Shown here: in pieces, positions 1-64,000 of the stretch | Numbering within the stretch: the stretch's first letter is position 1 | Layout of the letters: every line of letters begins with the position of its first letter | NCBI RefSeq assembly: GCF_014396975.1 | Contig: NZ_CP060719.1 | Coordinates: 745,501-809,500, forward strand | DNA: 64,000 bases | Reading direction: 5' to 3' | Origin: Thermomonas carbonis | Lineage (GTDB): Bacteria > Pseudomonadota > Gammaproteobacteria > Xanthomonadales > Xanthomonadaceae | Program-made: the position numbers and the translations under genes | The notes under the pieces: model-generated | The model's input: the letters and a program-made list of their open reading frames with translations, nothing else | Database searches by the model: none | What the model was told of the DNA's origin: nothing

Positions 1-2
1 AG

Positions 3-1817
3 ACCGCCGACCTCGAACAGGAAGGCTGGCAACTGCACCTGCTGCACGACACCGGCACGGTCGCCAGCGCCAGTCGCAATGCTGCGCTGGCCGCGGGTGG
101 TGCCTGGCTGGCGCTGGCCTTCCTGGGCCTGTTCGTGCAACAACGCCGGCGCCTGACCTTGCACCGCCAGCGCAGCCGCGAGGAACTGGAAACCGTGCTG
201 CGCCAGCATGCGCAGGAATTGCGTACCGCCCAGGACGGCATCGTGCAGGCCGCGCGCGATGCCGACGGCGGGCTCAGCCGCAGCCTGGAGCACCTGCCGC
301 AAGGCGTGGTGATCATCGATGCCGAGTTGCGCCTGATGGCATGGAATTCGCGCTACGCCGAGCTGTTCCGGTTCCCGCCCGACCTGCTGCAGGTGGGCCG
401 CCACATCGAGGACCTGTTTCGCCACAACGCGCGTCGCGGGCTGCTGGGACCGGGCCCGGTGGAAGACGCGATCCAGCGGCGGCTGGACCACCTGCGCAGT
501 GGCAAGCCGCACCTGCGCGAGAGCGAGAAGGACGACGGCACCGTGCTCGAGATCCGCGGCAATCCGCTGCCGGAGGGCGGCTTCGTCACCAGCTACGCCG
601 ACATCACCAGCTACAAGAACGCCGCGCGCGAACTGCGCTCGCTGGCGGATGCGCTGGAGCACCGCGTCGACGAACGCACCCGCGACCTTGCCGCGGCGAC
701 CGCCGCCGCCGAGAACGCCAACCGCTACAAGACCCGCTTCGTGGCCGCCGCCGTGCACGACCTGCTGCAACCGCTGAACGCTGCGCGGATGTTCCTGTCG
801 GCCCTGCGCGGGCGACTGGGCGACGAGGCGCAAGCAGTCGCCGCGCATGCCGAGAACGCGCTGGCCGCGCAGGAATCGATCCTCAACAGCCTGCTGGACA
901 TCGCCCGCCTGGAAGCCGGCAGCATGCAGACGCGAGTGCGCGATTTCCGCCTGGAGCCATTGCTGGATGCGCTGGGCCACGAATTCGGCATCCTCGCCGC
1001 CAGCCGCGGGCTGGTTCTGCGGCGGGTTCCGATCCGCGCGGTGGTGCGCAGCGACGAAGCGCTGCTGCGCCGGATCCTGCAGAACTATCTCTCCAACGCG
1101 ATCCGCTACACCCGCAGCGGACGCATCGTGCTCGGTTGCCGCCGCGATGGCGATGCGCTGCGCATCGAAGTCCACGATCAGGGACCCGGCATCCCGGACA
1201 GCCTGCAGGGCGAAATCTTCGAGGAGTTCCGCCGGCTCGACGACGGCGTGGCGCACGACCGCGGTGCCGGCCTGGGCCTGGCCACGGTGGAACGCATCGG
1301 CCGCCTGCTCGGACATCGCATCGGCCTGCGCTCGCAACTGGGACGCGGCAGCATGTTCTCGGTGACCGTGCCGCGTGGCGATGCGGCGCATGTCGAGGCG
1401 ACCACCATGGCATTGGTGGATGCGAATGCAGACTCCTCGCTGCGCGGCTGCCGGGTTTGGTGCGTGGACGATGACCCGCGCGTGTGCGAGGCCACCCGCG
1501 CGTTGTTGCAGCGCTGGGACTGCGAGGTGGTGCTCGCGGCCGGTGCCGGCGACGCGCTGGCGGCCGCGCAATCCGGCGATGCACCCGACTTGCTGGTGCT
1601 GGACGTGCTGCTGGACGGCACCGACGGCCCTGCGCTGTATCCGCAGCTGTGCAAGCGCTGGCACGCCACGCCGCCGGTGGTCCTGGTCACCGCGGAGCGC
1701 GACGAATCCCTGCGCGAACTGGCATCGGACAAAGGCTGGGGCTTCCTGACCAAACCGGTGCGGCCACCGGCGCTGCGTGCGCTGATGACCCAGTTGCTGT
1801 TGCGCCGCACGCGCTGA
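3..1817 (+). CDS. Membrane hybrid sensor histidine kinase (PAS-HisKA-HATPase-REC), 5' end outside window
   Basis: The reading frame is open to the left edge, so the N-terminus is missing. The first visible residues look like the end of a DctB-like periplasmic sensor domain. They are followed by one membrane segment (about nt 100-135), a coiled coil, a PAS domain (about nt 280-610), a second coiled coil, and a kinase core whose H-box starts HDLLQPLNA with the phospho-accepting His at 756-758. The HATPase has a GAGLGLATV G-box, and the C-terminal receiver domain has its Asp at 1602-1604 and a KPV motif near the end. A convergent LuxR-type regulator gene begins 9 bp after the stop and is its likely partner. 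The glutamate symporter beyond suggests an amino acid or dicarboxylate ligand; that is inference. Confidence 0.9.
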   Translation, partial: TADLEQEGWQLHLLHDTGTVASASRNAALAAGGAWLALAFLGLFVQQRRRLTLHRQRSREELETVLRQHAQELRTAQDGIVQAARDADGGLSRSLEHLPQGVVIIDAELRLMAWNSRYAELFRFPPDLLQVGRHIEDLFRHNARRGLLGPGPVEDAIQRRLDHLRSGKPHLRESEKDDGTVLEIRGNPLPEGGFVTSYADITSYKNAARELRSLADALEHRVDERTRDLAAATAAAENANRYKTRFVAAAVHDLLQPLNAARMFLSALRGRLGDEAQAVAAHAENALAAQESILNSLLDIARLEAGSMQTRVRDFRLEPLLDALGHEFGILAASRGLVLRRVPIRAVVRSDEALLRRILQNYLSNAIRYTRSGRIVLGCRRDGDALRIEVHDQGPGIPDSLQGEIFEEFRRLDDGVAHDRGAGLGLATVERIGRLLGHRIGLRSQLGRGSMFSVTVPRGDAAHVEATTMALVDANADSSLRGCRVWCVDDDPRVCEATRALLQRWDCEVVLAAGAGDALAAAQSGDAPDLLVLDVLLDGTDGPALYPQLCKRWHATPPVVLVTAERDESLRELASDKGWGFLTKPVRPPALRALMTQLLLRRTR

Positions 1818-1826
1818 GCGTCGCGC

Positions 1827-2473
1827 CTACAGCACCACTTCCGGTTCCAGCGCCTTGACCAGCACCGCGGCCTGGGTGCGGCTATGGCATTCCAGTTTTT
1901 TCAGGATCGCGGTGACGTGCACTTTCACCGTGTTTTCGGCCAACTGCAGTTCGTGCGCGATCTGCTTGTTGAGCAGGCCATCGGCCAGGCACAGCAGCAC
2001 GCGGAACTGCTGCGGGGTGAGCTGCGCCAGGCGCGCGGCCAGGCGCGCATCTTCCTCCGAGCGTTCCGCGGTCAAGGCCGGGAACCAGGTCGCACCCTCC
2101 AGTACCGCGGCGATTGCCTGGCCGATGGTCTCCGCCGGCGAGGACTTGGGGATGAAACCGGAGGCACCGAACTGCTGCGCGCGGCGGATCACCCGCGGAT
2201 GGTCGTTCGAGGAAATGATCACCACCGGAACTTCCGGGCGTGCACCACGCACGTGCAGCAATGCGGAAAAGCCGCGCGCACCCGGCATGGCCAGGTCCAG
2301 CAGCACCAGGTCCACTTCCGCGCGCGCGTCCAGCATGTCGCCCAGCGTGGTCGCGCTGGAGGCTTCGGTCACCCGCGCCAGCGGGATCGCCTCGCGCAGC
2401 GCGTGCACCACGGCGGCGCGAAACAGGGGTGGTCGTCCGCGACCAGAATCTCGGGCGCATCGATCGACGTCAT
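1827..2473 (-). pseudogene. NarL/AgmR-type response regulator, interrupted by a 1-nt frameshift
   Basis: From the ATG at 2473 the frame encodes MTSIDAPEILVADDHP, a normal receiver start. It then runs out of frame. The receiver continues in the next frame (phospho-acceptor region LVLLDLAMPG, conserved Lys in GFIPKSS) and ends in a LuxR helix-turn-helix (LNKQIAHELQLAENTVKVHV). Adding one C to the CCCC run (GGGG at 2426-2429 on the + strand) gives DDHPLFRAAVVHAL and a 215-residue protein, the normal family length. It is therefore either a sequencing or assembly error in a homopolymer or a very recent pseudogene. Its partner is the hybrid kinase at 3-1817, and it is divergent from gltS. Confidence 0.85.
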
Positions 2474-2518
2474 TGCGGCATTCCGGAAACGGCCATCGGC
2501 ACGGGCAACCGGCATGAT

Positions 2519-2532
2519 GCATGCGAGCATGC
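2519..2532. promoter_or_regulatory. Small inverted repeat in the regulator/gltS divergent intergenic region
   Basis: The 112 bp between the regulator start (2473) and the gltS start (2586) contains GCATGC-GA-GCATGC, a perfect 6-bp inverted repeat. It could be a binding site for the adjacent regulator, but the motif is short and there is no independent support. Confidence 0.25.
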
Positions 2533-2585
2533 GACGCTGTCGCGCAACCCGCTTGCCACCGACGCACCGGCACAGGACCCCGAAC

Positions 2586-3796
2586 ATGCTGAAACTCGAT
2601 GTCGTCCAGACCGTGGCCTTCGCCGGCCTGGCGCTGTTCGCCGGTTACGCGCTGTGCCGCGCGATCCCGGTGCTGCGCCGCTACAACCTGCCGGAACCCG
2701 TGGTCGGCGGCCTGCTGGTGGCGCTGCTGGCGTGGTGGGCGCATGCGCGCGGGACCCAGCTGTTCGAGTTCGACACCACCCTGCAGTCGCCGCTGATGAT
2801 CGCGTTCTTCGCCACGGTGGGCATCAATGCCAGCTTCCGCCTGCTCAAGGCCAGTGGCGGACCGGTGGTGATGTTCCTGCTGCTGGCCACCTTCTTTGCG
2901 GTCGTGCAGAACCTGGTGGGGATCACGGTGGCGTGGCTGTTCGACCTGCACCCGATGTTCGGCGTGCTCGCCGGCTCCGCCACCCTGACCGGCGGACCGG
3001 CAACCGGCCTGGCCTTCGCCCCGGACTTCGAGGCCGCCGGCCTGCGCGGCGCGGAAGCGATCGCGGTCATGGCGGCGATGGCCGGCATCGTCTGCGGCGG
3101 CGTGATCGGCGGCCCGGCGATCACCGTGCTGATGCGTCGCTACCGCATCACCGGTTCGCACACCGCAGACCCCGTGCCCACGCCGGTCGCCGATGACGTG
3201 GAAGGCCGCGTGGCGCACACCGAAACCGACGCCGCCCGCGAGTTCAACGCACTCAAGGCGATCGTGGTGCTGTTGCTGGTGGTCTGGGCCGGCGGCTGGG
3301 TGATGAAGGGCTTCGCCGCGATCGGCCTGACCATGCCGGCGACCATCGGCGGCATGCTGGTCGGCGCGCTGATCCGCAACCTCGACGACGCCACCGACTG
3401 GCTGCGCCTGCCCGTGCACACGCTGGACCTGATCGGCAACATCTGCCTGGCCCTGTTCCTGGCGATGGCGCTGATGAACCTCAAGCTGTGGGAGCTGGCC
3501 GGCATGGGCTTGCCGTTGCTGGTCAACCTGGCCCTGCAGGTGGGCCTGGTGGTGCTGTTCACCATCCCGGTCTTCAAGCTGATGGGCCGCGACTACGACG
3601 CCGCAGTGATGGGCGGCGGCTTCATCGGCTTCATGTTGGGCACCACCGCCAATGCGATGGCGGTCATGCGCGCACTGGCGCTGCGCTACGGGCGGCACCG
3701 CGCGCCTTCCTGGTGGCGCCGCTGGTGGGCGCGTTCTTCATCGATTTCAACAATGCGCTGATCATCGCCGGCTTCCTCAATTTCTGGCCGTATTGA
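2586..3796 (+). pseudogene. gltS: Sodium/glutamate symporter GltS, 3' end frameshifted
   Basis: The ATG at 2586 opens a multi-spanning membrane protein with GltS signatures: two hydrophobic halves around a charged central loop (about nt 3150-3240), LTGGPATGLAFA, and a second re-entrant segment (GGGFIGFMLGTTANAMAVM). After LALRYG at about 3690 the frame shifts. The typical GltS C-terminus (APRAFLVAPLVGAFFIDFNN, then ALIIAGFLNFWPY) continues in the next frame to the stop at 3794-3796. One missing C near 3691-3694 (GGGCGG instead of GGGCCGG) explains it, and the repaired protein is 403 residues, the usual length. GltS imports glutamate with Na+ across the inner membrane. An amino acid oxidase gene follows 7 bp later. 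Confidence 0.88.
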
Positions 3797-3803
3797 TCCA
3801 CCC

Positions 3804-5036
3804 ATGTCCGTTCCCTCATCAGCCACGGCGGATGCCGATGTCGCGGTGATCGGTGCCGGCGTGGTCGGCATGTCCACGGCATACGCGCTCGCACGCCGCG
3901 GCAGGCGCGTGCTGCTGCTCGATCGCGCGCCCGGGCCGGCGCTGGAAACCTCGTTCGCCAATGGCGCGCAGCTGAGTTACGCCTACACCGATGCGATGGC
4001 CGGTCCGGCACTGTGGCAGCAGCTGCCCGGCATGCTCTGCGGCCGCGACCGCGCCTTCCGCACCCGCGTCTCCGCCGACCCCGACTTCTGGCGCTGGGGC
4101 CTGACCTTCCTGCGCAACGCGACCCATCAGCGCCTGCAGGAGAACACGCTGGCGACGCTGACGCTGGCACTGGAATCGCGCGCAGCGATGGGCGAGTTGC
4201 TGGCGCGCCACCCGATCGACTTCGACCATCGCGTCGCCGGCAAGCTGCACGTCTACTACAACCCGGCCTCGTTGCCGGCAGCGCGCGCGATGATCGAACG
4301 CAAGCGGCCATTCGGCGTGCAGCAGCGACTGGTCGATGCCGACGAGGCCATCGCCATCGAACCCGCGCTGGCCGGCGCGCGCGGCATCGCCGGCGTGGTC
4401 CATTCGCCCGAAGAGGAAGTCGGCGATCCGTGGCGCTTCGCGACCGGCCTGCTCGACGTGCTGCGCACGCATCACCATGTCGACGCGCGATTCGGCGTCG
4501 ACCTGCAACACCTGCGTCGCGAAGGCGCGATGTGGCGATTGCAGGCACGCAACGGCGACGACATCCGCGTGCCGCATGTGGTCGTGTGTGCCGGCATCAC
4601 CAGCAAGTCGCTGCTGCGGCCACTCGGATTGCGCATGCCGCTGATGGCGGTGAAGGGCCATTCGTTCACCGCGCCCTGCGGTGCGAACGCGCCGTCGGCC
4701 AGCATCACCGACACCGCGCGCAAGCTGGTGTTCTGCCGGCTCGGCGACAGGATCCGCGTGGCCGGCCTAGCCGACCTCAACCAGTGGGATGCCGCGCCGG
4801 ATCGCGTACGCGTCGCCGACCTCGTGGCGTTGGCGCGCGAGTCCCTTCCACACGCCGCCGACTACGACCGCATCGAAAGCGACTGGGCCGGCCTGCGCCC
4901 GATGACCCCGTATTCCAGCCCGATCATTCGTCGCGCCGCCGAAGGACTCGTGCTCAACATCGGCCACGGCATGCTCGGCTGGACGCTGGCGATGGGCAGC
5001 GGCGAACGCGCGGCGCAAATCGTGGTGGAACGCTGA
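3804..5036 (+). CDS. dadA: D-amino acid dehydrogenase-like FAD oxidoreductase
   Basis: The 410-residue protein starts with a Rossmann dinucleotide-binding motif (VAVIGAGVVGMSTAYALARRG, residues about 13-33) and the ETSFANGAQLSY segment typical of DadA. It ends with the family C-terminal FAD-contacting region (LRPMTPYSSPII, GHGMLGWTLAMGSG). Family members oxidatively deaminate D-amino acids at the membrane and pass electrons to the respiratory chain. The ATG is 7 bp after the gltS stop, so it is probably cotranscribed with gltS. The length matches DadA (410-435). The substrate is not proven; other DAO-family oxidases are possible. Confidence 0.82.
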   Translation: MSVPSSATADADVAVIGAGVVGMSTAYALARRGRRVLLLDRAPGPALETSFANGAQLSYAYTDAMAGPALWQQLPGMLCGRDRAFRTRVSADPDFWRWGLTFLRNATHQRLQENTLATLTLALESRAAMGELLARHPIDFDHRVAGKLHVYYNPASLPAARAMIERKRPFGVQQRLVDADEAIAIEPALAGARGIAGVVHSPEEEVGDPWRFATGLLDVLRTHHHVDARFGVDLQHLRREGAMWRLQARNGDDIRVPHVVVCAGITSKSLLRPLGLRMPLMAVKGHSFTAPCGANAPSASITDTARKLVFCRLGDRIRVAGLADLNQWDAAPDRVRVADLVALARESLPHAADYDRIESDWAGLRPMTPYSSPIIRRAAEGLVLNIGHGMLGWTLAMGSGERAAQIVVER

Positions 5037-6355
5037 TGCAGCAGACTGCATCGCGCGGCAATTCCATGCTCGCACTGTCGGTGTTCGCGCTGGCCTGCCT
5101 GCTGCAACTGCCGCTGGCGTTGAATCCCGGCTACTACAGCCACGACGAATTGCAGTGGGCGGTGTACGCCGCAGATCGCGTGCAGGTGCCGTGGCTGGAT
5201 GCGTCGGCATTCCAGTATCGGCCGCTGACCTTCAACCTGTGGATGCTGCTGTCGCGCGCGCTGTTCGACACGCCGATGCTGTTCCACGCGGTACTGGTCG
5301 CCGCGGGCGCGTTGAATGCGACGCTGCTGTTCGCGGTGGGTCGCGGCTTCGGCATGCAGCCGCGCCATGCCGCCGTCGGCGCGCTGGCCTTCGTGCTGTC
5401 GCCGTATGCGGTGTACACGCACGGCTGGGTGGGTTGCATCGCGGATGTGTTGTGGGTCGGATCTGCACTGCTGCTCGCGTTGGGCGTGCAACGAATGCAG
5501 CGCGCCTTGCCTGCCGCTTTGGCCGGTGCACTGTTCACTGCGACCGCCTTGCTTGCGAAGGAAGCCGCGTTCGCGATGCCGCCGTTGCTTGCTGTGACAT
5601 GGTGGTTCGATGGTCGCAAGCCGAAATGGCTGTTCGCGATGTTCGCTTCCGGCGCAGTCGCCGCGCTGTATCTCGGCCTGCGCATCGACGTGCTGCTGCA
5701 TGCGCCGCGCGAAGGTGCGCAGTACACGCTGTCGTTGACGCATGTGCCGCTGCGCTGGCTGGAGTACCAGCTGTTCGCGCCGATCGTGCCGTTGCAGGAA
5801 GCCATCACTACCCTGCAACGTCCGCTTCCCGCGCTGGTGGCGGGCATATTCTGGCTGGGCCTGTTCGCCGCGCTGTGGCAGGCGGGCCGTCGCTTCGCCG
5901 CGTTGCTTTTGCTGGGCGGCATCGCCGCACTGCTGCCGGTGTTGCCGCTGGCCAGTGCGTGGAATCATTACGCCTGTGGCTTCGCCGCGATCGCCGCGAT
6001 GACCGTCGCCGCGGCATGGCCACGTGCTACTCGCAACGGGCGCATCGCCATCGGCATGTTCGCCGTGCTCACGTTGCTGCATGGCGGCGCGGTGATGTGG
6101 CGCATGCACCAGGTGGGCCGGATCCAGTCGGTGTTCTCGCCGGCGCTTGCCGAAGCGGTGCGCACGCAGTCCGGGGCGATGCCGGTCGTGCTGCGCATCG
6201 GCCCCGGCATCAAACCGTGGATCGTGCAGCGCCTGACCCACGACATCCCGCGCTACGACGGCATCGTGATCGGCGACCGCGTGCGTCTGGCTGGCGATGG
6301 CGAGGCCGCGGATTACATCGTGCAACCCGATGGCCGCCTGCAGGCGCTGCGCTAG
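5036..6355 (+). CDS. Polytopic membrane protein, GT-C glycosyltransferase-like
   Basis: The start ATG overlaps the dadA stop (TGATG), so translation is probably coupled. The 439-residue protein has about ten hydrophobic segments. After the first there is a loop with an acidic pair (YYSHDELQW), reminiscent of the catalytic loop of GT-C enzymes that use polyprenyl-linked sugars. The C-terminal ~70 residues (after about nt 6150) are a soluble domain. I do not recognise a named family. A link to dadA is suggested only by the overlap. Confidence 0.7.
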   Translation: MQQTASRGNSMLALSVFALACLLQLPLALNPGYYSHDELQWAVYAADRVQVPWLDASAFQYRPLTFNLWMLLSRALFDTPMLFHAVLVAAGALNATLLFAVGRGFGMQPRHAAVGALAFVLSPYAVYTHGWVGCIADVLWVGSALLLALGVQRMQRALPAALAGALFTATALLAKEAAFAMPPLLAVTWWFDGRKPKWLFAMFASGAVAALYLGLRIDVLLHAPREGAQYTLSLTHVPLRWLEYQLFAPIVPLQEAITTLQRPLPALVAGIFWLGLFAALWQAGRRFAALLLLGGIAALLPVLPLASAWNHYACGFAAIAAMTVAAAWPRATRNGRIAIGMFAVLTLLHGGAVMWRMHQVGRIQSVFSPALAEAVRTQSGAMPVVLRIGPGIKPWIVQRLTHDIPRYDGIVIGDRVRLAGDGEAADYIVQPDGRLQALR

Positions 6356-6388
6356 CGCGACACGTTCCGCCGATTGCCGCGAGCGCGC

Positions 6389-7666
6389 TCAGATATCGAC
6401 GACGGTTTCCGAATCCATGATCTGTTCCAGGCGGATGCGGTTGGCGAACAGCGAGAACGCCAGCATCCCGGCCAGGCCGTTCGCGCGCGCCACCCACTCC
6501 GGCAACCAGCGCGGCGGCAGCAGGTCGCCGCTGTCGAACAGGGGCTCGAAGCGCTGCACGTCGGCCAGGGTCATCTTGCCGGCGAACAGCATCCGGCACA
6601 GGCGCAACTTGCGGTGCTTCAGCGCCCAGCGGAAGAAGGTGTGCACGCCGATCAGACCACGCAGGTACACCGTGTCCTTGGTGAACGCGCTGCCGCCGGT
6701 GGTCGGCACGCCGCGGAACACCCGCTGCGCCGAGGTAAAGCTCTCCACCCGATCCTGCCCCGCCTCCTCGAAGTAGCGGAACACCTGCAGGAAGTCGGCA
6801 CCTTCCAGCGCCATCGCCACCGCTTCGATGCGCAGGCTCACCCGCTTCATCCGCTCGATGTCGATGCTGCCGGTGATCTGCTCGGCGAACACCGCCAGTC
6901 CTTCCTGCGTCGCGGTGGTGCGCGGCGAGGACAGCGCCATGCTGGGCAGCACGGTCTGCTGCTGGCCATTCAACGCGGTCAGCGAATGCACGAAGGCCTC
7001 GTGCTGCAGCAACTGGTGGCGGTCGTAGTCGGAGAACGCCGCACCGGCGCGCAGGCGGATCCGGTTCGGGCCGGCCGCGGCCTTGGCGATGAGGTCGGGA
7101 TCGAGCTCGACGACGATCACTCGCGCATCGAAGTAGTCGTCCAGCGCCGCCTGCAACTGCATCGCCAGCGAGGTCGCCGAGATCGCCACCTGTTCCGATG
7201 GCGCCAGCAATTCCAGGTCGAGTTCGTTGGCGATGGCGATGAAATGATTGGCCGCTTCGCGCGTGGTCGCGCCGCCCGGCAGGGTGTGTTCCGGCTTGCC
7301 GAACAAGGCCACAGACAATTCGGTGACGCGCGGGGTGCCGAGATTCTCGAGCAGTTCCGCGGCCAGCCCCCAGCTATGCGCGGACTCGATCAGGTAGATA
7401 CCCAGCGGATGCGCGGGATCTGCGGCAGCGGCGATCGCGTCGAACTCGCGGCGCGCCTCGCCGAAATCGTGCTTCGGATACTGGAATGCCGGCAATGTCG
7501 CCGTGCCGCGCGCCTCGGCGGCAAGAAACGTCTGCTGCTCGCTGGCCGGCCAGCTCACCAGGCTGAGCAGGCGGATCGCACGCGCCGCGCGCGCCATTCG
7601 CGCGTCGAGCATCGCGTGGTGGGCGATGTCCGGGCGCAGCGGTCCAGTGGTGGAATCAGCCGTCAT
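6389..7666 (-). CDS. Flavohemoglobin expression-modulating QEGLA-motif protein (DUF1704-like)
   Basis: The 425-residue protein has the diagnostic TQEGLAVFAE motif about two thirds through, and an upstream LLQHEAFVHSLTALNG segment that together with it resembles a metallopeptidase HE..H-type site. The family name comes from its reported effect on flavohemoglobin expression; the biochemical activity is not established. The ATG at 7666 lies inside the end of rsgA (stop 7656-7658), so the two genes overlap by 11 bp and are probably one transcript. Confidence 0.85.
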   Translation of the reverse strand: MTADSTTGPLRPDIAHHAMLDARMARAARAIRLLSLVSWPASEQQTFLAAEARGTATLPAFQYPKHDFGEARREFDAIAAAADPAHPLGIYLIESAHSWGLAAELLENLGTPRVTELSVALFGKPEHTLPGGATTREAANHFIAIANELDLELLAPSEQVAISATSLAMQLQAALDDYFDARVIVVELDPDLIAKAAAGPNRIRLRAGAAFSDYDRHQLLQHEAFVHSLTALNGQQQTVLPSMALSSPRTTATQEGLAVFAEQITGSIDIERMKRVSLRIEAVAMALEGADFLQVFRYFEEAGQDRVESFTSAQRVFRGVPTTGGSAFTKDTVYLRGLIGVHTFFRWALKHRKLRLCRMLFAGKMTLADVQRFEPLFDSGDLLPPRWLPEWVARANGLAGMLAFSLFANRIRLEQIMDSETVVDI

Positions 7667-8753
7667 GCTCGTTGTTGATTCGCCGGCTTTGCGGCTTGCC
7701 CTGCGGGCGCGGGCCGGACTTCTGCGCCAGACGCACGGCCAACGTGTTCGCGGCACCGGCGACTTCGCCGCTGAGCTTGAGGAAGTTGGCGACGCGCTGC
7801 GCATCCACTTCGCCCGACTCGATCGCCGCACGCACCGCGCAGCCGGGCTCTCTCAGATGCTTGCAGTCGTTGAACTTGCACTGCGCGGCCAGCGCTTCGA
7901 TGTCGGCGAAACTTTCGGCGACGACTTCCTCGCCGGTCGGCTTGAGTTCGCGCATGCCCGGCGTGTCGATCATGCAGGTGCCCGACGGCAACGCGATCAG
8001 CGCGCGATGGGTGGTGGTATGGCGGCCACGATCATCGCTTTCGCGCACCGCACCGGTCTTCATCCGTTCGCTGCCGAGCAAGGTGTTGGTCAGCGTCGAC
8101 TTGCCCGCGCCGGAACTCCCCACCAGCACGATGCTCTGGCCTTCGCCCAGCCAGGGCGCAAGTGCACTCGCGCTGTCGCGATCCTTGGCATTCAACGCCA
8201 GCACCGGCGTGCCGAAAGCGCGCAGTTCGTGCAACGCGGCCTCGACATCGGCACTGTCCTTGTCGGCCTTGGTCAGCACGATCACCGGTTGCACGCCGCT
8301 GCCGCCCACCAGCATCAGATAGCGTTCGATCCGACGCGGATTGAAATCCGCATCCAGCCCGCAGACCACGAACACGGTATCGATGTTGGCGGCAATGACC
8401 TGCTGCTTGTAGTGCTCGCCGGCCGCGCCTCGCTTGATCGCGGAGAACCGCGGCAGCAGTGCGACGATGCGCAAGGCGTTCGGTGCTTCGCCTTCGACCA
8501 GCACCCAGTCGCCGACCGCGGGCCGCGATTCGGGATTGATCTCGCCCTTGCGATAACTGCCGGCGCGTTGCCATTCCGGCAGCGACTCCGCGCGATGCGC
8601 GACATCGATCGCCTCGGACACCGCATACCCGCTGCGATGCTGCTCGGTGATCCGCGCGGGGCGCGCATCGGGATGGGCCGCCATCAACGCGGCCCAGGCC
8701 GGATCGAGGGTCGGCGGCGTCCAGCGCCAGCCGATGGCCTGCAGGGGGTTCAT
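7656..8753 (-). CDS. rsgA: Small ribosomal subunit biogenesis GTPase RsgA
   Basis: The 365-residue protein has the YjeQ/RsgA layout: an N-terminal OB fold (residues about 40-110), then a circularly permuted GTPase in G4-G1-G3 order with TKAD at 161-164, P-loop GSSGAGKST at 212-220 and DTPGMREL at 263-270. A zinc knuckle follows with Cys292, Cys297, His299 and Cys305. RsgA binds the 30S subunit and proofreads late assembly with GTP hydrolysis. All key residues are present. It is first of a two-gene operon with the QEGLA protein. Confidence 0.95.
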   Translation of the reverse strand: MNPLQAIGWRWTPPTLDPAWAALMAAHPDARPARITEQHRSGYAVSEAIDVAHRAESLPEWQRAGSYRKGEINPESRPAVGDWVLVEGEAPNALRIVALLPRFSAIKRGAAGEHYKQQVIAANIDTVFVVCGLDADFNPRRIERYLMLVGGSGVQPVIVLTKADKDSADVEAALHELRAFGTPVLALNAKDRDSASALAPWLGEGQSIVLVGSSGAGKSTLTNTLLGSERMKTGAVRESDDRGRHTTTHRALIALPSGTCMIDTPGMRELKPTGEEVVAESFADIEALAAQCKFNDCKHLREPGCAVRAAIESGEVDAQRVANFLKLSGEVAGAANTLAVRLAQKSGPRPQGKPQSRRINNEHDG

Positions 8754-8797
8754 GCGCTTGGGGATGCGGTCATGCCGGGATTCTAACCATCGTCGCT

Positions 8798-8914
8798 AGT
8801 GGCGTCGGGCGGTGCGGGCAGGATTCGCCGCTCTTTCCAGTCGTCCAAGACTGAAGTCGCGGCCGCGCGCCATCCATGGCGCGCTCGAACCCTGCCCCAC
8901 CGCCCAACGCCACT
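8798..8914. repeat. Long imperfect inverted repeat with an inner palindrome
   Basis: Arms of about 29 nt (8798-8827 and 8886-8914) pair with only a few mismatches. Between them is a near-perfect inner palindrome at 8865-8884 (GCGCGCCAT / ATGGCGCGC). The whole could fold as one branched hairpin in RNA or a cruciform in DNA. There is no T-run, so it is not a classical terminator. Confidence 0.75.
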
Positions 8915-8921
8915 GTCATGC

Positions 8922-9068
8922 AACGGCGAGACCGTCGGGGTAAGCGGGGAATTCGAGCGGCGCAGCCCGCGAGCCCGCGAACGCACGTAGGCATGCAAGC
9001 CGACGGGCCGGGGCGAAGCGGCATTCGAGCCGCCGAGCGAACCCCCGGCGGTAGGTGCCGGCGCTGCG
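8922..9068. repeat. Dispersed intergenic repeat, copy 1
   Basis: Three blocks recur in the same order and orientation at 42438-42518: ACGGCGAGACCGTCGG (8923-8938), AGCGGCATTCGAGCCG (9017-9032) and a 20-nt block starting CGGTAGGTGCCGG (from about 9049) that differs at one position. This copy has about 75 extra bases between the first two blocks. Confidence 0.7.
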
Positions 9069-9122
9069 GGGAACCCCTGTTTCCGCTAGGCTTGCAGCCT
9101 TGTTTTCCAGCCCTCAGCCGCG

Positions 9123-10385
9123 ATGTCGTCGTTCAACCCCCGCCACAAGATCGCCACCCGCACCCGCCTCAGCGAAGTCCGCTACGAGATCCGTGGGGAG
9201 CTCGCTCGCCGCGCACGCGAGCTGGAGGGCCAGGGCCGCAGCCTGATCAAGCTCAACATCGGCAATCCCGGTGCGTTCGGGTTCCGTGCGCCGGACCACC
9301 TGCAGCGCGCGATCGCCGACCACATCGCCAACACCGATCCCTACACCCACCAGCAGGGCCTGCCGGAGGCGCGCGAGGCCATCGCCGCCTTCCACAAGGC
9401 CCGCGGCACGCCGAATGCGTCGCCGGAGCGCGTGTTCGTGGGCAACGGCGTCAGCGAGTTGATCGACATCTCCCTGCGCGCCCTGCTCAACCCTGGCGAA
9501 GAAGTGCTGCTGCCGTCGCCGGATTACCCACTGTGGAGCGCGGCCACCATCCTCAACGATGGCCGCCCGGTCTATTACCGCTGCGATGAAGCCAACGGGT
9601 TCCTGCCCGATCCCGAGCAGATGGAAGCGCTGGTGTCCTCGCGGACCCGCGCCATCGTGCTGATCAACCCGAACAACCCGACCGGTGCGAACTATCCGCG
9701 CGCGTTGCTGGAGCGGATCGTCGCGATCGCCCAGAAGCATCGCCTGCTGCTGCTGGTCGACGAGATCTACGACGGCATCCTCTACGACGATCACGTGTTC
9801 CAGCCGGTCGCACCACTTGCCGGCGACCTGCCCTGCATGACCTTCAGCGGGCTGTCCAAGGTGCATCGCGCCTGCGGCTGGCGGGTGGGCTGGGCGGTGC
9901 TGAGTGGGGACCCGATGGCCTGCGGCGATTTCCACCACGCGATGGACCTGCTCGGCGCGCTGCGCCTGTGCGCCAACGTGCCGGGGCAGTTCGCGATCGA
10001 GCAGGCCCTGCATGGCACCGACACCATCACTCCGCTGTGCCAACCCGGCGGACGCCTGTATGAAACCCGCCGCGCGCTGATCGAAAGTTGCGCTGCCAGT
10101 CCGCATCTGTCGCTGGTCGCGCCGGCCGGCGCGCTCTACGGTTTCCCGGCGGTGGTGGGTGATGCCGCCCGCGGCTTCGACGACCATGCGTTCGCGCTGG
10201 AAATGCTGGAAACCGAGGACGTGCTGCTGGTGCCGGGCTCCAGCTTCAACGTCCCCTACCGCAATCATTTCCGCGTCACCCTGCTGCCGGAAGCCTCGGT
10301 GCTGCGCGAGGTGTTCTCGCGCATCGACCGCGTGCTGGAACGGCGGGCGGTGACGGCGACCGGGCAGCGCAGCGCGGTGGCGTGA
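9123..10385 (+). CDS. alaA: Pyridoxal phosphate-dependent aminotransferase, AlaA type
   Basis: The 420-residue class I/II aminotransferase carries the N-terminal LNIGNPGAFGF motif of the AlaA family, the NPNNPTGA segment, YDGILYDD, and the PLP-lysine context SGLSKVHRACGWRVGW. Family members convert glutamate and pyruvate to 2-oxoglutarate and alanine in the cytoplasm. The length agrees with E. coli AlaA (405). An SGNH hydrolase gene overlaps its stop codon. The exact amino acid specificity is inferred from similarity to AlaA. Confidence 0.9.
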   Translation: MSSFNPRHKIATRTRLSEVRYEIRGELARRARELEGQGRSLIKLNIGNPGAFGFRAPDHLQRAIADHIANTDPYTHQQGLPEAREAIAAFHKARGTPNASPERVFVGNGVSELIDISLRALLNPGEEVLLPSPDYPLWSAATILNDGRPVYYRCDEANGFLPDPEQMEALVSSRTRAIVLINPNNPTGANYPRALLERIVAIAQKHRLLLLVDEIYDGILYDDHVFQPVAPLAGDLPCMTFSGLSKVHRACGWRVGWAVLSGDPMACGDFHHAMDLLGALRLCANVPGQFAIEQALHGTDTITPLCQPGGRLYETRRALIESCAASPHLSLVAPAGALYGFPAVVGDAARGFDDHAFALEMLETEDVLLVPGSSFNVPYRNHFRVTLLPEASVLREVFSRIDRVLERRAVTATGQRSAVA

Positions 10386-11005
10386 CCCAGCTCACCTACC
10401 TCGCCCTCGGCGACAGCTACACCATCGGCGAGGGCGTCGATGATGCCGGCCGCTGGCCCGTGCAACTCGCTGCCGGGTTGCGCGCATCCGGCATCGCCAT
10501 CGACGATCCACGCATCATCGCCACCACCGGCTGGACCACCGACGAACTCTCGGCAGCGATGGATGCCGCAGAACCGCTCGGCGAATGGGAGTTCGTCTCC
10601 CTGCTGATCGGCGTCAACAACCAGTACCGCGGGCGCTCGGTGGACGACTACCTGGGCGAGTTCACCCGCCTGCTGCAACGCGCGATCGCGCTGGCCGGCG
10701 ACCGTGCCGGCCGCGTGCTGGTGCTGTCGATCCCGGATTGGGGCGTGACCCCGTTCGCGTTTGCGGGCGGGCACGATGCCCAGGCGGTCGCCGATGACCT
10801 GGATGCCTACAACGCCGCTGCCCGCGAAGCCTGCGATGCACATGGCGTGGCCTTCGTCGATATCACCACGATCAGTCGCGATGATGGCGGATCCGTGGCG
10901 ATGCTCGCCGATGACGGCCTGCATCCATCGGCAGCGCAATACGCGCGTTGGGCGGATGCAGCGTTGCCGATGGCGATCAGGCTGCTGGGTGGAGATGGGG
11001 CGTAA
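10382..11005 (+). CDS. SGNH/GDSL hydrolase
   Basis: The 207-residue protein has block I ALGDSYTIGEG with the catalytic Ser (residue about 11), a block III Asn (LLIGVNNQYRG) and a block V DGLHPSAAQYARWA with the catalytic Asp and His. It has no signal peptide, so it is a cytoplasmic esterase or lipase-like enzyme of unknown substrate. The start is a GTG at 10382 that overlaps the alaA stop (GTGA), so it is translationally coupled to alaA. Confidence 0.88.
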   Translation: MTQLTYLALGDSYTIGEGVDDAGRWPVQLAAGLRASGIAIDDPRIIATTGWTTDELSAAMDAAEPLGEWEFVSLLIGVNNQYRGRSVDDYLGEFTRLLQRAIALAGDRAGRVLVLSIPDWGVTPFAFAGGHDAQAVADDLDAYNAAAREACDAHGVAFVDITTISRDDGGSVAMLADDGLHPSAAQYARWADAALPMAIRLLGGDGA

Positions 11006-11035
11006 AATCCCGGTTCCCGCATTCGGAACACCTCC

Positions 11036-11959
11036 ATGTCCCTCGACCCCGCCGTCCGCGCCCGCATCGATTCGCTGCTGGCCGCCAATTCAGTCGTGTT
11101 GTTCATGAAGGGCAATCCGAACGCGCCGCAATGCGGCTTCTCGTCCAAAGCCGTAGGTGCACTGGACGCGACGGGGGTCGAGTACGCGCACATCGACGTG
11201 CTGTCCGACCCCGAGATCCGCGAAGGCATCAAGGCCTACGGCGACTGGCCCACCATCCCGCAGCTGTACATCGGCGGCGAACTGGTCGGCGGTTCCGACA
11301 TCATCCTGCAGATGGCCGGCAGCGGCGAACTGCATGCCGCGCTCGGCGTGCCTGCGCCGGATCGCACGCCGCCGACGATCACCATCACGCCCGCGGCCGC
11401 GGATCTGCTGCGCAAGGCGATCGACGATGCCGGCGACGGTTACGCGCTGCAGATCGACATCGACAAAGGCTTCAACGCGCGCCTGCAACTGGCGCCGCAC
11501 GACGATGCCGCCATCGCCAGCGAATCCGCCGGCATCCGTGCGCAGTTCGACCTGGTCAGCGCGCAGCGCGCGCGCGGCCTGGTCATCGACTGGGCCGACG
11601 ACGAACGCGGCAAGGGCCTGGTGATCGACAACCCCAACGCGCCGCCGAAGGTGCGCAACCTCACGCCCGCGCAGGCCGGCGAACAGGCGCAGGCCGGCAC
11701 GCTGACCATCGTCGACGTGCGCCCCGCGGAAGAACGCGCACTGGCGTCCATCACTCTCCCCTACGCGACATTCGATGACGGCCCGGACGAGATCGAGGGC
11801 TGGCCGAAGGACACCCCACTCGCCTTCCTCTGCCACCACGGCGGGCGCAGTGGGCAAGCCGCTGAGCACTTCCGTGCGCTCGGCTTCACCAAGGTGCACA
11901 ACGTCAGCGGCGGCATCGAGGCCTGGGCGCAGCTGGATCCGGCAATTCCGCACTACTGA
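11036..11959 (+). CDS. Monothiol glutaredoxin (CGFS) fused to A-type-like and rhodanese domains
   Basis: Three domains are visible in 307 residues. Residues 1-103 are a Grx4-type glutaredoxin with the CGFS site (PQCGFSSKAV) and the WPTIPQLYIGG glutathione-binding stretch. Residues about 112-200 resemble an A-type iron-sulfur carrier (ITPAAADLLRKAI) but have no cysteines. Residues about 215-307 form a rhodanese domain with the active loop CHHGGRS. CGFS glutaredoxins bind and pass on [2Fe-2S] clusters with glutathione, so the protein probably serves iron-sulfur trafficking. The fused form is known in xanthomonads. It appears monocistronic; the downstream genes are convergent. Confidence 0.9.
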   Translation: MSLDPAVRARIDSLLAANSVVLFMKGNPNAPQCGFSSKAVGALDATGVEYAHIDVLSDPEIREGIKAYGDWPTIPQLYIGGELVGGSDIILQMAGSGELHAALGVPAPDRTPPTITITPAAADLLRKAIDDAGDGYALQIDIDKGFNARLQLAPHDDAAIASESAGIRAQFDLVSAQRARGLVIDWADDERGKGLVIDNPNAPPKVRNLTPAQAGEQAQAGTLTIVDVRPAEERALASITLPYATFDDGPDEIEGWPKDTPLAFLCHHGGRSGQAAEHFRALGFTKVHNVSGGIEAWAQLDPAIPHY

Positions 11960-11992
11960 TCCCGGTGAGGGCGGGCCTCGGTCCGCCCTGGC

Positions 11993-12535
11993 TCAGAACC
12001 CGCCGCCCGCCTCCAGCCACGCCTGCTCCTCTGGCGTGTTCGTTCGACCGAGCGCGGCATTGCGATGCGGGAAGCGCCCGAAACGAACGATCACGTCGCG
12101 GTGCGCGTTCGCGTAGCCGAGCAGATCGGTGTTGCCGAGCGCGGTGAATAGCTCAACGGCGCGATCCTGGTCGGCGATCGCTTCGGAATGCTCGAACGGC
12201 ATGTAGAAAAAGAAACGCAGGCCTGCGTCGATCTTCGCGTCGTGTCCCGCGTCGATCGCACGACTGGCGACATGCAACGCCAGCGAATCGGTGGCGAAGG
12301 CATGCCCGCTGTTGCGGAACACGTTGCGCGGAATCTGGTCGAGCAGCAGGACCAGCGCCAGCGCGGCGTCGGCATCGTCCATCCAGTCGTCGAACTCGCG
12401 GCGGGCGGCGGCGAAGTGCGCGTCCAGCCAGCGGGTGCGGCACTCGGCGTCGAAGGCCTCGCCGCCGCGGAACCACTTGGCCATCCCGGCATCGCGCCAG
12501 AAGTCGACCAGTTCCGTTGCGATGGCGCGGCTCAC
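11993..12535 (-). CDS. DUF924 family protein
   Basis: The 180-residue helical protein begins with a GTG at 12535 that overlaps the amn stop (GTGA). It shows the DUF924 signatures: VDFWRDAGMAKWF near the start, LVLLLDQIPRNVFR, FFFYMPFEHSE and a C-terminal FGRFPHRNAALGR. The function is unknown; it resembles TPR-like helical proteins. It is cotranscribed and coupled with amn. Confidence 0.85.
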   Translation of the reverse strand: MSRAIATELVDFWRDAGMAKWFRGGEAFDAECRTRWLDAHFAAARREFDDWMDDADAALALVLLLDQIPRNVFRNSGHAFATDSLALHVASRAIDAGHDAKIDAGLRFFFYMPFEHSEAIADQDRAVELFTALGNTDLLGYANAHRDVIVRFGRFPHRNAALGRTNTPEEQAWLEAGGGF

Positions 12536-13308
12536 TCGTCGAACCTCAAATGCCGCACGGATTTGCCGTGGCGGCGGATCAAGCGCAGCGCCTCGATGCC
12601 GACCTTGATGTGGTTCTGCACGTATTCGGCGGAGACCTTGGCGTCGCTGGCTTCGGTCTTGACGCCTTCCGGGATCATCGGCTGGTCGCTGACCAGCAGC
12701 AGCGCGCCACAGGGAATGCGGTTCGCGAAGCCGGCGGCGAAGACAGTGGCGGTCTCCATGTCGATGGCCATGCAGCGCATCGCCCGCAACTTTGCCTTGA
12801 ACTCGGCGTCGTGTTCCCAGACCCGGCGGTTGGTGGTGTAGACAGTGCCGGTCCAGTAGTCCAGTTCCATGTCGCGGATCATCGTCGACACCGCGCGTTG
12901 CAGGGCGAAGGCCGGCAGTGCAGGCACCTGCGGCGGCAGGTAGTCGTTGCTGGTGCCCTCGCCGCGGATCGCCGCGATCGGCAGCACCAGGTCGCCGAGC
13001 TGGTTCTTGCGCTTGAGGCCACCGCACTTGCCGAGGAACAGCACCGCCTTCGGTTCGATCGCGGACAGCAGGTCCATCATCGTGGCGGCATTCGGACTGC
13101 CCATGCCGAAATTGATCATGGTGATGCCATCCGCGGTGGCGCTGGGCATCGGCCGGTCCATGCCGACCACCGGCGCGCCGGTCATCTCGGAGAAATGGCC
13201 GAGGTAACCCCCGAAATTGGTCAGCAGGATGTGCTCGCCGAAGCCGTCCAGCGGGACGCCCGTGTAGCGCGGCAGCCAGTTGTCGACGATGTCCTGCTTG
13301 CTCTTCAT
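12532..13308 (-). CDS. amn: AMP nucleosidase, short form
   Basis: The 258-residue protein belongs to the nucleoside phosphorylase superfamily, shown by FLGKCGGL, the IDMETATVFAAGF active-site segment and LLVSDQPM. It matches the short AMP nucleosidases that lack the extra N-terminal domain of the E. coli enzyme (484 residues). The reaction is AMP + H2O to adenine + ribose 5-phosphate. GAAGGAGC sits just upstream of the ATG as the ribosome binding site. It heads an operon with DUF924 and is divergent from the amidohydrolase genes. Confidence 0.85.
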   Translation of the reverse strand: MKSKQDIVDNWLPRYTGVPLDGFGEHILLTNFGGYLGHFSEMTGAPVVGMDRPMPSATADGITMINFGMGSPNAATMMDLLSAIEPKAVLFLGKCGGLKRKNQLGDLVLPIAAIRGEGTSNDYLPPQVPALPAFALQRAVSTMIRDMELDYWTGTVYTTNRRVWEHDAEFKAKLRAMRCMAIDMETATVFAAGFANRIPCGALLLVSDQPMIPEGVKTEASDAKVSAEYVQNHIKVGIEALRLIRRHGKSVRHLRFDE

Positions 13309-13352
13309 GCGTGCTCCTTCTCGTTGTTATTCCGGGGATATTCCCACGTCAC

Positions 13353-13368
13353 CATGACCTCGGTCATG
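13353..13368. promoter_or_regulatory. Palindrome between amn and the amidohydrolase operon
   Basis: CATGACC-TC-GGTCATG is a perfect 7-bp inverted repeat in the 119-bp divergent region. The size and position suit an operator for either gene. No regulator is encoded nearby. Confidence 0.3.
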
Positions 13369-13427
13369 TGGCGCGGTGCCGCCGGCCGGGTTACGGTTCG
13401 GTATGGCGCACCATGCGCCGGGGACCC

Positions 13428-14825
13428 ATGATGAAAAAGACGACCGCCGCGCTCGCCGTGGTGTTGCTGGCCGGCTGTGCCAGCACGCCCGTCTCGAAGC
13501 CGAATGGCGATGCCAAGCCTGATCTCGGTTTCGCCGCCGATCCCTACCCCGGCACCTACAAGCGGGTGATGGGCCCGGCGGTCCTGCTGCAGCACGCCAC
13601 CGTGCTCACCGGAACCGGCACGCGACTGGACGATGCAGACGTGCTGATGCGCGACGGCAGGATCGTCGCCGTCGGCACCGACGTGGAGGCGCCGGCCGAC
13701 GCCGTGCGCGTGGACGCTACCGGCAAGTGGGTGACGCCAGGCGTCATCGACATCCATTCGCACCTGGGCGTGTATCCCAGCCCGGGCATGAGCGCGCACA
13801 GCGACGGCAACGAAGCGACCTCGCCGGTTACCGCGCAGGTATGGGCGGAGCATTCGATCTGGCCCCAGGACCCGGGCTTCCATACCGCGCTCGCGGGCGG
13901 CGTGACCAGCCTGCAGATCCTGCCGGGCAGCGCCAACCTGATCGGCGGGCGCGGAGTCACGGTGAAGAACGTGTCCTCGGTGACCTACCAGGGCATGAAA
14001 TTCCCGGGTGCACCCTGGGGCCTGAAGATGGCCTGTGGCGAGAACCCCAAGCGCGTGTACGGCGGCAAGGGCGGCCCGTCGACGCGGATGGGCAACATCG
14101 CCGGTTACCGGGCAGCGTTCGCCGATGCCGCCGACTACATGAAGAAGCGCCGGGACGCCGCCGGCAAGCCTGACGGCGCGGGTAAGCGTGACCTCAAGCT
14201 GGATACGCTGGCCGGCGCGATCAACGGCGACATCCGCGTCAACATCCACTGCTACCGCGCGGACGAGATGGCGATCATGCTCGACCTGGCCAAGGAGTTC
14301 GGCTTCAAGATCGCCGCGTTCCACCATGCCGTGGAGGCCTACAAACTGGCCGACCGCTTGGCCGCCGAGGGCGTCTGCGGCGCGCTGTGGGCCGACTGGT
14401 GGGGCTTCAAGATGGAAAGCTTCGACGGCATCCAGGAAAACATCCTGCTGGTCGACCGCGCGAAGGACGGCTGCGCGATCGTGCATTCGGATTCCGAGGA
14501 AGGCATCCAGCGGCTCAACCAGGAAGCGGCGAAGGTGATGGCGAATGCCGGCCGGGTCGGCATCGCGATCAGCCCCGAGCACGCGATCCAGTGGATCACC
14601 CGCAACCCGGCCAAGGCGATGGGCATCCTCGACCAGACCGGCACGCTGGAGGCCGGCAAGATGGCCGACGTGGTGCTGTGGAACGGCAATCCCTTCAGCA
14701 GCTATGCGCAGGCCGAACAGGTGTACGTGGACGGCGCGCGGATGTACGACCGCCGCGATCGCACGCGGCAACCGACATCGGATTTCCTGCTCGGACAGGA
14801 CGTGATGCGTGGGGGTGTGCGATGA
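13428..14825 (+). CDS. Exported amidohydrolase lipoprotein (metal-binding)
   Basis: From the ATG at 13428 the protein is 465 residues and begins with a lipoprotein signal (hydrophobic core, then LLAGC at the lipobox). The amidohydrolase barrel retains metal and active-site candidates: DIHSHLG (HxH), IHCYRADE, FHHAVEAYK and the Asp in VHSDSEEG. It ends with the family C-terminal beta segment (LEAGKMADVVLWNGNPF). It resembles imidazolonepropionase/dihydroorotase-like hydrolases; the substrate is unknown. The next gene overlaps by ATGA and encodes a related protein, so the two probably act together in the periplasm or at the outer membrane. Confidence 0.85.
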   Translation: MMKKTTAALAVVLLAGCASTPVSKPNGDAKPDLGFAADPYPGTYKRVMGPAVLLQHATVLTGTGTRLDDADVLMRDGRIVAVGTDVEAPADAVRVDATGKWVTPGVIDIHSHLGVYPSPGMSAHSDGNEATSPVTAQVWAEHSIWPQDPGFHTALAGGVTSLQILPGSANLIGGRGVTVKNVSSVTYQGMKFPGAPWGLKMACGENPKRVYGGKGGPSTRMGNIAGYRAAFADAADYMKKRRDAAGKPDGAGKRDLKLDTLAGAINGDIRVNIHCYRADEMAIMLDLAKEFGFKIAAFHHAVEAYKLADRLAAEGVCGALWADWWGFKMESFDGIQENILLVDRAKDGCAIVHSDSEEGIQRLNQEAAKVMANAGRVGIAISPEHAIQWITRNPAKAMGILDQTGTLEAGKMADVVLWNGNPFSSYAQAEQVYVDGARMYDRRDRTRQPTSDFLLGQDVMRGGVR

Positions 14826-16186
14826 GCGCCTTCGTTCTTGCTCGTCACTCCTGCGAAGGCAGGAGTCCAGTGTCTTTTGCGAAAAAGCAAAGTCGCTGGG
14901 TCCCTGCCTTCGCAGGGACGACGGCTGCACTCCTCATGCTGTTCACCGGCCTCGCCTCTGCACAGGACCTGCTGATCCGCAATGCCACCGTGCATACCGC
15001 CACCGCGCAAGGCACGCTGCAGGCGAGCGACGTGCTGGTCCGCAACGGTCGCATCGCCGCGATCGGCAGCGGGCTGGCCGCGGGCAATGCCAATGTGGTC
15101 GATGCGCAGGGCCAGCCGCTGACGCCGGCGCTGTTCGGCGGCATCACCGACATCGGCGTCGAGGAAGTCTCCGGCGAATCGTCCACGGTCGATGCCACCC
15201 TCGCACTGGGCAATGGCGCCAGCGACATGCAGGTGCGCCCCGAGTTCGATGTGACCCTGGCCTACAACCCGGATTCGATCCTCGTCCCGGTGGCGCGTGT
15301 GGAAGGCATCGGCTGGACCTTGCTGTCCGCGGGCAGCCGTCCGGGTGGTTCACTGATCGGTGGCCAGGGCGGCGCGGTGCGCCTGGACGGTAGCCTCGAT
15401 GCAGTGGGTCCGCGCGCGCTGTTCGTCACCCTCGGCGGCGATGGCGCCAACCTCAGCGGCAGTTCGCGCGCGGCGCAGTGGATGTTGCTGGACCAGCTGA
15501 TCGACGAAGTGCGTGGGCGCATCCCCGCCGATTCGCAATTCGCCCTGCTTACCCCGGCCGGCCGCACCACGCTGGCGAAATACGTCGGCGGCGGCGGACG
15601 GGTGATGGTGCGCATCCAGCGCGCGTCCGACATCGTCCGCGTGCTGCGCTGGGCGAAGGCGCGCAACGTGCGCATCGCACTGGTCGGCGCGGCGGAAGCC
15701 TGGAAGGTCGCGCCGCAAATCGCCGCCGCCAACGTGCCGGTGTTCGTGAATGCATTGGCCAACCTGCCGGCGGACTTCGACGAACTCGGCGCGACTCTGG
15801 AGAACGCGTCGCGCCTGCATGCAGCGGGGGTGAAAGTCAGCTTCTATCAATCGGGCGATGCGTCGCACAACGCGCGCAAGATCCGCCAGCTGGCCGGCAA
15901 CGCAGTCGCCAACGGCCTGCCGTGGGAGGCGGGCCTGGCCGGCCTGACCACGGTGCCGGCGAATGCGCTGGGCGTCGGCGGCCACGTCGGCAACACCATC
16001 GCGGTCGGCCAGCGCGCCGACCTGGTGTTGTGGAGTGGCGATCCGCTGGATGTGGCCAATATCGCCCGCCACGTCTGGCTGGACGGCCGCGCCATCCCGA
16101 TGCGCTCGCGCCAGACCGAACTGCGCGACCGCTACCTGCATCCGGAGACGGGCCTGCCACGCGCGTATCCCGCCGACGCACGCTGA
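14822..16186 (+). CDS. Exported amidohydrolase-like protein, metal ligands not apparent, repeat inserted in N-terminus
   Basis: The 454-residue protein overlaps the upstream amidohydrolase (ATGA). Its N-terminus is odd: after MSAFVLA come about 27 residues encoded by a palindromic repeat (14843-14923), and only then the hydrophobic core and cleavage site (TGLASA-QDLLIRNA). The rest has the amidohydrolase N- and C-terminal beta segments (LLIRNATVHTA; ADLVLWSGDPLDV). Where the HxH motif should be it reads FGGITDIG, so the metal site looks lost. It may be a non-catalytic partner of the upstream enzyme. The true start could also lie after the repeat, but no good start is visible there. Confidence 0.8.
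   Translation: MSAFVLARHSCEGRSPVSFAKKQSRWVPAFAGTTAALLMLFTGLASAQDLLIRNATVHTATAQGTLQASDVLVRNGRIAAIGSGLAAGNANVVDAQGQPLTPALFGGITDIGVEEVSGESSTVDATLALGNGASDMQVRPEFDVTLAYNPDSILVPVARVEGIGWTLLSAGSRPGGSLIGGQGGAVRLDGSLDAVGPRALFVTLGGDGANLSGSSRAAQWMLLDQLIDEVRGRIPADSQFALLTPAGRTTLAKYVGGGGRVMVRIQRASDIVRVLRWAKARNVRIALVGAAEAWKVAPQIAAANVPVFVNALANLPADFDELGATLENASRLHAAGVKVSFYQSGDASHNARKIRQLAGNAVANGLPWEAGLAGLTTVPANALGVGGHVGNTIAVGQRADLVLWSGDPLDVANIARHVWLDGRAIPMRSRQTELRDRYLHPETGLPRAYPADAR
14843..14923. repeat. Double-hairpin palindromic repeat inside a coding region
   Basis: The two 28-nt arms (14843-14870 and 14896-14923) are inverted copies. Each arm is itself a hairpin (8-bp stems around GAAG and CTTC). The six differences between the arms are compensatory inside the small stems. 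This is the mosaic palindrome commonly found between genes in Xanthomonadaceae. Here it is read in frame as part of the amidohydrolase signal-sequence region. Confidence 0.85.
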
Positions 16187-16204
16187 GGCATCGCGCGCCA
16201 CCCG

Positions 16205-16226
16205 GTCGCCGACGCATGTCGGCGAC
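16205..16226. terminator. GC-rich hairpin after the amidohydrolase operon
   Basis: GTCGCCGAC-GCAT-GTCGGCGAC is a perfect 9-bp stem with a 4-nt loop, 19 bp after the stop. No T-run follows, so it may act as a 3' stabiliser or a weak terminator. Confidence 0.4.
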
Positions 16227-16390
16227 TGGGCAAGACCGCCGCGAGCGAACGTGACGCGAACGCGCTCACGCAACTGAATCGCAGCCATCCCGATGCTGCA
16301 AGACAACATGCTTTCTACCCAAGTACAGATGCAACCGGCACGCAGTTGCGGTACGTTCGGTGCAACAGTCGGGGGACGGGAGCAGGACAA

Positions 16391-17332
16391 ATGCGCATCG
16401 GCATCGTGGTGGACTCGGCATGCGATGTGCCGGCGGATTTCATCGAACAGGAAGACATCACCATCCTCCCGGTGACCGTGCAGATCGGCAATGCGGTGCT
16501 GGCCGACATGCGCAATGAGGAAGCAACACTCAATTTCCTCACCGGCGACACCGCCGCCCAGGCCTACAACGCGGAAACCACGCCCTACACGGTGCAGCAG
16601 GTGCACGACCTGTTCCTGAACAAACTGGTGCTGGACTACGACTACGTGTTCTGCATCTGCACCACGCGGACGCGCAGCGGGATTTTCGACAACGCGCAGC
16701 AGGCCAGCTACACCATCCTCAACGACTACAAGCCGGTGCGCGCGGCATCCGGCAACAACACGCCGTTCGCGCTGCGGGTGATCGACAGCCAGAACGTGTT
16801 CGCCGGCGTCGGCGTGCTCGCGATCGAGGCGGCACGGATGCGCGCCGCCGGGGAGACGCCGCCGAAGATCCGCGCGCATCTGGAGAACCTGGCGAACAGC
16901 ACCCACGGCTACATGGTGCCGCCCGACCTGCACTACCTGCGCAACCGGATCAAGAAACGCGGCGACAAGAGCGTGAGCTTCCTGAGTGCAGCACTCGGAA
17001 CGGCCCTGGACATCAAGCCGATCCTCACCTGCCATCGCGGCGAGACCAGCCCGGTCGGCAAGGTCAAGGGCTTCAACGCGGCGGTCGAGAAGATGTTCGA
17101 CTTCGCCGGCAAGCGGGTGCGCGCCGGCCTGCTGACCCCGACGATGAACCTCAGCTACGGCGGCGAGATGGAAGAGATGCGCAAGCTGCCCGGATACGAA
17201 CGCCTGCGTGAAACCTGCGCCGAGCACAACGTGGAGGTGTTCGAGTCCTTCATGGGCCTGTCTGGCCTGGTCAACGTCGGCAAGGGCGCAATGGTGCTCG
17301 GGTTCGCCAGCGAGCCGCACAAGTTCGAGTGA
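16391..17332 (+). CDS. DegV family protein (fatty acid-binding)
   Basis: The 313-residue protein starts MRIGIVVDSACDVPADFI, the DegV opening, after a purine-rich ribosome binding site (GGGAGCAGGA). Other family marks are TTRTRSGIFDNAQQA, VIDSQNVFAGVG, GYMVPPDLHYLRNR and LDIKPIL. DegV/FakB-like proteins bind a fatty acid between two domains; in Firmicutes FakB serves fatty acid kinase, but no FakA gene is visible here. It stands alone between short intergenic regions. Confidence 0.85.
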   Translation: MRIGIVVDSACDVPADFIEQEDITILPVTVQIGNAVLADMRNEEATLNFLTGDTAAQAYNAETTPYTVQQVHDLFLNKLVLDYDYVFCICTTRTRSGIFDNAQQASYTILNDYKPVRAASGNNTPFALRVIDSQNVFAGVGVLAIEAARMRAAGETPPKIRAHLENLANSTHGYMVPPDLHYLRNRIKKRGDKSVSFLSAALGTALDIKPILTCHRGETSPVGKVKGFNAAVEKMFDFAGKRVRAGLLTPTMNLSYGGEMEEMRKLPGYERLRETCAEHNVEVFESFMGLSGLVNVGKGAMVLGFASEPHKFE

Positions 17333-17377
17333 ATCGCACGGCGACCACACCGCGCTAACGGCGAACCACTAGGCTGT

Positions 17378-17404
17378 GTGCATTCCCCTTCCACCGGAAT
17401 GCAC
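17378..17404 (+). promoter_or_regulatory. Hairpin abutting the start codon of the next gene
   Basis: GTGCATTCC and GGAATGCAC form a perfect 9-bp stem with a 9-nt loop. The last base is immediately before the ATG at 17405, so the stem would cover the ribosome binding site. It could repress translation or be the tail of the degV transcript; no T-run follows. Confidence 0.4.
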
Positions 17405-17749
17405 ATGCCCACACGCTATTACATCAACCTCCCGGATCCCGCGCGCGCGCGCGGCAACGATCCCGACCTCGCGTTCCGCGCACAGGGCGCCGAGGCCTTC
17501 GCGGCTGAACTGCAGGACGCGTTGCGCGACGATGCGCTGTTCCAGCGCTGGCGCGCGAAGCAGGACGATCCGGATGACGTGGACGAAGCGCTCGGCGCGA
17601 CCGATGCCGGCGCGACCGTCGCCGGCAAGCAGGAAGACCTGCAGATCGGCCTGGTGGTGACCACATCGCTGCCATCGTCGGTATTGCGGCAACGGCTGGG
17701 CCTGCTGGCTGGCAACGGCTGGCAGCTGCGCGACGTGACCTCGGCCTGA
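17405..17749 (+). CDS. Conserved hypothetical protein, small and acidic
   Basis: From the ATG at 17405 (MPTRYYINLPDPARARG) the protein is 114 residues, soluble, without signal peptide or membrane segment, and rich in Asp and Ala in its middle. I do not recognise a domain. A longer start at GTG 17378 is possible but would begin inside a perfect hairpin. The PP-loop gene starts 11 bp after its stop and may be cotranscribed. Confidence 0.6.
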   Translation: MPTRYYINLPDPARARGNDPDLAFRAQGAEAFAAELQDALRDDALFQRWRAKQDDPDDVDEALGATDAGATVAGKQEDLQIGLVVTTSLPSSVLRQRLGLLAGNGWQLRDVTSA

Positions 17750-17760
17750 CGATCGCCACG

Positions 17761-18498
17761 TTGGCGACGCCCGCACTGCTGTCGTGGAGCGGCGGCAAGG
17801 ATGCTGCCTGGGCCTTGCACGTGCTGCGTGAACGCGGTGAGCTCGACGTGGTCGGCCTGCTGACCACGGTCACCGAAGGCTTCGAGCGCATCTCGATGCA
17901 GGGCATCCGCGTCGATGTGCTGCAGCAACAGGCGCGCGCGACCGGATTGCCGGTCTTGCAGGCACGCATACCGCAAGCCTGCGACAACGCGACGTACGAA
18001 GCGGCGTTCGCGGCAGCACTGGTCGATGCGCAGCTGCGCTGGCCCGGGCTGCGCGACATCGCCTTCGGCGACCTGTTCCTCGCCGACATCAAGGCGTATC
18101 GCGATGCATTCTGCGCCCGACACGGCTGGCGTCCGCACTACCCGCTGTTCGGCAGCGACACCGCATCGCTCGCTCGCGACATGATCGCCGGTGGCTTGCG
18201 CGCCCGCCTGTGCTGCATCGACACCACCCAGCTCGATCGCGCCTTCGCGGGACGCGACTTCGATGCGTCGCTGCTCGCCGACCTGCCCACCGGCATCGAC
18301 CCCTGCGGCGAGAACGGCGAGTTCCACACCTGCGTGTCGGCCGGCCCGATGTTCGCCGCGCCGCTGCACTTGCAGCGCGGCGAGACCGTCCTGCGGGACG
18401 GGCGCTTCGCCTATACCGATTTCGAGCTGGCAACACCCGGCCCCGAATTGCCGCTGGCGACGGGAACGCCCACACAGGCCGGTACCGCAGCGTGCTGA
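17761..18498 (+). CDS. PP-loop ATP-binding protein, diphthine-ammonia ligase (Dph6) family
   Basis: The 245-residue protein has the PP-loop SWSGGKDAAWAL at residues about 8-19 and the Dph6-family motifs GIRVDVLQQQA, FGDLFLADIKAYRD, YPLFG and PCGENGEFHTCV. Eukaryotic Dph6 amidates diphthine with ATP and ammonia. Bacteria lack diphthamide, so the substrate here is unknown. The start is a TTG at 17761, the only in-frame start placed before the PP-loop. It overlaps the following antiporter gene by 7 bp. Confidence 0.8.
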   Translation: MATPALLSWSGGKDAAWALHVLRERGELDVVGLLTTVTEGFERISMQGIRVDVLQQQARATGLPVLQARIPQACDNATYEAAFAAALVDAQLRWPGLRDIAFGDLFLADIKAYRDAFCARHGWRPHYPLFGSDTASLARDMIAGGLRARLCCIDTTQLDRAFAGRDFDASLLADLPTGIDPCGENGEFHTCVSAGPMFAAPLHLQRGETVLRDGRFAYTDFELATPGPELPLATGTPTQAGTAAC

Positions 18499-19751
18499 GC
18501 GAGGTCGATCCTTACATCGGATTCCTGCTTGGCATCGGCGGCATGGTCCTGCTCGCCTCCTGGGCACCGCTCGGCCTGAAGCGCTTGCCGATGCCGATGA
18601 CCTTGCCGATCGTCTGCGTGGCGCTGGGCGCGTTCCTGTTCGGCAACAACGTGTTCAGCGGCGACCCGAGTCCGCGCACGTGGGACACCATGACCGAGCG
18701 GATGACCGAACTGGTGGTCATCGTCAGCCTGATGGGCGCGGGCCTCAAGCTGGACCGGCCGCTGGGCTGGCGGCGCTGGGGGACGACCTGGCGGCTGCTG
18801 GCGATCGCGATGCCGCTGACCATCGCCGCAACAGCATGGCTGGGGATGGTCGGCCTGGGTTTCCCGCTGGCGTTGGCGCTGCTGTTCGGTGCCTCGATGG
18901 CCCCGACCGACCCCGTCCTCGCGTCCGATGTGCAGGTTGGCCCGCCCGGCAAGGGAGACGGCGACGAAGTGCGCTTCGGCCTGACCTCGGAAGCGGGGCT
19001 CAACGATGCGCTTGCATTTCCCTTCGTCCACCTGGCCATCCTGGTCGCGGCCGGCGGACTGGGTGGCGCGGCCGCGATCGGAGAATGGTTCGGCATCTAC
19101 GTGGTCTGGAAGCTGCTGGCCGGGCTCGGCATGGGCCTGCTGGTGGGCCGCGCGATGGGTTTCCTGATCTTCAGCAGCCGCCGCGGCGGACTGTCGCGCC
19201 ATGGCGACGGCCTGGTGGCGCTGGCCGCCACCCTGATCGCCTATGCGGCGACCGAGATGGCGCATGGCTACGGCTTCCTCGCGGTGTTCGTGTGCGCGCT
19301 GACGATGCGCGCGCGCGAGCGCCACCACGAATTCCATGAGGAACTCCATCACTTTTCCGACCAGGTCGAACGCCTGCTGATGCTGCTCCTGCTGGTGCTG
19401 TTCGGCGGTGCACTGGCGCGTGGCCTGCTGGATGCGTTGACGCTGCAGGACGCGCTGGTCTGCCTGGCCATCCTGCTGCTGGTGCGGCCGCTGGCCGGCA
19501 TGCTGGCGATGGCGGGATCACCGCATCCGCCGCGCGAACGCTGGCTGCTGGCGTTCCTCGGCATCCGCGGGATCGGTTCGATGTACTACGTGGCGTACGG
19601 CATCAATCACGGCAGCTTCGGCGACAGCGAGCGGCTATGGGCCGCGGTCGGCTTCCTGGTGCTCGCCTCGATCGTGACCCACGGGCTGAGTTCCGATGCG
19701 CTGCTGCGCCGTTTGGCGCGACGGCGCGCACAGGCGGATCCCGCCGCTTAA
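18492..19751 (+). CDS. Monovalent cation/proton antiporter, CPA1 (NhaP-like)
   Basis: The 419-residue protein has about 12 membrane segments and the CPA1 ion-site pattern: [12 protein letters not shown] (the Asp in TDP) and a following [13 protein letters not shown] (the ND pair). Such proteins exchange Na+ or K+ for H+ across the inner membrane. The start is a GTG at 18492 inside the end of the PP-loop gene. The 3' end overlaps the convergent fghA by 4 bp. Which cation is moved cannot be told. Confidence 0.88.
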
Positions 19752-20595
19752 CTTTCCGCCGCTGCGCCGCTTCGCAATGCCGCCGCGTGATGGGCCACGT
19801 GTTCGCCGATGAAGCTGGCGATGAAGTAGTAGCTGTGGTCGTAACCGGGGCGCATGCGCAATTGCAGCGGATGGCCGGCGGCCACCGCGGCGGCCTGCAG
19901 GAGCTGCGGGCGCAACTGGCCGTCGAGGAACTCGTCGTCGCCGCCCTGGTCGACCAGCAGCGGCAGCTTGTCCGATGCCTGCTTCACCAGCTCGCAGGCA
20001 TCCCAGGCCTTCCACGACTCGCGGTCTTCGCCGAGATAGGCGGTCAATGCTCTCTCGCCCCACGGCACCTTCGACGGCGCCACGATCGGCGAGAACGCCG
20101 ACACGCTGCGGTAGCGCCCCGGGTTGCGCAGCGCCAGTACCAGCGCACCGTGCCCGCCCATCGAATGCCCGCTGATCGAACGTGACGCGGTGACTGGGAA
20201 GTTCGCCTCGATCAGCGCCGGTAATTCGACGACCACGTAATCGTGCATGCGGTAGTGCGCGGCCCACGGTGCCTGCGTCGCATTGACGTAGAAGCCTGCG
20301 CCCTTGCCGAGGTCGTAGCCTTCGGCATCGGCCACGCCGTCGCCGCGCGGACTGGTGTCGGGACACACGATGGCGATGCCGTGCTCGGCGGCGTAGCGCT
20401 GCGCGCCGGCCTTGGTGATGAAGTTCTGCTCGTTGCAGGTCAGCCCCGACAGCCAGTACAGCACCGGCACCGGGCCATCCGCAGCCTGCGGCGGCAGGTA
20501 GATCGCGAAGCGCATCGTGCAGCCGAGCGTGGCCGACGCATGTTCGTAGACGTTCTGCCAGCCGCCGAAGCAGGCGCGGTGTTCGATGCGCTGCA

Positions 20596-20596
<1 letters not shown>
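19748..20596 (-). CDS. fghA: S-formylglutathione hydrolase
   Basis: The 282-residue alpha/beta hydrolase carries the nucleophile elbow [11 protein letters not shown], the oxyanion segment [12 protein letters not shown] and a catalytic His in GYDHSYYF. It hydrolyses S-formylglutathione to formate and glutathione, the second step of formaldehyde detoxification. Its ATG overlaps the adhC stop (TGATG), making a tightly coupled two-gene operon. The length is normal for the family (about 278). Confidence 0.95.
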
Positions 20597-21739
<1,143 letters not shown>

Positions 21740-21859
21740 TATGCCGCGCCCGTGCGCGATGCCATTCGAGGCAGTACGCGCAGCGTGTGAGCCGCCAGAG
21801 GGGCATGTTTGCGAAGCTGGGGCATACTCCGCTGACGAGGGAACGCGGATGGACACGGC

Positions 21860-22405
21860 ATGGGGGAAGCCCGCACACCGGTCGCTGGCGCCGGCAACGC
21901 CCGATACGATGCGCAATTCGAGCGCCTGTACGACCAGCTTCACAGCCTGGCGCGGCGTGAACTCGGCGACTCCGCGCGCACTTCGCTCGACACCACGTCG
22001 CTGCTGCACGAAGCCTTCCTGAAACTCGGCGACAGTTCGCCGGACTTCAGCGATCCCGGTCATCTGCTCGCCATCGCCGCACGCGCGATGCGCTTCGTGC
22101 TGGTCGATCATGTGCGTGCACGGACCGCCGACAAGCGCGGCGGCGGCATGGAGCGGGTGCCGCTGCTGACCGACCTGGCCGAGGACAGCGGCCCCGACCT
22201 GGCCAATCTGCTGGAGATCGACCGCGGCCTGGGCGCCCTGCAACAACTCGAGCCGCGCCTGGTCAGCGTGGTCGAATGCCGCTACTTCGGCGGCATGGAG
22301 TTTCCCGAGATCGCAGGCGCGCTGGGGATCAGCGAACGCACCGCACAGCGCGACTGGCGGCGCGCGCGCGCCTTCCTGCAGGTGTGGTTCGGAGAAGCCA
22401 CATGA
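21860..22405 (+). CDS. ECF sigma factor, TIGR02999/Sigma70_ECF type (module 1)
   Basis: The 181-residue protein has sigma region 2 (about 20-100) and a region 4 helix-turn-helix ([20 protein letters not shown] then SERTAQRDWRRA). It directs RNA polymerase to specific promoters. In region 2.2 the usual acidic run (DAEDLVQE-like) is replaced by LDTTSLLHE, with Thr45, Thr46 and Ser47. In ECF43-type sigma factors such as Vibrio EcfP, the lost charges are restored by kinase phosphorylation. No anti-sigma gene is present; instead a Ser/Thr kinase gene overlaps the stop (ATGA). The probable target is the adhesin gene downstream. Confidence 0.9.
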   Translation: MGEARTPVAGAGNARYDAQFERLYDQLHSLARRELGDSARTSLDTTSLLHEAFLKLGDSSPDFSDPGHLLAIAARAMRFVLVDHVRARTADKRGGGMERVPLLTDLAEDSGPDLANLLEIDRGLGALQQLEPRLVSVVECRYFGGMEFPEIAGALGISERTAQRDWRRARAFLQVWFGEAT

Positions 22406-24657
22406 CACAAGCACCGAACGATCCGGAGCGCTGGCGGCGGCTGTCGGCGCTGTTCGAGCAGGCGGTCGACCTGCAGGACGATGCCCGCGATGCGTTCCTG
22501 CGCGCACTGCCGGACAGCGATGCCGCGTTGATCCCGGAACTGCGCGCGATGCTCGCCGCCGACGATGCCGATGCCGCACTCGACGGACGCGTCAACGTGC
22601 CTGCCGGCGTGCAGGCACCGCTACCGCCGCATGCCGTGGGCACGGTGCTTGGTGCGTGGAAGCTCGACGGCATCCTCGGCCAGGGCGGCATGGGCGTGGT
22701 GCATGCCGCGCACCGCGTCGACGACTTCGAACAGCGCGCCGCAGTGAAATGCCTGCAGCAGCGTTGGGACGGCCGGTTGCAGGCCGGGCGCTTCCTGCGC
22801 GAGCGCAACATCCTGGCCGGCCTGTCGCATCCCAATATCGCGCGCCTGCTCGACGCCGGCATCGACGCGCATGGCCAGCCCTGGTTCGCGATGGAGCGCA
22901 TCGACGGCCTGCCGATCGACGCCGATGCGGACCAGCGGCGGCTCGACCTGCGCGCCCGCGTGCGCCTGTTGCTGCGCGTCTGCGCGGCCGTGCAGCACGC
23001 GCACGAACGCTTCGTGGTGCACCGCGACCTGAAGCCCGACAACCTGCTGGTGGATGGCGACGGCAATCCCAAGGTGCTCGACTTCGGCGTGGCCAAGCTG
23101 CTGGAGGCCGATGCCGGCCAGGCCACGCGCACCGGCCTGCCCGCGGCGTTCACGCCCGACTACGCCGCGCCCGAACAACTCGACGGCGGCGAAATCACCG
23201 CTGCCACCGACGTGCACGCGCTGGGCCTGGTGCTGTATCGCCTGCTGACCGGCGGCATGCCGTACGCGCTGGACGGCCGCAGCCTGCCGGAGCGCATCGC
23301 CGCGATCAGCGGGCAGGCGCCGATGCGCCTGGAACAGGCGCTCGCGACTGGTGATGCGAACACGGTCGACAAGCGCCTGCACGACCGCAGCACCGATACC
23401 GGCAGCTTCCACCGCTTCGTCGGCGGCGACCTCACCCGCATCCTGCAGACCGCGCTGGCCAAGGAACCGCAGCGACGCTATGCCACCGTGCAGGCCTTCG
23501 CCGCCGACCTCGAACGATTCCTCGATGGCCGGCCGGTCTCGGTGTCCGGCGACACCCGTGCGTACCGCGTCCGCAAGTTCGTGCAGCGCAATCCCTGGGG
23601 CAGCGCGTTCGCGGCGATGCTGTTCGCCACCGCGATCGGGTTCGGCGTATATGCCACGGTGACCGCCAACCGCATCGCCCGGCAGGCCGAACAGGTCGCC
23701 GCCGAGCGCGACCGTGCCCAGGCCATCGCCGATTTCCTCGGCAAGTTGCTGGCGCAGGCAGACCCTACCCGCGCCGACAGCGACCTTACCGCCAGCCAGA
23801 TGCTCGAACGCGGCACCACGCTGGTCGACCAGGACGAATCGCTGGGCATCGCCGAACGCGCCGCGGTGCTGACCGCCATCGGGGGCGTGTACCAGGTCAA
23901 GGGCGACTACCCGCGCGCGTTGCCGGCGCTGCAACGCGCGGTGACGCTCGGCCGCGAAGCAGGGGCACCCGACCTCGCCTTCGCCAGCAGCCTGCTGGAA
24001 CTGTCGAAGGTGCACACGCGACTGGGACAACTCCCCGATGCCGAAGCGCGCGCGCGCGAAGCGGTGTCATTGCTGGAACGCCTGGCCGCGGGCGATGCCG
24101 AACACGCCAGCGGGCTGAGCCAGCTGGCGGTGGTGCTGAGCGAGCAGGAGCGACTGCCGGAAGCCACCGCCTTGCTGGAGCGCGTCGTAGCGCTGCGCAG
24201 CACGCTGCCCGATGCCGCCACCGACCAGAACCTGGCCGCCAACTACAACAACCTGGCGTTGAACCTGGTCGAGCTGGGCCGCCCCGCCGAAGCCGAGGCC
24301 GCGTACGACGCCGCGCTTGCCATCCTCGAACGAAAGTTCGGCCCCGAGCATCCGTACGGCGCGTTCCTGCGCGGCAGCCGCGCGGAGCTGCACGAACAGC
24401 GTGGGGACGCCGTGCGCGCACGCGAGGATCTGGAGCGTGCGCTCGCCATCGCCAGCAAGGCGCTGGGCGCGGAGCACCCGTTCGTCGCCGACGTCAGCGA
24501 CCGGCTGGGCCGGATGGCGATCAAGCGCGGCGACACCGAAGTCGCACGCAAACACCTGGAACATGCCCTGCGGATCCAGCAGGACACCCTGCCGGCGGGC
24601 CATGCGGACATCGCCCGCACCCGCGAGGCGCTGGCCTCGCTCGACGCCATGCCCTGA
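22402..24657 (+). CDS. Transmembrane Ser/Thr protein kinase with TPR domain (module 1)
   Basis: The 751-residue protein has a short N-terminal helical region, then a Hanks-type kinase (about 82-370): glycine loop LGQGGMG, Lys116, HRDLKPDN with Asp209, DFGVAK with Asp227, YAAPEQ. All catalytic residues are present. A single membrane segment at about 398-420 is followed by TPR-like repeats (about 450-745), which would sit in the periplasm. The gene overlaps the sigma factor gene by 4 bp and precedes an adhesin gene, so the kinase probably controls the sigma factor. The TPR domain may sense an envelope signal; that part is inference. Confidence 0.9.
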   Translation: MTQAPNDPERWRRLSALFEQAVDLQDDARDAFLRALPDSDAALIPELRAMLAADDADAALDGRVNVPAGVQAPLPPHAVGTVLGAWKLDGILGQGGMGVVHAAHRVDDFEQRAAVKCLQQRWDGRLQAGRFLRERNILAGLSHPNIARLLDAGIDAHGQPWFAMERIDGLPIDADADQRRLDLRARVRLLLRVCAAVQHAHERFVVHRDLKPDNLLVDGDGNPKVLDFGVAKLLEADAGQATRTGLPAAFTPDYAAPEQLDGGEITAATDVHALGLVLYRLLTGGMPYALDGRSLPERIAAISGQAPMRLEQALATGDANTVDKRLHDRSTDTGSFHRFVGGDLTRILQTALAKEPQRRYATVQAFAADLERFLDGRPVSVSGDTRAYRVRKFVQRNPWGSAFAAMLFATAIGFGVYATVTANRIARQAEQVAAERDRAQAIADFLGKLLAQADPTRADSDLTASQMLERGTTLVDQDESLGIAERAAVLTAIGGVYQVKGDYPRALPALQRAVTLGREAGAPDLAFASSLLELSKVHTRLGQLPDAEARAREAVSLLERLAAGDAEHASGLSQLAVVLSEQERLPEATALLERVVALRSTLPDAATDQNLAANYNNLALNLVELGRPAEAEAAYDAALAILERKFGPEHPYGAFLRGSRAELHEQRGDAVRAREDLERALAIASKALGAEHPFVADVSDRLGRMAIKRGDTEVARKHLEHALRIQQDTLPAGHADIARTREALASLDAMP

Positions 24658-24752
24658 CGCGACGCCGGCGTGCGGCGGCCGTGTCGCCTTTCGCCGCCCT
24701 TTTCCGATCCATGTGCGCCCGGTAGTCCACCGGCTTGCCCAGGAGAGGAACC

Positions 24753-27700
24753 ATGCGTCACTTCAAACACGATCCGCGCCGCCATCACCCCCGCAGGAGC
24801 GCGCTCGCGCTGGCCCTGTTGCTGGCCTGCGCCGCGATGCCCGCATGGGCCGGCGATGTCTGCGACGGCTCCAACGATGCCGGCGAACAGACCCTCGACA
24901 GCACCGCAACCGGCACCGATGCGGTTGCCTGCGGCCACGACAACGATGCCAGCGGGCAGGCAAGCAATGCCTTCGGCTACACCAATACCGCCAACGGCAT
25001 GTTCAGCAATGCCTTCGGGCGCTTCAACCTCGCCAGCGGCGGCCACAGCAGCGCCTTCGGCAACAGCAACAGTGCCAGCGGCGCAGACAGCAACGCCTTC
25101 GGCTACGTCAATACGGCCAGCGGCGAAGGCAGCTCAGCGGTCGGCTACCAGAACAATGCAGATGGCGAAGCAAGCAATGCGTTTGGCGCCCGCAACACCG
25201 CCGCCGGCAGCGGGAGCAATGCGTTTGGCGTGATCAACGAGGCGAGCGGCGACTACAGCAGTGCCGTCGGCTACATCAACGTCGCCAGCGGCTTCAGCGC
25301 CGGCGCTTTTGGATCCTCCAACACCGCAAGTGGTGATGCTGGACATGCCATCGGCTTCGGCAACACCGCCAGCGGACAGAGCAGCAGCGCATTCGGCCAC
25401 GGCAACACCGCCAGCGGCGATTACAGCGCCGCGTTCGGTGCCGTCGCCACGGCAACCGCCCAGAGCAGCCTGGCATTGGGAACCTGGCTAGACCGCGACG
25501 GCGACGGATCCATCGCCCTCGACCTCGATACCGATGGCGATGGCATCAACGATGCGTCCTCGGAAACCGCCGTCGCCAGCGGCTTAAACGCGGTATCGGT
25601 CGGAGCTGGCGTGGTCGCCAGCGGCTTGAACAGCAGCGCCTTCGGCGTGGACAACACCGCCAGCGGCGCAGCCAGCTACGCGTTCGGCGGCAGCAATACC
25701 GCCGGCGGCATCGACAGCAACGCCTTCGGCCGCGGCAACGAGGCCAGCGGCGGCTTCAGCACCGCGTTCGGGCGATTCAATCTCGCGATCGGTAGTTTCA
25801 GCAGCGCATTCGGCGCCAGCAACCGGGCCGAAGGCTCCGACAGCAGCGCTTTCGGTTACGGCAATGTCGCCAGCGGCGACGAAGCCGGTGCATTCGGCTG
25901 GGAAAACACCGCCAGCGGCGAGTCCAGCAGCGCTTTCGGCTACAACAACGCCGCCAGCGGCGAAAACAGCAGCGCATTCGGTTACAGCTCGCAGGCACTG
26001 AACATCGGCAGCACCGCGATCGGCTACATGGCCATCGCCGACCGCGACTATTCGGTGTCCGTGGGCAGCGCCGGCAACGAGCTGCAGATCATCCACCTGG
26101 CCGACGGCACCGAAGACACCGACGCCGTCAACCTGCGCCAGCTCAACGCCGCCATTGCCGGCGTGGCCGCGGGCGACAGCCCGTACTTCAAGGCCGATGG
26201 CCCCGCCGACGGTTCCGACGATGCGCAGGCCAACGGCGCTGGTTCCGTTGCCGTTGGTCCCGACGCGGTGGCCGACGGCGAGCGATCCATCGCCGCCGGC
26301 TACTCGACCTCCGCCGGCGGCCTGCACAGCAGCGCCATCGGCTACTACAGCACTGCCAGCGGCCATGAGAGCAGTGCGCTGGGCTTCGCCAACGACGCCA
26401 ACGGCGACAACAGCAGTGCGGTCGGCAACAGCAACACGTCCGAAGGAGATTCCAGTAGCGCGGTCGGCCATTTCAACTACGCCAGCGGCGATGAAAGCAG
26501 TGCCTTCGGCACCGACAACGAGGCCTCCGGCTCCCAGAGCAGCGCCTTCGGCTTCGATAACAGCGCTGTCGGCGACTACAGCAGCGCGTTCGGCTGGTTG
26601 AACTCCGCCACCGGCGTGGAAGCGAGTGCCTTCGGCTTCGCCAATGAAGCCTCTGGCTATGCGAGTTCGACCGTTGGCCGAAGCAACCAGGCCAGCGCTG
26701 ACGACAGCAGCGCGTTCGGCAACGCCAATGTGGCCTCAGGTTCGCGAAGTAATGCCTTCGGTTTTGGCAACCAAGCCAGTGGCAATGAAAGCAACGCGCT
26801 GGGCAATGAAAACCACGCCAGCGGCCGGCGCGGCAGCGCCGTCGGTACCGGCAACGAGGCTAGCGGCGACGACAGCAACGCCTTCGGCCAAGGCAATACC
26901 GCGAGCAACGAAAACAGCAGTGCATTCGGCATGTTCAATACCGCCAGCAGCGTCGATAGCAGCGCGTTCGGTTACGACAACACCGCCAGCGGCGAGCGCA
27001 GCAGCGCCTTCGGCTACCAGTCGCAGGCACTCAACTACGGCAGCACCGCAATCGGTCACCAAGCGGTGGCGGACCGCGACTACGCAGTCTCGGTGGGCAG
27101 CGACAACCGCCTGAGCCAGATCATCTACGTTGCAGACGGCACCGAGGACACCGATGCGGTCAACGTGCGCCAGTTGAATTCCGCGATCATGTCGGCCGGT
27201 GGTTTCGCAGACCTGTCCGGCTTCGCCAATGCGTTCGGCGGTGGCGCCGGCTGGGCGGGCGGGATGTTCACCGCGCCGACCTTCACCATCCAGGGCAACA
27301 ACTTCAACGACGTGGCCTCCGCGTTCGCCGCGGTGGATTCGCAGCTGACCCTGCTGGCGGGCAGCGTGGGCGGTCCGGCCGGCCCCGAAGGTCCGCAAGG
27401 TCCCGAAGGTCCAGCCGGCCCGGCGGGTCCGGAAGGCCCGGCAGGTCCAGCCGGCCCGCAGGGGCCCGAAGGTCCGGCCGGTCCGGCTGGCCCACAGGGG
27501 CCGGCAGGGCAAGACGGCGCCGACGGTGCCGATCCGGCCTACGTGGATGCCGGCGATGCCGCCACCCTGGAAGCGGCGAATGCGCACGCCGATGCCGGCG
27601 ATGCCGCCACCCTCGAGGCCTCGACGGCGTACACCGATGCCAGCGCGGCCGACACCCTGGCCGCGGCCAACGCGCATGCGGACGCCGGCGACGCGGCCAC

Positions 27701-28085
27701 GCTGACCGCATCGAAGTCCTACACCGACAGCACCGCCACGCAGACGCTGGCTTCGGCCAAGTCGTACACCGATGCCAAGTTCGCCGCCTGGAACGACACT
27801 TTCACCCAGTACCAGCAGCAGGTGGATCGCCGCTTCGCGCAGACCGACACCCGCATCGACCGGATCGGCGCGATGGGCACGGCGATGACCCAGATGGCGG
27901 TGAACGCGGCCAACGGCCGTTCCGAGAAGGGCCGCATCGCGATCGGCGTCGGCGCGCAGGGCAGCCAGGGCGCGGTGTCGATCGGCTACGGCAAGCGCAT
28001 CGGGGACCGCGGATCGTTCTCCCTCGGCGCTTCGTTCGCCAGTGGCGAGAGCTCGGTGGGTGGCGGCTTCGGCTTCGACCTGTAA
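24753..28085 (+). CDS. YadA-type trimeric autotransporter adhesin with collagen-like tract (module 1)
   Basis: The start has a clear AGGAGAGGA ribosome binding site. The 1,110-residue product has a signal peptide (cleavage after AWA-33), a mature tip [13 protein letters not shown] with Cys37 and Cys60, a first head of 14-residue YadA repeats (about 60-430), a neck ([16 protein letters not shown], ~451), a second head (about 505-770) and a second neck (~794). Then come 18 Gly-X-Y triplets (874-927), five 15-residue coiled-coil repeats ([15 protein letters not shown] type) and a YadA C-terminal beta-barrel anchor ending [22 protein letters not shown] insert in head 1 (~248-268) looks calcium-binding. 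Such proteins form surface trimers for adhesion, autoaggregation or biofilm. Confidence 0.93.
24924..27060 (+). repeat. Degenerate 42-bp repeats encoding the YadA head, adhesin 1
   Basis: A 14-residue unit of the type [14 protein letters not shown] is repeated through two head blocks (about 24924-26010 and 26280-27040), separated by the first neck. The nucleotide copies are degenerate but recombination-prone. The pattern is the left-handed beta-roll of YadA heads. Confidence 0.85.
27372..27533 (+). repeat. Collagen-like Gly-X-Y tract, adhesin 1
   Basis: Eighteen uninterrupted Gly-X-Y triplets, mostly Gly-Pro-Ala, Gly-Pro-Glu and Gly-Pro-Gln, end in GQDGADGAD. The 9-bp DNA units are GC-rich. 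The tract lies between the second neck and the coiled-coil stalk. Confidence 0.95.
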
Positions 28086-28126
28086 GTCCACCGACGGCTG
28101 GGCAAGCCGGGCACAGGGACGTGCAG

Positions 28127-28155
28127 CGGGAGCGGGCAACCGCTCCCGTTTTTTT
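28127..28155 (+). terminator. Rho-independent terminator of adhesin 1
   Basis: CGGGAGCGG-GCAA-CCGCTCCCG is a perfect 9-bp stem followed by seven T. It ends the module 1 transcript about 40 bp after the stop. Confidence 0.95.
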
Positions 28156-28264
28156 GACGATGTCGTGGATGCCCGGGGATCCACAGATGCTCGATCACGT
28201 CGATCCGGATCCAACGTGCGTGGCTTCGCGAAGGGCATTCTCGCGTCGCTGGTAGGATCGGCCC

Positions 28265-30352
28265 ATGGACAGTGATCGCTGGCAGCGCTTGCAGAACGCA
28301 CTGGGTGCGGCCGTGGATTGCCCCGTCGACCAGCGCCCGGCACTGATCGACCGTCTCTGCGCAGGCGATCAGGGCTTTCGCTCCGAGCTCGAATCGCTGG
28401 TGCGCGAGTGGGATGCAGACCCGGGTTTCCTCGAACGACCGCCCGATATCGGTGCCCCGACCTTCGAGCTGCCGGAGGATGCCGACCCGCTGCTGGGCTG
28501 CGGCGTCGGCGCGTGGACGATCGTGCGCCGCATCGGCTCCGGCGGCATGGGGTCGGTGTACCTGGCCGAGCGCAGCGACGGCGGCTTTGCGCAGCAGGCT
28601 GCGATCAAGATCATCGCCCGTGGGCTGGAATCGGCCGATCTGGTTGCGCGCTTCACCACCGAACGGCGGATCCTGGCTGCACTCGACCATCCGAACATCG
28701 CCACCCTGCTTGACGGCGGCGTCACCGCGGACGGGCGGCCCTGGTTTGCGATGCCCTATCTCGAGGGCGCCCAACCGCTGGACGCCTGGTGCGACGACCG
28801 GCGGCTGCCGCTCGCCGGCCGGATCGACCTGCTGCGTCAGGTCTGTGGCGCGGCGCAGTTCGCGCACCAGAATCTCGTCGTTCACCGCGACATCAAGCCG
28901 GCCAACATCCTGGTCACCCCGCAGGGAACGCCGATGCTGATGGACTTCGGCATCGCCAAGCTGCTCGACCGACCGGGTCAGGACCAGACCGCCACGCAGA
29001 TCTACACGCCGCAGTACGCCAGCCCGGAACAACGCAGCGGCGCGCCGGTGACCACGGCCAGCGACATCTACCAGCTCGGCATCCTGTGCTACCGGCTGTT
29101 CTGCGGCGAGCTTCCCTTCGACGGCAACGGGCAGGCAGCGGATGCGAACGCCGCCAAGCCCTCGGAGCGCGTCACCGCCGCGGCCGCTGAGCTGCGCGGC
29201 GAAACCGAACATGGCCTGCGCCGCCGATTGCGCGGCGATCTCGACACCATTTGCCTGCACGCACTGCGCTTCGACCCCCAGCGGCGCTACCGTTCCGCGG
29301 AAGGCCTGTCGGACGATCTCAAGCTGCACCTGCGCGGGCTGCCGGTGGACGCGCGACCGGACACCTTCCTGTACCGGGCAGGCAAGTTCCTCAACCGCAA
29401 CCGCTGGAGCGCATCGCTCACGGTGCTGCTGATTGCCGTTGCGCTCGGCTTCGGCGTGTTCGCGTCGCAGACGGCCTCGCGCATTGCCCTGCAGAGCGAT
29501 GCCCTGCGCACCGAGCGCGACCGCGCCGAGATCACCGCGCAATTCCTGACCCGGCTGTTCGAGCAGGCCGACCCCACCCGCGCGCAGCGCGACATCACCG
29601 CCGGCGAAATGCTGCAGCGTGGACTCGAATTGCTCCAGGACAGCGATACGCTGCGCGATGGCGAGCGGGCGGCGGTGCTGACCGCCGTCGGCGGTGCCTA
29701 TCAGGCCCGCGGTGAATGGGACCGCGCCCGCAGCGTGCTCGCCGACGCGGTGGAAACGGGACGCCGAGCCGGCCTGAGCGGCAAGCCACGCAGCAACAGC
29801 CTGCTTGAACTGTCGAAAGTGGAATACCGCCTCGAGAACTACGCGGCATCCGAGCGTCTCGCACGCCAGGCGCTGGCGGCGCTCGATGGCGCGCTGGATG
29901 TCGAGCCCAACGATCGCACCAGCGCGCTCAACCAGATCGCGCTGGCGCTCAGCGACCAGGATCGCCTCGACGAGGCGGCGGTGCTGCTGGAACAAGTGGT
30001 GGCGCTGCGGCGCAGCCAGCCCGGCGCCGACACCGACCAGAACCTCAGCGCCAGTCTCAACAACCTGGGCATGACCTACATGGAGCTGAACCGGCTCGAC
30101 CGCGCCGAAGCCGCGTTCGTGGACTCGCTGGCGATCATCGAACGACGCTTCGGCCCACAGCATCCCTATGGCGCCTTCGTGCGCGGCGGTCGCGCCAGCC
30201 TGCATGAGCAACGCGGCGATCTGGAGCTGGCGCGAAAAGACCTGCAGGATGCCGAGCGCATCGCCACCAGCACGCTCGACGAGGGTCACCCCTTCATCGC
30301 CGAGGTGCGCCAGCGGCTGGAACGCATGTCTCCCGGTGGCGATTCGCCATGA
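28265..30352 (+). CDS. Transmembrane Ser/Thr protein kinase with TPR domain (module 2)
   Basis: The 695-residue protein is laid out like the module 1 kinase: helical N-terminus, kinase (about 84-350) with glycine loop IGSGGMG, Lys115, HRDIKPAN with Asp209, DFGIAK with Asp227 and YASPEQ, one membrane segment (~379-402), then TPR-like repeats expected in the periplasm. The catalytic set is complete. The two kinases match most around the membrane-proximal segment (QADPTRA) and the TPRs. The stop overlaps the ECF gene start (ATGA), so here the kinase precedes its sigma factor, the reverse of module 1. Confidence 0.9.
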   Translation: MDSDRWQRLQNALGAAVDCPVDQRPALIDRLCAGDQGFRSELESLVREWDADPGFLERPPDIGAPTFELPEDADPLLGCGVGAWTIVRRIGSGGMGSVYLAERSDGGFAQQAAIKIIARGLESADLVARFTTERRILAALDHPNIATLLDGGVTADGRPWFAMPYLEGAQPLDAWCDDRRLPLAGRIDLLRQVCGAAQFAHQNLVVHRDIKPANILVTPQGTPMLMDFGIAKLLDRPGQDQTATQIYTPQYASPEQRSGAPVTTASDIYQLGILCYRLFCGELPFDGNGQAADANAAKPSERVTAAAAELRGETEHGLRRRLRGDLDTICLHALRFDPQRRYRSAEGLSDDLKLHLRGLPVDARPDTFLYRAGKFLNRNRWSASLTVLLIAVALGFGVFASQTASRIALQSDALRTERDRAEITAQFLTRLFEQADPTRAQRDITAGEMLQRGLELLQDSDTLRDGERAAVLTAVGGAYQARGEWDRARSVLADAVETGRRAGLSGKPRSNSLLELSKVEYRLENYAASERLARQALAALDGALDVEPNDRTSALNQIALALSDQDRLDEAAVLLEQVVALRRSQPGADTDQNLSASLNNLGMTYMELNRLDRAEAAFVDSLAIIERRFGPQHPYGAFVRGGRASLHEQRGDLELARKDLQDAERIATSTLDEGHPFIAEVRQRLERMSPGGDSP

Positions 30353-30933
30353 GCGGACACATCACGCGCCTGCTGTACGAGGCCAGCGGCGGCAATCGCG
30401 ACGCCCTCGATGCGCTGATGCCTCTGCTTTACGCGCAATTGCACGATGCCGCACACCGGCAGCTGCGCGGCGAACGCGCCGGCCACACCCTCGACACCGC
30501 CGCACTGGTCAATGAAACCTATCTGCGGCTCGCCGCGCAAGAGCGCGCGCAGTGGCAGAGCCGCGTGCAGTTTCTTGCGGTGGCTTCGCTGGTCATGCGT
30601 CGCGTGCTGGTCAACCACGCCAAGCAGCGCAATCGGCACAAGCGCGGCGGCAGCGGCGAACCGCTCACCCTGGGCCATGCGCAGCACGTTGCCGCCGACA
30701 CTCCCGAGGTGGATGTCGAGGCGCTCGATCAGGCGCTGGACCGGCTTGCCGAGATCGACGCCCGCGCGGCCCGTGTCGTCGAATGCCGCTACTTCGGCGG
30801 CCTGGACATCCACGAAACCGCCGAAGCCCTCAACATCGCGGCCGCCACCGTCAAGCGCGACTGGGTGCTCGCCAAGACCTGGCTGCGGCGCGAACTGGAA
30901 GGCGGCGCTGGAGCACCCGAACCGGCGGCCTGA
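30349..30933 (+). CDS. ECF sigma factor, TIGR02999/Sigma70_ECF type (module 2)
   Basis: The 194-residue protein has sigma region 2 (about 5-100) and a region 4 HTH ([20 protein letters not shown] then [13 protein letters not shown]). As in module 1, region 2.2 lacks the acidic run and reads LDTAALVNE with Thr50 at the position aligned with Thr45 of the other sigma factor. It is coupled to the kinase gene by a 4-bp overlap. No anti-sigma factor is present. The likely target is the adhesin gene downstream. Confidence 0.9.
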
Positions 30934-31139
30934 ATGCGGCAACGCTGCGCCCGCGCCGGGCGTGGCATTGCATGGATGAGCCTTTTTCTCCCCGACTGTT
31001 GCGTCTCTTGTTGAACGGCCTCTCTTGGCCGCCGGCCCGCAACCGATCGGAGATCTCCATGCAAACGTCGCAACTTCCCGTGCACGCACCACGGCGTCAA
31101 GCCGCCGACCGCCCCGCAGCTTCCAGCGGAGGGCGGCTC

Positions 31140-34100
31140 ATGAACCGGATAGACGAGTCGGTATCGAACCCGGCGCTGGCCGCCCCGGCGGTGGCATCGG
31201 AATACGCTGGACGACGACGTGACGTGTCGGGATCGCGGCGCTCGGCCCTGGTCGCCGCCGTCTGTGCCGCGCTGGCGCTCGGCTTGTGCGGACCGGCCGT
31301 TGCCGGCGATGTCTGCGACGGCTCCAACGATGCCGGCGAGCAGGATCTCGACAGTACGGCAGATGGCTTCGATGCCGTCGCCTGCGGCAGGGAAAACGAG
31401 GCCAGCGGCTTTGGCAGCATCGCATTCGGCACCGATAACATTTCCAACGGAGGACACAGCAACGCGTTCGGCTATACGAATATTTCCAGCGGCGCGATCA
31501 GCAACGCCTTCGGTGTCCTCAATGAAGCCACCGGCGACAACAGCAGCGCGTTCGGTTTCAACAACACGGCCAGTGGTGAAGACAGCAGCGCCTTCGGCAA
31601 CGGGTCGAACGCACTGAATGTCGCCGCCAGCGCGTTTGGCCTCAACAACCTGGCCAGCGGCTTGCGAAGCAACGCCTTCGGCGGGGAAAACACCGCCAGC
31701 GGTGAAAACAGCGGCGCCTTCGGTTACGACAATACCGCATCCGGCCCTGCCAGCGCCGCCCACGGCTTCGGCAACAGTGCTACAAGCTTTTCTGGCATTG
31801 CTTTCGGGTCCAGAAATACCGTCAGCGGCCAATCCGGTGGCGCGTTCGGCATTGACAACACGGCGGAGGGCATCAGTAGCGGCGCGTTCGGCATCGACAA
31901 CACGGCGGCGGGGACCAGCAGCAGTTCTTTCGGCACCCGAAATCTGGCTTCGGGGCTCTTCAGCAGTGCCTTCGGGTACGAGAACACTGCCAGCGGCGAG
32001 CTCAGCACCTCGTTCGGCTCTTTGACCATTGCCAGCGGCATTCGCAGTAGCGCATTCGGGCATCAGGCGCAAGCGTTGAACTTCGGCAGCACTGCGATCG
32101 GCTACATGGCCATTGCTGACCGCGACTATGCAGTATCGGTGGGCAACAGCAGTCGGCTGAACCAGATCATCTACCTGGCCGACGGTACCGAGGACACCGA
32201 TGCGATCAACCTGCGCCAGCTCAATGCCGCCATTGCCGGCGTTGCAGTGGGCGACAACCCCTACTTTCAGGCGAATGGCGCTGGCGACGGCAGTGACGAC
32301 GCGATCGCCAGCGGTCTCCAATCGGTAGCCGCCGGTGTCTATAACGAGGCCAGCGGCGAGCAGAGCAGCGCATTGGGCGGGTTCAACGAGGCCAGCGGTG
32401 TTGGCAGCAGTGCAATCGGCCGTGAAAACCGGGCGAGCGGAGAAGACAGCAGCGCGTTCGGCTCCACAAGCAGTGCATTCGGAATTTCCAGCAGCGCTTT
32501 CGGCTATACCAATCATGCGACGGGGGACTACAGCACCGCAGTTGGCTACGACAATTCGGCAGAAGGTCCATACAGCAGCACCGTCGGTGCGTTGAACCTC
32601 GCCACCGCTGACTACAGCAATGCTTTCGGCACGTCCAACGTCGCCAGTAGCGGGTACAGCAGCGCCGTTGGCGTCAGCAACATTGCCGGTGGCGCGGAGA
32701 GCAACGCCTTCGGCGCCTTCAACGAGGCCAATGGCGAGAGCAGCAGCGCCGTCGGCTACGGAAACGCCGCCACCGGCGACGACAGCAGCGCCCTCGGCAA
32801 CGACAACGATGCCTCCGGCTCCGAGAGCAGTGCCTTCGGCGTCGGAAACGTCGCCGATGGCGGGCTCAGCAGCGCCTTCGGCTACGAAAACGCCGCCACC
32901 GGCAGCGACAGCAGCGCGTTCGGCTACGGCAACATCGCCAGCGGGATCTACAGCAGCGCCGTCGGCAACGCAAATACCGCCATTGGGGCCTACAGCAGCG
33001 CGTTCGGCTATTTCAACACGGCCAGCGCTGACTTCAGTAATGCTTTCGGCTCGTACACCGTCGCCAGTGGCGGGAACAGCAGCGCGTTCGGTTATTTCAA
33101 CACCGCCAGCGGAAGCTACAGCAGTGCTCTCGGCGCCGGGAATACTGCCAGCGGCACCATCAGCGCTGCCGTCGGCTACAGCAACACCGCCAGCGGCGGC
33201 GGCAGCAACGCGTACGGCTCCGGCAATGTCGCCAGCGGCGAATACAGCAGCGCCTTTGGCCACCAGAGCGAAGCACTCAACATCGGCAGCACCGCCATCG
33301 GTTACCAGGCGGTGGCCGACCGCGACTACGCGGTCTCGGTGGGCAGCGACAGCCGCCTGAGCCAGATCATCTACGTCGCCGACGGCACCGAGGACACCGA
33401 TGCAGTCAACGTGCGCCAGTTGAACTCGGCGATCATGTCGGCCGGTGGGTTCGCCGATCTGTCCGGCTTCGCCAATGCGTTCGGCGGCGGTGCCGGTTGG
33501 GCGGGCGGGATGTTCACAGCACCGACCTTCACCATCCAGGGCAACAACTTCAACGACGTGGCCTCGGCATTCGCGGCGGTGGATTCGCAGCTGACCCTGC
33601 TGGCCGCGAATGTCGGTGGCCCGGCCGGTCCCGAAGGTCCGCAGGGTCCCGAAGGCCCGACCGGTCCGACCGGACCCGAAGGTCCGGCAGGTCCCGCAGG
33701 CCCGACCGGCCCCGAAGGTCCCACGGGTCCGACCGGTCCCGAAGGTCCGGATGGTCCGGAAGGCCCCGCGGGTCCGCAAGGCCCGGAAGGTCCCGCAGGC
33801 CCGCAGGGCCCGACAGGTCCACAGGGCCCGGCCGGGCAGGATGCCGACATGAGCCAGGTGGCGCAGATGGTCGAGGACGGCGACGCGGCCACGCTTGCAT
33901 CGGCCAATGCCTATGCGGATGCCGGCGATGAAGCGACGCTCGCTTCGGCCAATGCGCATGCGGATGCCGGTGATGCGGCGACGCTGTCCGCATCCATGGC
34001 GCACGCCGACGCCGGTGATGCGGCCACGTTGACCGCATCGAAGTCCTACACCGACAGCACCGCCACGCAGACGCTGAGCTCGGCGAAGTCGTACACCGAT

Positions 34101-34412
34101 GCGAAGTTCGCCGCCTGGACCGACACCTTCACCCAGTACCAGCAGCAGGTGGATCGCCGCTTCGCCCAGACCGATACCCGCATCGACCGGATCGGCGCGA
34201 TGGGCACCGCGATGACCCAGATGGCGGTGAACGCGGCCAACGGCAACAGCGAGCGTGGTCGCATCGCGATCGGCGTCGGCGCGCAGGGGAGCCAGGGCGC
34301 GGTGTCGATCGGCTACGGCAAGCGCATCGGGGACCGCGGATCGTTCTCCCTCGGCGCCTCGTTCGCCAGCGGTGAGAGCTCGGTGGGTGGCGGCTTCGGC
34401 TTCGACCTGTAG
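31140..34412 (+). CDS. YadA-type trimeric autotransporter adhesin with collagen-like tract (module 2)
   Basis: The ATG at 31140 follows GGAGGG and gives 1,090 residues; an ATG at 31059 would add 27. The n-region is long (about 37 residues) before the hydrophobic signal core, ending [10 protein letters not shown]. The mature tip repeats the GDVC...AVAC cysteine pair of adhesin 1. Head 1 is shorter than in adhesin 1, head 2 longer. Necks lie at ~345 and ~746, 25 Gly-X-Y triplets at 827-901, five 15-residue coiled-coil repeats, and a barrel anchor almost identical to adhesin 1. The leader between 30934 and 31139 is 206 bp; I find no clear promoter in it. Confidence 0.93.
31400..33290 (+). repeat. 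Degenerate 42-bp repeats encoding the YadA head, adhesin 2
   Basis: The same 14-residue beta-roll unit as in adhesin 1, in two blocks (about 31400-32080 and 32290-33270). Unit counts differ between the two genes, so repeats have been gained or lost. Confidence 0.85.
33618..33842 (+). repeat. Collagen-like Gly-X-Y tract, adhesin 2
   Basis: Twenty-five Gly-X-Y triplets without interruption. Gly-Pro-Thr is common here but absent in adhesin 1. It is seven triplets longer than the adhesin 1 tract. Confidence 0.95.
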
Positions 34413-34453
34413 TTCCACCGACGGCTGGGCAAGCCGGGCACAGGGACGTGCGA

Positions 34454-34481
34454 CGGGAGCGGGCAACCGCTCCCGTTTTTT
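34454..34481 (+). terminator. Rho-independent terminator of adhesin 2
   Basis: The same 9-bp stem and GCAA loop as the adhesin 1 terminator, followed by six T. The whole ~70-bp 3' leader between stop and terminator is nearly identical in the two modules. Confidence 0.95.
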
Positions 34482-34496
34482 GGTTGGAACCGCGGC

Positions 34497-34524
34497 CGGG
34501 AATCGGGGCTGAAGCCCCTCCCAC
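34497..34524. repeat. REP-like element
   Basis: GGGGCT-GA-AGCCCC followed by TCCCACA matches the short intergenic palindrome common in xanthomonads and pseudomonads. It lies between the adhesin 2 terminator and the 3' end of ppc. Confidence 0.7.
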
Positions 34525-34553
34525 AAAAGCACTTTCCGCGCAGGCACCGATGC

Positions 34554-37268
34554 CTAGCCGGTGTTCTGGATGCCCGCGGCGATGCCGTTGACGGTCGCCA
34601 CCAGCGCACGCAACAGCGCTTCGTCCTCGCGGCCACCGGCCCGCCAGCGTCGCAGCAGGTCGACCTGCAGCAGGCTGATCGGGTCGACGTAGGGATTGCG
34701 CAGGCGGATCGACAGCCGCAGCCGGTAGTCGTCCGCCAGCAATTCGTCGCGTCCCTTGATCGCCAGGATCGCGTCGCGGGTGCGTTCGAACTCCTCCACG
34801 ATCTGCGGGAAGAACGCATCGTGCGCGTCGCCGGCGAGCAGCGAGTAGCGCTCGAAGATGTCGACGTCGGATTTCGCCATCAGCATCTCGACATCGTCGA
34901 TCGCCGCGGCGAAGAAACGCCAATCGCGCGCCATCGCCGCCATCGCGTCGAGGCCGTGGGTATCGATGCCGTTTTGCAACGCGGTGCCGACGCCATACCA
35001 GCCGGTCAGGCCGGAGCGGTTCTGCGACCACGCGAACACCCACGGGATCGCGCGCAGGTTGGCGATGCCGCCATCGCGACGTCGCGACGGACGCGAGCCG
35101 ATCCGCAACTGCTCGATCACGTCGATCGGCGTGGCCGCGCGGAAATACGCGGGGAAATCCTCGCGCTCATGCACCAGCGCGCGGTAGTGCGTGCGCGAGG
35201 TGCGGGCGAGTTCGGCGGCGATGTCGCGCCACGGTGCTTCGCGTGGCTCGGGCGGGCGCGGGCGCAGGCTGGCGCGCAGCACCGCACCGGTCATTTGCTC
35301 GAGATTTCGCAGCGCCAATGCGCGAATGCCGTACTTGCGGTGGATCACCTCGCCCTGCTCGGTGACGCGCATGCGCCCGTCCACCGACCCGCGCGGCGCG
35401 GCGATGATCGCGCGCTCGGTCTTGCCGCCACCGCGGCTCACCGAACCACCACGGCCATGGAAGAACACGATCGCCACGCCGGCCTCGCGGGCCAGCTCCA
35501 GCAGGTCCACCTGCGCGCGTTGCAGCGCCCAACGCGAGGCCAGCAAGCCGCCGTCCTTGGCGCTGTCGCTGTAACCCAGCATCACCGTCTGTCGATTACC
35601 ACGCGCGGCCAGGTGCGCGCGATAGACCGGATCGGCGAACAGCGCGCGCATGACCTCGGGCGCGGCCTGCAGGTCGTCGACGGTCTCGAACAACGGCGCG
35701 ACATCGAGCGGCACCGCATCGTCGTCCACGCAGCCGGCGATGCGCGCCAGCGCGAGCACCGCCAGCGCGTCGGCTTCGCTGCGGCTCATGCTGATGATGT
35801 ACGGGCCGAAGGCGTGTTCGCCGAGGGTGCGGCGCAATTCGTGCACGGTGCGGAACACCGCCAGCGTCGACACCGCCGAGGGCGCGTTCGGTGCCGACAC
35901 CGCCGCACCTTCGATCAATGCATGCAGGCGCTCGACCCGTGCCGGTACCGGCTGTGTCGCCCAGTCGGCATGGTTATCAAGTGCGGCCAGCGCATCGTCG
36001 TGCGCGGCGGAATCCTGGCGCAGGTCCAGCGCGGCCATGTGGAAGCCGAAGGTGCGCGCGCGCCACAACACGCGCTGCAGGGCGAAGCGCCCGGCCTGGT
36101 CGCCACGATGGTGGGCCAGGCTGGCATCGATCAGTTCGAGGTCGGCGATGAAGGCACCGGCATCCGGATAGCCACCCGTGCCGCCCGCCACCGTTGCCGA
36201 CAGGCGGCCCCGCATCTGTCCCAGCAATTGCCGGTACGGCATGTCGGCCAGCCGCGGCCGCGCACGCACCGCGCCGTCGGGCAGCAGCGACTTGTATTCG
36301 TCCGTTCGCGCTGTGATCGCGGCATCGAAACCCACGCGCTCTTCGCTCTGGGTGAGGATGTCGCCGAGCGCGCGCAGGTCGGACTGGTAGCAGGCCAGCG
36401 CCTGCGCACGTTGCGCGGCGAGCGCGTCGCGCACCGTCGTCGCGCCGACGTTCGGATTGCCGTCCATGTCGCCGCCGACCCAGGTGCCGAAGCGCAGCAG
36501 CGGCGGCAATTCGATGCGCTCGCCGTACACCGCCTCGATCGCGCCCACGAATGCTTCGTAGAACACCGGCAGCACGCGATACAGCACGCTGGAGAGATAG
36601 AAGCCGATGTGCTCGACCTCGTCGGCGACGGTCGGCTTGTGCGGCGGCACTTCGGTGGTCTGCCACGTGGTGGTGAGCGACTGGCGGATGCGTGCGTCGT
36701 CGGCCCCGCGTTCCGGCGGCGTGCGGGTGCGGTCGATGTCGGCGACCAGGCGCTCGACGATCGTGCGCTCCTTCAGCAGCAACGCACGCCGCACCGCTTC
36801 GGTCGGATGCGCAGTGAACACTGGCTCGATGCACATCCGCGGCAGCAGCGCCTGCAATTCCGGCAAACCGACGCCGTCATTGCGCAACTCCAGCAGCACC
36901 GCTTCCAGGCTGCCCGGCTGCGGCGCGCTGCCCGTGCGCTGGTAATCACGGCGGCGACGGATGCGATGCACGCGCTCGGCGACATTGGTCGCGCCGAAGT
37001 AGGCCGCGAACGCACGCACCAGCGCCTCGGCATCGCCCAAGGTCACTTCGGACAGGCGCTGCGCGAGCGCATCCACCGGCTCGCCCTGCTCGCGGCGGGC
37101 AATCGCGATGCGCCGCACCGCCTCGACCTGCTGCAGGAATTCCGCCGAGACCTGCTCGGCCAGCATGTCGCCGACCATGGCACCCAGGCGGCGCACGTCA
37201 TCGCGCAACAGGGTGTCGGACTCGGCGAAATCGAGGGGTTCGCGCAGCGGGCGGGCAATCGGTGTCAT
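34554..37268 (-). CDS. ppc: Phosphoenolpyruvate carboxylase
   Basis: The 904-residue protein has the family signatures in order: FTAHPTEAVRR with catalytic His154, GGDMDGNPNV, LGYSDSAKDGG, the FHGRGGSVSRGGG loop and the C-terminal IQNTG. It carboxylates phosphoenolpyruvate to oxaloacetate to refill the TCA cycle. The terminal IQNTG, where inhibitors such as aspartate act in the family, is intact. The length is typical. It is monocistronic, with a divergent gene at 37431. Confidence 0.97.
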   Translation of the reverse strand: MTPIARPLREPLDFAESDTLLRDDVRRLGAMVGDMLAEQVSAEFLQQVEAVRRIAIARREQGEPVDALAQRLSEVTLGDAEALVRAFAAYFGATNVAERVHRIRRRRDYQRTGSAPQPGSLEAVLLELRNDGVGLPELQALLPRMCIEPVFTAHPTEAVRRALLLKERTIVERLVADIDRTRTPPERGADDARIRQSLTTTWQTTEVPPHKPTVADEVEHIGFYLSSVLYRVLPVFYEAFVGAIEAVYGERIELPPLLRFGTWVGGDMDGNPNVGATTVRDALAAQRAQALACYQSDLRALGDILTQSEERVGFDAAITARTDEYKSLLPDGAVRARPRLADMPYRQLLGQMRGRLSATVAGGTGGYPDAGAFIADLELIDASLAHHRGDQAGRFALQRVLWRARTFGFHMAALDLRQDSAAHDDALAALDNHADWATQPVPARVERLHALIEGAAVSAPNAPSAVSTLAVFRTVHELRRTLGEHAFGPYIISMSRSEADALAVLALARIAGCVDDDAVPLDVAPLFETVDDLQAAPEVMRALFADPVYRAHLAARGNRQTVMLGYSDSAKDGGLLASRWALQRAQVDLLELAREAGVAIVFFHGRGGSVSRGGGKTERAIIAAPRGSVDGRMRVTEQGEVIHRKYGIRALALRNLEQMTGAVLRASLRPRPPEPREAPWRDIAAELARTSRTHYRALVHEREDFPAYFRAATPIDVIEQLRIGSRPSRRRDGGIANLRAIPWVFAWSQNRSGLTGWYGVGTALQNGIDTHGLDAMAAMARDWRFFAAAIDDVEMLMAKSDVDIFERYSLLAGDAHDAFFPQIVEEFERTRDAILAIKGRDELLADDYRLRLSIRLRNPYVDPISLLQVDLLRRWRAGGREDEALLRALVATVNGIAAGIQNTG

Positions 37269-37430
37269 CGCCGCAGGCTAGCGCGTTTCATGACGCGCTG
37301 CAGCATCGGTTTCGGGCGTGACCATCCGCAGCCGGATGACGGCTCGCGATCGCCTGGAGGCGACAACACGGCCTTTGCCTGGTCTGCCCGAGTGCGGTAA
37401 AAACCGGATACGGGCACAAGGAACGTGGAG

Positions 37431-38396
37431 ATGACATCGATGGGACGGCGATTGCTTTGCTTGCTGGCGATATGCGGAATGCCCGGCGCGGCGGCCGCAC
37501 ACCCCGACCCGATGCCCGGCGCCGGGTGCGAAGCCGCGTATGCGACCTTGCCGCAAGGCGCGATCCTCGACCTGCTCGACCCCGCGGCACCAGCGGATCG
37601 TCGGCAAGCGGCACTGGCTGCGTACCAGCAACTCGCCACCATGCGCGAGTGTCCGGAGTTCGGGTACACGGTCGGCCAGCTGTACCGGCATGGCGAGTAC
37701 CTGCCAGGCAACTTGCTGCCGCAGGACATCGACAAGGCACGCGCATTGATCCTGCCGATGGCGGAAAGCGGCCACTTGGGCGCCTATGCCGACCTGGCAG
37801 AAATGGAGATGCGCCACGCCAACGCCCGCGACGCGATGAAATGGACGCAGGTCTACCTGCACTACGTGGAGAAACTCCTGATACCGGCGCTGGACGATGC
37901 CAGCGACACACGTTTCCAGCGCTCCGCCTACAACGGCAACCTGCTCGCCCGTACGGAACTCATCTGGCGCTACGCACGCCCGAGCCTGCCCCGTAAACTC
38001 GTGCGCGAGGACTTCAACGCGTACCTGGACCAGCACGGCAAGCAGGTCGAGCAACGCATGCGAGAGCGGCAAGCGGGCCGCAACCTGCGAGCCTCAGCAC
38101 AGGACGGGGGCCCCACCCACGTCACCAGCAACAACGACAGCTGCGCCGTGAATGCCATCGACCGCATCGGCGCTGCCTCCGCCGCCTGGATCATCGAAGT
38201 GCTTCCCTCGGGGACGGTCGGGCGCGTCGTGCTGGAGAACTTCGTGCCCAAGCCGGGCGTGGCCGATACGCTGGCGACCTGCCTTGCCGGCTACCGCTTC
38301 GCGCCATTCGAAGGGACGTCGCCGGCAACCATCCGCATCTCGATGGTGATGGGATCCTCCGAGGGCGCGGCAATCAGTCGCAAGCGCCGCAAATAG
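37431..38396 (+). CDS. Exported Sel1-like/TonB-C-like protein, unknown function
   Basis: The product is about 321 residues from the ATG at 37431; ATG 37440 is also possible. A signal peptide (GRRLLCLLAICGMPGAAAA) directs it to the periplasm. The middle has a Sel1/TPR-like helical stretch (DIDKARALILPMAESGHLGA), and the last ~80 residues after a conserved-looking Cys resemble a TonB C-terminal domain (YRFAPFEGTSPATIRISMVM). There is no transmembrane anchor at the N-terminus, so it is not a classical TonB. I do not assign a function. Confidence 0.75.
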   Translation: MTSMGRRLLCLLAICGMPGAAAAHPDPMPGAGCEAAYATLPQGAILDLLDPAAPADRRQAALAAYQQLATMRECPEFGYTVGQLYRHGEYLPGNLLPQDIDKARALILPMAESGHLGAYADLAEMEMRHANARDAMKWTQVYLHYVEKLLIPALDDASDTRFQRSAYNGNLLARTELIWRYARPSLPRKLVREDFNAYLDQHGKQVEQRMRERQAGRNLRASAQDGGPTHVTSNNDSCAVNAIDRIGAASAAWIIEVLPSGTVGRVVLENFVPKPGVADTLATCLAGYRFAPFEGTSPATIRISMVMGSSEGAAISRKRRK

Positions 38397-38417
38397 GCCG
38401 CGAAGCGCAGTCCGCAC

Positions 38418-38498
38418 TCAGTAGGCGAACTCGCGAAACAACGGATCCACGCTAGTGTTCCATTCGCCATGGAACAGTTCCAGCTTGCGTTCGGCCGG
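38418..38498 (-). pseudogene. Duplicated 3' end of gshA (remnant)
   Basis: These bases encode 26 residues and a stop that match the gshA C-terminus, ending LFREFAY, with three amino acid differences but 14 base differences in 81. Most changes are therefore synonymous. Upstream of it similarity to gshA stops abruptly. It is probably the end of a diverged gshA allele left by an insertion or recombination. The intact gshA end is at 39039. Confidence 0.8.
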
Positions 38499-38568
38499 CG
38501 GTAGAACGCGCCCCGCACGTGCCGGGCACCGGGCCATGCCGAGCATGAATAGCGGCTCGTGGCTTGGA

Positions 38569-38874
38569 TTACCAGACGTTGCCCGCGCCAGGCGTATACG
38601 AAGAACCGACTACGGTGTTGGCGACGATGGTGTCGCAACGGATCATCCGCGCGTTGAGGATCATGGCGTCCACCGTGACCTGGGCACCCGTGAGCGTGAT
38701 GTTGCCTCCGCTTATCTGGATCATGCAGCCCGGTGAGCTGATGCGGATGTTGGCATCTTCGATCACGATGCCGACGCCCGCAGGCGAGGTGATGGTGACT
38801 TGCGGGCTGCTATCAGACACTTGGACTTGAGTGCCACCCTGTGTACGGAGCAGTGTCGGTGTCGGTTCTGGCAT
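38569..38874 (-). CDS. Small beta-repeat protein, resembles a phage/T6SS spike tip
   Basis: The 101-residue protein has a strong AGGAGG ribosome binding site (38884-38889, nine bases upstream). It is almost all alternating beta strands with short turns (VQVSDSSPQVTITS, IQISGGNITLTG, VTVDAMILNARM), as in the triple beta-helix needles of VgrG and gp5-like spikes. There is no signal peptide. No other injection-system gene is in the window. It lies between the gshA gene and the gshA 3' remnant, so it probably came in with that rearrangement. Function unassigned. Confidence 0.6.
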   Translation of the reverse strand: MPEPTPTLLRTQGGTQVQVSDSSPQVTITSPAGVGIVIEDANIRISSPGCMIQISGGNITLTGAQVTVDAMILNARMIRCDTIVANTVVGSSYTPGAGNVW

Positions 38875-39038
38875 GACGCGTTTCCTCCTGCGGTTGTGCG
38901 GCCACCTTCACTTCAACGCAATTCGGCGCCAATCGGGACATGCCGCTGACCGAGGCACCCACGATCCGAGGTCCGCGCCGTCGGTTGTCTCCCGGTGACC
39001 TGCATCGCCTCCGTCTCCCTTTTTCGCGCAGCTGAAGC

Positions 39039-40418
39039 TCAATAGGCGAATTCGCGGAACACCGGGTCCACGCTGCCGTTCCACTCGCCATGGAACAGGG
39101 CGAGCTTGCGCTCCGCCGGGGTCTCGCCTGCATCGGCGATGTCCATCAGCGGTTCGAGGAAACCGGATTCGTCGGTGCCGCAGGCATCCGCCTTGGCCCG
39201 GCGACGCAAGCCTGCATGCGCGATTTTCAAGGCCTCGATGGCAATGTCGCGCAGGGTGCCGTTGCGGAACGGCGTCTTCAGCGCGAGCTTCGGCACGCCA
39301 TCGCGCAAGGCGTTGCGTTCGACCATCGAGAAATCCTTGACCAGGTCCCACGCCGCATCCAGCGCGGCATCGTCATACAACAGGCCGACCCAGAACGCCG
39401 GCAACGCGCAAAGCCGGTTCCACGGACCACCATCGGCGCCGCGCATCTCCAGGAACTTCTTCATCCGCACTTCCGGGAAGGCGGTGGTCATGTGGTCGTT
39501 CCAGTCGCGGATCGTTGGCAGCGCGCCGGGCAGCACGTCCAGTTCGCGGCGCAGGAACTTGCGGAACGACTTGCCGCTGGCATCGATGTATTCGCCGTCG
39601 CGATAGCTGAAGTACATCGGCACGTCGAGCAGGTAATCGACGTAACGCTCGTAGCCGAAACCGTCCTCGAACACGAAGTCGAGCATTCCGGTGCGGTCGC
39701 GGTCGGTGTCGGTCCAGATATGCGAGCGGTAGCTGAGCTGGCCGTTCGGCTTGCCTTCGGTGAACGGCGAATCCGCGAACAGCGCAGTGGCGATCGGTTG
39801 CAGCGCCAGCGACACTCGGAACTTCTTCACCATGTCCGCTTCGGATGCGTAATCCAGGTTGACCTGCACCGTGCAGGTGCGCGTCATCATGTCCAGGCCC
39901 AGCGTGCCGACCTTCGGCATGTAGTCGCGCATGATCCGGTAGCGGCCCTTCGGCATCCACGGCATCTCGTCGCGCCGCCACTTCGGCTGGAAGCCCATGC
40001 CGAGGAAGCCGAGCTGCAATTCATCGGCGACCGCACGCACCTCGCGCAGGTGGCTGCCGACTTCCTTGCAGGTGTCGTGGATGGTTTCGACCGGCGCGCC
40101 GGAGAGTTCCAGTTGCCCGGCCGGCTCCAATGTCACCGAGGCCATGTCCTTGGTCAGCGCGATCACCCGCGCAGGCTGGCCATCCACGCTTTCCTCGTAC
40201 GGCGTCCAACCGAAGCGCGTGAGTCCTTTCAGCACGGCCTCGATGCCGCGCTCGCCGTCGAAGGTCGGCGGCCGCAGGTCATCCAGGCGGAAGCCGAATT
40301 TTTCGTGCTCGGTGCCGATGCGCCAGGCCTCGATCGGCTTTTCGCCGGAGGCTATGACCTCGACTAGCTGCCGGTAATCGGTGATCGGGGTGTCGTTGGC
40401 GTTGCTGGGTCCGGACAT
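39039..40418 (-). CDS. gshA: Glutamate-cysteine ligase, plant-type
   Basis: The 459-residue protein belongs to the GCS2 family of alphaproteobacteria, xanthomonads and plants, not the E. coli GshA type. Marks are [12 protein letters not shown], the [13 protein letters not shown] active-site strand, [20 protein letters not shown] and [11 protein letters not shown]. It joins glutamate and cysteine with ATP, the first step of glutathione synthesis. Glutathione is also needed by adhC-fghA and the CGFS glutaredoxin in this window. No partner gene is adjacent. A diverged copy of its 3' end lies 620 bp downstream. Confidence 0.95.
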
Positions 40419-40586
40419 GCGTGGCTTCCCCTGTGGACGCGCAGCATAGCCCGCAGCGATGACGGCCGGCAGTGCGCCTCCCGGCTTTCAGTGTTGCGGC
40501 TGCATACGTATTCCCGGCCGAATCCGTTGTCCCCGCATCGGCGCGCTTGTAGCCTCGCTCGCACATCGCTGCCTTGGAGGGGCCTG

Positions 40587-42428
40587 ATGCGCACGATCCT
40601 CTGCACGCTCGCGTTGCTGCTCGGCTTTTCCGCACCCGTGCGCGCCATCGACATCGAACGCGTCGAACCCGCCAACTGGTGGGTCGGCATGCAGCACAAC
40701 CGGGTCGAGTTGCTGGTGCACGGCAACGGCATCGCGACATCGACGCCGCGGCTGTCGCACCACGGCGTGGCCATCGTCGATGTGCAGAAGACCGACAACC
40801 CCAACTACCTGTTCGTGACCGTCGAGATCGCGGCCGACGCCACGCCCGGCAACTTCGACATCGCCTTCGTCGACGCCGGCAAGATCGTGGCGACGCATCC
40901 GTGGCGACTCGACGCGCGCGAGCCCGGCTCCGCGCAGCGCCGCGGCTTCGATGCGCACGATGCGATCTACCTGATCACGCCCGATCGCTTCGCCAACGGC
41001 GATCCATCCAACGACAGCGTCCCCGGCATGCGCGAAGCCGCCAACCGCGCGAGTCCGAACGGCCGTCACGGAGGCGACATCGCCGGCATCCGCAAGCACC
41101 TGGACTACATCGCCGGCATGGGCTTCACCCAGCTGTGGCCGACGCCGTTCCTGGAAAACGACCAACCCGAATACAGCTATCACGGCTACGCGATCACCGA
41201 TCTCTACAAGACCGATCCGCGCATGGGCAGCAACGAGGACGTGCGTGCGCTGTCGCGCGAGGCGAAGTCGAAGGGCGTCGGCATCGTCATGGACATCGTG
41301 CTCAACCATATCGGCTCGCAGCACTGGTGGATGCGCGATCTGCCGGCGAAGGACTGGATCAACCACGGCGGCAGGTTTGCGCCGACCAACCATCGCCGCA
41401 CCACGGTGCAGGATCCGCATGCGGCACCGGCGGATCGCGAGGCCTTCACCGACGGCTGGTTCGTCGATGCGATGCCCGACCTCAACCAGCGCAACCCGCA
41501 CCTGGCGCGCTATCTCATCCAGAACACGTTGTGGTGGATCGAGTACGCCGGGCTTTCCGGGATCCGCGAGGACACCTTCGGCTATGCCGATGCTGACTTC
41601 CTCAGCGCGTGGGCGAAGGCGGTGCTCACCGAGTACCCGAACTTCGCGATGGTCGGCGAGGAATGGAGCATCAACCCGATGGTCGTCGCCCATTGGCAGC
41701 GCGGCAAACAGAACGCCAGCGGCCATGTCCCGCACATGCCCAGCATGATGGACTTCCCGATCCACATCGCCCTGCGCACAGCGCTGGTGCAGCCGGAAGG
41801 CTGGGACACGGGCTGGGTGAATCTGTACGAGATGCTGGCCAACGATTTCGTCTACCCGGATCCCGATGCGCTGGTGGTGTTCGCCGAGAACCACGACACC
41901 GCGCGCCTGTTCGCCCACCTGGACGGCGACCTGGCCGCATGGAAGCTCGGCATGGCCTACCTGGCCACCGTGCGCGGCACGCCGCAGTTCTATTACGGCT
42001 CCGAAGTGCTGCTGCGCGGCCCGAAGGAACGCAACGACGGCCAGCTGCGCGCCGACATGCCCGGCGGCTGGGCCGGCGATACCGCGAATGCCTTCACCGG
42101 CAACGGATTGAGCGCCGCGCAACGCGACGCACAGGCCTACACCCGCGCGCTGTTCGACTGGCGCAAACGCACGCCATTGCTGCACACCGGCAAGCTCACC
42201 CACTTCGCGCCGCAGGATGGCGTGTACGTGTACTTCCGCCACGAAGGCGGGCGTAGCGTGATGGTGGCCCTCAACAAGAACGCCAAGCCGACATCGCTCG
42301 CGCTGGATCGCTTCGATGCTTTCCTGCGCGGCCGCACGGCGCGCGATGCGCTGAGCGCCAAGCCAGTGGGGATGGGCAGGGCACTTGAACTGCCGGCGAT
42401 GTCGGCAACGCTACTGGAGATCGAATGA
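40587..42428 (+). CDS. Exported alpha-amylase family glycoside hydrolase (GH13, cyclomaltodextrinase-like)
   Basis: The 613-residue protein starts after a TTGGAGGGG ribosome binding site and has a signal peptide ending PVRA. An N-terminal immunoglobulin-like domain (about 20-120) precedes the GH13 barrel. Catalytic motifs are GIREDTFGY (nucleophile Asp), MVGEEWSIN (acid Glu) and FAENHDTARL (third Asp), with DIVLNHIG as region I. The layout fits neopullulanase/cyclomaltodextrinase SusA-type enzymes acting on maltodextrins in the periplasm. No transporter genes adjoin it. Confidence 0.9.
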   Translation: MRTILCTLALLLGFSAPVRAIDIERVEPANWWVGMQHNRVELLVHGNGIATSTPRLSHHGVAIVDVQKTDNPNYLFVTVEIAADATPGNFDIAFVDAGKIVATHPWRLDAREPGSAQRRGFDAHDAIYLITPDRFANGDPSNDSVPGMREAANRASPNGRHGGDIAGIRKHLDYIAGMGFTQLWPTPFLENDQPEYSYHGYAITDLYKTDPRMGSNEDVRALSREAKSKGVGIVMDIVLNHIGSQHWWMRDLPAKDWINHGGRFAPTNHRRTTVQDPHAAPADREAFTDGWFVDAMPDLNQRNPHLARYLIQNTLWWIEYAGLSGIREDTFGYADADFLSAWAKAVLTEYPNFAMVGEEWSINPMVVAHWQRGKQNASGHVPHMPSMMDFPIHIALRTALVQPEGWDTGWVNLYEMLANDFVYPDPDALVVFAENHDTARLFAHLDGDLAAWKLGMAYLATVRGTPQFYYGSEVLLRGPKERNDGQLRADMPGGWAGDTANAFTGNGLSAAQRDAQAYTRALFDWRKRTPLLHTGKLTHFAPQDGVYVYFRHEGGRSVMVALNKNAKPTSLALDRFDAFLRGRTARDALSAKPVGMGRALELPAMSATLLEIE

Positions 42429-42518
42429 GGTGATCGCGACGGCGAGACCGTCGGCTGAATCGCGCAGCGGCATTCGAGCCGCGCAGCGATCACCAAGCGG
42501 TAGGCGCCGGCGCTGCGA
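42429..42518. repeat. Dispersed intergenic repeat, copy 2
   Basis: A perfect 9-bp outer stem (GGTGATCGC 42429-42437 with GCGATCACC 42486-42494) encloses two small hairpins (42438-42452 and 42467-42482). The inner hairpins and the 20-nt block that follows match the copy at 8922-9068. It lies between the convergent amylase and engB genes and could end both transcripts, though it has no T-run. Confidence 0.7.
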
Positions 42519-42529
42519 CTAACCGGCTT

Positions 42530-43147
42530 CTAGATTTCCAGCCAGCCCGCCACGACCGCGCGCAGTTCGTCGACGCCCTGCTTGGTCTCGCCGGAAAAGC
42601 CCTGCACGCTGACGCTGTCGCCATATGTCGCCGACAGATCCTTGCGCACGGCCTGCACGGTATTCATCGCCGCGCCGCGGGAGAGCTTGTCGGCCTTGGT
42701 CAACAAGGCATGCGCGGGCAGGCCGCGACGCATCGCATAACCGATCATCGAGCGGTCGTAGTCCTTCAGCGGATGGCGGATATCCATCACCACGACCAGC
42801 CCGGCCAGGGCATCGCGGCTGCCGAAGTAGCCATCCAGGAACGCCTGCCAGTGCGCCTGCAGGTCCTGCGGCACCTTGGCGTAGCCGTAGCCCGGCAGGT
42901 CGACGAGGTACTTGCCCTCGTGCGGCGGCAGTCCGAAGTACACCAGTTGCTGGGTGCGGCCCGGCGTCTTGGACACCCGCGCCAGCGCGTTGCGACCGCA
43001 CAGCGCGTTCAGCGCCGAGGACTTGCCGGCGTTGGAACGGCCGGCAAAGGCGACCTCGCGACCGCCATCCGGCGGCAGTTGGCGGTGGGTATGCGCGGCC
43101 AGCAGGTAGTCGGCGCGGTTGAACGGATTGGGGACGGCCATCGCCAT
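42530..43147 (-). CDS. engB: Ribosome biogenesis GTPase YsxC/EngB
   Basis: The 205-residue GTPase has the G1 GRSNAGKSSALN, G2 TPGRTQQL, G3 DLPGYGYA, G4 TKADKLS and G5 SGET motifs in normal order. EngB is an essential factor for 50S subunit assembly. Two ATGs two codons apart (43147 and 43141) are possible starts. It is divergent from the cytochrome c4 gene. Confidence 0.95.
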   Translation of the reverse strand: MAMAVPNPFNRADYLLAAHTHRQLPPDGGREVAFAGRSNAGKSSALNALCGRNALARVSKTPGRTQQLVYFGLPPHEGKYLVDLPGYGYAKVPQDLQAHWQAFLDGYFGSRDALAGLVVVMDIRHPLKDYDRSMIGYAMRRGLPAHALLTKADKLSRGAAMNTVQAVRKDLSATYGDSVSVQGFSGETKQGVDELRAVVAGWLEI

Positions 43148-43287
43148 AGGATGCCACGTCGCCGCTTGCGACCTGCCTTGGCGGGGTCGTCGCCGCCCGC
43201 GCAGGTTTGACCACCTAAGGCCGGCCGACCATAATTCGCCAGTTCAGCGGCTCCCGGCCGCACCTGCATTGGTATTTGGAGTTCCGC

Positions 43288-44058
43288 ATGCGTCTTGCCC
43301 GCGTCCATGGTCTCGTCGGCCTTGCCTGCCTTGTTCTGGCCGCCGCCGCGTATGCACAGAGCACCGCCGTTGCCGTTCCCGACAACGCCCCGGTCCAGGC
43401 CGCGCCGCTGGACGACAAGCCCGCCACTTGGGGTGATGCCAAGGCCGGCCAGAGCAAGGCCGGTGCCTGCGCCGCGTGCCACGGCGTGGATGGCAACGCG
43501 ATGCTGCAGAACGCGCCGCGGATCGCCGGCATGCCGGAACGCTACATCGCCCAGCAGCTCGCCCTGTTCAAGCACGGCGAACGCACCGGCGGTCTGGCTG
43601 CACTGATGGCCCCGTATGCCGCCCCGTTGTCCAACCAGGACATGCGCGACCTCGGTGCGTGGTTCGCGACCCAGAAGCCCGCCGCTGGCGTGGCCGACGA
43701 CAGCGTCATCGCCGCTGGCCCGAACAAGGGCCTGAAGTTCTACCAGGTGGGCGAACGCCTGTATCGCGCTGGCGACGCCGCCCGCGGCATCCCCGCCTGC
43801 ATGGCCTGCCACGGTCCGTCCGGTGCTGGCAACCCGGGTCCGTCCTACCCGTCGCTGCACGGCCAGGAAACCGCCTACGTGGTGCGCCGCCTCGAGGAGT
43901 ATCGCGCCGGCACCAGCACCTACAAGGACGCCGCGCATTTCAATTTGATGGCCGGCATCGCCAAGCCGCTCAGCGACGAAGAGATCCGTTCGCTGGGCAG
44001 CTACGTGCAGGGCCTGCACGCACGCGCATCGGCCAAGCCGGCAAGTGCCGCCCCCTGA
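43288..44058 (+). CDS. Diheme cytochrome c4
   Basis: The 256-residue protein begins after a TTGGAG ribosome binding site and has a signal peptide ending AYA-Q. Two heme-c motifs, CAACH (61-65) and CMACH (171-175), sit in two similar halves. Met ligand candidates are in each half. Cytochrome c4 carries electrons in the periplasm, mainly to terminal oxidases. Two DsbA genes follow directly; cytochrome c maturation needs controlled thiols, so the grouping makes sense. Confidence 0.93.
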   Translation: MRLARVHGLVGLACLVLAAAAYAQSTAVAVPDNAPVQAAPLDDKPATWGDAKAGQSKAGACAACHGVDGNAMLQNAPRIAGMPERYIAQQLALFKHGERTGGLAALMAPYAAPLSNQDMRDLGAWFATQKPAAGVADDSVIAAGPNKGLKFYQVGERLYRAGDAARGIPACMACHGPSGAGNPGPSYPSLHGQETAYVVRRLEEYRAGTSTYKDAAHFNLMAGIAKPLSDEEIRSLGSYVQGLHARASAKPASAAP

Positions 44059-44140
44059 TCCAAGCGGCGCGGCTTCACCATGCGTTCCGCCAGGCTTGCG
44101 CATGCTCGCCCGGCCCACCCTGATCGCCGGAGCTGAGTCG

Positions 44141-44833
44141 ATGCGCGCACTGCTGTTGTCCGTCACCCTCCTGCTGTCCGCCCTTGCCCTGCCGGCGCAC
44201 GCGCAGAAACAACTGCCCGGACTGACCGAAGGCACCGAGTACCGCTACATCGAGGACGGCAAGCCCTACCGCGCGGTGCCCGGCAAGATCGAGGTCGCCG
44301 AGGTATTCGGCTACTGGTGTCCGCATTGCGCGCATTTCGCGCCGATGCTGGAAAAGTGGAAGGCGACCATGCCGGCGAATGCGCAGCTGGTGCTGGTGCC
44401 GGCGATGTTCGATCCGAACGATGCCTATGCGCGCCTGTTCTTCATCGCCGAAGGGGCCAACGCCGTCAACGCGACCCACGCCAGCATCTTCCGTGCGGTC
44501 CACGAGACCAACGAACTGCCGCGCAAGGCCAGCATCGAGCAACTCACCGCGTACTACACGCGCTTGCCGGGCGTGAACGCCAAGGCATTCGCCGCTGCCC
44601 AGAAGGATGAGGCGACCCTGCAGGCCAAGGCCGCGAACGCCCGGGAATTCCAGGTGCGCAGCGACATCCCGGGCACGCCTTCGCTGGTCATCGCCGGCAA
44701 GTACCTGGTGCTCGGAAACAGTTTCGAAAGCATGCTCGACAACGCCCGCCGCGTGATCCTGGCGGCGGCGCCGGCCGCCAAGGCCAAGCCGAAGCCTGCA
44801 GCGGCCAAGCCCGCCGCCAAGCCCCGCACCTGA
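44141..44833 (+). CDS. dsbA: Thiol:disulfide interchange protein DsbA
   Basis: The 230-residue periplasmic protein has a signal peptide ending AHA, a thioredoxin-fold active site CPHC (Cys60, Cys63) and a cis-proline loop (IPGTPSLVIAGK). DsbA oxidises cysteine pairs in newly exported proteins. The C-terminal ~25 residues are a Lys/Ala/Pro tail, which is unusual for E. coli DsbA but seen in xanthomonads. The start at 44141 follows GGAGCTGAG. It is followed after 24 bp by a second DsbA. Confidence 0.93.
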   Translation: MRALLLSVTLLLSALALPAHAQKQLPGLTEGTEYRYIEDGKPYRAVPGKIEVAEVFGYWCPHCAHFAPMLEKWKATMPANAQLVLVPAMFDPNDAYARLFFIAEGANAVNATHASIFRAVHETNELPRKASIEQLTAYYTRLPGVNAKAFAAAQKDEATLQAKAANAREFQVRSDIPGTPSLVIAGKYLVLGNSFESMLDNARRVILAAAPAAKAKPKPAAAKPAAKPRT

Positions 44834-44857
44834 CATCATCGACCGACCGGAACCGCC

Positions 44858-45739
44858 ATGACCGCATCGCGCTACGCCCTGCTGCTCCTCGCCCTGCTCC
44901 CGCTGGCTGCCTGCAAGAACGACGCGCCTGCGCCGGTCACCGATTCATCAACCGCTGCCGCACCGGTTGCCAGCGTGCAGCAGGCCAGTTCCGAAGATCC
45001 GGCGCAGAAGGCCGCCGCCGAGGCCGCGATCCGGGCCGCCGAGGAAGCCGCCGCGAAGGCCCCGCCCCTGGTCGCGGGCGTGGATTACGTCGACATTCCG
45101 AACGGCCAGCGCTTCAACACCACCGACGGCCGCATCGAGGTGGTGGAAGTGTTCGGTTATGTCTGCCCGTTCTGCGCCTCGGTGCAACCGATGGTCAGCG
45201 CGATGAAGGCCAAATTCCCGGCCGACGTGCACATGGTCTATGTGCCGGCGGCGTTCGGCGGGACGTGGGACAACTATGCCAAGGCCTTCTACACCGCCGA
45301 GGCGATGGGCCTGGTCGACAAGACCCATGACGCGATGTTCCGCGCGATCCATATCGACAAGACCCTGAAGGGCGAGCGCGGCATGGATACGCCGGAGCAG
45401 ATCGCCGCGTTCTACGGCAACTACGGTGCGGATCCGAAGCAGTTCACCAGCAGCATGCAGAGCTTCGCGGTGGCCACCAAGGTCAACAGCGGCAAGCAGT
45501 TCATCCTGAATGCCTTCAGCAACGGCGACTCGCCCAGCACCCCGGCCTTCATCGTCGACGGCAAGTACCGGGTCAAGGGTAAGTCGGTCGACGACGTGTT
45601 CCGCGTGCTCAACCAGCTGATCGTGGCCGAGCGCGCCAAGAAAGCCGCGGCCGCGCCGGCAGCGGCTCCGGCCGCAACGGATGCCGCGGCACCGGTTGCG
45701 CCCGCGGAAACGCCCGCAGCTGCCGCGCCGCAGGCCTGA
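44858..45739 (+). CDS. DsbA-family lipoprotein, second copy
   Basis: The 293-residue protein has a lipobox (LPLAAC, Cys19), then a low-complexity Ala/Glu linker (about 20-75) and a DsbA domain with CPFC (Cys103, Cys106) and cis-proline STPAFIVDGK. It ends in a long Ala/Pro tail. It is presumably anchored in a membrane and serves thiol oxidation together with the soluble DsbA upstream. Tandem DsbA genes are known in Xanthomonas and Xylella. Confidence 0.9.
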   Translation: MTASRYALLLLALLPLAACKNDAPAPVTDSSTAAAPVASVQQASSEDPAQKAAAEAAIRAAEEAAAKAPPLVAGVDYVDIPNGQRFNTTDGRIEVVEVFGYVCPFCASVQPMVSAMKAKFPADVHMVYVPAAFGGTWDNYAKAFYTAEAMGLVDKTHDAMFRAIHIDKTLKGERGMDTPEQIAAFYGNYGADPKQFTSSMQSFAVATKVNSGKQFILNAFSNGDSPSTPAFIVDGKYRVKGKSVDDVFRVLNQLIVAERAKKAAAAPAAAPAATDAAAPVAPAETPAAAAPQA

Positions 45740-45760
45740 TCAACGCAGAACCCGCCGCCT

Positions 45761-46519
45761 ATGGAGACGCGCCGGCTACGCCTGCTGAGCGCCAACATCC
45801 AGGCGGGTTCCAGCACCCGCGGCTACCAGGACTACGTCACCCGCAGCTGGTCGCACGTGTTGCCGGCCGGCAACAAGCGCGGTTCGCTGGACCTGATCGC
45901 CGAACTCGCGGGCCGGCACGACATCGTCGGCCTGCAGGAATCGGATCCCGGCAGCCTGCGCTCCGGTTTTACCAACCAGACCCATTATCTGGCGCAACGC
46001 GGTGGCTTCGCCTACTGGAGCCACCAGCCCAACCGGCGGATGGGCGGCGTCGCCTCGAGCGCCAACGGCCTGCTGAGCAAGCTGGAACCGAAACGGGTCG
46101 AGGAGCATTCGCTGCCCGGCCGGGTCAAGGGCCGCGGCGTGTTGATCGGCACCTTCGGCGATGGCGACGACGGGCTGACGGTGGCGGTGGCGCATCTGTC
46201 GCTGGGCGCGCAGTCGCGCAAGTCGCAAATCGACTTCATCGCCGAACTGCTGGGCGACCACCCGCATGCGGTGCTGATGGGCGACTTCAATTGCGACCCG
46301 GATCGCCCGGAGATGCAGGGCCTGTACCGCAATACCCGCCTGCAGCCGCCGGCGGATTGCGTGCCCACCTTCCCCTCGTGGCGACCGCAGCGCGCGATCG
46401 ACCATGTGCTGGTCACCCCGGCACTCGCCATCGCCGCCATGCAGGCCGTGCCGGCGGCGCATTCGGATCATCTGGCGTTGTCGGTGGAACTCGACGTGCC
46501 GGAACACGCCTTCGGCTGA
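45761..46519 (+). CDS. Endonuclease/exonuclease/phosphatase (EEP) family protein
   Basis: The 252-residue protein has the EEP metal and active-site motifs in order: LLSANIQAG, VGLQES, HLSLGAQ, MGDFNCDPD, and the C-terminal SDHLAL. No signal peptide is visible, so it is cytoplasmic. The substrate (DNA, phospholipid or inositol phosphate) cannot be told. It starts 21 bp after the second DsbA gene and may be in the same transcript. Confidence 0.88.
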   Translation: METRRLRLLSANIQAGSSTRGYQDYVTRSWSHVLPAGNKRGSLDLIAELAGRHDIVGLQESDPGSLRSGFTNQTHYLAQRGGFAYWSHQPNRRMGGVASSANGLLSKLEPKRVEEHSLPGRVKGRGVLIGTFGDGDDGLTVAVAHLSLGAQSRKSQIDFIAELLGDHPHAVLMGDFNCDPDRPEMQGLYRNTRLQPPADCVPTFPSWRPQRAIDHVLVTPALAIAAMQAVPAAHSDHLALSVELDVPEHAFG

Positions 46520-46534
46520 GCGGCCGCGCCCCGA

Positions 46535-47518
46535 TCAGGGACGCAGCAGGATCTTGCCCTTGCTGGCCCGGCCAGGCACCAGGGAATCGCGGATCGCATC
46601 GCCGATGGCGTCGAAGTCATAGGTCGCCGCGACCGGCAGTTGCAGTTCGCCGCTGGCGGCGCGCTGCAGCAGCTCGCCCATCAACCGGCGGCGATCCTGC
46701 GAGGACAAGGCCTTGCTGGCCGGCGTGCCCCAGAATCCCTTGACCGTGATCTGCTTGAAGATCAGTTCGCCGGAGGGAATCTGCATCGACTCGCCGGTCA
46801 TGCTGCCGAAGGACACCAGCAAGCCGTTTTCGCCGAGCAGGCTGGCCAGCACGCCGCTGGCCGGGCCGCCGACCGAATCCACCGCCGCCTTCGGGCGCGC
46901 GCCACCCATCAGCTCACGCGCGGTGGCCTTCCAGCCCTCGTGCATGGTGCAGACGGTGTTGCCGATGCCCTGCGCCGCCATTTCGGCCACGCCTTCCTCG
47001 CGGCGCACCAGGTTCAGCACGTGGATGCCGCGCGCACGCGCCAGCATCGCCAGCGCCTTGCCGACCGCGCCATTGGCGGCGTTCTGCACGATCCAGTCGC
47101 CTTCGACCACGCCCAGGGTTTCCAGCAGCATCAGCGCGCTCAGCGGCATCGCCACCAGCTGCGCCGCGGTCGCGTCGTCGATGTTGTCCGGGACCGGCAC
47201 CAGCGAATTCGCCGGCACGGTGAAATATTCCGCCCACGCACCACGCGCACCGGCCGTAGTCACGCGTTGGCCGATGGTCACGCCCTCGACGCCCTCGCCC
47301 AGCGCATCGACGACACCCATCGCCTCGCTGCCCGCGATCGCCGGCAAGGTCGGCTTGTAGCCGTACTGCCCGCGCACCGTCCAGACATCGTGGTTGTGGA
47401 TCGGCGAGAGCAGCATGCGCACCCGCGCCTGTCCGGGACCGGGTTCCGGCATCGGGCTGTCGCCCGCGGTCAGGACGTCGGCCGGTTCGCCGAAGGTCGC
47501 ATGCAGGACACTGCGCAT
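46535..47518 (-). CDS. Zinc-less MDR oxidoreductase (quinone/enoyl reductase-like)
   Basis: The 327-residue protein from ATG 47518 (GGAG at a good distance) has an MDR N-terminal domain without the zinc-ligand Cys/His set, and an NADPH fold (IVQNAANGAVGKALAMLARA). It resembles the quinone oxidoreductase and trans-2-enoyl reductase branch. It starts 19 bp after the TauE gene and is probably cotranscribed with it. Confidence 0.85.
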   Translation of the reverse strand: MRSVLHATFGEPADVLTAGDSPMPEPGPGQARVRMLLSPIHNHDVWTVRGQYGYKPTLPAIAGSEAMGVVDALGEGVEGVTIGQRVTTAGARGAWAEYFTVPANSLVPVPDNIDDATAAQLVAMPLSALMLLETLGVVEGDWIVQNAANGAVGKALAMLARARGIHVLNLVRREEGVAEMAAQGIGNTVCTMHEGWKATARELMGGARPKAAVDSVGGPASGVLASLLGENGLLVSFGSMTGESMQIPSGELIFKQITVKGFWGTPASKALSSQDRRRLMGELLQRAASGELQLPVAATYDFDAIGDAIRDSLVPGRASKGKILLRP

Positions 47519-47537
47519 CACGTACTCCACTGTATGG

Positions 47538-48341
47538 TCAGGTCAGCGCACTGTACGCGAAGGCACCACCGACCAGCAGCAGGAACACCGCGAACACGCG
47601 TTTCAGCGCCGGCCCGCTCAACGCATGCGCCAGCCGCGTGCCGTACGGCGCGGCGAACACCGAGGCCAGCGCCACGCCCAGTGCGGCGGGCAGGTACACG
47701 TAGCCGAATGCGCCAGGCAAAGCCACCGCACCCGCGGGTGCCTGCAGCGCGTAACCCAGCGCACTGCCGATGCCGATGAAGATCCCGCAGGCGGACGACG
47801 TGCCGACCGCACGCACCGGCACCACCCCGCGCCAGACCAGCAAAGGCACGGTCAGGCTGCCGCCACCGATGCCGACGATCGCCGAGACGATACCGATGCC
47901 GCTCCCTGCCAGCGTGTAACCCGGCCCTCGCGGCGCGGCGACCGTGCCGGTGCCTGCCGGCGTCTTCGACCACAGCATCTGCGCCGCGATCAGGAAGCAG
48001 TAGCCGGCCACGCACCAGCGCAACACGCCATCGTCGAGGGCGATCGCGAAGCGGCTGCCCAACCAGCCACCCAGCAACACGCCCGGCACCATCCACGCCA
48101 CCGTCGGCCACAGCACGCTGCCGCGGCGATGATGCGCGCGCGCGGATGCCGCTGCGGTCAGCACGATGCTGGTCAGCGAACTCGCCAATGCCACATGCAT
48201 GGCCGCATCGGCGGGCACGCCCTGCAGCGGAAGCAACCACGACAGCGCTCCCACCAGCACCAGTCCTCCGCCGATGCCCAGCAGACCCGCGAGCACGCCG
48301 GCGCAAGCGCCAAGCAACAGATAGATCAGCAACGCGGACAT
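47538..48341 (-). CDS. TauE/SafE family sulfite or anion exporter
   Basis: The 267-residue protein has eight or so membrane segments and the TauE/SafE half motifs (LAGLLGIGGGLVLVG near the start; AIVGIGGGSLTVPLL in the middle). The family exports sulfite, sulfoacetate and similar organic anions. The substrate here is unknown. It is divergent from the lytic transglycosylase gene, the two start regions being only ~50 bp apart. Confidence 0.9.
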   Translation of the reverse strand: MSALLIYLLLGACAGVLAGLLGIGGGLVLVGALSWLLPLQGVPADAAMHVALASSLTSIVLTAAASARAHHRRGSVLWPTVAWMVPGVLLGGWLGSRFAIALDDGVLRWCVAGYCFLIAAQMLWSKTPAGTGTVAAPRGPGYTLAGSGIGIVSAIVGIGGGSLTVPLLVWRGVVPVRAVGTSSACGIFIGIGSALGYALQAPAGAVALPGAFGYVYLPAALGVALASVFAAPYGTRLAHALSGPALKRVFAVFLLLVGGAFAYSALT

Positions 48342-48390
48342 GCATCGCTACCGGAAAAGTGATTCATCGATGCTCGGGTATAGTCGAATC

Positions 48391-50475
48391 ATGCACAAGC
48401 TCGCCTCGTCTTTCATGGTCGCGCTGGCATGCGGCACCTGCCTGTTGCCCGGCAGTACCCGCGCGCAGTCCGCCACGCCGCCGCCGCGCAGCGCCAATCC
48501 GCCGATCCTGGTCGCCACGCCGAGCATGGCCGTGCGCGAAGCGTTCGAGGCCGCCAATCGCGGCACGTTGGACGACACGTTGCTGGATTCGTATTCACGG
48601 CATCCACTCGGTGGCTGGCTCGAATACACCGCACTGCGCAAGCGCATGGACACATTGCCGATACCGCGCGGCAATGCGTTCCTGGCCCGCCATCGCGGCG
48701 AACCGGTGGCACGCGCGTTCCGCAACGACTGGCTCGCGGCACTCGCCGCGCGCAGCGAATGGACGGCCTTGCTGGCGAACTGGGACGCCGGCATCGACGA
48801 TCCCGGCTTGCGTTGCCTGCGCTTGCAGGCACTGCAGGCGACCGGTCGCGCGGATGCGGTATGGACCAGTGATGCGCAGGCGCTTTGGCGCGGCACCGGC
48901 AAGTCGTTGCCCGCGTCCTGTGACGCACCGTTCGCGCATCTGGCGACGCAAGGCGCACTGGACGATGCGCTGCGTTGGGAACGCTTCGACAAGGCCGTCG
49001 CAGAAGGGCAGTCTGGAGTCATGCGTGCGATCGCGCGCGGCATGAGCGCCGACGCGGCGACGCAGGCGAATGCGTACGCGGCCTATATCGACAAGGCCTC
49101 GGTCGATGTCGGCACCTGGCCGAAGAACGCGCGCAGCCGCCTGGTCGCATCGTGGGGCTTGGCGCGCCTTGCAAAGGCATCGCCGGACCAAGCCGAGGCG
49201 CTGTTGCCGGGCGTTGCGCAGGCGCTTGGCTTCAACGGCGAGGAGCGCGCGCGGGTGCTGGTTCCGATCGCGTTGTGGACGGTGGCCTCGTACGGGCCGG
49301 CGTCCGCACGCCGTCTGGCCGCAGTGCCGGAATCCGCCTACGACGCCAGCCTGCACGAATGGCGCGTGCGCGAAGCCCTGGCGCGCAGTGACTGGCGCAG
49401 CGCGTTGGCCGCGATCCGCAAGATGGACGACACCCAGCGCAACGATTCGCGCTGGACCTACCTGGCCGCGCGTACCAGCGAACTCACGGGCGATACCGCG
49501 GGTGCGAAGGTGCTGTATCGACAGGCGGCGAAGAAGAGCGACTTCCACGGCTTCCTGGCTGCCGACAAGCTCGACCAGGCCTACGCGCTATGCCCGTGGC
49601 AACCGGTGGTGGCGCATGCCGCCAAGCAGGCGATCGCGCGCGATCCCTCGATCGTTCGCGCGCTGCAGTTGTTCGCGCTGGATCGCAAGGGCTGGGCACA
49701 GCGCGAATGGGCCGATGCGCTGTCGCGCTTCTCCGACGAACAGCGCCGGATCGCAGTGGAAGTGGCGCAGGACAACGGCTGGTTCGATCGTGGCGTGTTC
49801 GCCCTGGTCAACGTGGACGGCAAGCGCTATCCCGAGGAACAGCGCCTGTACTTGCTGCGCTTCCCGCTGCATCACGACGCCACGATCCGTCGCGAGGCCG
49901 CGAAGAACCGGCTCGATCCGGCCTGGGTCGCCGCCGAGATCCGCGCCGAATCGGTATTCGACCCGAACGCGCGCTCGTCCGCCGATGCGCGCGGGCTGAT
50001 GCAGGTGTTGCCCGCGACCGGTGCCGGCGTGGCGGCGAAGATCGGCATGTCCTGGAAAGGCGGCGACAGCCTGTTTGATCCCGACACCAACATCGCCCTC
50101 GGCACCGCCTACCTGCGCCAGCTGATGGACAAGTACGGCGGCAAGCCCTACCAGGTCATCGCCGGCTACAACGCCGGCCCGGCACCGCTGGGCCGCTGGA
50201 TCTCGCAGCGGCCGACGATGGATCCGGATTTCTGGATCGAGACCATCAGCTACAAGGAAACCCGCGAGTACGTGGCCCGCGTGCTGAGCTTCAGCACACT
50301 CTACGACTGGCGGCTCAACGGCGATGCGGTGCGCCTGAGCGACCGCCTGCTGGGCAACGGCAATGGCCCGCGCAAGGCGTTTGCCTGCGCCACGCCGGAG
50401 GCCCCGAAACCCGCGCAGACGCCCGCGCCGGCGGCACCGAAGAAGCCCACGCTCAAGGACCGCCGCCGCCACTGA
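48391..50475 (+). CDS. slt: Soluble lytic murein transglycosylase
   Basis: The 694-residue protein has a signal peptide (cleavage near STRAQS), a long helical superhelix domain (about 40-470) and a C-terminal lysozyme-like domain. Catalytic motif [20 protein letters not shown] has the Glu, followed by [19 protein letters not shown] and VIAGYNAGP. It cleaves peptidoglycan to 1,6-anhydromuropeptides in the periplasm. The tail is Pro/Ala/Lys-rich. The start at 48391 places the signal core correctly; ATG 48370 is also possible. Confidence 0.92.
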
Positions 50476-50500
50476 GCGCCGTATCGGGCATCATTTCCGC

Positions 50501-51748
50501 ATGACGATGGCGACGCTTCCCGACAACGCAAAGGTCTATCTGGTTGGCGGCGCAGTGCGCGATGCCCTGCTCGGCCTGCCTGCGGGCGACCATGATTACG
50601 CGGTGGTCGGTGCCGGCGTGCAGCAGATGCTCGATGCCGGTTTCAGGCAGGTCGGCCGCGACTTCCCGGTATTCCTGCATCCACAGACCGGCGAGGAATA
50701 CGCGCTGGCGCGCACCGAACGCAAGTCGGCGCGCGGGCATACCGGCTTCGTGGTGCATGCCGATCCCTCGGTGACGCTGGAAGAAGACCTGCGCCGCCGC
50801 GATTTCACCCTCAACGCGATCGCGCGCGATGCCGATGGCGCATTGGTCGATCCGTTCCGCGGCGTGGCCGACATCGAAGCGCGCGTGCTCCGGCATGTCG
50901 GCGATGCCTTCGTCGAGGATCCATTGCGGGTGCTGCGCGCGGCACGCTTCATGGCCCGCTTCGCGCCGCTCGGATTTACGGTTGCGCCGGAGACGCTGTC
51001 GCTGATGCGCGTGATGGCTGCGGGCGGCGAACTGGCCGAACTGGTGCCCGAACGGGTCTGGCAGGAACTGGCCAAGGCCCTGCGCAGCGCGTCACCCGCC
51101 GCGTTCCTGCGCACCCTGCGCGATGCCGATGCCTTGCGCGCGGTACTGCCGGACGTGGATGCGCTGTACGGCGTGCCGCAGCGCGCGGAATACCATCCCG
51201 AAGTCGATACCGGCACCCACGTCGAGCTGGTCTGCGACATGGCCGCACGGCTGGCACCCGGCGATGACCTGATCGGTTATGCCGCGCTCTGCCACGACCT
51301 CGGCAAGGCGCTCACCCCCGCCGACACCTTGCCCGCGCACGTGATGCACGAGCAGCGCGGCGTCGCTCCGGTGATCGCAATGAGCGAACGCTTGAAGGTG
51401 CCGGCCGAGCATCGCGACGTGGCCGTGCTGTGCTGCCGCGAACACCTCAATGTGCATCGCCTCGACGAACTCAAGCCCGTCACCGTGCACGAGGTGATCA
51501 CGCGTTGCGACGGCTTCCGCAAGCCGAAGCGGATCGATCAACTGGCCACCGTCTGCGAGGCCGACAAGCGTGGCCGCACCGGCCTGTCCGAACATCCGTA
51601 TCCGCAAGCCGACACGTTGCGCCGCCTGCACGCCGCAGCAATGGCGGTGCGCAGCGACGACATCGCCACACAGGGCATCACCGGACCGGCATTCGGCGAT
51701 GCCTTGCGCAAGGCGCGCATCGGGGCGATCGCCGCCGCACGCGGTTAG
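50501..51748 (+). CDS. cca: CCA tRNA nucleotidyltransferase with HD domain
   Basis: The 415-residue protein has the class II nucleotidyltransferase motif [11 protein letters not shown] and DHDYAVV, the [11 protein letters not shown] flexible-loop motif, [12 protein letters not shown], and a C-terminal HD domain (HDLGKAL). It adds or repairs the CCA end of tRNAs; the HD domain gives phosphatase/phosphodiesterase activity in the E. coli type. The stop overlaps the convergent acyltransferase gene. Confidence 0.95.
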
Positions 51749-52818
51749 ACGCTGATCCTGATCCCGCGCTTCGCCATCGCCCACATCAGCAACCACCAGA
51801 ACGCGACGAAGGCGATGGCAAAGGCGAGCGATGCCGCCTTCTCGCCCAGCAGCGGGCCGATCGCCGGCTGCAACACGCCGCGATAGAACGCGCCGAACAC
51901 GCCGAAGCGCTCCAGCACGCAGGCCATGATCCACGAGCCGGCATACGCGGTGATCGCATTGATGCCCATGCTGCGCCCGAACGGACGCCAGCCACGCACG
52001 TCGAACAGCTGATGGCACAGCGCCAGCAGCAGGGTCGCCCAACCCGCCGTCCATACCGCATAAGACGGCGTCCACAGATTCTTGTTCCAAGGCAGCAGCA
52101 GCGGCCACGCGCCGCCGACCAGCAGCGCGAGCAGGCCGAAGCGCAACAGGCTGCGCGTGCCCTGCTCGCGCAACACCACGCCGGCGCGCACGCCGAGCAA
52201 GGTCGTGGCGAGCGCGGGCAAGGTGCTGAGCAGGCCTTCCGGCTCGTGGCCCAAGCCGGTCGCGGCATCGAATTTGTAGGCATGCGCGCCGAGCATCCAT
52301 GCATCCACCCGGCTGGCGATGTTGTGCCAGGGCTCGACGCTGCCGCCGGCCACGAGCAGCGCCCAATAGCCCAGCAACAATCCTGCGATGCACAGCCACT
52401 GGCCGCGCGCGCGCTGGTAAAGCACCACGGTTGCGGCCAGCCCGAAGCACAGGCCGATCCGCTGCAGCACGCCCCATGGCCGGAACGCGGCGATGTCGTA
52501 GGCCCACATCGCCACCGCATGCAACAGCAGGCCGATCGCGACCAGCCGCAGTGCGCGCATCCAGGCCTTGCCCAGCAGCACGCGTCGCTCCGTCGGCGAT
52601 GGCGTGGCGTGCGACATGCCCAACGCGATCGACACCCCGACCACGAACAGGAAGGTCGGGAAGATCAGGTCGGTCGGCGTGCAGCCGTGCCAGGTCGCGT
52701 GCTCGAACGGCGCGTAGATGGAACCCCAGTCGCCCGGATAGTTGACCAGCAACATCGCCGCCACGGCCCAGCCGCGCAGCACGTCAACCGAAGTGAATCG
52801 CGATGGTCCTGGCGGCAT
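51745..52818 (-). CDS. NagX-like membrane acyltransferase (heparan-alpha-glucosaminide N-acetyltransferase family)
   Basis: The 357-residue protein has about ten membrane segments and the family opening [20 protein letters not shown], the conserved loop [19 protein letters not shown] with its His, and [10 protein letters not shown]. NagX-type proteins are linked with N-acetylglucosamine use and resemble the lysosomal acetyltransferase. The ATG at 52818 is 2 bp after the VanZ gene stop, better placed than the earlier GTG. Confidence 0.88.
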
Positions 52819-52820
52819 GC

Positions 52821-53231
52821 TCACAATCGCCGGTCGAACCACAGCAGCGCATCGCGCAATGGCGTGAACGCGGTGGCCAGGCCGATCAGCACGCCAATGG
52901 TATTAGCCAGAGCATCGTTGCGATCCAGCATGCGCCCCAGCCCCATCTGCGCCTGCAGATATTCAAGACCGATGCCCATCAGCACCAGCAACACGCAGAC
53001 GAAGCCCCACGACAGCCGGCGCACGAACAACTGCACCGCACCCGCGGACAGCACCGCGTAACCGACGAAATGCTGCAATTTGTCGTCCACGTTGACCGAT
53101 GGCAGATCCTCCGAAGGCAACAGGGAGCCGATCACCACGGCAGCAATCGCCAGCACCCACAAACCTGCCCACAGCCACGTCCGCTTGAACGGCTTGAACG
53201 ATCTGCCGAAGCGGCGTGGCGATGCGCTCAC
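52821..53231 (-). CDS. VanZ family membrane protein
   Basis: The 136-residue protein has four membrane segments and VanZ-like motifs (DDKLQHFVGYAVLS, EYLQAQMGLGR, DALANTIGVLIG). VanZ proteins in Gram-positives lower teicoplanin sensitivity; in proteobacteria the role is unknown. It lies between midA (overlap 4 bp) and the NagX-like gene in one long minus-strand operon. Confidence 0.88.
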   Translation of the reverse strand: MSASPRRFGRSFKPFKRTWLWAGLWVLAIAAVVIGSLLPSEDLPSVNVDDKLQHFVGYAVLSAGAVQLFVRRLSWGFVCVLLVLMGIGLEYLQAQMGLGRMLDRNDALANTIGVLIGLATAFTPLRDALLWFDRRL

Positions 53232-54415
53232 AGGCGATGACTCAGGTCGCCGACCAGGAAGGCCGCGCCCAATTCGACGCCGCGCTGGAAGCCGATCGCC
53301 TGGAAGCGCTCGCCCATCTCGCTGGGCAAGGTCAGGTGCTTCACCTGGCTGCGCAAGGCATGACGGGCGACATCGTCTGCGGCACGCGATTCCGCCAGCG
53401 CCAGGTTGTCCTGCAGGCGATTGCCAATCAGGAAACTCGCCTGCGAGCAGTAACCGGCGAAATCGAAGCCGGCGGCCGTACCGGCCTCGGCCAGCGCGGT
53501 GAAATCCACCGACGCAGTGATGTCCTGCAGGCCCGGCCAGGCGAACACGTCGTCGGTGACATGGTGCTGGCGGAACGCACGCAACGTGCCGTCGCGGCGT
53601 TGCGGCTGGTAGTACTCGGCGCGCGCGTAGCCGTAGTCGATGAACAGCATCGCGCCCTCCTGCATCGCGCCCATCACTGCCTGGATCCAGTACGGCAATT
53701 GCGCCAGCGCATCGCTGCGATAGCCTTCCGCGAACGGCTCCGGCAATTGCCGCTCGACGTGGCGCACCGCGGCAGCGAGCATCGGATCAGCCGGTCTGTC
53801 GGTGACCCGAAAGCGTCCCTCGCCGTCCAGCGCGACGTGTTCCTCGAACACCTCGCCATCGCGGATCGTGAAGCGCGGCGTCGGCAACGCATCGATCACC
53901 TCGTTGGCGAACAGCACGCCGTTCCAGGATTCCTGGATCGGTCCGTCCAGCCATTCCACCAGCTCGAACAGCAGCGGCGGTAAACGCGCCTGCAGGCGCT
54001 CGCGTTGGCGCTGGCGCAGGTCGGCGCTGGGCTCCAGGATCGCGTAGCGCGCGGGCAACGCATCGTTGGCAAGCAATTTCGACAAACAGGTTTCGGCGAA
54101 CGCGCCGCTGCCCCCGCCGATCTCCACGAATACTGCGTCGGGACCGAGTTGCTGCAACACCGGCGTCAGCGCATCGGCCACGCAGGCGGAGAACAGCGGC
54201 GAACGTTCCGGCGCGGTGGTGAAGTCGCCGCCCGGACCGAACTTGTGCGCACCGGCGCTGTAATAGCCGAGGCCCGGCGCATACAGCGCCAGCTCCATGA
54301 ACTTCCAGAACGGCAAATGACCACCGGCGGCAATGATCTGCTCCTGGATCACCTCGCGCAGGTGTGCGCTGTGCGACTGCGCATCGGCATCGGGCGGCGG
54401 CAGGGTCGATGCCAT
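53228..54415 (-). CDS. MidA/NDUFAF7-family SAM-dependent methyltransferase
   Basis: The 395-residue protein shows the family segments GDFTTAPERSPLF, VFVEIGGGSGAFAETCLS (SAM site), LFANEVIDALPTPRF and LFIDYGYARAEYY. The eukaryotic relative methylates an arginine in complex I subunit NDUFS2; the bacterial target is not established. Its ATG overlaps the stop of the PTPS-like gene (TGATG). Confidence 0.9.
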   Translation of the reverse strand: MASTLPPPDADAQSHSAHLREVIQEQIIAAGGHLPFWKFMELALYAPGLGYYSAGAHKFGPGGDFTTAPERSPLFSACVADALTPVLQQLGPDAVFVEIGGGSGAFAETCLSKLLANDALPARYAILEPSADLRQRQRERLQARLPPLLFELVEWLDGPIQESWNGVLFANEVIDALPTPRFTIRDGEVFEEHVALDGEGRFRVTDRPADPMLAAAVRHVERQLPEPFAEGYRSDALAQLPYWIQAVMGAMQEGAMLFIDYGYARAEYYQPQRRDGTLRAFRQHHVTDDVFAWPGLQDITASVDFTALAEAGTAAGFDFAGYCSQASFLIGNRLQDNLALAESRAADDVARHALRSQVKHLTLPSEMGERFQAIGFQRGVELGAAFLVGDLSHRL

Positions 54416-54906
54416 CAGTCGAACCTGGCGCGGCGACCCGCGCTCTGGCCGGGACCGGAGAACACCCGCACCTCGATCGCGTCGATGCGATGTTCATGCA
54501 AAACGGCGCGATCTTCGCCGAGCCGGGCGAGGAACCACGCCGCGAATTCCTCCAGCGTGGCGTTCTCGATCGGCAGCAGGAGCACATCACTGCGCAGGAA
54601 CGGGATGCGGGTGCCGTCGAACGACGCGAACACATGCGCGCCGTCCTCCTCGATCCGCAGGTGCATTGATCGCGTCGGCAGGATCGTCCATTCGTTCAGT
54701 TCGCGGCACAGCGCGACCACGCGATCCTTGTAGATGCCGTAGTCGAAGCACATGCCGTTGCCGAGCATCCGCGCGTCGATGTCGACCTCCACACGGAAGT
54801 TGTGTCCGTGCAGGCGTTCGCGTTCGCTGGCACTGAAGATCGTGAAGTGGGCGGCGGAGAATTTCATGTTCTCCTTGGCCAGGCGGATCGTCACCGTGTC
54901 GCTCAT
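54415..54906 (-). CDS. 6-pyruvoyltetrahydropterin synthase family protein, PTPS-III-like
   Basis: The 163-residue protein has the tunnelling-fold zinc ligands His20 (SAAHF) and His33/His35 (RLHGHNF). The active-site Cys of QueD/PTPS, placed just before HGH, is absent; the sequence reads ERLHGH, matching the ExxHGH form described for PTPS-III enzymes that make 6-hydroxymethyl-dihydropterin. It sits in one operon with folB and an SDR, which points to pterin/folate metabolism rather than queuosine. Many databases would call it QueD. Confidence 0.85.
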   Translation of the reverse strand: MSDTVTIRLAKENMKFSAAHFTIFSASERERLHGHNFRVEVDIDARMLGNGMCFDYGIYKDRVVALCRELNEWTILPTRSMHLRIEEDGAHVFASFDGTRIPFLRSDVLLLPIENATLEEFAAWFLARLGEDRAVLHEHRIDAIEVRVFSGPGQSAGRRARFD

Positions 54907-55619
54907 GCCGGTACATCCCCAAAATCGGCATCGCCGATGTCGCCGCGCTGCGGGCGCATCACGATGTCCTCGACCACGGTGCGCGCCGACATCGACCACG
55001 CGGCCCAGGCCATCTCCGCCACGTCTTCGGCCCGCATCAACCGCTCCGGCGGCAACGGCACGCCCTCCCACGAGGCGGTCAACGTCGCCCCCGGCAGCAG
55101 CGCAACCACGCGCACGCCATGTGGCTTCATTTCCTCGCGCAGATTGCGCGAAAACCCGTGCAACGCATGCTTGGCGATGCTGTACGAACCGCCGTTCGGA
55201 TACGCGGCGATCGACGCGGTGCTGCAGACGTTGAGCACCATCCCGCTGCGACGCGCGACCATCGCCGGCAACACGCGTTTGGTCAGTCGATACGCACCGA
55301 ACAGATTGGCCTGCAGCATGTCGAGCAGCGCATCGTCGTCCTCGCTCGCGATCTGCCCGGGTCGATACGCGCCGGCGTTGTTGACCAGCAGATCGACCGC
55401 GCCATGGCGCGCCTGCACGTCGCGCGCCAGTGCATCGACCGCGGCACCGTCGCGCATGTCGCAGGGCATGCAATCGACATGGGGGAAATCGGCTTTCAAT
55501 TCGGCCAGGCCGGCCTCGCCGCGGGCGCAGGCGACCACGCTGCAACCTTCGCGAACGAAGCGCACCGCGATCGCGCGGCCGATCCCGCGCGACGCGCCGG
55601 TGACCAGCACCACGCTCAT
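54903..55619 (-). CDS. Short-chain dehydrogenase/reductase
   Basis: The 238-residue protein has TGASRGIG (residues about 7-14), LLVNNAGAY, and the active-site Ser and YSIAK. It is a classical NAD(P)-dependent SDR without the TGxxxRxG motif of FolM. It overlaps folB upstream and the PTPS-like gene downstream by 4 bp each (ATGA), so a role as a pterin reductase is plausible; that is inference from context. Confidence 0.9.
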   Translation of the reverse strand: MSVVLVTGASRGIGRAIAVRFVREGCSVVACARGEAGLAELKADFPHVDCMPCDMRDGAAVDALARDVQARHGAVDLLVNNAGAYRPGQIASEDDDALLDMLQANLFGAYRLTKRVLPAMVARRSGMVLNVCSTASIAAYPNGGSYSIAKHALHGFSRNLREEMKPHGVRVVALLPGATLTASWEGVPLPPERLMRAEDVAEMAWAAWSMSARTVVEDIVMRPQRGDIGDADFGDVPA

Positions 55620-55975
55620 GCGAAACGCCCGCGTTCGATGACCACGCCCACCGACGCCGCATGCTCGAACGCACCGGGCTTGTGGAGCTTGAGCCGCACG
55701 CCGGCCGCACCGAATTCGCCCAGGATCAGCGCCGCGCACTGCTCGGCCAGGGTCTCGACCAGGTTGAAGCGGGTCTGGCCGATGAACTCGACCAGGCGCA
55801 TCGACACTGCGTGGTAGTCCAGGGCGTCCGCGAGCGCATCGCTGAGCGCCGGGATGCTGTTGTCGAAACGCATCTGGATATCGAGCAGCAGTGGCCGCGG
55901 CGCGCGGCGTTCGTGCTCGTAGACGCCGATCAGGGCGTCGACGCGCAGGCCTTCGATGAAGACGAGATCGGTCAT
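55616..55975 (-). CDS. folB: Dihydroneopterin aldolase
   Basis: The 119-residue protein opens LVFIEGLRVDALIGVYEHER with the conserved Glu, and has the later LKLHKPGAF with the catalytic Lys. It converts dihydroneopterin to 6-hydroxymethyl-dihydropterin and glycolaldehyde in folate synthesis. It is first of a chain of overlapping genes (folB, SDR, PTPS-like, midA, VanZ, NagX-like). Confidence 0.93.
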   Translation of the reverse strand: MTDLVFIEGLRVDALIGVYEHERRAPRPLLLDIQMRFDNSIPALSDALADALDYHAVSMRLVEFIGQTRFNLVETLAEQCAALILGEFGAAGVRLKLHKPGAFEHAASVGVVIERGRFA

Positions 55976-56004
55976 CGCGAAAGGATACCTGCAGCGGTGA
56001 TCGA

Positions 56005-57279
56005 TCAGTGCGCCATATCCCGCAGGTGGGCCGGGGCACGAGCGTCCGTCAACGAGATGCGCAGCGGCGCATCGCTCGAGGATTGGAACACCGAGAGTCC
56101 GAACTCGGGCAGGATCGCCAGCAGGTGGTCGAAGATGTCGGACTGGATCCCCTCGTACGCGCCCCAGCGGGTGTCGTTGGTGAAGCAATACACTTCCAGC
56201 GGGATGCCGGTTTCGCCTGGTTGCAGTTGGCGCACGAGCAGGGTCATGTCCTGACGTACAGCGGAGTGCGCGCGCAGGTAGCGTTCCACATAGGCGCGGT
56301 AGGTACCCAGGTTGGTGGCACGGCGGGTATTGACCGCATCGGCCTGCCCGTCGAAACGCGCATTCCAGGCCTCCAGCTCGCGCTGCTTCTCGTTCCAGTA
56401 GTCGTCGATCAGGCGGAACCGCCGCATCGACCCCAAGCCGTCCTGGTCGAGGAAGCGCACGCTTTTCTGGTCGATGTGCATCGCACGCTTGATTCTGCGT
56501 CCACCCGCTTCGCTCATCCCGCGCCAGTTCTTGAACGAGTCGCTGATCAATGTCTTGGTCGGAATGGTGGTGATGGTCTTGTCCCAGTTCTGCACGGTCA
56601 CCGTATGCAGGGCGATGTCGGTGACTTCGCCATCGGCGTTCTGGCTGGGCATCTCGATCCAGTCACCCAGGCGAACGCGACCATCGCTGCCGATCTGCAC
56701 GCTGGCCACGAACGAGAGGATGGTGTCCTGGAAGATCAGCATGGTCACCGCCGTCATCGCACCCAGCCCGGTCAGGACATGGACGAATTTCGCGCCGACC
56801 AGCGTGGCGAAAATCGAAATGGCGGCGAGTACGTACACCGCGATCTTGGCGACCTGCAGATAGCCCTTGATCGGCTTTTCATGCGCCTTCGGCTTCCGCT
56901 CGTACATGCGATTGAACACGTCCAGCGCGCGCGCCGCAGACAACGCGAGGGTCAGCACGACAAACGCCTGGCACAGTGCGCGCACCACCGTCACCGCCAA
57001 CGGCGGCAAATCCGGCACCGCGACAACACCCGCATACAGCACCAGTGCCGGCACCGCATTGGCCAGCCGTGGAATCACCGATAGCCGCACCTCGCTGTCG
57101 TGCCCGGCCTCGCGATGCATGGTGGCACGCAGCAGTCGACGGAGACCGCGCAGCAACACGTGCCTGGTAAGCCAGTTGGCCAGCCATGCGGCAAAGATCA
57201 GCACGCAGAGGGCGATGCCGGTCCAGGCCCACGGATAGGGTTCCAACGACGTCTGCAGACGCCCAATCCATTCGCTCAT
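56005..57279 (-). CDS. Mechanosensitive ion channel, YbdG-type
   Basis: The 424-residue protein has about five membrane segments, the MscS pore helix region (LTGLGAMTAVTMLIFQDTIL) followed by the beta domain (RVRLGDWIEMPSQNADGEV) and a long cytoplasmic domain with NWDKTITTIPTKTLISDSFKN, as in YbdG. Such channels open on membrane tension. The length matches YbdG (415). It ends 30 bp before folB. Confidence 0.92.
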   Translation of the reverse strand: MSEWIGRLQTSLEPYPWAWTGIALCVLIFAAWLANWLTRHVLLRGLRRLLRATMHREAGHDSEVRLSVIPRLANAVPALVLYAGVVAVPDLPPLAVTVVRALCQAFVVLTLALSAARALDVFNRMYERKPKAHEKPIKGYLQVAKIAVYVLAAISIFATLVGAKFVHVLTGLGAMTAVTMLIFQDTILSFVASVQIGSDGRVRLGDWIEMPSQNADGEVTDIALHTVTVQNWDKTITTIPTKTLISDSFKNWRGMSEAGGRRIKRAMHIDQKSVRFLDQDGLGSMRRFRLIDDYWNEKQRELEAWNARFDGQADAVNTRRATNLGTYRAYVERYLRAHSAVRQDMTLLVRQLQPGETGIPLEVYCFTNDTRWGAYEGIQSDIFDHLLAILPEFGLSVFQSSSDAPLRISLTDARAPAHLRDMAH

Positions 57280-57322
57280 CGGATCAGGATAACCGCGGCG
57301 ATGTCAGCAGCCCGTTAGCCGA

Positions 57323-58348
57323 TCACACCAGCGGCAGCGCCGCCATGTCCCAGCGCGGGGTCACGTGCACCGCGGCGGGCTCGCGCTGGCCGGCTTCCAG
57401 GCGCAGCGCGCCGGCGAAGGCGATCATCGCGCCGTTGTCGGTGCACAGCGCCGGCCGCGGGAAGCAGGCGCGGCCGCCGCGCTGTTCGCACATCGCCTGC
57501 AGCTTTGCCCGCAGGCGCTTGTTCGCGCCGACGCCGCCCGCGACCACCAGCGTGTCGCAGCCGGCCGCGTCCAGCGCGCGACCGCACTTGATCGCCAGCG
57601 TGTCCACGACGGCATCCTCGAAACCGCGGGCGATGTCGGCGCGGGTGCTCTCGGATTGGTCGCTGTTGCGCCAGGCCAGCAACACCTGGGTCTTCAAGCC
57701 GCTGAAGCTGAAATCCAGGCCGGGCCGGTCGGTCATCGGCCGGGCAAACTTGAAGACGCCCGGCGTTCCGGTTTCGGCCAACTTCGCCAGCTGCGGCCCG
57801 CCCGGATACGGCAGGCCCATCATCTTGGCGGTCTTGTCGAAGGCCTCGCCGGCGGCATCGTCCAGGGTCTCGCCGAGCAATCGGTAGCTGCCGATGGCGT
57901 CCACTGCCACCAACTGGGTGTGCCCACCGGACACCAGCAGGGCCACGAACGGCGCGGCCGGCGGGTCGTCTTCCATCAGCGGGGCCAGCAGGTGGCCCTC
58001 CATGTGATGTACACCGACCGCCGGCAGATCCAGCGCCCAGGCCAGCGATCGCGCCACCCCGGCACCGACCAGCAAGGCCCCGACCAGGCCGGGACCGGCC
58101 GTGTAGGCCACGCCGTCGAGGTCGGCGACCGACAGGTCGGCCTCCGCCAGCGTCTGCCGGATCAATGGCAACAGCTTGCGTACGTGGTCGCGGCTGGCCA
58201 GTTCCGGCACCACGCCCCCGTATTCGGCGTGCAGGGCGATCTGGCTGTAGACCGCATGGGCAAGCAGTCCGGCGGCTCCGGACAGGGCCGTGTCATAGAC
58301 CGCGACCCCGGTTTCGTCGCAGGAGGATTCGATTCCGAGGACTTTCAT
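57323..58348 (-). CDS. tsaD: tRNA N6-adenosine threonylcarbamoyltransferase TsaD
   Basis: The 341-residue protein opens [14 protein letters not shown] and has the metal-binding HMEGH, the SGGHTQL nucleotide segment, and [13 protein letters not shown]. It completes t6A37 in ANN-decoding tRNAs with TsaB, TsaC and TsaE. It is divergent from rpsU, an arrangement conserved in many proteobacteria. Confidence 0.96.
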
Positions 58349-58371
58349 GGGCTCGTTCTCATGGGCGTATC

Positions 58372-58401
58372 TTGCACCGGCCGGAAGCTCGCTGCTATCA
58401 T
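58372..58401 (+). promoter_or_regulatory. Sigma-70 promoter for rpsU
   Basis: TTGCAC (58372-58377) and TATCAT (58396-58401) are separated by 18 bp, close to the sigma-70 consensus, about 95 bp before rpsU in the tsaD/rpsU divergent region. Confidence 0.55.
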
Positions 58402-58496
58402 GCGCGGCTCGCCCGGACTGCCCCGGCGTGTGCGGGTCCCTCCGCAAGAGCCCGGCCACCTGGCCCGACTTTCCAAAAGATTCCGAGATTCCAAAG

Positions 58497-58712
58497 ATGC
58501 CGAGCGTCAAAGTCCGCGAAAACGAACCCTTCGAGTTTGCCCTGCGCCGCTTCAAGCGCACCTGCGAGAAGGCCGGCGTGCTGGCCGAGACCCGCAAGCG
58601 CGAGTTCTACGAGAAGCCGACCCAGGAGCGCAAGCGCAAGGCTGCGGCTGCCGTGAAGCGTCAGGCGCGCCGCGCCGGTCGCGACGTCACCAAGCGCCAG
58701 CGCCTGTACTGA
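58497..58712 (+). CDS. rpsU: 30S ribosomal protein S21
   Basis: The 71-residue basic protein has the S21 pattern ([38 protein letters not shown]). S21 is part of the 30S subunit and helps mRNA initiation. It starts the macromolecular synthesis cluster with dnaG downstream. Confidence 0.97.
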
Positions 58713-58733
58713 GCGCGGTTTCGTGGCAGCAGA

Positions 58734-58763
58734 AGCCGGCACGCGCAAGCGTCGCCGGCTTTT
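58734..58763 (+). terminator. Hairpin terminator or attenuator after rpsU
   Basis: AGCCGGC-ACGC / GCGT-CGCCGGCT form a stem with one bulge, then TTTT. It would separate the highly expressed rpsU from the downstream genes, as in other rpsU-dnaG operons. Confidence 0.65.
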
Positions 58764-58832
58764 CGCGTTTCTGCGGCGGCCGATCCCGGCGCCCCTGATT
58801 CACCCGATTCACCCGATCCATCTGGAGCCAGC

Positions 58833-59276
58833 ATGAGCCTCAAGCAGCAACTCACCGACGACATGAAGACCGCGATGAAGGCCGGCGAGAAGGATCGCCT
58901 GGGCGTGATCCGCCTGGTCCTGGCCGCGATCAAGCAGAAGGAAGTCGACGAGCGCATCGAGATGACCGATCCGCTGGTGCTGGCCGTGCTGGAGAAGATG
59001 GTCAAGCAGCGCAAGGATTCGATCAGCCAGTACGAGGCCGCCGCGCGCGAGGATCTGGCCGCGATCGAGCGCTACGAGCTGGGCATCATCGATGCCTACC
59101 TGCCGGTGAAGTTGGACGAAGCCGCGATCCTGGCCGAGATCGACAAGGCCATCGCGGCGACCGGCGCGGCCTCCGGTGCCGACATCGGGAAGCTGATGGG
59201 CGTGCTCAAGCCCGCCTTGGCCGGACAGGCCGACATGGGCCTGGTCAGCAAGCTGGTGAAGCAGAAGTTGAGCTGA
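58833..59276 (+). CDS. GatB/YqeY domain protein
   Basis: The 147-residue protein is a stand-alone YqeY: LKQQLTDDMKTAMKAGEKDR at the start, RKDSISQYEAAAREDLA, and GKLMGVLKPALAGQADMG at the end. The domain is the tRNA-binding tail of GatB; the free form has no proven role. It commonly lies between rpsU and dnaG. Confidence 0.93.
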   Translation: MSLKQQLTDDMKTAMKAGEKDRLGVIRLVLAAIKQKEVDERIEMTDPLVLAVLEKMVKQRKDSISQYEAAAREDLAAIERYELGIIDAYLPVKLDEAAILAEIDKAIAATGAASGADIGKLMGVLKPALAGQADMGLVSKLVKQKLS

Positions 59277-59279
59277 GCC

Positions 59280-59780
59280 ATGGCCGCGCATCCGCTGCTG
59301 TCGATCCGCCCCGCCACCACCGATGACGTGCCGCTGATCCGGCAGTTGATCGCCGAACTGGCCGAGTACGAACGACTGGCGGATGCCGCGGTGGCGACCG
59401 ATGACGGCCTGCGCGCGCAACTGTTCGGTGCGCAGCCGGCCGCCGAAGTCCTGATCGGCGAAGTCGATGGCGAGGCCGCCGGCTTCGCCCTGTTCTTCCA
59501 CAATTTCAGCACCTTCCTCGGCAAGCGCGGGCTGTACCTCGAGGATCTGTTCGTGCGCCCGGCGTTCCGCGGCTCCGGCCTCGGCAGGCACCTGATGGCA
59601 TCGCTGGCGCGGATCGCCGTGCGGCGCGATTGCGGCCGCTTCGAATGGAGCGTGCTGGACTGGAATTTGCCGGCGATCCGCTTCTATCGCACGCTCGGTG
59701 CGGTCGGCATGGACGAATGGACCGTGCAGCGGCTCGAAGGCGATGCCCTGCACGCGCTGGCATCGCACGACGCGCTCTGA
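59280..59780 (+). CDS. GNAT family N-acetyltransferase
   Basis: The 166-residue protein has GNAT motif A (LFVRPAFRGSGLGRHLMASLA) for acetyl-CoA and a C-terminal NLPAIRFYRTLGA (motif B). It resembles diamine/thialysine acetyltransferase-like members, but the substrate is unknown. The ATG is 3 bp after the YqeY stop. Confidence 0.9.
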   Translation: MAAHPLLSIRPATTDDVPLIRQLIAELAEYERLADAAVATDDGLRAQLFGAQPAAEVLIGEVDGEAAGFALFFHNFSTFLGKRGLYLEDLFVRPAFRGSGLGRHLMASLARIAVRRDCGRFEWSVLDWNLPAIRFYRTLGAVGMDEWTVQRLEGDALHALASHDAL

Positions 59781-59804
59781 CAGCGCGCGTGGCAAGCTAA
59801 TCCG

Positions 59805-61535
59805 ATGGCCCGCATCCCCGACGCGTTCATCGATGACCTGCTCGCGCGGACGGACATCGTCGAGGTCATCGGCGCCCGCGTCCCGCTGAAGAGGCAGGGC
59901 AAGGAATACGCGGCACGCTGCCCGTTCCACGACGAGCGCTCGGCCAGCTTCACGGTCTCGCAGACCAAGCAGTTCTATCACTGCTTCGGTTGCGGCGCGC
60001 ACGGCACCGCGATCAGTTTCATGATGAATTTCGACCGCCTCGAATTCCTCGATGCGGTCGATGAACTCGCCAAGCGCGTGGGCATGGAAATCCCGCGTGA
60101 CACCCAGCAGCGCAACGCCAATCCGGAAACCCGCGACCTCTACGGCGCGATGGAAGCCGCCTCCACGTTCTTCCGCAGCCAGCTCGCCAACAGCGAGAAA
60201 GCACGCGCGTATGTCGAGCGGCGCGGCATCGCGGCGGAGATCGTCGAGCGCTACGCAATCGGCTACGCGCCCGATGGGTTCTCCGCATTGCGCGACGCGC
60301 TCGGCACCGATCCGGGGCGCATGCAGCTGATGGAGCGCGGCGGGCTGTTCTCGAAGAACGACCGCGGCAACGTCTACGACAAGTTCCGCGACCGCCTGAT
60401 GTTCCCGATCCATGATCGCCGCGGCCGCACCATCGCGTTCGGTGGCCGCGTCATCGATCCGGAGGATTCGCCGAAGTACCTCAACTCGCCGGAAACCGCG
60501 CTGTTCCACAAGGGCCGCGAGTTGTACGGCCTGTGGCAGGCGAAGCAGGCGAACGCCAAGCTCGAGCGGCTGATCGTGGTCGAGGGCTACATGGACGTGG
60601 TCGCGCTGGCGCAGTACGGCGTCTCGCAGGCGGTCGCCACGCTCGGCACCGCGACCACGCCGGACCATGCCGAACTGCTGTTCCGCAACGCACCCGACGT
60701 CTATTTCTGTTTCGATGGCGACCGCGCCGGCCGCAGCGCCGCGTGGAAGGCGCTGGAGTCGGTGCTGCCGCGGATGAAGGATGGCCGACAGGCGTTCTTC
60801 CTGTTCCTGCCCGATGGCGAGGACCCGGATTCGATCGTGCGCAAGGAAGGCGTGGCAGGTTTCGATGCGCGCCTGCGCGACGCCACGCCGCTGTCCGAGT
60901 TCTTCTATGCGTCGCTGTCGAGCGACGTGAACCTGTCCAGCCTGGACGGCAAGGCGCGACTGGCCGAACGCTGCAAACCCTTGCTCGCGCAGATTCCCGA
61001 CGGCGCTTTCGGCGACCTGATGCAGCAGCGCCTGACCGAACTCACCGGGGTCGGCACGCGTGCCAGCACGCCGCAGACGCATGTGCCCGTGAAGCGTGCG
61101 ACTCACTCGTCGCGCGGCACGCCTGCGCAGAAGCCCAGCCTGGTGCGCGGAGCGATCACCCACCTGCTGCATCGCCCCGCGTTGGCGCTGGACCTGCAGC
61201 CGCCGTACCGCTTCGCCGCCTTGCGGCAACCCGGCATCGAACTGTTGTCGGAACTGGTGCTGCTGGTGCGCGAGCGTCCGGAGATCAGCACCGGTGCCTT
61301 GCTCGAACACTTCGAGGGCCGTGAGGAAGTCGGTGCGCTGCAGAAGCTGGCCACGCTGGAACTGCCCGGCGAAGCGGCCAACCTGCGCGACGAATTCATC
61401 GATGCCATCGCCCAACTCGACATCCAGGTCCTGCAACAACGCATCGAGGAACTGCAGCAGCAACAGCGCGACGGCGGCCTGGACGCTGACGGCAAACAGG
61501 AAATGCGCGAGTTGCTGCAGGCACAACGCCGCTAG
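59805..61535 (+). CDS. dnaG: DNA primase
   Basis: The 576-residue protein has the zinc-binding domain (CPFHDERSASF ... HCFGCG), the RNA polymerase domain with VVEGYMDVV and the TOPRIM FDGDRAGRSA, and a C-terminal helicase-binding domain (about 430-576). It makes RNA primers at the replication fork. It is the last gene of the rpsU cluster seen here; rpoD, often next, is not present. Confidence 0.96.
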   Translation: MARIPDAFIDDLLARTDIVEVIGARVPLKRQGKEYAARCPFHDERSASFTVSQTKQFYHCFGCGAHGTAISFMMNFDRLEFLDAVDELAKRVGMEIPRDTQQRNANPETRDLYGAMEAASTFFRSQLANSEKARAYVERRGIAAEIVERYAIGYAPDGFSALRDALGTDPGRMQLMERGGLFSKNDRGNVYDKFRDRLMFPIHDRRGRTIAFGGRVIDPEDSPKYLNSPETALFHKGRELYGLWQAKQANAKLERLIVVEGYMDVVALAQYGVSQAVATLGTATTPDHAELLFRNAPDVYFCFDGDRAGRSAAWKALESVLPRMKDGRQAFFLFLPDGEDPDSIVRKEGVAGFDARLRDATPLSEFFYASLSSDVNLSSLDGKARLAERCKPLLAQIPDGAFGDLMQQRLTELTGVGTRASTPQTHVPVKRATHSSRGTPAQKPSLVRGAITHLLHRPALALDLQPPYRFAALRQPGIELLSELVLLVRERPEISTGALLEHFEGREEVGALQKLATLELPGEAANLRDEFIDAIAQLDIQVLQQRIEELQQQQRDGGLDADGKQEMRELLQAQRR

Positions 61536-61545
61536 TCGAACCTCA

Positions 61546-61575
61546 CCCGTCGTATGCGAAAACGGGAATGACGAG
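61546..61575. repeat. Degenerate half-copy of the palindromic repeat
   Basis: CCCGTCGTATGCGAAAACGG and the following GAATGACGAG resemble one half of the repeat family at 14843-14923, in the 121-bp gap between dnaG and the S9 peptidase gene. The stem is partly lost. Confidence 0.4.
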
Positions 61576-61656
61576 CAAAACCCCATGACCTTCGGCGCAG
61601 GCAACGCAACCCCAGCGCGCTAAGCTCGGCCTTCCATCTGGCTTGGGGAAGCCGCC

Positions 61657-63645
<1,989 letters not shown>

Positions 63646-63657
63646 CGCTCGCGCGGT

Positions 63658-63728
63658 GCGTCGGCCATGGCGGGAATTCGCTACGCGACTCGAAATGTCG
63701 CTGCGCGAACACCCGCCACGGCCGACGC
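63658..63728. repeat. Long inverted repeat between two convergent genes
   Basis: The 24-nt arms (63658-63681 and 63705-63728) pair with three mismatches around a 23-nt spacer. It fills almost all of the gap between the S9 peptidase stop and the ogt stop, and could end transcripts from both sides. No T-run is seen. Confidence 0.65.
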
Positions 63729-63729
63729 G

Positions 63730-64000
63730 TTATCGGCCGGCTCCTTCGCGCGACAGCAGTTCGCGCTTGCGCTCCACGCCCCAGCGATAGCCCGACAACG
63801 CGCCATCGCTGCGCACCACTCGGTGGCAGGGGATCGCCACCGCCAGCGTATTCGCCGCGCAGGCACCGGCGACCGCGCGCACCGACTTCGGTGAACCGAT
63901 GCGTTGCGCGATCTGCGCGTAGCTGGCGGTTTCGCCTGGCGGGATCTGCCGCAGCGCCTGCCACACGCGCTGCTGGAAGGCGGTGCCGCGTACGTCCAGC
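63730..64000 (-). CDS. ogt: Methylated-DNA-protein-cysteine methyltransferase, truncated by the window edge
   Basis: The visible ~90 residues run in from the right edge (GTAFQQRVWQALRQIPPGET) and hold the active-site AIPCHRVV, the YAQIAQRIGSPKSVRAV DNA-binding helix and the C-terminal GYRWGVERKRELL. It removes alkyl groups from O6-alkylguanine by transfer to its Cys. The N-terminus is outside, so an Ada-type fusion cannot be excluded. Confidence 0.9.
   Translation of the reverse strand, partial: LDVRGTAFQQRVWQALRQIPPGETASYAQIAQRIGSPKSVRAVAGACAANTLAVAIPCHRVVRSDGALSGYRWGVERKRELLSREGAGR

Follow-up and report, generated by a model that had tools for sequence, protein, structure and literature searches.

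The window, the whole stretch of 64,000 nucleotides of Thermomonas carbonis DNA that was analysed, contains two adjacent modules of three genes each, all on the forward strand (Table 1). The six genes lie where a preliminary description had placed them, and its pairing of the genes by family was borne out by profile searches: each module consists of an ECF sigma factor of the PF07638/TIGR02999 type (Sigma70_ECF), a Hanks-type kinase with TPR repeats (Pkinase and TPR) and a YadA-type adhesin (YadA_head, YadA_stalk and collagen). The sigma and kinase genes overlap by 4 bp at an ATGA junction in both modules, and a hairpin followed by a T run stands behind each adhesin gene (stems at 28125-28150 and 34452-34477), as had likewise been described. 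The genes of each module are co-directional, with gaps before the adhesin of 95 nt in module 1 and 206 nt, measured to ATG 31140, in module 2.

Table 1. Genes and sites of the two modules (positions in the window)
Feature	Position	Strand	Description	Profile match
sigma1	21860-22405	+	ECF sigma factor, 181 aa	PF07638 E=6.8e-37
kinase1	22402-24657	+	Hanks-type Ser/Thr kinase, 751 aa	Pkinase E=5e-38, TPR_12 E=7.8e-39
candidate sigma1 promoter	24682-24708	+	TGTC-N17-TCCGAT, 44 nt 5' of adhesin1 ATG	
adhesin1	24753-28085	+	YadA-type trimeric autotransporter, 1110 aa; head repeats, stalk, collagen-like segment, YadA anchor	
intrinsic terminator after adhesin1	28125-28155	+	11-pair stem + T run	
kinase2	28265-30352	+	Hanks-type Ser/Thr kinase, 695 aa, TPR repeats	Pkinase E=1.6e-38
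sigma2	30349-30933	+	ECF sigma factor, 194 aa, 3' of its own kinase	PF07638 E=1.1e-45
adhesin2	31140-34412	+	YadA-type trimeric autotransporter, 1090 aa	
intrinsic terminator after adhesin2	34452-34481	+	11-pair stem + T run; near-copy of adhesin1 terminator	

Sigma factors, kinases and adhesins of the window

Both sigma factors exceed the curated cut-offs of the PF07638 / TIGR02999 domain models (sigma1 scores 159 bits against TIGR02999, with a cut-off of 126), which we take to represent ECF43-type sigma factors, and a Hanks-type kinase gene adjoins each of them, as in ECF43-type sigmas. Kinase1 combines its Pkinase domain with C-terminal TPR repeats and one hydrophobic segment, the latter recognized by eye. 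The residue equivalent to the phosphorylated T51 of the ECF43 sigma factor EcfK was located in an alignment of 59 sigmas, which, like the tree, left out of the 61 calls the two fragments of the stop-containing sigma gene at L186. Threonine occupies this column in 57 of the 59 sequences, including sigma1 (Thr46, LDTTS, in sigma region 2.2), while sigma2 has an alanine (LDTAA) and lacks the usual phospho-Thr. Judged by this residue, sigma2 does not count as an ordinary ECF43-type member; threonine is given for the equivalent site in 88% of ECF43, so that exceptions exist (PMC13147305).

Both window adhesins contain PF05658 (head) and PF05662 (stalk) repeats. When C-terminal pieces of 200 aa were searched, the YadA anchor PF03895 was found in all five adhesins of the genome (best E=9.5e-8), the piece of adhesin1 scoring 23.6 bits with a cut-off of 22.7; in the domain search with full-length proteins, neither window adhesin gave a YadA_anchor match at E<=0.001. 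A further, weak match was to 2LME, the solved YadA anchor (E=0.0012). In head repeats, stalk and anchor, the two proteins thus resemble YadA-type adhesins. TTG 24735 is another possible start of adhesin1. The start of adhesin2 is uncertain, the gene caller having picked GTG 31224, and ATG 31140 has in its favour a ribosome site and an N-terminus resembling an extended signal peptide, both judged by eye. A scan of the region returned 9 terminator-like sites versus 8.3 in shuffles, so the number of sites carries no meaning by itself; among the nine, the two behind the adhesins stand out by the longest stems and nearly match each other in sequence.

Linkage of adhesins to sigma-kinase pairs

The genome holds three further modules, five in all: a sigma-kinase pair adjoins each of its five adhesin loci, the linkage is found at four separate loci, and five of nine strong sigma matches adjoin an adhesin. 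Within the genus, a sigma of the PF07638/TIGR02999 type lies within 8 kb of 25 of the 41 adhesin matches (47 minus 6 second pieces of the same genes), with 0.9 expected, although these matches are not independent because tandem adhesins share one sigma. Such a sigma is also present in 13 of 52 selected adhesin regions of other genera, among the matches listed, with 0.59 expected. Since the adhesin is divergently transcribed from the sigma-kinase pair in 16 of 32 linked loci, the linkage is more than an operon effect. Several of the modules adjoin tamB. The idea that all adhesin-linked sigmas form a single clade was rejected (p-AU 2.25e-50); the linkage was therefore gained or lost several times.

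According to the preliminary description, adhesins without the sigma-kinase genes in related genomes would speak against the association, and this occurs in part: 49 of 80 adhesin regions contain neither sigma nor kinase. These regions are the best-scoring anchor matches, comprising 28 of the 31 genus loci outside the T. carbonis genome and 52 other-genus regions from 37 genomes, among the matches listed, and, being chosen by best anchor score, they give no unbiased rates. In most of the 49, a two-component system or an S8 protease is found in their place, and in relatives a histidine kinase and a LuxR-type regulator adjoin the same adhesin family. Family-wide searches scored no more than 13 candidates per genome, and 8 loci overlapping the genus genomes entered the counts only once. 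Neighbouring histidine kinases, response regulators and S8 proteases were named with self-built profiles from 3, 3 and 5 proteins, respectively, and 3, 3 and 1 of the neighbours so named were searched with Pfam. Genes outside the window come from a simple codon-usage gene caller trained on 14 window ORFs that were chosen by eye and include at least one doubtful case, and their starts and some small genes are uncertain.

A promoter dyad upstream of linked adhesins

A dyad of TGTC, 17 nt and a -10 box was found de novo in 22 representative upstream regions, with a score of 75.8 versus 43.0-48.5 in 6 shuffles. With a threshold set above the 99th percentile of 900 other genes, it was present at 21 of 44 sigma-kinase-linked adhesins, including 4 of the 5 in the T. 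carbonis genome, and fell below threshold at the other 23; 22 of the 44 had served as motif training data, and adhesins beside both systems (L117, L118) were scored as sigma-kinase. None of the 33 controls exceeded the threshold (0/8 histidine-kinase-linked and 0/25 S8-linked adhesins, 2 of 27 S8 adhesins having been dropped as their upstream sequence was missing), and it was exceeded at 2/20 other adhesins and 2/60 kinase genes. Autoregulation of the sigma-kinase operons through the dyad was not seen (1/61 sigma genes). In leave-clade-out runs, seeded with a blurred version of the complete motif, the dyad was recovered for clades c3, c5 and c6 as well as for 7 of the 8 c4 members; with the top 5% as cut-off, the recoveries were 1/4 for c1, which requires its own -10 variant, 2/3 for c2 (the window's member being missed), 0/1 for c7 and 2/5 for c8. 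A good match, at the top of the 900 other genes, precedes an unrelated gene with RCC1 repeats that lies between the kinase and the adhesin at L136.

The site TGTC-N17-TCCGAT upstream of adhesin1 is the sole exact match in the 3.46-Mb genome. Sigma1 and kinase1 were placed with the same three relatives, each in a matching four-member clade, and the sigma1-type site recurs at the adhesins of these relatives, which belong to three other genera, as one of 1, 2 and 3 matches in their genomes; exact c1-type sites in other genomes also occur away from adhesins. The four adhesins of the sigma1 clade share the dyad, an equal-size one being common in 0/1000 shuffled sets, although smaller shared dyads do arise (4+5 bases in 2/1000 sets, 4+4 bases in 8/300). 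It is retained across four genera despite differing gene order. Free-gap upstream identity was uninformative and motif-anchored columns were used instead, of which 5 of 120 around the dyad are invariant.

Before adhesin2, no TGTC-type promoter was found by dyad scoring or in the leave-clade-out runs, and weak look-alikes seen by eye were dropped. A wider regulon was sought with RTGTC-N17-YBCGMAT and rejected: its 13 matches in the T. carbonis genome, of which 12 fall at or within predicted genes and one (L194) has no gene call around it, miss all five adhesins, which makes it a poor probe. Within the window, the module 1 dyad with one mismatch occurs at chance level (2 matches, 3.3 expected), for which reason use was made of the exact genome-wide match only. 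Scanning the region for consensus sigma-70 sites gave 1 site with 1.1 expected and was uninformative.

Origin of the two modules

The preliminary description had argued against a simple tandem duplication, and a recent one can indeed be rejected, since sigma1 and sigma2 are 38% and kinase1 and kinase2 46% identical and the paired genes differ in order. Sigma lies 5' of the kinase on the same strand in 54 of 61 sigma calls and the reverse order was met once, so that module 2 is the atypical one; either rearrangement or separate acquisition, the two origins named in that description, may account for it. An older duplication followed by inversion of the sigma and kinase order agrees with the position of kinase2 beside the kinase1 clade (weak support, SH-aLRT 79), with a tree that groups sigma2 with the sigma1 clade (not rejected, p-AU 0.18) and with the near-copy adhesin 3' ends and terminators. 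The final 350 bp of the adhesin genes are 93% identical and the 80 nt beyond each stop codon 87.5%, values that would also fit gene conversion. Given the low identities and the closest kin of sigma1 in three other genera, we regard such a duplication as rather unlikely; if it happened, it is old. It concerns origin, and can be combined with the switch discussed below.

Discussion

We propose, with a probability of about 0.68 and from sequence comparisons, that each module works as a switch by which one signal turns on one adhesin. A transmembrane Hanks-type kinase whose TPR domain faces outward would sense an envelope or surface cue and phosphorylate its partner ECF sigma factor, which would then bind RNA polymerase and open a private promoter (TGTC, 17 nt and a clade-specific -10 box) before one trimeric autotransporter gene. 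Signalling from kinase to sigma is presumed for both modules by analogy with characterised relatives, and phosphorylation, direction of control, membrane topology and signal are likewise predictions. Judging from related genomes, sets of this kind seem to recur and to act as dedicated on-switches, each for one adhesin. The sigma-kinase-adhesin unit of the preliminary description gains support from linkage above chance, from the dyad at 21/44 versus 0/33 adhesins and from the unique module 1 site. Its application to module 2, where the entire chain is putative, appears weaker, as adhesin2 lacks the shared promoter and sigma2 the phospho-Thr.

The window modules could instead be co-transcribed by read-through from a promoter 5' of the first gene, with none at the adhesin. 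Three co-directional genes and the gaps before the adhesins would agree with this, but the divergent adhesins in half of the linked loci, and the dyad directly 5' of adhesin1 and of many divergent adhesins, make it improbable; for module 2 it may still hold. We give still less credit to a neighbourhood without function, in which sigma-kinase pairs and adhesins merely share insertion hot spots. The location of several modules beside tamB and the 49 regions without sigma and kinase are in its favour; however, the linkage occurs at four separate loci of one genome, the dyad is found at linked adhesins and at none linked to histidine kinase/response regulator or S8 genes, and the sigma1-clade site is kept in four genera with differing gene order. 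That the dyad reflects shared ancestry of the adhesin upstream DNA and not a sigma-specific promoter seems equally unlikely. Within-genus orthologues are related by descent, and the dyad counts are therefore not independent, but the related control adhesins lack the dyad, flanking columns in the sigma1 clade are unconserved, and the match at L136 precedes an unrelated gene.

The closest known parallel to the proposed switch is EcfK of Xanthomonas citri, encoded beside the Hanks kinase PknS, which spans the membrane, carries a TPR-rich domain in the periplasm and phosphorylates EcfK at T51 and in the linker; EcfK switches on a neighbouring surface-acting machinery, a type VI secretion system (PMC13147305, PMC8999054). 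An ECF43-type sigma beside a TPR-bearing Hanks kinase, near genes for surface machinery, is common to both cases, whereas here the putative targets are single trimeric autotransporters, five modules occur in one genome and sigma2 has no T51 equivalent. EcfP of Vibrio parahaemolyticus, also an ECF43 sigma, is inactive until the neighbouring kinase PknT phosphorylates a region 2.2 threonine; it differs in running a polymyxin-response regulon, and the accessible part of the source names no adhesin (PMC8999054). In the titles and abstract openings of the literature searched, no YadA-type adhesin tied to an ECF sigma-kinase pair was found.

To our knowledge, the switching-on of trimeric adhesins is poorly understood, and the candidate sigma1 promoter, found once in the genome, opens one case to direct testing. 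We judge that the modules probably represent ECF43-like signalling in a new use, the control of single trimeric adhesins; if so, phosphorylation-activated ECF sigma factors would gain a new class of target. More tentatively, and at somewhat less than even odds, the genome may run five separate kinase-sigma channels, every one having a signal and promoter code to itself and turning on one trimeric adhesin. The -10 box would then have diverged with the sigma (TCCGAT for sigma1, the full site occurring once in the genome), so that adhesins could be displayed singly and without cross-talk. Many such sigmas lie near tamB, a hint that autotransporter assembly may be a further cue for some of the kinases. 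The modules would provide a small and testable set of parallel sigma-promoter pairs within one cell, and the histidine kinase and LuxR-type regulator beside the same adhesin family in relatives would permit study of how a surface structure is rewired to a different type of signalling.

Six genes in two modules, and related units in the genome

The window sequence bore out the six genes of the preliminary description in both content and placement. Sigma1 and sigma2 matched PF07638 and TIGR02999, both above cut-off, and kinase1 and kinase2 each carry a Pkinase domain plus TPR repeats, with catalytic motifs that appeared intact by eye. YadA head repeats, YadA stalk repeats and a collagen-like segment were found in each adhesin. 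The modules are flanked on the left by genes for S-formylglutathione hydrolase and class III alcohol dehydrogenase, and on the right by a gene for what we take to be phosphoenolpyruvate carboxylase.

In the whole genome (3.46 Mb, single contig), PF07638 gave 12 matches, 9 of them strong, and adhesin relatives were detected at five places, all adjoined by a sigma-kinase pair in one of three layouts. The YadA-type anchor was matched in all five adhesin C-termini, scanned as pieces, while the match to the solved YadA anchor 2LME was weak (E=0.0012). The fifth adhesin (L025) is a mini form of 216 aa with stalk and anchor, in which no head repeats were visible, and has its own sigma-kinase pair. 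Four further pairs (the second of L023, and those of L026, L027 and L028) have no adjoining adhesin.

Positions of the genes and sites discussed, and layouts of the adhesin units in T. carbonis (L023-L028, fetched loci of this genome; other L numbers, loci of relatives)
Feature	Locus	Position	Layout or place
sigma1	window, + strand	21860-22405	sigma-kinase-adhesin
kinase1	window, + strand	22402-24657	sigma-kinase-adhesin
TGTC-N17-TCCGAT	window	24682-24708	module 1
adhesin1	window, + strand	24753-28085	sigma-kinase-adhesin
kinase2	window, + strand	28265-30352	kinase-sigma-adhesin
sigma2	window, + strand	30349-30933	kinase-sigma-adhesin
adhesin2	window, + strand	31140-34412	kinase-sigma-adhesin
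Mini adhesin	L025	5301-5951	sigma-kinase-adhesin
Adhesin unit	L023		adhesin divergent from sigma-kinase
Adhesin unit	L024		adhesin divergent from sigma-kinase
RCC1-repeat gene	L136	4700-6121	between kinase and adhesin
S8 subtilase	L145	8762-10615	
GDSL-lipase autotransporter	L168	8976-10892	divergent from sigma-kinase pair
GDSL-lipase autotransporter	L169	8282-10186	divergent from sigma-kinase pair
RCGG-stretch protein	L108	1215	
RCGG-stretch protein	L110	14406	
RCGG-stretch protein	L184	4310	
Thiol_cytolysin match	L116	5001-6746	near adhesin-sigma-kinase unit

Linkage in the genus and family

The anchor type was present in 18 of the 25 genomes of the genus, and PF07638 sigmas (E<=1e-12; 66 in total) in 24. 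Twenty-five of the 41 anchor matches, spread over 12 of the 18 anchor-bearing genomes, lay <=8 kb from a sigma when 0.9 were expected, and 23 of the 66 sigmas had an adhesin at this distance. Among 247 genomes of the family, 154 hold the anchor and 215 have PF07638 sigmas at that threshold, mostly one to four per genome. A sigma with a kinase was found in 28 of 80 adhesin regions fetched from relatives, namely in 15 of 28 from the genus and 13 of 52 from other genera (0.59 expected for the 52); in one of the 13, L147, the pair is at a distance of five genes from the adhesin. Three regions had a kinase only. In part these counts speak against the preliminary description: neither gene was found in 49 of the 80 regions, so adhesins of this family also occur without them, although their linkage is far above chance.

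When neighbours within three genes were counted (two for the S8 protease), sigma and kinase accompanied 27 of the 80 adhesins, a 7TMR-DISM histidine kinase with a LuxR-type response regulator 10, and an S8 protease 28, while 14 had none of the neighbours sought. The histidine kinase pair takes the sigma-kinase position at L092, L098, L103, L111, L117, L118, L123, L142, L159 and L160; at L117 and L118 both systems stand beside the adhesin. The S8 subtilases are frequent neighbours of adhesins in other genera (between L124 and L167; L145 is an example). Of the 32 linked loci whose gene order was compared, own genome included, 16 have the adhesin divergent from the pair.

Sigma genes were also seen one to five genes from tamB (L027, L088, L096, L097, L101, L109, L114, L119, L179, L180, L185), and at L179 and L180 no gene up to two away from the sigma was called as a kinase; TamB is part of the TAM complex, which helps autotransporter assembly. 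A GDSL-lipase autotransporter, with PF03797 in L168, the one scanned, is a second autotransporter kind beside a sigma-kinase pair. Small secreted-looking proteins sharing an RCGG stretch are encoded near sigma-kinase genes in L108, L110 and L184, each preceded by the element TGTCCGGT...TTTCCGCTA, which was absent upstream of a similar gene in L104. The Thiol_cytolysin match in L116, another genus, had E=2.3e-12 and 46.9 bits versus a Pfam cut-off of 25.

A putative promoter motif of the adhesins

A two-block motif search over 22 representative upstream regions returned the dyad [AG]TGTC-N17-T[GC]CG[AC]AT with a score of 75.8, versus 43.0-48.5 in six dinucleotide shuffles. A threshold was set at the 99th percentile of the scores of 900 other genes, and 21 of 44 sigma-kinase adhesins exceeded it, among them 4 of the 5 in T. 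carbonis; half of the 44 had served to train the motif, and the region upstream of adhesin2 scored below threshold. The dyad exceeded the threshold at none of the 8 adhesins beside histidine kinases, at none of the 25 beside S8 proteases and at 2 of 20 other adhesins (one, L112, is on a 7-kb contig and may have lost neighbours), as well as at 1 of 61 sigma and 2 of 60 kinase genes. When each sigma clade was omitted in turn, the share of its members that scored as high as the best 5% of other genes was 2/2 in c3, 7/8 in c4, 1/1 in c5 and 4/4 in c6, but 1/4 in c1, which holds sigma1, 0/1 in c7, 2/5 in c8 and, with adhesin2 not among them, 2/3 in c2, that of sigma2 and its kin. The top score of the 900 other genes belonged to the RCC1-repeat gene of L136, a possible second target.

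The c1 version, TGTC-N17-TCCGAT, stands at module 1, L116, L126 and L137, in four genera and two gene orders, and none of 1000 shuffled sets had a common dyad of equal size. Alignment of the four sites on the dyad gave 11 invariant columns out of 27 inside it, 10 of which make up the dyad and are invariant by construction; in the flanks just 5 of 120 columns were invariant. There was a single exact match in the T. carbonis genome, and 1, 2 and 3 in the three relatives of the clade, one per genome at the adhesin. Three genomes without a seen member of this clade (G003, G001 and G192, with 4/4, 2/3 and 3/4 of their sigmas in the tree) had 2, 1 and 5 matches, none at adhesin positions from the genus and family anchor listings. 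This distribution of matches is the best evidence for a sigma1 that would act on adhesin1 and on hardly any other gene.

History of the two modules

The sigma tree, built from 59 sequences, grouped sigma1 with the sigmas of L116, L126 and L137 (100/99), each adhesin-linked, and kinase1 fell with the kinases of the same loci (SH-aLRT 100). Sigma2 was placed on a long branch away from sigma1, and kinase2 beside the kinase1 clade with an SH-aLRT of only 79; a tree joining sigma2 to the clade of sigma1 was not rejected (p-AU 0.18). Judged by these placements, the modules would be old or separate. The kinase-then-sigma order occurred in 1 of 61 sigma calls. L028, L114 and L119, with the kinase divergent or convergent to the sigma, fell in the eight-row part of the tree with sigma2 (91/86), and the second pair of L023, similarly arranged, in a wider 18-row clade. 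The 3' ends of the adhesin genes, 93% identical over the last 350 bp and 66-86% further in, and the terminators have been kept or made alike, which suggests gene conversion.

The pairs of L026, L170-L178 and L187 form an 11-row clade with no adhesin nearby, often beside a 270-aa gene that in L026 presumably resembles mutM; these pairs could represent the genus's common ancestral copy.

Relation to known sigma-kinase systems

In the relative EcfP, the neighbouring kinase has been shown to phosphorylate a Thr of region 2.2, giving the charge required for RNA polymerase binding (PMC8999054). EcfK, another relative, is reported to be phosphorylated by its neighbouring kinase at this Thr and at linker sites, T51A alone remaining functional and T106 in the linker being important (PMC13147305). 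Of the 59 aligned sigmas, 57 carry this Thr, sigma1 among them; the two with Ala are sigma2 and that of L156. In sigma2, phosphorylation may fall to linker sites, or activity may not require it. Type VI clusters without EcfK/PknS are said to bear other regulators, including a two-component system (PMC6653060), a swap that parallels the one at the adhesins. No unit of a trimeric autotransporter or adhesin with an ECF sigma and kinase was found in the titles and abstract beginnings of six distinct papers, a weak result because the search reached few subscription journals and did not extend to the paper on ECF classification. The sigma-kinase-adhesin unit would be a variant of ECF43-type signalling.
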